From positions 1-34,364 of the forward strand of contig JAAYKF010000026.1 of assembly GCA_012522535.1 (NCBI GenBank): 34,364 nucleotides of DNA, in the 5' to 3' direction. A program made the translations under genes and the position numbers. The notes under the pieces were generated by a model that had not been told where the DNA came from, ran no database searches, and saw only the letters and a list, made by a program, of their open reading frames with translations. The stretch comes from Bacteroidales bacterium (GTDB taxonomy: Bacteria > Bacteroidota > Bacteroidia > Bacteroidales > WCHB1-69). Shown here one piece after another: positions 1-34,364 of the stretch; position 1 is the first letter of the stretch, and every line of letters starts with the position of its first letter.

Positions 1-77
<77 letters not shown>

Positions 78-186
78 AATATTTTTCAACTATTTAAAGT
101 TTAATGCTGTATGGCTCGTATTTATCCTTTTTTATATAATCGGAATTGATCGTGATTATAAATTATACGCTATGTCGTCTCCTAAG

Positions 187-198
187 TATTTAAAGAAC
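187..198 (-). promoter_or_regulatory. boxA-like antitermination site in the rRNA leader
   Basis: The minus strand reads GTTCTTTAAATA, close to the rRNA boxA consensus TGYTCTTTAAYA, with the TCTTTAA core intact. It lies about 110 bases upstream of the 16S 5' end, inside the leader expected from the promoter at 246-276. The usual role is NusB/S10-dependent antitermination. The assignment rests on motif and position alone. Confidence 0.5.
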
Positions 199-245
199 GT
201 TTTCTTTAAAACCATAAAAACAAATTATTTGTTCAAATGGGAATG

Positions 246-276
246 CAAAAGTACAAAAATTTTATTACATACCAAA
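246..276 (-). promoter_or_regulatory. Bacteroidota-type promoter of the rRNA operon
   Basis: On the minus strand there is a TTTG element (276-273), a 19-base spacer and TACTTTTG (253-246), an exact match to the -33 TTTG / -7 TAnnTTTG promoter. Transcription should start near 240, giving a leader of about 160 bases before the 16S. A small perfect dyad (AACAAAT/ATTTGTT, 219-233) lies just downstream of the predicted start. The region from here to 431 holds only AT-rich sequence with no supportable gene. Confidence 0.75.
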
Positions 277-431
277 TATTTGAGCATCTTTTTTTGAAGA
301 AAAATGCTATATCGCTGATAATCAAGATGAAAAAATTTAAACTTTATTCAAAACAAATTATTGAATTTCTTAAAAAACACGAAATCCAATAGAATTAAAG
401 CACAAAAGACAATTATAAAAGAAATATAATG

Positions 432-439
432 TATTTTTG
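432..439 (+). promoter_or_regulatory. possible -7 element upstream of the 460 gene
   Basis: TATTTTTG matches TAnnTTTG and lies 20 bases before the TTG start at 460. No TTTG or TTG stands at the expected distance upstream, so this is only a half-match in AT-rich DNA. Confidence 0.3.
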
Positions 440-459
440 AAAATTAAAATCATATAGCT

Positions 460-1014
460 TTGAAAAAAATTATTTCTCTACTTATATTAATTAATGTATC
501 TTTTGGCTTTTCACAAGCACAAAAGCCCAATAATGAGCCAAAAGTATTTAATGTTGAACGACCATGGTTTACTGGGGGTGGATTGGGATTGCAGTTTGGA
601 ACTATCACAAACATCGACCTCTCTCCTATTATTGGATACAGAATTACAGATCATTTTGCCATTGGACTTGGTGGAACTTATCAATATTATAACGACAAAA
701 GATATAACCCACATATTAATGCCAGTATGTATGGCGGACGCGTCTTTGCTAGATATTATGTTCACTATCTGAAAAACTTTTTCGCACATGCCGAACTTGA
801 AATTTTAAACTACGAAAAATTCAACGCCATAGGCGGAACTATAAGCGACAGAGAAAGAATTTGGGAAGGAAATCCTCTTGCAGGAATTGGATACAGACAG
901 ATGGTAGGCGAATTTTCGTCCATGCACCTGAGCGTTCTTTGGAATTTTAACCAAAGCCCATACTCTGTTTACACAAACCCATTGTTTAGAATCGGCTTCG
1001 ATATTCAACTTTAA
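460..1014 (+). CDS. Small exported outer-membrane beta-barrel-like protein
   Basis: This 184-residue protein starts at TTG. Residues 1-20 form a signal peptide (MKKIISLLILINVSFGFSQA) with a likely cleavage site at SQA. The mature part alternates hydrophobic and polar residues and is rich in Gly, Tyr and Phe. It contains short strands such as GGGLGLQFG and IGLGGTYQYY and ends in FRIGFDIQL, a C-terminal strand typical of barrel proteins inserted by the Bam complex. I recognise no specific family or ligand. It is the first gene of a same-strand run and ends 6 bases before the permease gene, so the two are probably cotranscribed. TTG is chosen because no ATG gives a signal peptide. Confidence 0.7.
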   Translation: MKKIISLLILINVSFGFSQAQKPNNEPKVFNVERPWFTGGGLGLQFGTITNIDLSPIIGYRITDHFAIGLGGTYQYYNDKRYNPHINASMYGGRVFARYYVHYLKNFFAHAELEILNYEKFNAIGGTISDRERIWEGNPLAGIGYRQMVGEFSSMHLSVLWNFNQSPYSVYTNPLFRIGFDIQL

Positions 1015-1020
1015 AAGTGC

Positions 1021-2244
1021 ATGAAAAACACCTATCTATTTATTGCAAACAAACTTATAAAAGGGGGCAAAAAACGCTTCTCTCGCCCCATCTATATTTT
1101 GTCCATTGTGGCTGTAAGCATCAGCATTGCAACAATGCTAATTTCGCTGGCAGTGGTGAAAGGCTATCAAAGTGTTATTGGCGAAAAAGTTAGCGGTTTT
1201 GGCTCTCACATTCAAGTTCTAAACTTCGATCTGAACAACTCTTACGAAGCTTCGCCCATCAGAATTGACCAAAATACAATTGACGAAATTACACAAATTC
1301 CCAATATTAATCATGTTCAAAAATTTAGCCTAAAAGCTGGAATTTTGAAATTTAAAGACCAAATTGAAGGTGTGGTGATGAAAGGCGTTGACGGCGAATA
1401 CGACTGGAGTTTCATGGACAAATACATAGTAAATGGCAGAGCTTTAGACATAAAAATTGATAAAAATGATACTGAAATTCTTATATCCGAAAGTATTGCT
1501 AAAAAACTAAATATTGGTCTTGACGACAAAATTCAAGTCTATTTCATCCAAGACCCACCAAGGGTTAGAGTGTTTCAAACTGTGGGCATTTACAATACCG
1601 GATTGGGAAATTTTGATGACAAATATCTTTTTGTAAACATAAACCACATAAACAGACTCAATAACTGGGATAGCGACCAATTTAGTGGTTTGGAAATAAA
1701 TATTGAAAAGTTTGAAAAATTAGATGCAAGTGCATATGAAGTAAATCAAATAATCCCATACGACCTTCACGCTCAAACAATTAAAGAATTGAATCCAGAA
1801 ATTTTCGACTGGATTAATCTATTTGATGTCAACGTAGTTGTGCTAATCACAATTATATCAATTATTAGCATTATCACCCTCATTACCACCCTATTAATAT
1901 TTATATTGGAACAAACATCCACCATTGGTTTATTAAAATCTTTGGGCTCAAATAACAACCTAATCAAGAAGGTGTTTTTAACAATAAATCTCAAAATTTT
2001 TCTTTGGGGAATGCTATGGGGAAACATTGCCACTATTAGCATTGCCACTCTACAAAATCGTTTTAAACTACTAAAACTTGATGCTGAAAACTACTACATA
2101 GACCACGTTCCCATCGAACTTTCTGCAATTCATTTTTTATCTATTAACACAATAAGCATCATTTTAATAAGCCTTATTATGCTTGTTCCAATTCATATTG
2201 TTACAGGCAGAATATCAGCCGTTAAGGCCATTAGATACAAGTAA
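1021..2244 (+). CDS. FtsX/LolC-LolE-type ABC transporter permease
   Basis: This 407-residue integral membrane protein has the MacB/FtsX layout: one transmembrane helix near residues 25-48, a large periplasmic domain (about 50-265), then three helices near 270-295, 320-345 and 375-400. The N-terminal stretch (ANKLIKGGKKRFSRP, then a helix and VVKGYQ) resembles lipoprotein-releasing permeases LolC/LolE. These extract lipoproteins from the inner membrane together with the ATPase LolD. No LolD-like ATPase lies nearby, which is common in Bacteroidota, where the ATPase is often encoded elsewhere. It starts at ATG 6 bases after the barrel gene and ends 3 bases before dgt, implying one operon. Which Lol subunit it represents cannot be settled from sequence alone. 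Confidence 0.85.
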   Translation: MKNTYLFIANKLIKGGKKRFSRPIYILSIVAVSISIATMLISLAVVKGYQSVIGEKVSGFGSHIQVLNFDLNNSYEASPIRIDQNTIDEITQIPNINHVQKFSLKAGILKFKDQIEGVVMKGVDGEYDWSFMDKYIVNGRALDIKIDKNDTEILISESIAKKLNIGLDDKIQVYFIQDPPRVRVFQTVGIYNTGLGNFDDKYLFVNINHINRLNNWDSDQFSGLEINIEKFEKLDASAYEVNQIIPYDLHAQTIKELNPEIFDWINLFDVNVVVLITIISIISIITLITTLLIFILEQTSTIGLLKSLGSNNNLIKKVFLTINLKIFLWGMLWGNIATISIATLQNRFKLLKLDAENYYIDHVPIELSAIHFLSINTISIILISLIMLVPIHIVTGRISAVKAIRYK

Positions 2245-2247
2245 ATC

Positions 2248-3465
2248 ATGAAGAAATTCTCTCAACAAGCATCTATCCCGGGAAACGAGAAATGGGAAAA
2301 ATCCATAGAAAGACTGAACCCCATCGACAGTAAAAAATCTGACATCAGATCTGAGTTTTGGCGAGATTACAACAGACTTTTGCACAGCAAAGCATACAGC
2401 AGGTTGAAACATAAAACTCAAGTTTTTCATGCCACAGCCAACGACAATATTTGCACCCGAATTGAACATGTAAATCACGTTGCCTCTGTCAGTTACACCA
2501 TTTGTAAAGAGCTGGGACTAAACTACGAACTCGGTCTTGCCATTGCCATTGGGCACGATATTGGACACGCTCCCTTTGGACACGACGGCGAAAAAACTCT
2601 TAATTTAATAGCAAAAAACAACTATAACGGAAGATTTTGGCACGAAAAAAACAGCTTAGATTTTGCCGATAATATTGAAATCCTACAAAATCAAGAGGGG
2701 CAATATCACAACCTAAATTTGAGCTATGCCGTTAGAGATGGACTTATTTCGCACTGCGGAGAAGTGGACGAAAATAATATTTTTCCGCGAAACGAAGCCA
2801 TTGACCTGAAAGAAATTAAACACCCAAACCAATATCCGCCCTACACTTGGGAGGGTGCTGTGGTGAAAATTGCCGACAAAATCTCATATTTAGGAAGAGA
2901 TATTGAAGATGCATTGCAGCTTAAAATACTGAATAACAGTCAAATAGAAGAATTAAACGACATTCTAAATGAGATAAATGTAAAAACCATTAGCAACGCC
3001 AACAACACTTCCATAATTCACAGCTTTATTATTGACCTCTGCAATGTTAGCACCCCCGAAAATGGCATTGGATTTTCCGAAAAACATTTTAAAGCCATTA
3101 ATGCAATTAAAAAATTCAATTACAAACATATTTATCTTCACCCACGATTAGCTAACTACAAGAAATACAGCGATTTAATGCTCAATACTCTTTTTCAAAC
3201 TCTTGCAAGTATTGATTTTGAAAACTTAAAATCTTCTATGGACGAAAAATCGAAAATATTCCCAAAACTAATTTCTAACTTTCAGAAATGGCTCATAAAA
3301 TACTCCAATTTTGATGTGGAACAAAAATCAAAAAATCAGTACAACAACGCCATTGTTTACGATATTTCCGACAAAAGTCAGTACCAAAGAGCAATAGTGG
3401 AGTTTTTATCTTCCACCACCGATTCCTTCGCCATAGAGCTGTATAACGAATTAATTCAATTTTAA
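2248..3465 (+). CDS. dgt: Deoxyguanosinetriphosphate triphosphohydrolase (dGTPase), HD superfamily
   Basis: This 405-residue cytoplasmic enzyme hydrolyses dGTP (and often other dNTPs) to the deoxynucleoside and triphosphate, trimming the dNTP pool. The HD-domain signature is intact: SRLKHKTQVF at 51-60, TRIEHVNHVA with the first metal-ligand His at 74, the HD pair at 103-104 in AIGHDIGHAPFGHDGE, further His at 107 and 112, and the downstream Asp in KIADKISYLGRDIEDAL. Length and motif order fit the short dGTPases typical of Gram-negatives and Bacteroidota. It sits 3 bases after the permease and 1 base before rlmH, so translation is probably coupled along the operon. Confidence 0.93.
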   Translation: MKKFSQQASIPGNEKWEKSIERLNPIDSKKSDIRSEFWRDYNRLLHSKAYSRLKHKTQVFHATANDNICTRIEHVNHVASVSYTICKELGLNYELGLAIAIGHDIGHAPFGHDGEKTLNLIAKNNYNGRFWHEKNSLDFADNIEILQNQEGQYHNLNLSYAVRDGLISHCGEVDENNIFPRNEAIDLKEIKHPNQYPPYTWEGAVVKIADKISYLGRDIEDALQLKILNNSQIEELNDILNEINVKTISNANNTSIIHSFIIDLCNVSTPENGIGFSEKHFKAINAIKKFNYKHIYLHPRLANYKKYSDLMLNTLFQTLASIDFENLKSSMDEKSKIFPKLISNFQKWLIKYSNFDVEQKSKNQYNNAIVYDISDKSQYQRAIVEFLSSTTDSFAIELYNELIQF

Positions 3466-3466
3466 A

Positions 3467-3937
3467 ATGGAGATAATTTACAGAGCTTTTGCTCGACCTG
3501 ACGATGCTTTTTTTGTTGATGCTTGTGAAAAATATGCACAAAAAATCCCCCATTATATTAAATTCAAGTATGAGATAATTGATGCTTTAAAAAACACAAA
3601 ATCCCTGTCGGTGGAACAACAAAAACAGAAAGAAGGTGAGAAAATATTAAAATCTATTCGACCTGGCGACTATGTAATTCTTCTCGACGAAAACGGCAAA
3701 ACATACACCTCGCCCCAATTTGCGACCTTTATTCAAAAACAGATGAATGCCAGCTTAAAAAAAATAGTATTTATAAGCGGTGGACCATATGGATTCTCAA
3801 AAGATGTTTATGCTACCGCAAATGGAAAAATCTCACTTTCCAAAATGACATTTTCTCATCAAATGGTTCAAGTTTTCTTTTTAGAACAAATATATAGAGC
3901 CATGACAATATTAAAAGGTGAACCATATCATCACTAA
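3467..3937 (+). CDS. rlmH: 23S rRNA (pseudouridine-1915-N3)-methyltransferase RlmH
   Basis: This 156-residue protein matches the SPOUT methyltransferase RlmH in length and motifs. LLDENGKTYTSPQFA (about 74-88) precedes the SAM-binding knot loop FISGGPYGFS (about 104-113). The conserved C-terminus LSKMTFSHQMVQVFFLEQIYRA ends in KGEPYHH. The enzyme methylates pseudouridine 1915 in helix 69 of 23S rRNA, acting on assembled 70S ribosomes. Its ATG follows the dgt stop after a single base, so it depends on upstream transcription and probably translational coupling. Nothing is truncated or unusual. Confidence 0.96.
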   Translation: MEIIYRAFARPDDAFFVDACEKYAQKIPHYIKFKYEIIDALKNTKSLSVEQQKQKEGEKILKSIRPGDYVILLDENGKTYTSPQFATFIQKQMNASLKKIVFISGGPYGFSKDVYATANGKISLSKMTFSHQMVQVFFLEQIYRAMTILKGEPYHH

Positions 3938-3964
3938 GTATTACAAAATATTTAAAACCGTAAA

Positions 3965-4867
3965 ATGACGAAATTACCTAAACCATTAACATACACCCTT
4001 GCAGTTTTTGCAATGCTATTTTGGGGCATGACTTTCGTTTGGTCCAAAGTGGTTTTTAAATACTACGACCCCATTGTTACAATAACAATCCGACTTTTAA
4101 TTTCATCTATAATAATGGGTTTGATGATGCTTTTATTTTTCAAATCAGCATTTAAAAATCCTTTAAAACACATAAAATGGTTTTTAATATTGGCACTTTT
4201 CGAGCCATTTCTATACTTTATTGGCGAAAGTTTTGGACTCCTTTTAGTTGATGCTTCCATCACAGCAGTCGTTATTTCCACCATACCAATTTTCACAGCC
4301 ATTATGGGGGTTTATTTTTTCAAGGAAAAACTGAGCAGACTAAATATTGCCGGAATTGCCATCTCTTTTATGGGCGTACTCTTAATGCTTTTCAACAATC
4401 AATTTCAAATAAAGGTCTCATTTATAGGAATATCACTACTAATGTTGGCAGTTTTTTCGGCTGTGGGATATAGCACAATGTTGCGAAAAATAAGTCCAAT
4501 TTATCACCCCGTACAAATTATATTAGTTCAAAACCTAATAGGCTTTTTCATGTTCTCATTCCTATGGATTTTTATCGACACTTCCTATGTTTGGAACACA
4601 AAACTCAACTACGAATTATGGTCATCATTGCTCATGCTGGCAGTGTTTGGCTCATCATTGGCATTTATGTTTTTCACAATTACTATTAGAGAATTTGGAG
4701 TGGCAAAATCCAATGTTTTTTCAAATCTAATTCCAATTTTTACCGCAATTACAGCCTATTTTGTATTAGACGAAAAGTTTACAATAGTAAAATTATCAGG
4801 TATGGCAATTGCAATTTTCGGGCTATTTCTGACGCAAAGAAAAGCTAAAACTGAAATAGAACTTTAA
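3965..4867 (+). CDS. EamA/DMT-family transporter
   Basis: This 300-residue protein has about ten hydrophobic helices arranged as two EamA repeats (roughly 10-140 and 155-290). Typical signatures are FWGMTFVWSKV at the start, DASITAVVISTIPIFTAIMGVYFFKEKLS closing repeat 1, and NVFSNLIPIFTAITAYFVLDEKF closing repeat 2. The family exports metabolites such as amino acids or other small molecules from the cytoplasm. The substrate cannot be inferred here. It lies 27 bases after rlmH and may be the last gene of that operon. A second paralogue lies at 17747-18643. Confidence 0.88.
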   Translation: MTKLPKPLTYTLAVFAMLFWGMTFVWSKVVFKYYDPIVTITIRLLISSIIMGLMMLLFFKSAFKNPLKHIKWFLILALFEPFLYFIGESFGLLLVDASITAVVISTIPIFTAIMGVYFFKEKLSRLNIAGIAISFMGVLLMLFNNQFQIKVSFIGISLLMLAVFSAVGYSTMLRKISPIYHPVQIILVQNLIGFFMFSFLWIFIDTSYVWNTKLNYELWSSLLMLAVFGSSLAFMFFTITIREFGVAKSNVFSNLIPIFTAITAYFVLDEKFTIVKLSGMAIAIFGLFLTQRKAKTEIEL

Positions 4868-4903
4868 TACAAATCATAGCATTACATAACTTTATATCCA
4901 ATA

Positions 4904-4921
4904 ATACCGATTGTTTAAATA
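4904..4921. repeat. Intergenic motif ATACCGATTGTTTAAATA (copy 1)
   Basis: This 18-base motif recurs with 16 of 18 identities at 27101-27118, in another intergenic region. Here its first half also pairs with ACAATTGGTAT at 4951-4961 (10 of 11 Watson-Crick pairs plus one G-T) across a 36-base loop. The function is unknown; it may be a dispersed repeat or a binding site. Confidence 0.35.
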
Positions 4922-5021
4922 TATAGAACAGTTTGGACTATTTAATTATTACAATTGGTATAAGAGGCTCACTAAATTCATTTTTTTGCAGAAATCTCGT
5001 TAAATATTCTCTCTTTTTATA

Positions 5022-5050
5022 TTGTAAAGCAAATAAATTGCTTAAATTTG
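5022..5050 (+). promoter_or_regulatory. Promoter of the universal stress protein gene
   Basis: TTG (5022-5024), an 18-base spacer and TAAATTTG (5043-5050) fit the Bacteroidota promoter consensus, with a start near 5057. The -7 box overlaps an in-frame TTG at 5048. That excludes the TTG as the translation start and favours the ATG at 5072. Confidence 0.6.
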
Positions 5051-5071
5051 TTTCAAATAAGAGACAAAGTT

Positions 5072-5935
5072 ATGAAACGAGTTATTGCACCCATAGATTT
5101 TAGCGACAAATCTTACAGACTTATAAAAGCGAGCGTAAAGTTGGCTCAAAGGATGGATGTTGCTGTGGAAATCATTCACGTTATAGATAGTTTTGAATAT
5201 GGAGTTAACTTCGTCATAAACGAGGCTAATCCAATATTTCTGCCCCCAAATGTTCTAAATGACAAAGTGGGAAAAGCACAAGAAAACTTTCAAAAAATAA
5301 TGGAAGAACTTCACAAAAATATTGAGCAACTTCCAGAAATATTTATGAGCGTCAAAACAGGTTTTGTTTTTGACGTTATTTCCGAGCAACTACAAGACCC
5401 TGAAGTTGTTATGGTAATGCTTAGCGACAAAAGTCAGGCTGATTATAATTATAGAGATATTTCGCAAAAACACGAAGATATCATCAACGAAACAAATTGT
5501 CCGGTGTGCATAATACCCAACGAAGCACCCTTCAACGACCCCAAAAACATTATTTATGCCACAAATTATCACCATCAAGATATTGACAATATAGCTGATA
5601 TTATTAAAACTGCGTCAAAAGTTGAGTCTAAAATACATATTGTTCATATCACTGAAAACAATAATTACAGAGAACAACTGACAATGCAGGGATTGAAAAA
5701 CGAAATTGAGACAAAAATCGAATATAAAAACATTATTTACAAAATAATAGAATCTGATGATACTGTTCAAGGATTAGACGACTATGCAAATAGCACAGAT
5801 GCCGATAGAATAGCCATTTTGAGAGAAAATAAAAGCTTGTTTCAAGGACTTTTTGGAAAGAACAAAACTCGTAAACTTGTATATAAAACCAATCTACCAG
5901 TGCTGATATATCAAGAAAAAAGAAAAAATCAATAA
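5072..5935 (+). CDS. Universal stress protein (tandem UspA domains)
   Basis: Starting at ATG 5072 the protein has 287 residues and opens with MKRVIAPIDFSDKSYRLIKA, the standard UspA beginning. An in-frame TTG eight codons upstream overlaps the predicted promoter, so it is rejected as start. Domain 1 (about 1-148) ends with the strand NCPVCIIPNEAPF. Domain 2 (about 155-283) opens with NIIYATNYHHQDIDNIADII and ends with TNLPVLIYQEK. No clear ATP-binding G-x2-G-x9-G-S/T motif is visible in either domain, so this is probably the non-ATP-binding type. Such proteins are cytoplasmic and linked to stress survival. The next gene begins 32 bases downstream on the same strand. Confidence 0.88.
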   Translation: MKRVIAPIDFSDKSYRLIKASVKLAQRMDVAVEIIHVIDSFEYGVNFVINEANPIFLPPNVLNDKVGKAQENFQKIMEELHKNIEQLPEIFMSVKTGFVFDVISEQLQDPEVVMVMLSDKSQADYNYRDISQKHEDIINETNCPVCIIPNEAPFNDPKNIIYATNYHHQDIDNIADIIKTASKVESKIHIVHITENNNYREQLTMQGLKNEIETKIEYKNIIYKIIESDDTVQGLDDYANSTDADRIAILRENKSLFQGLFGKNKTRKLVYKTNLPVLIYQEKRKNQ

Positions 5936-5967
5936 ATACTAATACTTAGAAATAAAAAACTGAAAAT

Positions 5968-8883
5968 ATGAAAAAACATTTTACAAAAATCAGTCTGTTT
6001 GTGCTATTGCTATTTACCACAGCAATTAGTGCCATAGCACAAAAAGAGTATAAATACTCCACAGTTGAAAACGACCCCCTTAATGCCAGAATCTACACCT
6101 TAGACAATGGATTACAAGTCTATTTGACAGTTTATAAAGATGTTCCTAGAATTCAAACTTATATAGCTGTTAAAGTGGGAAGCAAACACGATCCCAGCGA
6201 AACAACTGGACTTGCTCACTACTTTGAGCATATGATGTTTAAAGGAACTCCTAACTTTGGAACCCTTAACTGGAAAGAAGAAAAAATTTTGATTGATGCC
6301 ATTGAACAACAATTTGAAATTTATCGACAAGAGAAAGATGACGACAAAAGAGCCGAAATTTATGCAGTTATTGACAGCCTCTCCTACGAAGCTTCAAAAC
6401 TTGCCATTCCCAATGAGTACGACAAACTAATGAAAACCATTGGTTCGCAAGGAACCAACGCAGGAACTGCCAACGACTACACCATTTACATTGAAAATAT
6501 TCCTTCAAATCAACTTGAGAATTGGGCTATAATTCAAGCCGATCGCTTTGAAAATCCAGTATTAAGACTTTTCCACACAGAATTGGAAACTGTTTATGAA
6601 GAGAAAAACATGTCGCTGACAAACGACGGCAGAAAAGCCTTCGAAGCAATGTTTCAAGGATTATACCCCAATCACCCTTATGGAACACAAACTACACTTG
6701 GAGAAACTGAACATCTGAAAAATCCTTCCATGAAAAATATTAGAGAGTTTTTCGACAAGTATTATATTCCAAACAATATGGCAGTAGTGCTTTCGGGCGA
6801 TTTTAACCCTGATGAAGCCATCGTTATTATCGACAATACTTTGGGAAAATTAAAGAAAAAACCACTTCAAGAATTTAAATTCGAAGCCGAAAAGCCAATC
6901 ACCTCTGTAGTTAAAAAGGATGTGCTTGGGCTTGAAGCTGAAAACGTTCGTTTGGCTTGGCGTTTTGATGGTGCCAACTCCCACGATGCTACAATGGTGA
7001 ATTTAATTTCGATGATGCTCTACAACGGCAAAGCTGGTTTGATAGACCTGAATGTAAATCAACAGCAATTAACCATGGGCTCTTCAGCTTTTCCATACGT
7101 ACTTGGCGATTATTCATCGTTGGTAATAGCCGGAACTCCCAAAAACAATCAAAGTTTAGACGAGGTCAAAGAGATACTTTTAGAACAAATTGATAAGCTT
7201 AAAAATGGCGATTTTCCCGACTGGATGTTAGAAGCAGCCATCAACAACCTAAAACTGCAAGAGCTGAAAAGATTTGAGTCTAATCAGGGACGAGCAATGG
7301 CAATTGCCAGATCTTTTATGAATAATATTCCATGGGAAAAATCTGTGAATTATATTGACGAAATTTCGAAAATCACAAAACAAGAATTGGTTAGTTTTGT
7401 CAACAAAAACATCAAAGACAACAACTATGTTATTGTTTACAAACGTCAGCAAAAAGACGACAACATAGTAAAAGTAAACAAACCTGCCATTACTCCCATT
7501 CACATTAACCGCGATTCTGAGTCTGATTTTATGAAGAAAATAAAATCTAATAAAGTTGAACCCCTAAAGCCTGTTTTCGTTAATTACAAAAAGGATATCA
7601 CAAGAATTAAAATGAAAAATAAAATTGAAATCCTATACACACAAAATAAAGAGAACAACACTTTTAATCTTTATTATTTATTCAAATTTGGGAACTACAG
7701 CAATAAAAAACTTGATTTAGCTATAGAATATCTACCCTATCTTGGAACGTCAAAAATGAGTGTTGAAGAATTTAATCAAGAGATGTACAAACTTGCTTGT
7801 AATTTTAGTGTTTCGGCTGGCAATGATGAAGTTTGGGTTTCAATTAGCGGATTGAGCGAAAATATGGAAAAAGCTATAACACTTGTGGAAAATTTATTGA
7901 GCGACCCCAAAGCCGACCCCAAAGCACTAGAAAATTTAATTGACGACATTTTAAAATCGAGAAACGACAGCAAAGCTAACCAAAGAAGCAACTTCAGCGC
8001 ATTGGTAAGCTACGGAACATATGGCGAAAACAGTCCATATAAATATATGCTTAGCGAAGAAGAGTTGAGAAATATTAAAGCAGAAGAATTGATTGAAATA
8101 ATCAAGGATATTAACACATACGAACACACTATTCTTTGCTACAGTCCAGAAAATCCCAACGCAGTAAAAGCAAAAATTGAAAAACTTCACAAAGCTCCAA
8201 AAAAACTTAAAAAACCTGCCGAGTCCGCTAAATTTACACCATTAGAAACCAACAAAAATCAAGTGTTTTTTGCCAACTACGATGCAAAACAAGCCTATTT
8301 GCAAACAATAGTTAGAAGTATAAAATATGACAAATCAATTATACCCATAGTTACTCTCTATAACTCATATTTTGGCGGAAGTATGAACGCCATAGTGTTC
8401 CAAGAGCTTCGCGAAAAAAGAGGTTTGGCATACACAGCACAGTCAAACTTTACAACACCACGCAAAGGCGACGAACACCATATGATAAACTCCTTTATTG
8501 CAACGCAAAACGACAAGGTAAACGAAGCATTCGATGCTTTTAATGATTTGTTTGATGATATGCCAATTAGCGAAACTTCATTCCAATTAGCAAAAGAATC
8601 CATAATAACTGGTATTGAAACCAATAGGGTTACAAAAATGAGTATAATATGGAACTACTTAGCTGCACAAAGAAGAGGACTTAATTATGATATTAGAAAA
8701 GATATCTATAATAAAGTACCCAGCCTCAGCATAGAAGATGTGAAAAACTTCAACAACTCTTATGTGAAAAACAGAACAAAAACATATCTAATTCTTGGTA
8801 ATGAAGACGAAATAGATATCAAACTTCTGGAAAAATATGGTAAAGTAAAAAAACTTAGTAGCGAAGAAATTTTTGGATACTAA
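5968..8883 (+). CDS. Exported M16-family (pitrilysin-like) zinc metallopeptidase
   Basis: This 971-residue protein has a signal peptide (1-24, ending SAIAQ). The inverted zinc motif HYFEH (His84, Glu87 as general base, His88) lies in GLAHYFEHMMFKG. The third ligand should be in ELETVYEE (about 205-212). A charged helical insertion (about 100-150) separates the two sites, making the gap longer than in classical pitrilysin. The later M16 halves contain SGDFNPDEAIVIID and the substrate-binding-type ELREKRGLAYTAQS (about 810-825), so two homologous halves are fused in one chain. It probably degrades oligopeptides in the periplasm. A strong hairpin terminator follows the stop by 20 bases. Confidence 0.92.
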   Translation: MKKHFTKISLFVLLLFTTAISAIAQKEYKYSTVENDPLNARIYTLDNGLQVYLTVYKDVPRIQTYIAVKVGSKHDPSETTGLAHYFEHMMFKGTPNFGTLNWKEEKILIDAIEQQFEIYRQEKDDDKRAEIYAVIDSLSYEASKLAIPNEYDKLMKTIGSQGTNAGTANDYTIYIENIPSNQLENWAIIQADRFENPVLRLFHTELETVYEEKNMSLTNDGRKAFEAMFQGLYPNHPYGTQTTLGETEHLKNPSMKNIREFFDKYYIPNNMAVVLSGDFNPDEAIVIIDNTLGKLKKKPLQEFKFEAEKPITSVVKKDVLGLEAENVRLAWRFDGANSHDATMVNLISMMLYNGKAGLIDLNVNQQQLTMGSSAFPYVLGDYSSLVIAGTPKNNQSLDEVKEILLEQIDKLKNGDFPDWMLEAAINNLKLQELKRFESNQGRAMAIARSFMNNIPWEKSVNYIDEISKITKQELVSFVNKNIKDNNYVIVYKRQQKDDNIVKVNKPAITPIHINRDSESDFMKKIKSNKVEPLKPVFVNYKKDITRIKMKNKIEILYTQNKENNTFNLYYLFKFGNYSNKKLDLAIEYLPYLGTSKMSVEEFNQEMYKLACNFSVSAGNDEVWVSISGLSENMEKAITLVENLLSDPKADPKALENLIDDILKSRNDSKANQRSNFSALVSYGTYGENSPYKYMLSEEELRNIKAEELIEIIKDINTYEHTILCYSPENPNAVKAKIEKLHKAPKKLKKPAESAKFTPLETNKNQVFFANYDAKQAYLQTIVRSIKYDKSIIPIVTLYNSYFGGSMNAIVFQELREKRGLAYTAQSNFTTPRKGDEHHMINSFIATQNDKVNEAFDAFNDLFDDMPISETSFQLAKESIITGIETNRVTKMSIIWNYLAAQRRGLNYDIRKDIYNKVPSLSIEDVKNFNNSYVKNRTKTYLILGNEDEIDIKLLEKYGKVKKLSSEEIFGY

Positions 8884-8902
8884 AATCATATAAAAGCAAT
8901 TG

Positions 8903-8935
8903 AAAAAAGTGAGTCAAATTTTGACTCACTTTTTT
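8903..8935 (+). terminator. Rho-independent terminator after the M16 peptidase gene
   Basis: AAAAAAGTGAGTCAAA (8903-8918) pairs with TTTTGACTCACTTTTTT (8919-8935): an almost loop-less hairpin with a GTGAGTC core followed by a six-T run, 20 bases after the stop codon. The A-tract before it makes it possibly bidirectional. Confidence 0.85.
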
Positions 8936-9185
8936 GTAGTACTATTTGTTACAATGAATAATCCCGATATCTATCGGAAAAAACATTTTGGACAAAATCA
9001 CTAAACTTTCCACAGTTTTACTCAAACTAAATCCTTTTAAATTTGCAATAAATTGAAATCTGAACATCTATTAACATTTGATTAGCAAAATAACATCAAA
9101 ACACAACAAGCTTATTATCAAGCACTTTAAAAACAACTTAACAAATTTTAGTTTCTCATAATGTAGTTCGTATAATCAAAAAACA
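8936..9185. other. Gene-free spacer before the M23 gene
   Basis: No coding region is supportable here. It holds a short dyad CCGATA-TC-TATCGG (8964-8977), of the kind often seen as dispersed intergenic repeats in Bacteroidota. It also holds TAAATTTG at 9038-9045, a further -7-like sequence with only TTTT at the -33 position. Confidence 0.5.
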
Positions 9186-9193
9186 TACATTTG
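9186..9193 (+). promoter_or_regulatory. Probable -7 element for the M23 peptidase gene
   Basis: TACATTTG matches TAnnTTTG and would start transcription near 9200, about 23 bases before the ATG. The upstream element is weak: TTCG at 9167-9170 is the nearest candidate and is too close. A promoter is expected here because a terminator closes the preceding gene. Confidence 0.45.
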
Positions 9194-9222
9194 TTTTTAT
9201 ATAGTGAACAACAAAAACACAA

Positions 9223-10188
9223 ATGGCTAAAAGAAAATATCATTTTAACCCCATCTCTTTAAGTTTTGAAGAGAAAAAATTAAGCATAAAAGATTACATT
9301 TATAAAATATTGGGCTACTTAGCTACTGGTGTAGCTTTTTCTACCGTAGTTATATTTTTTGCATACTTCTTTTTCGACTCTCCTAAAGAGAAACGATACA
9401 AAAGAGAAATGGAGCAATATGAATTGCAATTATCTATGATAAATCATCGTTTGGACAAAATGGGTTTGGCTTTGAATGAAATACAAAACCGTGATGACCA
9501 AGTTTATAGAGCCATTTTCGAGGCAGAACCAATACCATCTGCCGTTAGAGAAGCGGGAATAGGTGGTGCCGATTATTATAATCAATATAAAGATTTGAAT
9601 TATTCTGAACTTTTAGAAGAGATTAACATGAAATTGGACAAAACTGCAAGTAGAATCTATGTCCAAACTAAGTCTCTTGACGAAATTGTGGAATTGACTC
9701 GAAATAAAAACAAAATGTTGGCATCAATTCCAGCCATTATCCCCATAAGAAATGGAAAAAACAAAATTATTTCAGGATTTGGAATGCGTTTTCACCCCAT
9801 TTTAAAAGTAAGAAGAATGCACACCGGAATTGACATCACTTCACCGAGAAATACTCCTGTTTATGCCAGTGGTGATGGCGTTGTTGCAAAATCGGGTACA
9901 ATGAGTGGTTACGGAATTGCTGTTCAAATCAATCATGGATATGGCTACCAGTCGCTATATGCACATCTTTCAAAATCGGCAGTTCGTGCAGGTCAAAAAG
10001 TGAAACGTGGCGAATTGATTGGATATGTTGGAAATACCGGGCTCTCGGTTTCACCCCACTTGCACTATGAAGTAATCAAAAACAATGTGAAAGTAAATCC
10101 AGTAAACTTCTTCTTTAACGACCTCACTCCGGAGGAATTTGAAGAGGTACTTGAAATAGCCTCAAGAGAAAATCAGTCGCTGTCGTAG
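9223..10188 (+). CDS. Membrane-anchored M23-family peptidoglycan endopeptidase
   Basis: This 321-residue protein has one transmembrane helix (about 29-51), a periplasmic coiled-coil stretch (about 55-165) and a C-terminal LytM/M23 domain (about 185-298). The zinc ligands are present: His200 and Asp204 in MHTGIDI, and His281 in SPHLHYE, with the catalytic His248 in YAHLS. An active endopeptidase cleaving peptide cross-links is therefore likely, unlike degenerate M23 regulators such as EnvC. The N-terminal anchor plus coiled coil is common in Bacteroidota M23 proteins. It has its own promoter region and no partner gene on this strand. The facing gene at 10393 is convergent. Confidence 0.92.
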   Translation: MAKRKYHFNPISLSFEEKKLSIKDYIYKILGYLATGVAFSTVVIFFAYFFFDSPKEKRYKREMEQYELQLSMINHRLDKMGLALNEIQNRDDQVYRAIFEAEPIPSAVREAGIGGADYYNQYKDLNYSELLEEINMKLDKTASRIYVQTKSLDEIVELTRNKNKMLASIPAIIPIRNGKNKIISGFGMRFHPILKVRRMHTGIDITSPRNTPVYASGDGVVAKSGTMSGYGIAVQINHGYGYQSLYAHLSKSAVRAGQKVKRGELIGYVGNTGLSVSPHLHYEVIKNNVKVNPVNFFFNDLTPEEFEEVLEIASRENQSLS

Positions 10189-10354
10189 CACCTTGCAAGT
10201 TTTTTAAATCACGGAGAAAGACAATGAACAGTGGCGATTAATTTTGATGATTATTGGTAAATTGTTAATGGTGAATTATGATTTTTAAGAAAAAAGGGGA
10301 AAGCTTATAAAGTTGAAAGTGTGGTCTGTCGAATAGTTGGGTCAGTGCTACGAC
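10182..10354. repeat. Inverted repeat pair GTCGTAGCAC / GTGCTACGAC at the convergent junction
   Basis: A perfect 10-base arm (10182-10191, overlapping the M23 stop codon) recurs inverted at 10345-10354, near the end of the opposing gene. The space between contains degenerate, low-complexity text (such as GGTAAATTGTTAATGGTGAA) that looks like the eroded intergenic repeats common in Bacteroidota. No classical terminator is visible for either gene. Confidence 0.35.
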
Positions 10355-10392
10355 TGTTTGGCTAACCAATGAATTTGGAAAAGCTAAAAAAT

Positions 10393-11664
10393 CTATTCTT
10401 CTACATCGCCTTGTTCCTCTTCCAATTTGGTAATAATAAACTTCTCAATTCTGTTGCCTTCCATCTCCACAACTTCAAATCTGTAGCTCTCATAAACCAA
10501 CTCATCACCCACTTTGGGTAAAGCATTGAGAGTATTGGTAAAGAAGCCTGAAACGGTAGCAAATTCAGATTCTTCGGGAATTAACTCAAAATCTATCTTG
10601 TCATTAAAATCTGTAATTGGCGTTAATCCGTCCACAAAGAATGAGTTATCAGGTCGCTCCACAATGTCGGGGTCGTCTTCTTCGCCATCAACGGGCAAAT
10701 CGCCCAAAATATCTTCTGCCAAATCGTGAAGCGTAATAACACCAATGGAGTTACCATATTCGTCCAAAACAATTCCAAAATAGTGCTTTTGCTCTTTAAA
10801 AATACTGAGAACTTTCAACGAAGTTAGAGTTTCAGGAATGTAGATAACCTCATCTAAAATTCCTTTTAAATCTTTTTTATCATCTTCAAGACTTTCATCA
10901 TTATAGAGTTCAAAAAAGTCTTTATTTCTTAAAATTCCAAGAGTATTATCCAAAGTACCTTCACAAACTGGAAAAATAGAGTGTTGACTTGTTTTGAGCA
11001 TATCTGAAATTTCTTCAAAAGTCATACTTATGTTAATCCATTCAACATCAGTACGATGCGTCATAAGATGGTGTGCTTTTTTATCATTGAAATTAAACAG
11101 CTGATTGTGCAAAGCACTCTCTTCTGAATCGAGAACACCCTCGTTTTGAGCCATTTTAATCATCACTCTAATTTCGTCCTCTGTTATAGAAATATTTTCT
11201 CCTTGTTTGGATTTTTTAGTAAGCAATTTGGATAGCCAGCTGGAAACAATCACAATGGGATACATTACAACAATCATCAATTTTATGGTTCCAGCGGTAA
11301 AACCTATCATTTTTCGCCAATAGTTTGCACCTATGGTTTTGGGTATAATTTCTGTAAAAACAAGGATTAAAAAGGTTAATGCTGCCGATACCCAACCAAA
11401 ATATGCTGAGCCAAAAGCATGAGTTACTTGATGTCCAACACCGGCTGCACCAACGGTGTGAGCAATTGTATTTAGAGATAATATTGCCGAAAGTGGCTTA
11501 TCAATATTAATCTTATAATCTTTTAATTGTGCTGAAGCCTTGTGTCCCGATTCCTCTTTCATATTTAAAAATGAATAGGGTGCAGAAAGCAAGACTGATT
11601 CAACTATTGAACACAAAAAAGAGATAATTAGGGCTAATCCCAAATATGTTAACAGAAGGGTCAT
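10393..11664 (-). CDS. CNNM/CorC-HlyC-type membrane protein (DUF21, CBS pair, CorC C-terminal domain)
   Basis: This 423-residue protein has the full CNNM layout. The DUF21 membrane domain (about 1-150) contains SIVESVLLSAP and FTEIIPKTIGANYW. The linker TEDEIRVMIKMAQNEGVLDSEE (about 161-182) leads to two CBS modules (about 200-330, with LDEYGNSIGVITLHDLAEDILGDL). A CorC_HlyC domain (about 340-415) follows. The family is linked to Mg2+ and Co2+ transport or resistance and is often annotated as hemolysin. The CBS pair binds ATP-Mg in characterised members. It stands alone on the minus strand with its own promoter. Its ATG overlaps the stop of a 27-codon leader ORF (ATGA). I see no evidence for the gliding-motility name GldE. 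Confidence 0.88.
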   Translation of the reverse strand: MTLLLTYLGLALIISFLCSIVESVLLSAPYSFLNMKEESGHKASAQLKDYKINIDKPLSAILSLNTIAHTVGAAGVGHQVTHAFGSAYFGWVSAALTFLILVFTEIIPKTIGANYWRKMIGFTAGTIKLMIVVMYPIVIVSSWLSKLLTKKSKQGENISITEDEIRVMIKMAQNEGVLDSEESALHNQLFNFNDKKAHHLMTHRTDVEWINISMTFEEISDMLKTSQHSIFPVCEGTLDNTLGILRNKDFFELYNDESLEDDKKDLKGILDEVIYIPETLTSLKVLSIFKEQKHYFGIVLDEYGNSIGVITLHDLAEDILGDLPVDGEEDDPDIVERPDNSFFVDGLTPITDFNDKIDFELIPEESEFATVSGFFTNTLNALPKVGDELVYESYRFEVVEMEGNRIEKFIITKLEEEQGDVEE

Positions 11665-11744
11665 AGGGCAATAAAATTAATATAAGAATCGCTGAGTAAA
11701 TAACTTAGTAACCAATGAGGGTTCGGAGGCTCAGAATCTTTCAT
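11661..11744 (-). CDS. Candidate 27-residue leader ORF overlapping the CNNM gene start
   Basis: An ATG at 11744-11742 opens a 27-codon frame. Its TGA (11663-11661) overlaps the CNNM ATG in an ATGA junction. The peptide begins MKDSEPPNPHW: acidic residues and three prolines within the first nine residues, then a hydrophobic tail. The predicted transcription start (near 11757) lies about 13 bases upstream, so this would be the first ORF on the mRNA. It may couple translation or act as a regulatory leader. Chance cannot be excluded for so short an ORF. Confidence 0.35.
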   Translation of the reverse strand: MKDSEPPNPHWLLSYLLSDSYINFIAL

Positions 11745-11763
11745 TTTATTCAACAAATTTTAG

Positions 11764-11771
11764 CAAAGATA
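11764..11771 (-). promoter_or_regulatory. Promoter -7 element of the CNNM gene
   Basis: The minus strand reads TATCTTTG, an exact TAnnTTTG. About 19 bases upstream stands TTTTCGA (11797-11791) rather than TTTG, so the -33 half is imperfect. The predicted start is near 11757, giving a leader of about 93 bases that contains the 27-codon ORF. Confidence 0.5.
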
Positions 11772-11854
11772 AATAAAAAAACTTCACTTATCGAAAATAG
11801 AGAAATTTATTAGCAATTAAAATCTTTTTTCATCATTATACTCCAACAATTTCA

Positions 11855-12502
11855 CTAAAAAAGTAAAAGTCCAATTCCCAAATGTACGCCCCATGCATTG
11901 TTAAAAGCTGTACGCTTCAAGGCATTGTCTTTTATTAAATCTTCGCTACCAAAAATGGGATAAGGCAACTGAAATCCATACTGAACGCCAAAACTATATA
12001 CAAAATTATTGAAAACAACTCCTGATAATCCTGCTTGTAAACCAAATGAAACGGCCTGAAAATCATCGATATATAGATAACTAAAACCAAGCCAATCGTT
12101 GTACCTAATTTCATAATCATAAAAATTATAATCCAACATTATGCTATAAAAGAAACCAATTGGTGCTGAATTATTATCATAAAATGAATAGGAAAGACCT
12201 ATCCCCCATGAGTTCACATCGCCTATGTTATTCTCAACAGTAAAATTTGTATTGGCATTTTTATAGTAAATTCCCACTGTTTTATTGTCGCTTACTATAA
12301 ATTCTGATCCAATGTAATTACGCATAGGAACGGAATTTTCAGCTTTTAAGTCTGAAAAAATCGGTTTGTAATAATTTACAATGGCATTGTATTTCAAGAT
12401 ACAATATTTACCAGCAAAACCTGCATTTTGAGCCTTTGAAATATTTGCAAATAGTGTAAAAACCAAGATTAAAAGCCATAAATATAGTTGTTTTATCTTC
12501 AT
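11855..12502 (-). CDS. Small exported outer-membrane beta-barrel-like protein
   Basis: This 215-residue protein has a signal peptide (1-24, ending ISKAQ). The mature region is full of aromatic, alternating strands (WGIGLSYSFYD, FGLQAGLSGVVF, YSFGVQYGFQLPYP) and ends in WGVHLGIGLLLF, a terminal-strand pattern expected of barrel proteins with a final Phe. No family is recognised. Its ATG overlaps the TGA of the upstream M48 peptidase gene by 4 bases (ATGA), so it should be translated by coupling with the peptidase. That suggests a shared role in the outer membrane. Confidence 0.7.
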   Translation of the reverse strand: MKIKQLYLWLLILVFTLFANISKAQNAGFAGKYCILKYNAIVNYYKPIFSDLKAENSVPMRNYIGSEFIVSDNKTVGIYYKNANTNFTVENNIGDVNSWGIGLSYSFYDNNSAPIGFFYSIMLDYNFYDYEIRYNDWLGFSYLYIDDFQAVSFGLQAGLSGVVFNNFVYSFGVQYGFQLPYPIFGSEDLIKDNALKRTAFNNAWGVHLGIGLLLF

Positions 12503-14610
12503 CGCGACAAGTTTTTTATTTTATACAACGATTTATAAGTCAAGTTATTAAGCATTGTTTCACTGGCTTTAGAATTATAATAATCTATTAATGAATGCTC
12601 TATTTTTCCATTTTCAATATTGACCAAGAGACCTTGATGAAACACTATATCGTTGTAGAAAAACCTCTTTACAACAAATAGTGGCAGATTTAACAAATAC
12701 ATTCCATTTACTTTTTCCCGATATTTGGTTTTATACTCAATTACTCCCGTTAAATAGATATATTGTGTAGGATTTTGACTTAAAAACTCATCCATAAATC
12801 TATTTTGATATGGTATTATATCAAACCTTGCATTTAGCACATAAAACTCGTTAACCCAATCACTTAGAAGAGAATAATCGTTATAATAATTAGTTTCATT
12901 TTTATGAAAGTAGTGAGATGTAAAAATTTGATTATTTAGTCCATTTTTCTCCGACATTTTAATTATTTTAGCTCCAAGCTTCTCCTCTGTCTTATTGGAT
13001 TTCAGCAATGTAGATGCCCTACTTTTTTTGTCTTCAATTTTGGAAAAATAGGGATTATAGCTTGCAATATTTCCTTTTACAAAACCCTCATGTTTTTTCT
13101 TCTTCCTGTTCCGTGCCGAATAATCTTCAACTTTTGCATTGATCTTATTATACAAGTTCCAAAACTCTTCTTTTCGTTCCATATTTGCAAAATAGCCTTT
13201 AAGATAAGCCACTTCGCTTCTCAACTTGCTTTTTGAATTATTCAAGTCGAAGTCAGATTCTGTTAAATTCTGCATTTTAAACTCAGAAATCAGGTCGGAA
13301 ATTTGCAATTCTACTTGACTATCTTCTGGATATTTGATTCTTAAATCCCACAAAAACCTTAAAGCTATAACACTTGCTTCTGTGCGATTTAATCTTTGCA
13401 ATAAATATGTAACCGGCTGAAGTTCACCATCTTGATTTATATAATTGGGAATAACATCGCTGGCATAACCGTTATTTTTGTACTTTGCCAAACTATAAAG
13501 TGATGTGGCAATGGTGGTATGCAGGTATGGATTTTCGGGGTATTTCTCTAACATTATCCACGCATTGTATATTGCATTAACATAATTTCTGTCTAACATA
13601 AAGTAGTGGATCAGTTCGAAACGAGCCAAATCTCTATATTTTTCAAAATCGTTTTCATTTGTTAGATATTCAATTCTTTCTTCGTTTTTATAGTTTTCAG
13701 AAAGCTTGTTTAGGGCGATCTTTCTGGCTTTCACATTGGGGTGAGTGCTGAGGGTGTCGTCAACTTCTTCGCTACTTTTTCGAGGTTTTACAAATTCTTG
13801 AAGTATCAAATTTTCAGGAAATGAGACGCTTTCTAACCTCATAAACTCTTCAAAACCTTTTTTATTTTCCAATGGAGCATCGCCATTTTCTAAAATTCCA
13901 AATACCCCATCTGCAATATCAACTTCAAAAATACTTTTGGAAAGAATTGTTTCCATTCCCAACTTATCGGCTTCATTCTCGTTTTCGCGTGAGCGATAGT
14001 GATATTTATAAATCTTACTATCAATACCGTCGCTGGATTGTGGAGCTTTTTCTTTCTTTATTTTTTTACTTGTTACAAATAGATCGATGCTGTGATTTTT
14101 TATAATATGTATCATTTCGTGGGAAAGAATAAAAGCCAAATGGGCATCATTTTCAATTTTTGCTAAGAGTCCGGTGGTAACAATTATTATTCCCGGCTCT
14201 ATGGCAAAAGCGTTGACAAAAGGCACTCTTAGAATCAAAAAGGTAAATTTATCGATAAGTTCTGCTTGTGGTTTTAGTAATTCATAAGCTACATTTTCCA
14301 CATAATTATTTAGTTCGGAGCCATAAAGCAATTTTCCACTTTGAAGAAGTTGGGTAAAATAATAGGTATTTCGAAGTGCAAATTCATACTGATTTTCGTT
14401 CAAATCTTCCATAATTTGCTGCTGATGCTCCGAAAGTCGCATTTGAAAATGATTTTTCAAAACTTTGGGCATAACTCCCTCCGATTTCAGAGGTTTGTAT
14501 GAAGTTGAGTTAAGCTGCGAACGTGCTATGTGCGTTGACGCAAAAAGAAAACAGAGCACAAAGACAAGTTTTATAAAGCTTATTTTATTTTTTATCAAGT
14601 TTTCTTTCAC
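12499..14610 (-). CDS. Exported M48-family zinc metallopeptidase with long helical C-terminus
   Basis: This 703-residue protein starts at GTG, with a signal peptide at about 1-32 (ending ARSQ). The M48 catalytic core is intact: HEMIH (His164, Glu165, His168) in LAFILSHEMIHIIKNHS, third ligand Glu213 in NENEADKLG, and the conserved DTLSTHPNVKARKIAL (about 285-300). The remaining 400 residues look helical and partly TPR-like, recalling BepA, the periplasmic M48-TPR protease/chaperone that polices outer-membrane protein assembly. Equivalence to BepA is an inference. The downstream barrel gene overlaps its stop codon. The nearest upstream gene is separated by a hairpin terminator, so this pair probably has its own promoter, which I could not identify with confidence. 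Confidence 0.85.
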   Translation of the reverse strand: MKENLIKNKISFIKLVFVLCFLFASTHIARSQLNSTSYKPLKSEGVMPKVLKNHFQMRLSEHQQQIMEDLNENQYEFALRNTYYFTQLLQSGKLLYGSELNNYVENVAYELLKPQAELIDKFTFLILRVPFVNAFAIEPGIIIVTTGLLAKIENDAHLAFILSHEMIHIIKNHSIDLFVTSKKIKKEKAPQSSDGIDSKIYKYHYRSRENENEADKLGMETILSKSIFEVDIADGVFGILENGDAPLENKKGFEEFMRLESVSFPENLILQEFVKPRKSSEEVDDTLSTHPNVKARKIALNKLSENYKNEERIEYLTNENDFEKYRDLARFELIHYFMLDRNYVNAIYNAWIMLEKYPENPYLHTTIATSLYSLAKYKNNGYASDVIPNYINQDGELQPVTYLLQRLNRTEASVIALRFLWDLRIKYPEDSQVELQISDLISEFKMQNLTESDFDLNNSKSKLRSEVAYLKGYFANMERKEEFWNLYNKINAKVEDYSARNRKKKKHEGFVKGNIASYNPYFSKIEDKKSRASTLLKSNKTEEKLGAKIIKMSEKNGLNNQIFTSHYFHKNETNYYNDYSLLSDWVNEFYVLNARFDIIPYQNRFMDEFLSQNPTQYIYLTGVIEYKTKYREKVNGMYLLNLPLFVVKRFFYNDIVFHQGLLVNIENGKIEHSLIDYYNSKASETMLNNLTYKSLYKIKNLSR

Positions 14611-14650
14611 AATAATATTGATATTGAAATATTAGAATTATCTGTCAAAG

Positions 14651-14690
14651 AAAAGTCATATTTGCGATTATGGTCACAAATATGACTTTT
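14651..14690 (-). terminator. Hairpin terminator after the 14715 gene
   Basis: Perfect 14-base arms AAAAGTCATATTTG (14651-14664) and CAAATATGACTTTT (14677-14690) flank a 12-base loop. It lies 25 bases past the stop of the minus-strand gene. The minus strand ends the stem in TTTT, continuing CTTTG. The T-tract is short, but stem length and position support termination. Confidence 0.65.
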
Positions 14691-14714
14691 ACAATATTTT
14701 TCATTTAAAAGGAA

Positions 14715-16223
14715 TTAGAAATCTAAACGAATTCGAGATAGAAATCTTGCCGACTTACTTTTAGTTAAGAACACGACTTCATCATTATCCAGTAGAACCA
14801 CATTTCTTTCAATCCAAGTAGATTTTGCTTTTGGGCTAGTGTAATATTTTGTTTTAAAATTTCCTGTACCATTGTCTATGCTTGTAACGGCAACGACATT
14901 TGTTTTTTTGGCAAAGTTATTTACAGGGTATTTATCAAAATTCATTCCCTTTTGTTTAGCACCATAATTATACAGAACATAGGTTTTATCACCCTTTACG
15001 ACAGCCGAAAATGAGTGAATTCCACCAACACTATTTCTGGAATAATTTTTTCTGGGGATATAATCCAAGGCTTCGAAACTCCCGTCAGCATTGACAAGAG
15101 CATAATATATAGCCCACTCGCTGTTATAAACATCTGTTCTGGCTCCTTGACCATATGTTTCCACTATGTGTAGTTTATATTGCTCAAAAAGCATTATGAA
15201 TTTATTATTTTCTGTGGGCAACAAATATCTCAATCTCATATAATCCATGTCTAAAGGCTTTTTGCCAGAATAGTTAGAGTTTCCTGTTGACTCTTTTTTG
15301 AATTTATCAGAAAATGCCACTGCTTGAATATCTGATAAGTCAATATTTTTCGCATCAGTTACAACGGAATAAACTCCATGAATTCCACCAACATTTGGTG
15401 CTAAAAACAGCCCACCAAGGGCTAATTTGTTATCTTTACAGCTCATTCTGCTTTGGGCTGGCAAAATATTTCCAAATGGGATATTTTCTTTTTCTAAACT
15501 TCCGTCTCTAATAACTAAAAGACTGATTTCGAAGTCGGTTATACTTTTTCTTTTACTGTCGTACGACTCCATCAGAAGGAATAAATCACCCTCTTCGCTC
15601 AGTGCAAACTCCGACACTGTACTTGTTTCGAAATTTGCAGGAACAATTAAATTTTTAGCTTGCCAAATCCTGTTAAAATCCTCATCAAATACAGCTGCAT
15701 TGACATAGGTGTCTCCCTTATTTTCGTGAACATTTATTACTGCCATAAATTTATCGTTGGCAGAAGTTACTGCTGATATATTAATATCCTTGCGTTTGGT
15801 AATTTTAGTGCTGAAAATTTCTTTAGGATTGCCTTGGTTTGAGCTTTCAAAACCACAATAATATATACTTAAAACATCTTTAGTATATTTTGATAGCAGT
15901 GCTATATTGTCATTGGCAAAATTTAAGGACATCACGTGATTGGCATTATCTGTTTTCACGGTTTTATCTTCAATTAAAGTTCCATTTTTCTGATAACGAG
16001 CTAATAAAAATTCACCATTGTGCTCATAGAGCTCATACATGGACCTATTGGTCATCATTCCGGCCTTGTATTGATTTAGGATTATTTCGCCCTTGTCATT
16101 TTTGTATAGCTCGATTTTGGGTGAACGTCCAAAAGGTTTTACCTTTACAGCTTCAAATGTTTGAGAAATAGATGTATAAACTACAAACATTAGCAATAAC
16201 GAAAGAATTTGTTTAGTTTTCAT
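14715..16223 (-). CDS. Exported protein of unknown function
   Basis: Starting at ATG 16223 the protein has 502 residues and a signal peptide (MKTKQILSLLLMFVVYTSIS, cleavage about residue 21). An in-frame start nine codons upstream (16250) is rejected because it would bury the signal peptide and coincides with the predicted promoter. The mature chain shows repeated beta-rich stretches (such as DKFMAVINVHENKGDTYVN and EGDLFLLMESYD) and several blocks with alternating aromatic strands, compatible with a beta-propeller-like fold, but no family motif is recognised. It has no T9SS sorting domain and no lipobox, so a soluble periplasmic location is most likely. It is a single-gene unit between its promoter and a hairpin terminator. 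Confidence 0.75.
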   Translation of the reverse strand: MKTKQILSLLLMFVVYTSISQTFEAVKVKPFGRSPKIELYKNDKGEIILNQYKAGMMTNRSMYELYEHNGEFLLARYQKNGTLIEDKTVKTDNANHVMSLNFANDNIALLSKYTKDVLSIYYCGFESSNQGNPKEIFSTKITKRKDINISAVTSANDKFMAVINVHENKGDTYVNAAVFDEDFNRIWQAKNLIVPANFETSTVSEFALSEEGDLFLLMESYDSKRKSITDFEISLLVIRDGSLEKENIPFGNILPAQSRMSCKDNKLALGGLFLAPNVGGIHGVYSVVTDAKNIDLSDIQAVAFSDKFKKESTGNSNYSGKKPLDMDYMRLRYLLPTENNKFIMLFEQYKLHIVETYGQGARTDVYNSEWAIYYALVNADGSFEALDYIPRKNYSRNSVGGIHSFSAVVKGDKTYVLYNYGAKQKGMNFDKYPVNNFAKKTNVVAVTSIDNGTGNFKTKYYTSPKAKSTWIERNVVLLDNDEVVFLTKSKSARFLSRIRLDF

Positions 16224-16247
16224 GTTTTGTGATTTAGTTAATTTATG

Positions 16248-16278
16248 CAATTTTACAATAAATATTTTGACTCACAAA
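16248..16278 (-). promoter_or_regulatory. Probable promoter of the 14715-16223 gene
   Basis: The minus strand shows TTTG (16278-16275), a 19-base spacer and TAAAATTG (16255-16248), one mismatch from TAnnTTTG. Transcription would start near 16241, about 18 bases before the ATG at 16223, and supports that start. Confidence 0.5.
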
Positions 16279-16383
16279 GGAAACTGTAAGAAAAAATCAG
16301 TTTTTTATCAATTTTATTACATATATGTATTTATAAAAATATGTAGAGAATTGTTTATATCAGCCTATTAGTTCTTGCTTGCA

Positions 16384-16911
16384 CTATTGGTTATAATTTT
16401 CGGAATTATAAGTCAACACAAATTTGTCGTCTTCTAAGCTGTATATCCACGTAGTACACCATTCTTCATCTATATACCAATGAATTTTTGAACTATTGAT
16501 ATAGTCTGGGTCTAAATCATACACTGCTATTATTTGTTTTTCATCTGTCATTTTTAATATTTTATTGCTAATAGGCACTCTCCCAACTATTTGGAATAGA
16601 TAGTCTTTGTAATGCAATAGTCCAAAAGAATCAAAGTTATCATTCACATTAAATGAATTCTCTCTTGAAGTTTGGCTTAACTGAATAGATGTACCATACA
16701 TCATATCTAAAACTCCAATTCTAAAAACTGTATTATCATCAATACATTCTAGTTTTTTTTCTTTAACAATAAAGCTATCCAATATATTTTCAAAATCGCT
16801 ATGTGCAATTTCATAAATTGGGATAGAATCGTATCTAACAAAAACTGTATTTTGCCCTTTTGAAGCACAAAACTGTGTGATTATGAGTATTAGAAATATT
16901 ATTCTTTTCAT
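16384..16911 (-). CDS. Small exported protein of unknown function
   Basis: This 175-residue protein starts at ATG, with a signal peptide (MKRIIFLILIITQFCASKGQ; cleavage near 19). The mature part is acidic, has few cysteines (C56 region and C151 region) and no recognised domain. The C-terminal part (IHWYIDEEWCTTWIYSLEDDKFVLTYN) is strand-rich. The cysteine in the leader is not in a convincing lipobox. The 16 bases around its start codon are identical to those of the neighbour at 16989-17519 and both share a TTAATTGACA promoter element, although the mature proteins do not align by eye. The two are probably coregulated. Confidence 0.65.
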   Translation of the reverse strand: MKRIIFLILIITQFCASKGQNTVFVRYDSIPIYEIAHSDFENILDSFIVKEKKLECIDDNTVFRIGVLDMMYGTSIQLSQTSRENSFNVNDNFDSFGLLHYKDYLFQIVGRVPISNKILKMTDEKQIIAVYDLDPDYINSSKIHWYIDEEWCTTWIYSLEDDKFVLTYNSENYNQ

Positions 16912-16928
16912 TTGCCTCTATTGCGTTT

Positions 16929-16962
16929 CAAAAATATAAAATCTTGTTCGTATATCTGTCAA
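16929..16962 (-). promoter_or_regulatory. Promoter of the 16384-16911 gene
   Basis: The minus strand shows TTG within TTAATTGACA (TTG at 16962-16960), a 23-base spacer and TATTTTTG (16936-16929). The spacer is at the long end of the accepted range. The start would lie near 16922, about 10 bases before the ATG. The -33 region matches that of the next gene upstream. Confidence 0.5.
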
Positions 16963-16988
16963 TTAAGAAAAAATTTTGCATACTCAAA

Positions 16989-17519
16989 TTAATCTGAATT
17001 TGTTATGAAATATTCATAATCTTTCTTTCTATAAGTATTTATCATAGTCCACCATACGCTGAAGGCACATACACTAGCTCTACCAATCACATCATCTTTA
17101 GATTTATAAACATCTCGATAAAGCTCTACTACTTTTAAATCTTGGTAAAACTTGTCTATATGACAAATACTAAATTTAGTTGAATATAATATTTCTTTGA
17201 ATTCTTCTTTTTTCTCCAACGAAAGCAACATGCAATTATCTCGTATAATAACTTCTTCTAAATACCCTGTTCTAATATTTAATGTATAATAAACAATAAA
17301 AGCACAATTGCGGTCCTCTTCAAATTTATTTATAAGTAAATCTATCGTATTAGAGTCTATAATAGAAATCAGCTTATTATAAATAATACAAGGGTAATAA
17401 AACTCATAACAGTCAATTTTATACCCCAAATCTTCCACTTTACCTCCCAAATCTTCCTGCGAATATAATTTTAAATTGCCTAAAAATACTAAAAATGCTA
17501 GTAATACTATTCTTTTCAT
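16989..17519 (-). CDS. Small exported cysteine-containing protein of unknown function
   Basis: This 176-residue protein has a signal peptide (MKRIVLLAFLVFLGNLKLYS, cleavage near 20). The mature chain has six or so cysteines (DCYEFYYPC, DRNCAF, DNCML, SICHID, SVCAF), suggesting disulfides in the periplasm or outside the cell. I recognise no domain. It lies 77 bases upstream of the related-looking small exported gene and has its own consensus promoter, so the two are separate transcription units with near-identical control regions. Confidence 0.65.
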   Translation of the reverse strand: MKRIVLLAFLVFLGNLKLYSQEDLGGKVEDLGYKIDCYEFYYPCIIYNKLISIIDSNTIDLLINKFEEDRNCAFIVYYTLNIRTGYLEEVIIRDNCMLLSLEKKEEFKEILYSTKFSICHIDKFYQDLKVVELYRDVYKSKDDVIGRASVCAFSVWWTMINTYRKKDYEYFITNSD

Positions 17520-17547
17520 TTGCCAAATAATTTAAGATACCGTGCTT

Positions 17548-17577
17548 CAAATATACAAACATTTATTCATATGTCAA
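17548..17577 (-). promoter_or_regulatory. Promoter of the 16989-17519 gene
   Basis: The minus strand reads TTG (17577-17575, inside TTAATTGACA), a 19-base spacer and TATATTTG (17555-17548): a full consensus Bacteroidota promoter. The predicted start is near 17541, about 22 bases before the ATG. Confidence 0.65.
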
Positions 17578-17710
17578 TTAAATGTGAAAAAATATTATAT
17601 TTACATCGACTACACATCTAGGTTAGTCCAATTTCATTTAATATTGATTAGAAAAAACAACCATTATTTCGGCATTTACCTTTGTATAATACAAGTACAA
17701 ACATTTGTTG

Positions 17711-17718
17711 TAATTTTG
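17711..17718 (+). promoter_or_regulatory. Possible -7 element of the second EamA gene
   Basis: TAATTTTG (followed by C) matches TAnnTTTG and lies 28 bases before the ATG at 17747. The nearest TTTG upstream (17681) leaves a 26-base spacer, longer than usual. A second -7-like sequence, TACCTTTG, lies at 17677-17684. Which one is used is undecided. Confidence 0.35.
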
Positions 17719-17746
17719 CAAAAAAAATTAGCATAGACGATCTATA

Positions 17747-18643
17747 ATGTATTTTAAAATAATTTTTGCGACTTTTTTGTGGGGTTCGGCTTTTGCGGGT
17801 GCAAAAATTGGATTACAACACGCCGATCCTCTCCTGTTCTCGGGTATGAGATTTGTTTTGGCTGCAATTATTCTAATTCCAGTAATATTTTTGAGAAAAG
17901 TAAACCTAAAAGAACAGTTGAAACATTGGCGTTTTATGCTGGTTTTTGCATTTTTACAAACCTATATTCAATATGGACTATTTTTTATTGGAATAAATAA
18001 AGTACCAGCTGCCACATCGGCAATATTGGTTGGCTCTGGTCCGCTGTTGATAGCCATTATGGCTCATTTTTCCATAAAAAATGATAAGATGAGCTTCCGA
18101 AAAATATTTGCCATAGCTTTGGGACTTACCGGAGTTGTTTTTATCAGTTTGGCAAAGGGACAGATGATGGGAAATAATCCCAATTTCTATATAGGTGTAC
18201 TGATTTTGCTTACTAGCACTGCCATTGGCGGATATACAAATATTATGCTTTCGAAAAGGAAAGAACAACAAATTTCGCCTCATTTGCTAACGGCTGTGGC
18301 TCATTTTGTGGGTGGAATTTTACTTTTAATCAGCTCTTTTATTTTCGAGAAACCTCAATCTTACAATTTCCCAACGGAATTTTGGGGAGCTTTGCTGTGG
18401 CTTGCTGTGATTTCATCGGCAGGTTTTTCAATATGGTATGGTTTATTGAATCGTCCAGAAGTAAAAGTTTCGGAACTCAATATGTGGAAATTCCTAATAC
18501 CTGTTTTCGGAACTGCACTAAGCTGGCTATTGGTAAAAAATGAAAGTCCCGACTATCCTACAATTTTGGGTATAGTTGTTATTACAGCAGCACTGCTTCT
18601 GATGCAACTGCCGGAATCGTTTTTTAGAAGAGGAAAGCTTTGA
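17747..18643 (+). CDS. EamA/DMT-family transporter (second copy)
   Basis: This 298-residue protein has about ten helices in two EamA repeats. The family hallmarks are FLWGSAFAGAKIGLQHADPLLFSGMRF at the start, NKVPAATSAILVGSGPLLIAIMAHF closing the first repeat, and PVFGTALSWLLVKNESPDYPTILGIVVITAALLLM at the end. It is a cytoplasmic-membrane exporter of unknown substrate, only distantly similar to the paralogue at 3965-4867. It is the only plus-strand gene in this part of the window. Its last codons and stop (18634-18643) are formed by the first unit of a degenerate intergenic repeat, so the C-terminus may have been remodelled by that repeat. Confidence 0.87.
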   Translation: MYFKIIFATFLWGSAFAGAKIGLQHADPLLFSGMRFVLAAIILIPVIFLRKVNLKEQLKHWRFMLVFAFLQTYIQYGLFFIGINKVPAATSAILVGSGPLLIAIMAHFSIKNDKMSFRKIFAIALGLTGVVFISLAKGQMMGNNPNFYIGVLILLTSTAIGGYTNIMLSKRKEQQISPHLLTAVAHFVGGILLLISSFIFEKPQSYNFPTEFWGALLWLAVISSAGFSIWYGLLNRPEVKVSELNMWKFLIPVFGTALSWLLVKNESPDYPTILGIVVITAALLLMQLPESFFRRGKL

Positions 18644-18758
18644 AACTTGGAAAGCTTGAAATTTGGAAACCTTGGAGAATCAACTAGCTTTTTTTTTATT
18701 TTAACCACAGAGGCACGGAGAATACGCAGAGACACGGAGGGGTTGCCTACGCCAATTA

Positions 18759-18779
18759 TTTTTTGTCTCTGACAAAAAA
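18759..18779. repeat. Hairpin TTTTTTGTC-tct-GACAAAAAA
   Basis: Perfect 9-base arms with a 3-base loop, inside the palindromic element. The GTC-nnn-GAC core with flanking T/A runs is repeated in the next hairpin. Confidence 0.7.
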
Positions 18780-18815
18780 CACCTAAAACAGAGACGAAAG
18801 CATATTTTTTGGAAT

Positions 18816-18838
18816 TTATTTTGTCGAAGACAAAATAA
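18816..18838. repeat. Hairpin TTATTTTGTC-gaa-GACAAAATAA
   Basis: Perfect 10-base arms with a GAA loop. It shares the TTTTGTC/GACAAAA core with the hairpin at 18759-18779, suggesting duplication or a common folding motif within the element. Confidence 0.75.
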
Positions 18839-18839
18839 C

Positions 18840-18916
18840 ACATATAAGGAGAAAATATAATAGAACACAAATGTCTAAATATAAAAATAGTTCTATTACC
18901 TTTTCTCCTTATATGT
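18840..18916. repeat. Long hairpin, 27-base arms (25 paired)
   Basis: The left arm 18840-18866 (beginning ACATATAAGGAGAAAA) pairs with 18890-18916 (ending TTTTCTCCTTATATGT), with two adjacent mismatches, around a 23-base AT-rich loop. It is part of the palindromic element. Confidence 0.75.
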
Positions 18917-18917
18917 A

Positions 18918-18949
18918 TTTACGAATTGTATTGCAATACAATTCGTAAA
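18918..18949. repeat. Perfect 32-base palindrome without loop
   Basis: The sequence is self-complementary from TTTACGAATTGTATTG (18918-18933) to its exact complement (18934-18949), centred on TTGCAA. It directly abuts the long hairpin. Such loop-free palindromes are usually unstable, so its survival is notable. Confidence 0.85.
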
Positions 18950-19146
18950 ATTCACAGTTTACACGAAAATCCTCTGTGCCTTGGTGCCTTCTTTGTGCCT
19001 TTGTGGTTTCAGCGGTGGCAGTTCGGCTGAACACTGAACTTGGAAAGATTTGAGATTATAGATAATAAAATAGAAAGCTTGAAACTTGGGATGCTTGAAA
19101 TTTGAATAACCACAACATTTGTCATCTTGAGTAGCGGACGCAGTGG

Positions 19147-21528
19147 CTAAATATATTTCACCGTTACCCAAATATTTGTATTTCGGCCTTTGTCGTCGGT
19201 GCAGGATATTTTCACTTCTCCCTCGGGGGGTATAAAGAAGATTTTTTCTTTGGCTAAAGCCTTTTTCAGAAGTTTGTCGTTTACGTACCACCACACATTT
19301 TCTACCGAATTTTCCACATTGGCTTTGAGCATCATTTTTTGATTTTCGTTGGCGATAAAAATATACTCAACCCCTTCTGTTAGCGAGCTTATAACAGGTC
19401 CATTTTGCGAAAAAACTTTAGTACAATTTTCATTATGCGGAGGAATTTTGTCGTAGGGTATATTTTCTTCTTCAAAAAATGCAATAACCTCAGCTGGATA
19501 ATGGCGATAAAGTTTGCGCTTCACGTTGCTTTCGGGCTTGCAAAACCTGCAATACGACTCGGTTTCGTTTACATCTGTAAAGACCTCAATTTTATGCTGA
19601 CAACGATTATTGGGCGATATTCCGGGTATATAGGTATCGATGGTTAAATCTTCGCAAAAGTCGTTAGGGATACTTCCACTTTCGGAGCAAACTTCCCAAT
19701 AGTCAATACTTTGTGGAGGTATAAACCAATCTTGCTCTTGCTTATTATCGATGGCATTGAAAATCTGAAAAAGCAGCGGTGTGGCAACATTTGCCCCTGT
19801 TAGCTCAGGTGTTCCACGACCATCAAAATTTCCCACCCAAACTCCAACTGTATATTTTCTGTTGTAGCCAATACTCCAAGCATCACGTCTGCCATAGGAT
19901 GTACCTGTTTTCCAGGCAATTTTTGGAGCTGTACTAAAGTCGCCCCAATTGGAAGGAAAGTCGGGACCCTCCACCTTAGAAAGCATTTGGGTAATCATAA
20001 ATGCCGATGCTGAACTTATTATTCTTTGCGGCTTCTCCACCTCTTGACCAGAATAGAGGGTTGCCTTTTTGTAGATTCCACCCCTTGCAAAGGCTGAAAA
20101 CAAATTCGTTAGCTCCTCCAAGCTCACACCGCAACCACCAAGAATTAGCGATAAGCCCAGATTTTTCTTATCTTTTGCTATTTGTTTGAAACCAGATTTT
20201 ATAAGCAAATTGATAAAATTATTCACGCCCACTTCATCTAAAAGTTTTACCGAAGGCAAATTTAGCGACAGCGTCAAAGCCTGCTCAATGCTCACTAATC
20301 CACGAAATCTGCTATCGTAATTTCCAGGATTGTAGCCCGAAAAATTATAGGGCACATCTGGCACTTTGGTTTTGGGTGTAATTAGCCCTAAATCCAAGGC
20401 ATGGGCATAAATCAGGGGCTTTAAGGCACTCCCCGGCGAACGGATAGCCACCACCCCATCAACTTGCCCAGAAGAGTTGTTGTCGAAAAAATCGTCGGAA
20501 CCAATATAGGCAACAACTTTTGCCGATATATTATCAATAATCAAAACTGAAGCATTATTTATATTATTGAACTTCAGGGGCTTAACATAGTTATACACCA
20601 AATTTTCGGCTCTGGCTTGAATTTCGTCCGAAATTGTGCTAACAATCTTATTTTCACCACTATTCCATCGGCAGAGCCTATGCGAAAGATGTGGAGCTTT
20701 GTGGGGCCGCTCCCTTCTTTCAAAATTCAATTCTTCATCAAAAGCATCTTCAATCTGAGCTTTATCAAAGAGCTTACTTTTAGAAAATTGCTTTAACCAA
20801 TAATTTCTTTTCTGTAATAAATCATCGGCATCGCCATGAATTATATTGGGGAAGTTGGGTATTATGGACAGAATCACCATTTGCGATAGGCTCAGAGTTT
20901 CGGGCTTTTGGTTATAATAGAAAAATGCTGCAGTTTTTACCCCTTCAATATTTCCACCATAGGGAATGTGATTTAGATAGAGCTGTAAAATTTCATCTTT
21001 ACTATATTTAGACTCTATTTGCAGTGCGCGAAACATCTCAATAAATTTGTTTCCATAGGTTCTATCTTTTCTTTCCATCATTCGTGCCAACTGCATTGTA
21101 ATGGTTGATGCACCAAGCTTTCGCTTTGATTTGAAAATATTATTCCAAGATGCTCGTAAAACGGAAACAGGATTAATTCCATAATGATAATAGAAATATT
21201 TATCTTCTTTTTCCAAAATTGTTTTTTTCAAAACTGGCGTAATTTCGTCCAATTCAGCTTTGAAACGCCATTTATCGGTGCTGTTTAGGGTGGCAAATTG
21301 AATTTCGCCACTCTCAGTTTCCACAATTTGTGAATAGTCATCCAACGCGGGAAGAGGAAATATTTTGTTTAAAATATGAAATAGTAAAAACAAAGAAAAT
21401 AGGGATATTAGAGCATATCTCAGCCACTTTCTTATCCAAATTTTCTTAGCTGTTTTTTTAAAAAAAGCAGATATTTGAAAGAGTTTATTCTTCAAAATAT
21501 TAATATTCAAATATCTGCTTTTGACCAC
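19147..21528 (-). CDS. pbpC: Penicillin-binding protein 1C (bifunctional transglycosylase/transpeptidase)
   Basis: This 793-residue inner-membrane protein polymerises and cross-links peptidoglycan in the periplasm. A transmembrane helix (about 36-56) precedes the GT51 domain, with motif 1 EDKYFYYHYG (Glu108 catalytic) and motif 2 GASTITMQLAR (139-149). The transpeptidase has SALK (Ser367 nucleophile, Lys370) in RSPGSALKPL and KTGT (540-543) in AWKTGTSYGR. A PBP1C-specific C-terminal domain (about 705-790) follows. The start is GTG, since no ATG lies before the membrane helix. It begins 10 bases after the alpha-2-macroglobulin gene, the well-known pbpC/yfhM pairing. Codons 3-22 form a strong terminator-like hairpin, which may attenuate expression. 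Confidence 0.94.
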   Translation of the reverse strand: MVKSRYLNINILKNKLFQISAFFKKTAKKIWIRKWLRYALISLFSLFLLFHILNKIFPLPALDDYSQIVETESGEIQFATLNSTDKWRFKAELDEITPVLKKTILEKEDKYFYYHYGINPVSVLRASWNNIFKSKRKLGASTITMQLARMMERKDRTYGNKFIEMFRALQIESKYSKDEILQLYLNHIPYGGNIEGVKTAAFFYYNQKPETLSLSQMVILSIIPNFPNIIHGDADDLLQKRNYWLKQFSKSKLFDKAQIEDAFDEELNFERRERPHKAPHLSHRLCRWNSGENKIVSTISDEIQARAENLVYNYVKPLKFNNINNASVLIIDNISAKVVAYIGSDDFFDNNSSGQVDGVVAIRSPGSALKPLIYAHALDLGLITPKTKVPDVPYNFSGYNPGNYDSRFRGLVSIEQALTLSLNLPSVKLLDEVGVNNFINLLIKSGFKQIAKDKKNLGLSLILGGCGVSLEELTNLFSAFARGGIYKKATLYSGQEVEKPQRIISSASAFMITQMLSKVEGPDFPSNWGDFSTAPKIAWKTGTSYGRRDAWSIGYNRKYTVGVWVGNFDGRGTPELTGANVATPLLFQIFNAIDNKQEQDWFIPPQSIDYWEVCSESGSIPNDFCEDLTIDTYIPGISPNNRCQHKIEVFTDVNETESYCRFCKPESNVKRKLYRHYPAEVIAFFEEENIPYDKIPPHNENCTKVFSQNGPVISSLTEGVEYIFIANENQKMMLKANVENSVENVWWYVNDKLLKKALAKEKIFFIPPEGEVKISCTDDKGRNTNIWVTVKYI
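21463..21522 (-). terminator. Terminator-like hairpin embedded in the first codons of pbpC
   Basis: On the minus strand, AAAAGCAGATATTTGAA (21522-21506) and TTCAAATATCTGCTTTT (21479-21463) are perfect 17-base arms around a 26-base loop, and the T run extends to seven (21466-21460). Structurally this is a rho-independent terminator just after yfhM, yet it lies downstream of the pbpC GTG (21528) in a frame that must be translated. It could act as an attenuator relieved by ribosomes translating pbpC. Confidence 0.6.
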
Positions 21529-21538
21529 TTTTTATACT

Positions 21539-24500
21539 TTATTGAACTGTAATTGTACCAGTTCCATGGTATGAATAATAGTTTCCGTCGTACATTGCAT
21601 CGGCACTAACCACTCCAATATTAAATCTTCCCGAAGAGACCACTCTCACCATGTAGTAGAAATATTTAATTTTGGAACTTGCTGATGTAAAAAATGTGAT
21701 TTGGTCATCGCGAATATCGGTGTAAGTTGGTGTTGATTTATCTTTAATCCAGGCATATTCACGGTCGTTTCCGATGCGGGGATTTTCAATTTCGAAACAT
21801 GCTGGCAACATATCGCAAATGGCAACATTTTCAACCGTAGAATTGTCAAGACTTGCAACGCCAATTCTAACAATAATTAAATCGTTGGATTTGAATTTGG
21901 AATTGGTAATTTTGTTTCCGCTTCGGTCAAAAAAGCTTCTTCTAACAACAATATTATTATCCAATTCATCCACTTTTCCATCTTTGCTAAATCCTTCAGC
22001 TTCATAGAAATAGTAGAGTTTTCCACTTCCTGATTTCTTCACATTCACAGTAGAATTGGAAATATCTTTTGTAGATACCTGATTTTCATTGTTATAATTA
22101 ACAATCACTCTATTATTATGTGTAAAACTTGCCTTAATATCAGATTTTGCACTTTCGGCAGCCACACTACCCAATGCCAGCAGGGCAAAAGCTTTATCTT
22201 GTGTTGATAGCCATTTTGCACGCTTCAAGTCGTTGGACAATTTGGAAGCCATGGGCAATATTTGTGGATTGTTGCGATCGGTTTTGAAAATTGTATTTAA
22301 AACCAAAGCATTATTTCTGATTGTGGAGCCAAAACTACCATCTGTTTCGCGTTTCACATCTTCGTAGGTATATCTTGCTGGTAGCAAATCTCTGAAAGTG
22401 GATTTATTGCCCGAAAGGGCGAATGCTGCCGCCAAGAGATATTTACCCTCTTGCGTTAAATCCTTATAATTGTCTTTATAATAATTTAGTCGAGATGTGT
22501 TTTTTGAACCTGCCAAAGCTGAGACATATAATGAGTATGGAATTTCGTTACGAATTTTCGACACCACGCTCAGTCTGCCTGCACTATTATAGTAATAATA
22601 ATCTTTCATTTTCTTGGTTCTAGATTCTCTTTCTAAATAATCCACTGCATTTCGAATAGCCGACATTCTCACCTCAAAGCCGGCATTATGGGCTTCAATT
22701 AAGAAGTGAGTGGCATAGGCTGTTCCCCACCACGATTCGGCAAAAGTGCCGGGCCAATAAGTCATAGCACCGCTATATCTTTGCATCGACTGGATTTTAT
22801 GAATTGTCTCTTGGACCAAAAAGTCAGGATTCCACGACATATTTTGATTGTCCTGATTTAGACTTTGGGCAATATCTCTATAATATAGAAGTGGGAAAGC
22901 CACCGAGGTAATTTGCTCCAAACAGCCATAGGGATAGCTAAGCAATTCGCTGATGTTTTTGGTAAACTCAGTAATGGGCGATTTGCTAACAATAAGCTTA
23001 TTGTTTACACTTCCTTTAAGGAAATTTCCACCAATTCTGATAACATCTTCATCTTTGTCAATTACACCAGATTGGTAATGTTTCACAAAACCAGCCGTGG
23101 GTCTGATTGGCACATAAATTTCCTCTTTAAAAGTTTTGCCACCTTGCTCAACAGAGGTTGTGAAAAGTGCTTCGCCAATATCTTTATTGACCCTTGCATT
23201 GAACATTACACGTCTTTCGGAATTGGCTGGAATGCTTAGACTATACTCTTTTTTGCCCAATAGGCTAACCGATTTTTGAACATTAAGTTTCACCACTACA
23301 TTGGCAGCAGTTTTGGTTGTATTGCTCAAAGTTACGGGTATATTAATTAGGTCATCGGGGGTTAAAAATCTGGGCAATGCTGTGCTAATCACTATTGGGT
23401 CGGCAACTATTAGATTTGTTTCGGCAGAGCCAAACTTTTTACCTTTCCATGCCACTGCCATCACTCTAAGACTTCCGGAGAATTGAGGAATTTCGAAACT
23501 ATATGAAACTTTTCCTGTACTATTTTTCACAATTCCGCTCCAATGCGAAATCAATCTAACTCTTTTGTTGGTAAAAGGATTTACTCTTTTGCCCATTTCC
23601 ATGGCGATGTCTCCACCCCATGACGAAAGATTTCTTTTCAGTTCGGGGAATATTTTGGCATAGAAATCATAATTATCCACCTCTAAGGCACGTTTTTGGA
23701 AGAAATATTCAAAAGGATTGGGAGTTTGATAATTATTCATTTGCAGGATACCTTCGTCCACAACAGCAATTGTGAGCTGCGAACCAGCTTCGGCACTAAC
23801 CTCAACAGTTTGCTTTGTTCTGGAAAGCGACTGTTTTGGTGATTTAATTTGCACATCCATTTTGTAATTGGGGTTTGAAACAATTACTGATGAATATCCG
23901 TGGGCAACTGTTAGCGGGATTTCATTGCTAACAAGCGGTCGGATTGCTGTTGCTGATATATAGACATTTGGCATATAGCTCTCTTCGATGGGCAAACTAA
24001 GCTTTGCTGCCTTATCTTCAATTTCCAAAACTTTATAGTCTATTATATTGTCTCTTTCGATGGTAACAATCAATTTTCCTGAGAATGGACATTTGAAAAG
24101 TATTTCGGCATTGTCGCCAATTAAATATTCTTCTTTGTCTGTTTCTATTAAAATCTCGCCCTCTTTGTCAACTTCAAAGGAGGAATAATCTGTTGTGCCA
24201 GAGCCATACGACCAGAATTTTCGACCAACATATGATTTGGCATTTGCATCCACATAAATCTTAATTTCGTACTCACCAGAAACTGGTGGAACAAAGTCTA
24301 AATACGCCTTTCCGTTGGAAAAACTCACATCTTTGTTTACCAATTCAATCTCTCTTTTATTGGATAAATAGCTATATGAAGAGCCACTTCGAGCCATGGA
24401 ACTTTGATATTCGTTGCGAACAATTTTCACACGTGCTTTGGCTCCATTTACCAATTTTTCGTTTTTGTCTAATGCCACAAAAGCAAACTTCATATTTCGC

Positions 24501-26944
24501 TGAATGGGCACATAATAGTCGAAATGGCGTAAGCCAAAATATACACTTTGTGTAGATATTTTGAAGGTTGTATGACGATTTACAGGTCTATTATTTTCAT
24601 CAAATACGGCAGTATAAACCCTACCCGAAAGCATTCCAATATTCTCATTTGCTGGCATTTGGAAGCTAACAGAAGCTTTTCCATCTTTGTCGGTTTTGGT
24701 GTTTTTCAATACATTATCAAAATAAAAACTGTTGGGAATTGATATATTAAACCTGTAGTCGCTATATTTTTTGGGTGAAATATTTTGAGTATTGATTCTC
24801 ATTTCGCACTCCACTTCCCTATTTGTTGCTGGCGTTCCAAAGAAATTTTCAGCTGTAATATCTAATTTCAGATTGTCCTTTGGTATCATTTCCGTTGAGC
24901 TGGATTTCACTGTAACCGACAATCTATCGGGCATAAACTCTTCGCACAAAATTCTGTATGAATTGTATAGAACGTCATTTCCAGAGTAAACCTCAACGGT
25001 ATATGAGCCTGTTAATGCAGCATCGGGGAGTTTAAAAGAAACAGCACTTGCCCCCTCGTTGTTGGTGGTTTTTCTAAAGGTTGAAAAATGTCGTCCGCTG
25101 GGATTTACCACTCTGAATTTCAGAGGAATATCTTTGGGTGTTTCCCAATCTAAGGTTCTGATTATGGTGTTTATATGGACAGAATCGCCGGGACGATAGA
25201 GTTTTCTGTCGCCATAAATAAAGACATCAAAATCGGAGGCATTGGTATATTTTCCACCAACCTCATATCTGGAAGTTTCCACATTGCTGTGGTCTAAATA
25301 GATGTAGTTGAAGTCATTGCCATGACGCAATGTGAGCATTCCTACCCTGAATTTTTTGAATATCTCGGAGGTATTTTCCAGAAGTAAAAAACCATCTTTT
25401 GAGGTTTTAGCCGAGTGAATTTTTTGGTTATTAGTGCTTATAAAATCTACATTTACACCTTCTAGGGGGGTTGCATCAAGGATTGAGTTTGTGGCAATAA
25501 GGGCCGAATTTTTCCCAAATTTAGCTATAACCCCAATATCCGAAATCGAGACCATAATTGCATCTCGCAACCACCTTCTTTTGGCATCCTGAACGGCAAC
25601 AACATAAATACCATTTCCGGGGTCTTTTCTGTTTAATTCATTAATATCCAAATGCAAAAGTCGTCCATTTATATGCAATGGCAATTGGGTTGACTCAAGT
25701 GTTTTTTCATACACCTGCATTCCATAATCTGCATCGCCTTGCCACTCATAAAAGTCGTACCACTCTCTTTCAAATCCGCTATCATCCCAATAGTAGTCAT
25801 AGGATTTTCCCTTACGGAGATAGTGAATTATATTGTTTTCGAAGATTTTAAATACGCTTACTTTTATAGTCTCAACACCACCCAAACTTATACCAACGTT
25901 TCCATTACCACGTGAGGATAAATAATTGTCATCACCATTGGCAAAAGAGATATAAGGTTTTGACTTACTGAAACTTACCGATTGAGTATAATCATTTTCC
26001 AAACTTGCTCCCAAAACGCTTCTAACAGCTTTTTTCACTCTAATTTCGTATGTTTTATCCTCTTCAAAATCGCCAATAAGTCTTACAATGTTATTTTGTA
26101 CATCAATTTTATGTGCAACATTGGGTTTAACCGTAATTAAGTCCTTAAAATTATCATTTAAAATTGGCTGTGTGAAGAAAATATTTACCGTGCCTTCGCC
26201 TTGCACCATTTCATTTGTGATGGCACTCACCATCAACTTAGAACGTACTGGAATCGAGGCTGTTACACTTTGTTGTTTTCCAATTGTTTTATCTGTTTTT
26301 GCTACGAATAAATTTTCTTCAACTACTATTTTGAGAGGAATTTCTTCTGCTCCTATTCCTGCTGGCGGATTAAATTCAAGGCTTACATCATCACTTTCGC
26401 CTGAGCTAATTATTTTATGTGGAATAATATAATCACCCACAAATACTTTTAAATTTTCATCTAAATTTGAAATCGAAACTGGGTAATTAAAGGCTATATC
26501 AACGCCGATAATCACATCATTTCCATTTATGGCAGACAACCCCCAATAGGCTTTGGCAGCTTCTAACTTTAAATCAGGAGTTTGAAATTCAAAAATCGAT
26601 TTGGGGAGTGAAATTTTTTGCTCACTCAAATTGGCTATCTCCTTATTGAGTTTAGCCTCATATTTTGTGGCTGGGTGAAATCCACTTTCGGGTGAAAAGA
26701 CCAGCTCCGATGGCGATATCCACTGGAAACGCCCATTTACATTAGGAGTAAAACTTATATAAGAAGCTGTATCCCATTTGTTTAGCATTGATTCTGGGGC
26801 TATGTCTTTATCAAATTTAAAACTTAAATTTTGTTGTAAATCAATTTCAGCTTCGAAATTTGTTCTAACTATACTTACTTTGTTTGTTTGACAGGAAAAC
26901 AAAAGAAAAACCATGATACTGACGGCGCAAAGGAGTCTTTTCAT
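21539..26944 (-). CDS. yfhM: Bacterial alpha-2-macroglobulin (MG2/A2M family) lipoprotein
   Basis: This 1801-residue protein opens with a lipoprotein signal, MKRLLCAVSIMVFLLFSC, whose LFSC lipobox places Cys18 as the lipidated residue. MG domains fill the N-terminal half (including KLYRPGDSVHINTIIRTLDW, the MG2 region, about 580-600). The A2M core (ISHWSGIVKNSTGKVSYSF, about 1130-1150) follows, then the thioester motif GCLEQ (Cys1341-Leu-Glu-Gln1344) and the helical thioester domain (about 1330-1620). Intact CLEQ means it can trap attacking proteases covalently. The family guards the periplasm and works with PBP1C, encoded 10 bases downstream. No exact consensus promoter is visible upstream of 26944. 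Confidence 0.93.
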   Translation of the reverse strand: MKRLLCAVSIMVFLLFSCQTNKVSIVRTNFEAEIDLQQNLSFKFDKDIAPESMLNKWDTASYISFTPNVNGRFQWISPSELVFSPESGFHPATKYEAKLNKEIANLSEQKISLPKSIFEFQTPDLKLEAAKAYWGLSAINGNDVIIGVDIAFNYPVSISNLDENLKVFVGDYIIPHKIISSGESDDVSLEFNPPAGIGAEEIPLKIVVEENLFVAKTDKTIGKQQSVTASIPVRSKLMVSAITNEMVQGEGTVNIFFTQPILNDNFKDLITVKPNVAHKIDVQNNIVRLIGDFEEDKTYEIRVKKAVRSVLGASLENDYTQSVSFSKSKPYISFANGDDNYLSSRGNGNVGISLGGVETIKVSVFKIFENNIIHYLRKGKSYDYYWDDSGFEREWYDFYEWQGDADYGMQVYEKTLESTQLPLHINGRLLHLDINELNRKDPGNGIYVVAVQDAKRRWLRDAIMVSISDIGVIAKFGKNSALIATNSILDATPLEGVNVDFISTNNQKIHSAKTSKDGFLLLENTSEIFKKFRVGMLTLRHGNDFNYIYLDHSNVETSRYEVGGKYTNASDFDVFIYGDRKLYRPGDSVHINTIIRTLDWETPKDIPLKFRVVNPSGRHFSTFRKTTNNEGASAVSFKLPDAALTGSYTVEVYSGNDVLYNSYRILCEEFMPDRLSVTVKSSSTEMIPKDNLKLDITAENFFGTPATNREVECEMRINTQNISPKKYSDYRFNISIPNSFYFDNVLKNTKTDKDGKASVSFQMPANENIGMLSGRVYTAVFDENNRPVNRHTTFKISTQSVYFGLRHFDYYVPIQRNMKFAFVALDKNEKLVNGAKARVKIVRNEYQSSMARSGSSYSYLSNKREIELVNKDVSFSNGKAYLDFVPPVSGEYEIKIYVDANAKSYVGRKFWSYGSGTTDYSSFEVDKEGEILIETDKEEYLIGDNAEILFKCPFSGKLIVTIERDNIIDYKVLEIEDKAAKLSLPIEESYMPNVYISATAIRPLVSNEIPLTVAHGYSSVIVSNPNYKMDVQIKSPKQSLSRTKQTVEVSAEAGSQLTIAVVDEGILQMNNYQTPNPFEYFFQKRALEVDNYDFYAKIFPELKRNLSSWGGDIAMEMGKRVNPFTNKRVRLISHWSGIVKNSTGKVSYSFEIPQFSGSLRVMAVAWKGKKFGSAETNLIVADPIVISTALPRFLTPDDLINIPVTLSNTTKTAANVVVKLNVQKSVSLLGKKEYSLSIPANSERRVMFNARVNKDIGEALFTTSVEQGGKTFKEEIYVPIRPTAGFVKHYQSGVIDKDEDVIRIGGNFLKGSVNNKLIVSKSPITEFTKNISELLSYPYGCLEQITSVAFPLLYYRDIAQSLNQDNQNMSWNPDFLVQETIHKIQSMQRYSGAMTYWPGTFAESWWGTAYATHFLIEAHNAGFEVRMSAIRNAVDYLERESRTKKMKDYYYYNSAGRLSVVSKIRNEIPYSLYVSALAGSKNTSRLNYYKDNYKDLTQEGKYLLAAAFALSGNKSTFRDLLPARYTYEDVKRETDGSFGSTIRNNALVLNTIFKTDRNNPQILPMASKLSNDLKRAKWLSTQDKAFALLALGSVAAESAKSDIKASFTHNNRVIVNYNNENQVSTKDISNSTVNVKKSGSGKLYYFYEAEGFSKDGKVDELDNNIVVRRSFFDRSGNKITNSKFKSNDLIIVRIGVASLDNSTVENVAICDMLPACFEIENPRIGNDREYAWIKDKSTPTYTDIRDDQITFFTSASSKIKYFYYMVRVVSSGRFNIGVVSADAMYDGNYYSYHGTGTITVQ

Positions 26945-27100
26945 CTTATTATAATTTTAATAGGTAAACTTAAAGAAAATATTTCTGATTATGTGGTAAA
27001 ATATTGGTTAATTTTAAAATTTAACAAATTATCTATGTGCAACATCTATTCCAATTTTGTTGGTTTTGGAAAGTTTATTTCAATTTTCAAAGTTTAAATT

Positions 27101-27118
27101 ATACCGATGATTTAAATA
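27101..27118. repeat. Intergenic motif ATACCGATGATTTAAATA (copy 2)
   Basis: It matches the motif at 4904-4921 in 16 of 18 bases. Here it directly precedes (plus strand) the terminator of the neighbouring surface-protein gene. No pairing partner is seen nearby. Confidence 0.35.
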
Positions 27119-27120
27119 AA

Positions 27121-27145
27121 AAGGGAGCACAAACTGCACTCCCTT
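27121..27145 (-). terminator. Rho-independent terminator of the truncated T9SS gene
   Basis: On the minus strand, AAGGGAG and CTCCCTT arms (27145-27139 and 27127-27121) with inner GCA/TGC pairing are followed by TTTTTATTT (27125 downward). It lies 21 bases after the stop codon at 27166. Confidence 0.75.
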
Positions 27146-27165
27146 ATAGATTCACAAATCAATTA

Positions 27166-28737
27166 CTATTTGCTTATGCTTATTTTGTACTGCATCACCT
27201 CTTCGTTGCTACTGATGTTTAGCAAATAATTTCCTGAGGCGAGACCCAATGCTTGGGCATTAATTTCTATTTGGAAATTTTCACTTGGAATATCTCCTTG
27301 ATAGATATTTGCAATTTTGCGTCCAAGCATATCCATACAATCAATGGTAATTGTTGTTGCTTTGGGTGAATTTATCACCAAAGTTGATTTGTTTACAAAT
27401 GGATTGGGGTATAATTTAACTGAGTTTGACAGCGAATTGTCTTCAATGCCCACACCTTGTAAATTGTAGGGTAACGACAGGGTGCTACAACCAAAATTAT
27501 CGGTTAGTTCCACAAAGTACAAGCCATTTTGTGTTGCCATATAAAAGCTATTTGTAGCTCCTGCAATAGCCTCCCCATTATAGTACCACTGGAAGGCATA
27601 ACCACCTGTAATTGAAGACTGTAGCAAACCTTCAGTTTCTGTAATAGTTGGTGTTGGAGGATTGGGGTTTACATTAATAGATACTGGTGCTGAAGCCCTG
27701 GAACAGTTGTTGACATCTGTTACCACAACCCAATAGTTTCCAGCTTCTTGAACAGAAATGGATTGGGTGCTGGCACCTGTATTCCAATTATAGGCAATTC
27801 CAGATGAACAGCTTAGAAGCGTAGAATTTCCTTCACAGATAGTTTGTGGTTCCGATGGCGTAATTGTTGGTGGTTCAGGATTATAGAAGCTAATATTTAG
27901 GTTGTTAGAAATGGACATACAGCCACTTACATCAGGGGCAGTAACGTAATATGTTCCTACTTCACTAACGTAAATACTTTGTGTTGTAGCTCCTGTACTC
28001 CAAAGGATATTTTCACTGGCAGTGGTGCTAATTTGAATTGAATCACCATAGCAAATAGAGATATTTCCAGATGGAGTAATATCTATGGGTGAAGTAACGT
28101 GATTTTCAATTGTTACAATTTCCGAAACTGCTACACAACTATTGGCATCAGTAACACTAACCCAGTACTGACCAGCTTCTACAACATTTGTTGACTGACT
28201 TGTACTACCGTTGCTCCACTCATAGCTAACTCCTTGACTTGAGATTAAATTAACGCTCTCGCCGGGACAAACTGTAATTGTTCCGTTGGGCGTAATTGTG
28301 GGTGCTTGCACAGCGGCAAACTCTACAAAATATGGGTCTGAAACAAAGTTGCAGTTTTCGGATGTTAGAACCTGTACAGAGTAGTAGCCGGGTGTTGTAA
28401 CTGCAATACTTTGTGTTGTTTCGCCAGTACTCCACAGGTATGAAACGCCTTCGTTGGCTGTTAGAATAACTGTTTCACCATTGCATACAACACCATCTGT
28501 ATTGGAAGTTATGGTAGCTTTATCGCACACTAGGCTTATGTACCAACCTGAATTGAACACTGAATTATCGGATATAAAGTGGAATGTTAAACACTGCCCT
28601 GAAGATGTTATCGATGTTGAAAGGATTGTTCCAGAGAATACATTTATAAAGTTTTCATTTTCAGTTCCAATTCCATTGTATATTGATAGGTAGTCGTAGC
28701 TATTTTCAGTATATAAATTTAATTGGGTGCAAATATA
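27166..28737 (-). pseudogene. 5'-truncated T9SS-exported surface protein (partial CUB, Ig-like repeats, sorting domain)
   Basis: An open frame runs from just after a TAA (28740-28738) to 27166. Its first 60 codons encode the second half of a CUB domain (LYTENSYDYLSIYNGIG, then GQCLTFHFISD, then SGWYISLVC). No ATG, GTG or TTG occurs before the GTG at 28560, which lies inside the CUB domain, and no signal peptide exists. From that GTG (464 codons) come four Ig/PKD-like repeats, a degenerate fifth, and a T9SS type A sorting domain (KLYPNPFVNKST to the end, about 381-464). The 120 bases upstream show no CUB-like sequence in any frame, so this is a true 5' loss rather than a frameshift. A consensus promoter lies exactly at the break. 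Confidence 0.7.
27649..28518 (-). repeat. Four tandem Ig/PKD-like protein repeats of about 72 residues
   Basis: Residues 15-86, 87-158, 159-230 and 231-304 (numbered from the GTG at 28560) each follow the plan TITP-x-ICxGxSxxL-x-YxWSTGxTTQSIxVxxxGxYxVxVTDxxxC. Such modules build rigid extracellular stalks in gliding-motility-type and adhesin proteins of Bacteroidota. Confidence 0.8.
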
Positions 28738-28760
28738 TTACAAAATTCGACATTAACAAA
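28730..28760 (-). promoter_or_regulatory. Consensus promoter at the 5' break of the truncated CUB gene
   Basis: The minus strand reads TTTG (28760-28757), a 19-base spacer and TATATTTG (28737-28730), a perfect match. The predicted start is near 28723. The -7 box overlaps the first surviving CUB codons, so any transcript would be almost leaderless for this frame and lack a canonical start codon. Confidence 0.65.
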
Positions 28761-28866
28761 TTGTCTAAACATTTTAGTTGAAATAAAATATGAAAACACA
28801 CTTTGAAACCCTATATAACGCAATACAATTGGTACTTAAAGCTATTTCAGCACAAATACAGTTTTG

Positions 28867-31761
28867 TTAATTTTTATTGCAAATAATATCATAAGGACAA
28901 TATATGCAATCATTCACTTCCTCTGTTTGGGTAAAGGGCAAATTCTTATTATATATATGTGTAGTCAAAAATTCTGAAAGCTCCTTTTCAAATAAATTTA
29001 ATGTCTCAAGTTTTATCACATTGGCATCTACTTTATCTCCAATTTTAAGGTCAAAATATGGGTTCCTTCTTCGTAATGATGCAATTTTTGAGGACAAAAA
29101 CTCCAAATTCTTATTATATTCTGACAAACTTTCATCTTTCATAAAAGAGAGTGCATAGCACATAAGCTGCAAAGCCTTGGCTTTTTCCCTTGGTCCACTA
29201 CTTTTCTTTTCCGTTTTTTCCAAATTATAAAGCAGCTCTTTTATATCCGAAATAACAACTTCTTTATTATCAACAGAACCAGTTTTGTAATCTATTACAT
29301 TCACCACACCATCAATCTTTTCAATGCTATCGGCAATACCTGTCAAATAGACCACAGAACCCTCCACAGCATCTACAGAAATTCCATGTTGAAGCTTAAC
29401 TTCTTGAGCAATGGGAATAATTTCCACATTATCATTTATTAATTCTATTTGTAAACTCAAATATTCGGAGACATATTTTTGAACAACCTCAAAAGCTATG
29501 GCATTTCTCCCACTTTGCAAATCATCTTTTGTGAATTTGTTTTTCTCAAAAGCTTTTATACTCAACTCTTTGATTTTATCATGGTTGAATTGCTTAAAAT
29601 CATTGGCTACAAGAACCACATTGGGCGTAAAAGTTCCATATATATCTTCTAAAACTTCATGAATAATTGTCCCCAACAAAGCATAATCAGGGTCTTCCAT
29701 AATTTCATCAGCCTCTTTAATTTTCTCTACATATCTGAAATAATATTTAAGCGGACACTGAATATAGGTAGATATTGCTGAAGGCGAAATATAATTTATA
29801 GACTTTAATTTATTGAAAACTTCATCTGTTTTTTTAATTATAATTTCATTATTTTGGGAGCTTTCATAATCAAAATCTAAAACTTTTGATGTGATTTTAA
29901 TATTGGGATATCTTTTAGAAATATCATATTCCAATTGACGAATAAATCTACTTTTTTCGGCTTTGCCATCGGCACTGGAACCCAAATATAGCAAGCTTAT
30001 ATTTTTGGCTCTATACAATAATCTATAAAAGTGATAAGCAAAAACTGCATCTTTTTGAATATGAGAGTATAGCCCCAAATGCCTCCTTAAATCAAAGGGT
30101 AAAAGCGAATTATGTGTTTTTCCAGCAGGCAAAACAGACTCATTAACCGAAAGCATAATCACATTATTGAAGTCCAACAGTCGAGTTTCCAAAAAGCCCA
30201 TCAATTGCGGTCCTTGGTGAGCATCACCAGAAAAAGACAATGTTTGAGACGATAGTTTTGAAAAGAAAATCTGACTCAATTCATCAATCTTTAAATTTAT
30301 TTTGTAGCTCTCCAATGCCGAAATAATATCTTTGAAAATATCTTCAAAAACAACAATGAAAGATTTTAGAATTGTGGAAACTGAACTTTTGTTTTCAATG
30401 TTTGGATATAAATCTTCAATACTATTTAAAACTTTTAGAATTAGTCTTAAAAAATCTACGGCATTTTCATATCTGTTAAAAAGCTCGCCAATGGCTTCCC
30501 AAATAGCCTGATTTTCAATTAAATTTTCAACTCCTTTTTGGGTGTAATAGCTAATGTTTTTCGATAAAATTGTTGCTACTACATTATTATTATAGTCTAA
30601 ATTATCCTTAAAAAGTTTTTGAATATATGGGTGCGATAAAATGGCAATTAAGTCCTTATAGTAGTATAGAGCCTCCTTTTTTCCCTCGCTGTGCCTTTGA
30701 CTGTTTGTGTGCAAATCGAAAAGCAAACCAACAAACTTTGCTGGCATTAAGTTGCTTAAACTCAAGCCCATAGTAATATTTACATCTTCGGGAATGGAGT
30801 TTAGTAGCAAGGGCAAAACCGTTTCATCTACTGGAATTAAAACTGTATTCTGCTCTTTATTCTTCGAAACAATTTTATGGAAAATAGAGGCGGCATACTT
30901 CGCTTGAGCTAAATCGCTGGGAGCCTCAATAATTTCGATATTTTTATCTGATAAAAAATGTTCTGCAACAAAAGTAGTATCATTGTCTATCCCCAAAAAC
31001 TCCAAATTTTTACGGATAAATATTCCAGTTTTATCTTCACTATTTTTTTTCAATAAATCTTTGTCAATATCCCAATAAAAGTCTGCTAATCCCTCAACCT
31101 TCAACTGTTTCATTATGTGCAACTCACTCTCTGTAAGGGCATTGAAACCGCAAAACAGTAACTTTTCCCATCTATTTTTAACTTTGTTGGGATTAAAACT
31201 TCCAACAGCTTGTCGATAGTATAAACCTTGATATGCTAAGTTTTGATCCAATAATTTCTCTCTAATATCTTTGTAGAAAAATTCAAGTTTTTTGAAAAAA
31301 TTCAGATAGTTTTTTTGTAAGTCTGTTAATTGATTTTCGGGAATATCATACATGCTCAACTCTCTGATGCTTGTGAGGGACGAAAAAGCTGCTTCCCCAT
31401 TTTTTAGGTGCAAATCTATTTCGTTTATATCATTTAAAAAAAGCGTAGCCCAGCCCACAAACTTCTTGAAATCATTTTTTTCATCAAACTCGTCTTGCTC
31501 AGGAATTGAGTCTCTGAAAATTTTATTCAGCATAAGTAAAAGCTGTAGATTATCTATTTTTTGTAAGCCCGATAAATCCAACATCAGCTCATCAATGGTA
31601 AGAAATTCTGGGAGCATTAAAGTTTCTCCACTATGCTTATGAAGCTCGTTTACCAACAATCTTTGACTTCTTTTTGTTGGTGTTACAATGCAAATATCTG
31701 CTAAATTTTCGGAGTAACTTTTGGAAATTTCCTCAGCTAAAAGTTCTAAAAATGTTTTCAT
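28867..31761 (-). CDS. AddB-like PD-(D/E)XK nuclease / degenerate helicase
   Basis: This 964-residue cytoplasmic protein resembles AddB, a subunit of the AddAB recombination nuclease. The N-terminal Walker-type region reads VTPTKRSQRLLVNEL, without a GKT motif, so helicase ATPase activity is probably lost, as in other AddB-like chains. The C-terminal nuclease (about 660-964) has His701 in GTIIHEVLEDIY, Asp824-x-Lys826 in VIDYKTG, and four cysteines (Cys669, Cys952, Cys955, Cys961) placed like the 4Fe-4S cluster of AddB. An AddA-type helicase gene is not in this window. Its ATG overlaps the stop of the upstream nucleotidyltransferase gene (ATGA), so it belongs to that operon. Confidence 0.85.
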   Translation of the reverse strand: MKTFLELLAEEISKSYSENLADICIVTPTKRSQRLLVNELHKHSGETLMLPEFLTIDELMLDLSGLQKIDNLQLLLMLNKIFRDSIPEQDEFDEKNDFKKFVGWATLFLNDINEIDLHLKNGEAAFSSLTSIRELSMYDIPENQLTDLQKNYLNFFKKLEFFYKDIREKLLDQNLAYQGLYYRQAVGSFNPNKVKNRWEKLLFCGFNALTESELHIMKQLKVEGLADFYWDIDKDLLKKNSEDKTGIFIRKNLEFLGIDNDTTFVAEHFLSDKNIEIIEAPSDLAQAKYAASIFHKIVSKNKEQNTVLIPVDETVLPLLLNSIPEDVNITMGLSLSNLMPAKFVGLLFDLHTNSQRHSEGKKEALYYYKDLIAILSHPYIQKLFKDNLDYNNNVVATILSKNISYYTQKGVENLIENQAIWEAIGELFNRYENAVDFLRLILKVLNSIEDLYPNIENKSSVSTILKSFIVVFEDIFKDIISALESYKINLKIDELSQIFFSKLSSQTLSFSGDAHQGPQLMGFLETRLLDFNNVIMLSVNESVLPAGKTHNSLLPFDLRRHLGLYSHIQKDAVFAYHFYRLLYRAKNISLLYLGSSADGKAEKSRFIRQLEYDISKRYPNIKITSKVLDFDYESSQNNEIIIKKTDEVFNKLKSINYISPSAISTYIQCPLKYYFRYVEKIKEADEIMEDPDYALLGTIIHEVLEDIYGTFTPNVVLVANDFKQFNHDKIKELSIKAFEKNKFTKDDLQSGRNAIAFEVVQKYVSEYLSLQIELINDNVEIIPIAQEVKLQHGISVDAVEGSVVYLTGIADSIEKIDGVVNVIDYKTGSVDNKEVVISDIKELLYNLEKTEKKSSGPREKAKALQLMCYALSFMKDESLSEYNKNLEFLSSKIASLRRRNPYFDLKIGDKVDANVIKLETLNLFEKELSEFLTTHIYNKNLPFTQTEEVNDCIYCPYDIICNKN

Positions 31762-32507
31762 ACAAAGAATTTATGGAAATATTTTTCGGCCTCTTTCAAA
31801 TCGTCTGGTTTTCCCACATCCGACCAATAATCGGCAATATCAACATAAGCTTTTATCTCATGTTTTTTGGATAGTTCCAAATACATTTCGGTGGTTGAAA
31901 ACTTTGGTTTTTCAGCTTTATAAAGCTGAAAAATTTTAGGATTAATCATATGTATTCCACTGAAAGCCATTGGGATATACTCATCTTGCTGTCGAGTGAT
32001 AATCTCTTGCCCGGTGGTGAAATTTTTCCAGCCACTCAAAATGTAATCTTTGCTAAACAAAAAGTATCTTGATGTAAATCTATCACGTACAGCCAAAGTA
32101 GCAATTGCTTTATTATCAAGATGTTGCGAAAGCATTCTATCTATATCGATATTACTCATAACATCGCAATTGTGCAACAAAAAAGGCTCATCGCCAAAAA
32201 AATGCGATGCTTTAAAAAGTCCACCACCTGTATCCAATAACTGGGACGATTCATCAGAGATGTGTAGATTTATATTTCCCTTGTAATGGGCTGCAAAGTC
32301 AATTATTTTATCTGCAAAATGATGAACATTTATCACAACATCTGTGTATGCAAACTTTTCCAACTTGCGTAAAACAATTTCCAAAAGTGGATATCCATTT
32401 ATCTCCACCAAAGCCTTAGGCATATCTCTTGTTGCACTACCTAAACGTGTTCCAAGTCCGGCTGCAAAAATCATTGCTTTTTTGGGTTTAATCTCCATAT
32501 TTTGCAT
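31758..32507 (-). CDS. murU: MurU-like sugar-1-phosphate nucleotidyltransferase
   Basis: This 249-residue cytoplasmic enzyme of the NTP-transferase fold carries the signature AAGLGTRLGSATRDMPKALVEING (about 15-38), the metal-binding Asp in LLHNCDVMSN (about 110-120) and the late-domain DYWSDVGKPDDL (about 222-233). Short length without a left-handed helix acetyltransferase domain fits MurU, which makes UDP-MurNAc from MurNAc-1-phosphate. The upstream gene encodes an AmgK-like kinase, the known partner of MurU in peptidoglycan recycling. Related hexose-1-phosphate enzymes cannot be excluded. It starts 19 bases after that gene and overlaps the nuclease gene by 4 bases. An alternative start three codons inside (MEIKPKK) is possible. 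Confidence 0.72.
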   Translation of the reverse strand: MQNMEIKPKKAMIFAAGLGTRLGSATRDMPKALVEINGYPLLEIVLRKLEKFAYTDVVINVHHFADKIIDFAAHYKGNINLHISDESSQLLDTGGGLFKASHFFGDEPFLLHNCDVMSNIDIDRMLSQHLDNKAIATLAVRDRFTSRYFLFSKDYILSGWKNFTTGQEIITRQQDEYIPMAFSGIHMINPKIFQLYKAEKPKFSTTEMYLELSKKHEIKAYVDIADYWSDVGKPDDLKEAEKYFHKFFV

Positions 32508-32526
32508 TTTATAAAATTAAAAACTT

Positions 32527-33942
32527 CTATTGCTCACGATGATTTAGAATTACTTTCACTGCATATTTTTCTTCTATATACTTAGAAAAAACCTCTGCAA
32601 AATAGACCGACCTGTGCTGTCCGCCTGTACAACCAAAATTTATTTGCAAATTAGTGAAATTTCTTTCAATATAATTTTGTACGCTAATATCTATTAACGA
32701 TTTCACAGAGTCCTTAAACTGATCCACAACCTCATACTCTTCCAAATAATCTGACACTTCTTTGTCCATTCCAGTGAGGGTTTTATACTCTTCCAAGCGT
32801 CCTGGATTGGGCAAAGCTCTACAATCAAAAATAAAGCCACCGCCGTTGCCACTATCATCCGTTGGCAAGCCTTTTTTAAAGGAGAAACTATTAACTCTAA
32901 CTGTCAAACCTTTATAATCTTTTCCAATATCCATAAGTCTTTCGTTTACTGTTAAACTCTTCAGAACCTCCTTCAGAGTAGGAATTTCAATATCAATTAA
33001 ATCTTTGGAAAGTAAGTTTTTAAGATTTTCCAAAGCGTAAGGAATGCTCATTAAAAAGTGAGTTTTTTTCTCGTAAAAGCCTCTATATCCGTACGCTCCC
33101 ATAGCCTGCATTATACGCACTAAAACAAATGCATAAAAATCTTTTTTGAACTTATTTCTATCTATGGCAATATGTTTTTCTAAGGCATTCAAATATTTTT
33201 CCAATAATAGTTCTCGTATATTTTCACTCAAATCTGCTTTTGCATCATAGAGCAAAGAAGCCAAATCATACTGCAAAGCTCCCCTCCTACCTCCCTGATA
33301 ATCAATAAAATAAATATCATCGCCTTTTAGCATTATATTCCTCGATTGAAAATCTCGGTATAGGAAAAAATCGCTATCTATTTGCGAAAGATATTCTGCA
33401 AAATGATTGAAATCATCTTCCAAACTCTGCTCATCATAGGGGATATGTGCAAGTTTTAGAAAGTAATATTTAAAGTAGTTCAAATCCCACATCATGGACT
33501 GCTTATCAAAGGCTCCGCGCGGGTAGCAATTGGAGTAATTGAAATTTTCGTGTCCTAAAACTTGAAATCGAGGAAGTTCTTCAACCACTTTTAGGTAAAT
33601 ATTTACTACACTTTCGGGGATAAATTCATCTTTCCTCTCTGCTGTTAGTCTGGAATAGAGCGTTTCGTTACCAAAATCCTCCTGTAAATAGGCTGTTTTG
33701 TCATCACTAACAATATAAATTTCGGGTACAGAAAAACCTTTTTCTTTGAAATGTTTTGTGAACTCCAAAAAGGCATTATTCTCCTTCAAATCATCATTCA
33801 CAACCCCAACAGCAGTACCCTTTTGAGAGCTCAATCTGTAATATGTTCTGTTGGAACCTGAAATGGGAAGCGGTGCAATTTTCTCAACATCTTCACCTCT
33901 CCATTTCTTATATAACTCTATCAATAAGTCTTTTTCATTCAT
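32527..33942 (-). CDS. amgK: AmgK-like amino-sugar kinase fused to a RapZ C-terminal domain
   Basis: Starting at ATG 33942 the protein has 471 residues. An in-frame TTG 13 codons upstream is rejected because the -7 box lies between them. Residues about 1-325 form an aminoglycoside-phosphotransferase-type kinase: PISGSNRTYYRL in the nucleotide loop region, YRDFQSRN (catalytic Asp197, Asn202) and FIDYQGGRRG (metal Asp214). AmgK phosphorylates MurNAc/GlcNAc at C1. Residues about 331-471 form a RapZ C-terminal domain, with VNSFSFKKGLP and FGCTGGQHRSV (436-446). In E. coli the RapZ C-terminal domain binds glucosamine-6-phosphate and the small RNA GlmZ. No Walker A RapZ N-terminal ATPase is present. 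It is first in the operon with murU and the nuclease gene. Confidence 0.82.
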   Translation of the reverse strand: MNEKDLLIELYKKWRGEDVEKIAPLPISGSNRTYYRLSSQKGTAVGVVNDDLKENNAFLEFTKHFKEKGFSVPEIYIVSDDKTAYLQEDFGNETLYSRLTAERKDEFIPESVVNIYLKVVEELPRFQVLGHENFNYSNCYPRGAFDKQSMMWDLNYFKYYFLKLAHIPYDEQSLEDDFNHFAEYLSQIDSDFFLYRDFQSRNIMLKGDDIYFIDYQGGRRGALQYDLASLLYDAKADLSENIRELLLEKYLNALEKHIAIDRNKFKKDFYAFVLVRIMQAMGAYGYRGFYEKKTHFLMSIPYALENLKNLLSKDLIDIEIPTLKEVLKSLTVNERLMDIGKDYKGLTVRVNSFSFKKGLPTDDSGNGGGFIFDCRALPNPGRLEEYKTLTGMDKEVSDYLEEYEVVDQFKDSVKSLIDISVQNYIERNFTNLQINFGCTGGQHRSVYFAEVFSKYIEEKYAVKVILNHREQ

Positions 33943-33966
33943 AGATAAAACTTTAAACTTTATTGA

Positions 33967-33974
33967 CAAATATA
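33967..33974 (-). promoter_or_regulatory. -7 element of the kinase-RapZ operon
   Basis: The minus strand reads TATATTTG, an exact TAnnTTTG, with a start predicted near 33960 and a leader of about 18 bases to the ATG. No TTTG stands 19 bases upstream; that position is occupied by a dyad, which may reflect activator-dependent or regulated initiation. Confidence 0.45.
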
Positions 33975-33984
33975 GGAACAAAAC

Positions 33985-34007
33985 TTATGTAAATAAATTT
34001 TACATAA
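33985..34007. promoter_or_regulatory. Dyad TTATGTAAA / TTTACATAA over the -33 position
   Basis: Perfect 9-base inverted arms (33985-33993 and 33999-34007) with a 5-base spacer lie immediately upstream of the -7 element, where the -33 box should be. The form suits an operator for a dimeric regulator. It is AT-rich, so chance is possible. Confidence 0.35.
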
Positions 34008-34045
34008 ATAAGGTATCAACAATTATAAGTTGATTAAAATAATGC

Positions 34046-34070
34046 TGGTTTTTGTTTTATTAAAAAACCA
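34046..34070 (-). terminator. Weak hairpin after the right-edge T9SS gene
   Basis: TGGTTTTT (34046-34053) pairs with AAAAACCA (34063-34070) across a 9-base loop, directly after the stop codon at 34074. The following T content on the minus strand is modest, so termination is tentative. Confidence 0.4.
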
Positions 34071-34073
34071 AGT

Positions 34074-34364
34074 TTATTTAATAATTTTTATTACTACTAC
34101 CTCTTTGCTGGTCAAAATTCGGAGCAAGTAAATTCCTTTTTCTAAAAGTTCTCCCTCATTAAATTCGATATAGTTATTGCCAGCTCTCAGCGAAAGTTTT
34201 GGCGATGAAATTACAGTATTGCCCTGAGCATCATACATCTGAAAATATGCATAATCTTTCACTGGCGAATGAATTGCAATGGTAAAATGCTCATCTATGG
34301 GATTGGGAAACACCATTGCTTGCAACTTAGTTTTACTGTAATTTTCAACTTTAACACTATTATC
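34074..34364 (-). CDS. T9SS type A sorting domain, C-terminal end of a larger exported protein (partial)
   Basis: The minus-strand frame is open to the window edge and ends at 34074, giving 96 visible residues. The internal ATG or TTG codons are not the true start. FPNPIDEHFTIAIHSP is the typical opening of the Por-secretion C-terminal sorting domain, followed by FQMYDAQGNTVISS and ending LEKGIYLLRILTSKEVVVIKIIK, close to the family consensus G-x-Y-x-L-x-V-x-ending-K-I-K. The domain targets the protein through the type IX system to the cell surface or medium and is removed afterwards. The functional part of the protein lies to the right, outside the window. Confidence 0.88.
   Translation of the reverse strand, partial: DNSVKVENYSKTKLQAMVFPNPIDEHFTIAIHSPVKDYAYFQMYDAQGNTVISSPKLSLRAGNNYIEFNEGELLEKGIYLLRILTSKEVVVIKIIK

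Follow-up and report, generated by a model that had tools for sequence, protein, structure and literature searches.

What does a RapZ C-terminal domain (RapZ_C) do on a kinase of cell-wall recycling? The question is raised by a gene in the window, by which we mean the whole 34,364-nucleotide stretch of DNA analyzed here, in which such a domain forms the tail of a kinase that lies next to a MurU-like gene. The preliminary description of this DNA had proposed that the tail tunes the kinase, or an RNA partner, to amino-sugar levels. The reading that we favor, to which we give a probability of just under one half (about 0.48), is that the fusion acts as a bifunctional MurNAc-6-P phosphatase/MurNAc 1-kinase, where we infer the catalysis, the substrate, and the order of the steps.

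A kinase with a RapZ-type tail next to a MurU-like gene

The fusion gene (32527..33942, minus strand), identified as an open reading frame with Pfam and NCBIfam matches, starts with the ATG at 33942 and encodes 471 amino acids plus a stop codon. Residues 1 to 312 (33007..33942, minus strand) make up the kinase part, which the Pfam APH model matches at residues 24 to 254 (E 8.2e-9), and residues 346 to 471 (32530..32907, minus strand) make up the RapZ C-terminal domain, assigned by conservation, by a structure match, and by PF22740 at residues 347 to 470 (E 1.4e-34). The three motifs YRDFQSRN, FIDYQGGRRG, and FGCTGGQHRSV fall on residues 195 to 202, 212 to 221, and 436 to 446. A Pfam search detected no RapZ ATPase (the N-terminal P-loop domain) in the fusion protein, and a whole-genome search returned no PF22740 match other than the fusion gene; with this single match in the genome, there is thus no separate RapZ. 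The preliminary description was therefore correct in reading a kinase with a RapZ-type tail that lacks the RapZ ATPase.

Within the kinase part, the catalytic RDFQSRN motif (33337-33357, minus strand) and the metal-binding Asp214 (33301-33303, minus strand) contain R196, D197, N202, and D214, all invariant among 56 relatives. The AlphaFold model of the whole protein (mean pLDDT of 92) has the AmgK-like protein 3csv as its best structure match, and Pfam, conservation, and this match agree on an APH-fold kinase whose catalytic Asp/Asn/Asp set is intact. The fusion protein resembles AmgK of Pseudomonas in its fold, its catalytic motif, its MurU partner, and its best NCBIfam kinase model, which is AmgK, but it differs from it in the added RapZ_C and in a family score far below the cut-offs of these narrow equivalog models (61 versus 500 bits and 45 versus 550 bits). 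We thus describe the kinase part as AmgK-like, with phosphorylation of MurNAc or GlcNAc at position 1 as its predicted activity.

The MurU-like partner (31758..32507, minus strand), a putative sugar-1-phosphate nucleotidyltransferase of 249 amino acids plus stop, begins 19 bp downstream of the fusion gene on the same strand, and the two genes together span exactly the range that the preliminary description had assigned to the kinase and its partner, 31758-33942. MurU is its best NCBIfam model, although the cut-offs are again missed (111 versus 370 and 106 versus 250 bits). Spacing and strand suggest that the two genes form an operon; promoter and terminator scans gave no informative signal above shuffled sequence. 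Taken together, the AmgK-like kinase, the RapZ_C tail, and the MurU-like partner bear out the proposed link to peptidoglycan recycling. A third gene, encoding an AddB-like/PD-(D/E)XK nuclease (28867..31761, minus strand; PF12705, E 1.8e-27), shares 4 bp with the end of the MurU-like gene and is probably a passenger of the operon. An AddB-like gene follows MurU at two further loci (L002 and L007) as well, and a functional link to the pathway is not evident. Elsewhere in the window (19147-26944, minus strand), a bacterial alpha-2-macroglobulin lies beside a bifunctional penicillin-binding protein with a BiPBP_C domain (PBP1C type), which is a known gene pair.

Kinase, RapZ_C, and MurU travel together

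The preliminary description had proposed a search for the same two-domain architecture across Bacteroidota, and the architecture turned out to be widespread. Of 60 near genomes, 57 encode the fusion protein, at identities down to 40%, and the kinase occurs in 245 of 295 genomes of Bacteroidales (the order being inferred from named relatives), mostly with the RapZ_C tail. Among named genomes, the fusion is present in, for example, Phocaeicola, Bacteroides, Parabacteroides, Tannerella sp., and Carboxylicivirga, and it also occurs in metagenome-assembled genomes (MAGs) labelled Ignavibacteria, Calditrichia, Elusimicrobia, Acidobacteriaceae, Gemmatimonadales, and Delongbacteria. Because it is conserved across hundreds of genomes, the fusion is far beyond chance, and in Bacteroidales the gene normally takes this form, so that there is nothing unusual about it. 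The idea of a lineage-specific oddity is rejected by this distribution. The architecture is probably already visible in domain databases; in the literature searched, no paper names AmgK and RapZ together. An AmgK/MurU route from MurNAc via MurNAc-1-P to UDP-MurNAc has been described in Tannerella forsythia, likewise a member of Bacteroidales, in a paper that mentions no RapZ domain (PMC7670621); our data place the fusion beside MurU in a Tannerella sp. (L115).

Across a sample of the phylum, RapZ_C occurs in 49 of 395 genomes, as a single copy each: 37 copies are fused to the kinase and 12 are short stand-alone ORFs, eight of which sit directly between kinase and MurU, one beside MurU only, and three unlinked. 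Of 79 named fused loci, 57 carry MurU less than 2 kb away and on the same strand. In a set of 80 genomes, kinase and MurU are both present in all of the 49 that carry RapZ_C, including four in which the domain is encoded away from the kinase (G239, G330, G365, and G390), while MurU is found in just 2 of the 31 genomes without it. Kinase, RapZ_C, and the MurU-like gene thus travel together.

Fused and split forms alternate between families (L172, L176, L178, L183, L186, L193, L064-L071, and L104), and the fusion was therefore gained, or split, several times. In G330 and G365, the stand-alone RapZ_C and AnmK lie 11 to 16 kb apart, and the genes between them look unrelated. A different arrangement was seen in G517 (contig C118, L200:795-2207, minus strand), where RapZ_C forms the N terminus of a CofD/GlmR(YvcK)-like protein. 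YvcJ, the RapZ homologue of Bacillus subtilis, is known to bind GlmR, and the protein would therefore be a fusion of two known partners; the contig may be foreign to the MAG in which it was assembled.

A conserved anion pocket and lost RNA contacts

Modeled alone, the tail reaches a mean pLDDT of 94 and superimposes on E. coli RapZ with TM scores of 0.79 to 0.88 (about 0.87 at 34% identity), and Foldseek returned no matching solved fold other than RapZ. Comparison of the tail with E. coli RapZ, which the preliminary description had also suggested, was extended to 73 aligned domains, with the pocket and RNA-contact residues taken from published work (PMC5737377, PMC9841335). In E. coli RapZ numbering, C247, T248, G249, H252, R253, and S254 are kept in 73/73 domains, as are D182, R184, N188, and P189. 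The anion pocket (C247, T248, G249, H252, and R253) is therefore retained throughout, with the exception of H190, which is Gly in all 73. All aligned domains also carry an extra N/H-GGG motif ahead of FDCR (NGGG at residues 366 to 369 of the fusion protein; 32836-32847, minus strand). The C-x5-R-S loop (C438-S445; 32608-32631, minus strand) is present in 161 of the 162 domains of a wider set, the lone exception being a MAG sequence in which His replaces Arg, and the Asp and Arg of FDxR are invariant. Relative to RapZ and YvcJ, the fusion shares the C-terminal domain and the Cys-x5-Arg pocket but lacks the P-loop ATPase, has lost H190, and has gained NGGG; judged by its signature NGGG...FDCR...NPGR...GCTGGQHRS, its RapZ_C is a distinct subfamily. 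A decayed copy was seen in Ancylomarina salipaludis (L130:4881-6398), in which NGGG and NPGR are gone and CTGG has become CVGG.

This pattern bears on the idea of an RNA partner, according to which RapZ_C would bind an RNA and thereby turn the kinase into a regulator that acts through RNA, like RapZ of E. coli. Homology to RapZ and the retention of K170 and R184 speak for it. However, besides H190, the contacts K194, R211, R238, and K251 are lost in most or all of the aligned domains, the basic RNA-binding C-terminal tail is absent or not conserved as basic, and in E. coli the H190A exchange alone abolishes RapZ-promoted cleavage of GlmZ (PMC9841335). With the RNA contacts and the basic tail mostly gone, RNA binding by the RapZ_C of kinase fusions is unlikely, which weakens this part of the preliminary description, and we consider an RNA-based regulator very improbable.

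A sensor would make different use of the pocket: RapZ_C would bind an amino-sugar phosphate such as GlcN6P or MurNAc-6-P and tune the kinase, balancing recycling against new synthesis. The retention of T248, G249, H252, and R253 fits this proposal, whereas the replacement of H190 by Gly in all members and the gain of NGGG do not. Moreover, a pure sensor needs no invariant Cys, although E. coli RapZ also requires C247, and the stand-alone, unlinked domains (G239, G330, G365, and G390) would need to contact the kinase in trans. Alternatively, RapZ_C may serve in dimerization or in docking of MurU, with the pocket used for a bound anion or for substrate handover rather than for chemistry. The RapZ C-terminal domain does dimerize alone (PMC7073468), and fusion, or adjacency to kinase and MurU, suits a scaffold; on the other hand, the invariant positions lie mostly in the pocket loop, FDxR, NP, and NGGG, and a structural part would not be expected to be lost together with AnmK (see below), so that we regard this role as improbable.

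RapZ_C, AnmK, and a candidate phosphatase step

In Pseudomonas, AnmK generates MurNAc-6-P, which MupP dephosphorylates at position 6; AmgK then phosphorylates position 1, and MurU produces UDP-MurNAc (PMC5371407, PMC5371409). If RapZ_C did the work of MupP, it would be expected to be needed in genomes with AnmK and without MurQ and to be dispensable where MurNAc-6-P is not made. RapZ_C is carried by 50 of the 55 AnmK-positive, MurQ-negative genomes, among them the genome of the window, in which AnmK is located at G000:C98:3426-4457 and MurQ was not found. The five others comprise four fragmented MAGs that also lack a detected kinase, and G586. Conversely, 15 kinase-bearing genomes from seven families have no RapZ_C on or beside the kinase; we included G517 here, as its own kinase lacks the domain and its sole RapZ_C is the one on the CofD/GlmR-like protein. 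In this group, AnmK is absent from 14/15, G586 being the one exception, and MurQ from 15/15, while AnmK is absent from 23 of 92 genomes with RapZ_C, and both AnmK and MurQ from 15 of the 92. Fisher tests gave p values of 6e-7 for AnmK and 8e-9 for AnmK or MurQ in these related genomes, uncorrected for ancestry, and 2e-6 for AnmK, likewise uncorrected, if G517 is counted as RapZ_C positive. On the kinase tree, six or more changes are required to explain the domain-less sequences, on poorly supported branches, and an ancestry-aware paired comparison contained one independent pair on supported branches and so had no power.

RapZ_C is therefore absent mainly where AnmK, the maker of MurNAc-6-P, is absent, kinship being uncorrected in this comparison. 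Since most members of one AnmK-less clade keep RapZ_C, loss of AnmK seems to permit, but not to force, loss of the domain. A strict one-to-one link between RapZ_C and AnmK is rejected by the 15 RapZ_C genomes without AnmK and MurQ. In the genome of the window, AnmK adjoins a gene that, judged by eye, is MurF-like (L165:3417-5815 on G000:C98), and this adjacency is another link from recycling to wall synthesis.

Under the bifunctional reading, AnmK would convert anhydro-MurNAc to MurNAc-6-P, RapZ_C would strip off the 6-phosphate via its Cys-x5-Arg loop, as MupP does, the kinase part would then phosphorylate C1 of MurNAc, and MurU would turn the resulting MurNAc-1-P into UDP-MurNAc, with the fusion handing MurNAc from one active site to the other. 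In this scheme, RapZ_C would stand in for MupP alongside AmgK and MurU; MupP itself is a HAD phosphatase, unrelated in fold to RapZ_C. There is precedent for such chemistry: Khan and Goerke noted a likeness between the RapZ pocket and the loop of Cys-dependent tyrosine phosphatases and proposed that GlcN6P is hydrolyzed (PMC7199280); C247S abolishes the function of E. coli RapZ, and crystal density hints at a transformed ligand (PMC9841335); and phosphatase activity has been reported for YvcJ (PMC7525490). In our model, the C-x5-R-S loop likewise connects a strand to a helix, as in Cys-dependent phosphatases. Neither Foldseek nor HMMER against the PDB found a tyrosine-phosphatase fold for RapZ_C; such a fold is rejected, the likeness being confined to the loop.

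For a phosphatase, we count the constant company of kinase and MurU (49/49, even when unlinked), the position of stand-alone domains mostly between these two, the near-invariant loop with the FDxR Asp and Arg, and the 50/55 genomes with AnmK and without MurQ. Against it stand the 15/92 RapZ_C genomes in which no source of MurNAc-6-P was found, G586 with its AnmK and domain-less kinase, the missing tyrosine-phosphatase fold, and E. coli RapZ, which uses the same loop to bind GlcN6P tightly as a sensor. On balance, we propose tentatively, at somewhat less than an even chance, that RapZ_C acts as a Cys-type sugar-phosphate phosphatase in place of MupP and makes the fusion bifunctional, and that the regulatory RapZ of E. 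coli and a wall-sugar enzyme have a common ancestry. A sensor remains the main rival, since one for MurNAc-6-P would likewise track AnmK; we hold it to be possible, if rather doubtful, and do not favor it. Of the tuning role put forward in the preliminary description, the mostly kept pocket still stands, but because RapZ_C tracks AnmK and its Cys-x5-Arg loop is invariant, a catalytic step before the kinase fits at least as well.

Fosfomycin tolerance and wall recycling are both connected with the MurU bypass, whose phosphatase, MupP, was discovered only in 2017, in Pseudomonas. The pattern of gain and loss suggests that RapZ_C may be a missing phosphatase of wall recycling and not a sensor alone. 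If this is true, RapZ_C would complete the wall-recycling pathway of Bacteroidota and some other phyla, and the RapZ C-terminal domain would gain a role as an enzyme, open to direct assay.
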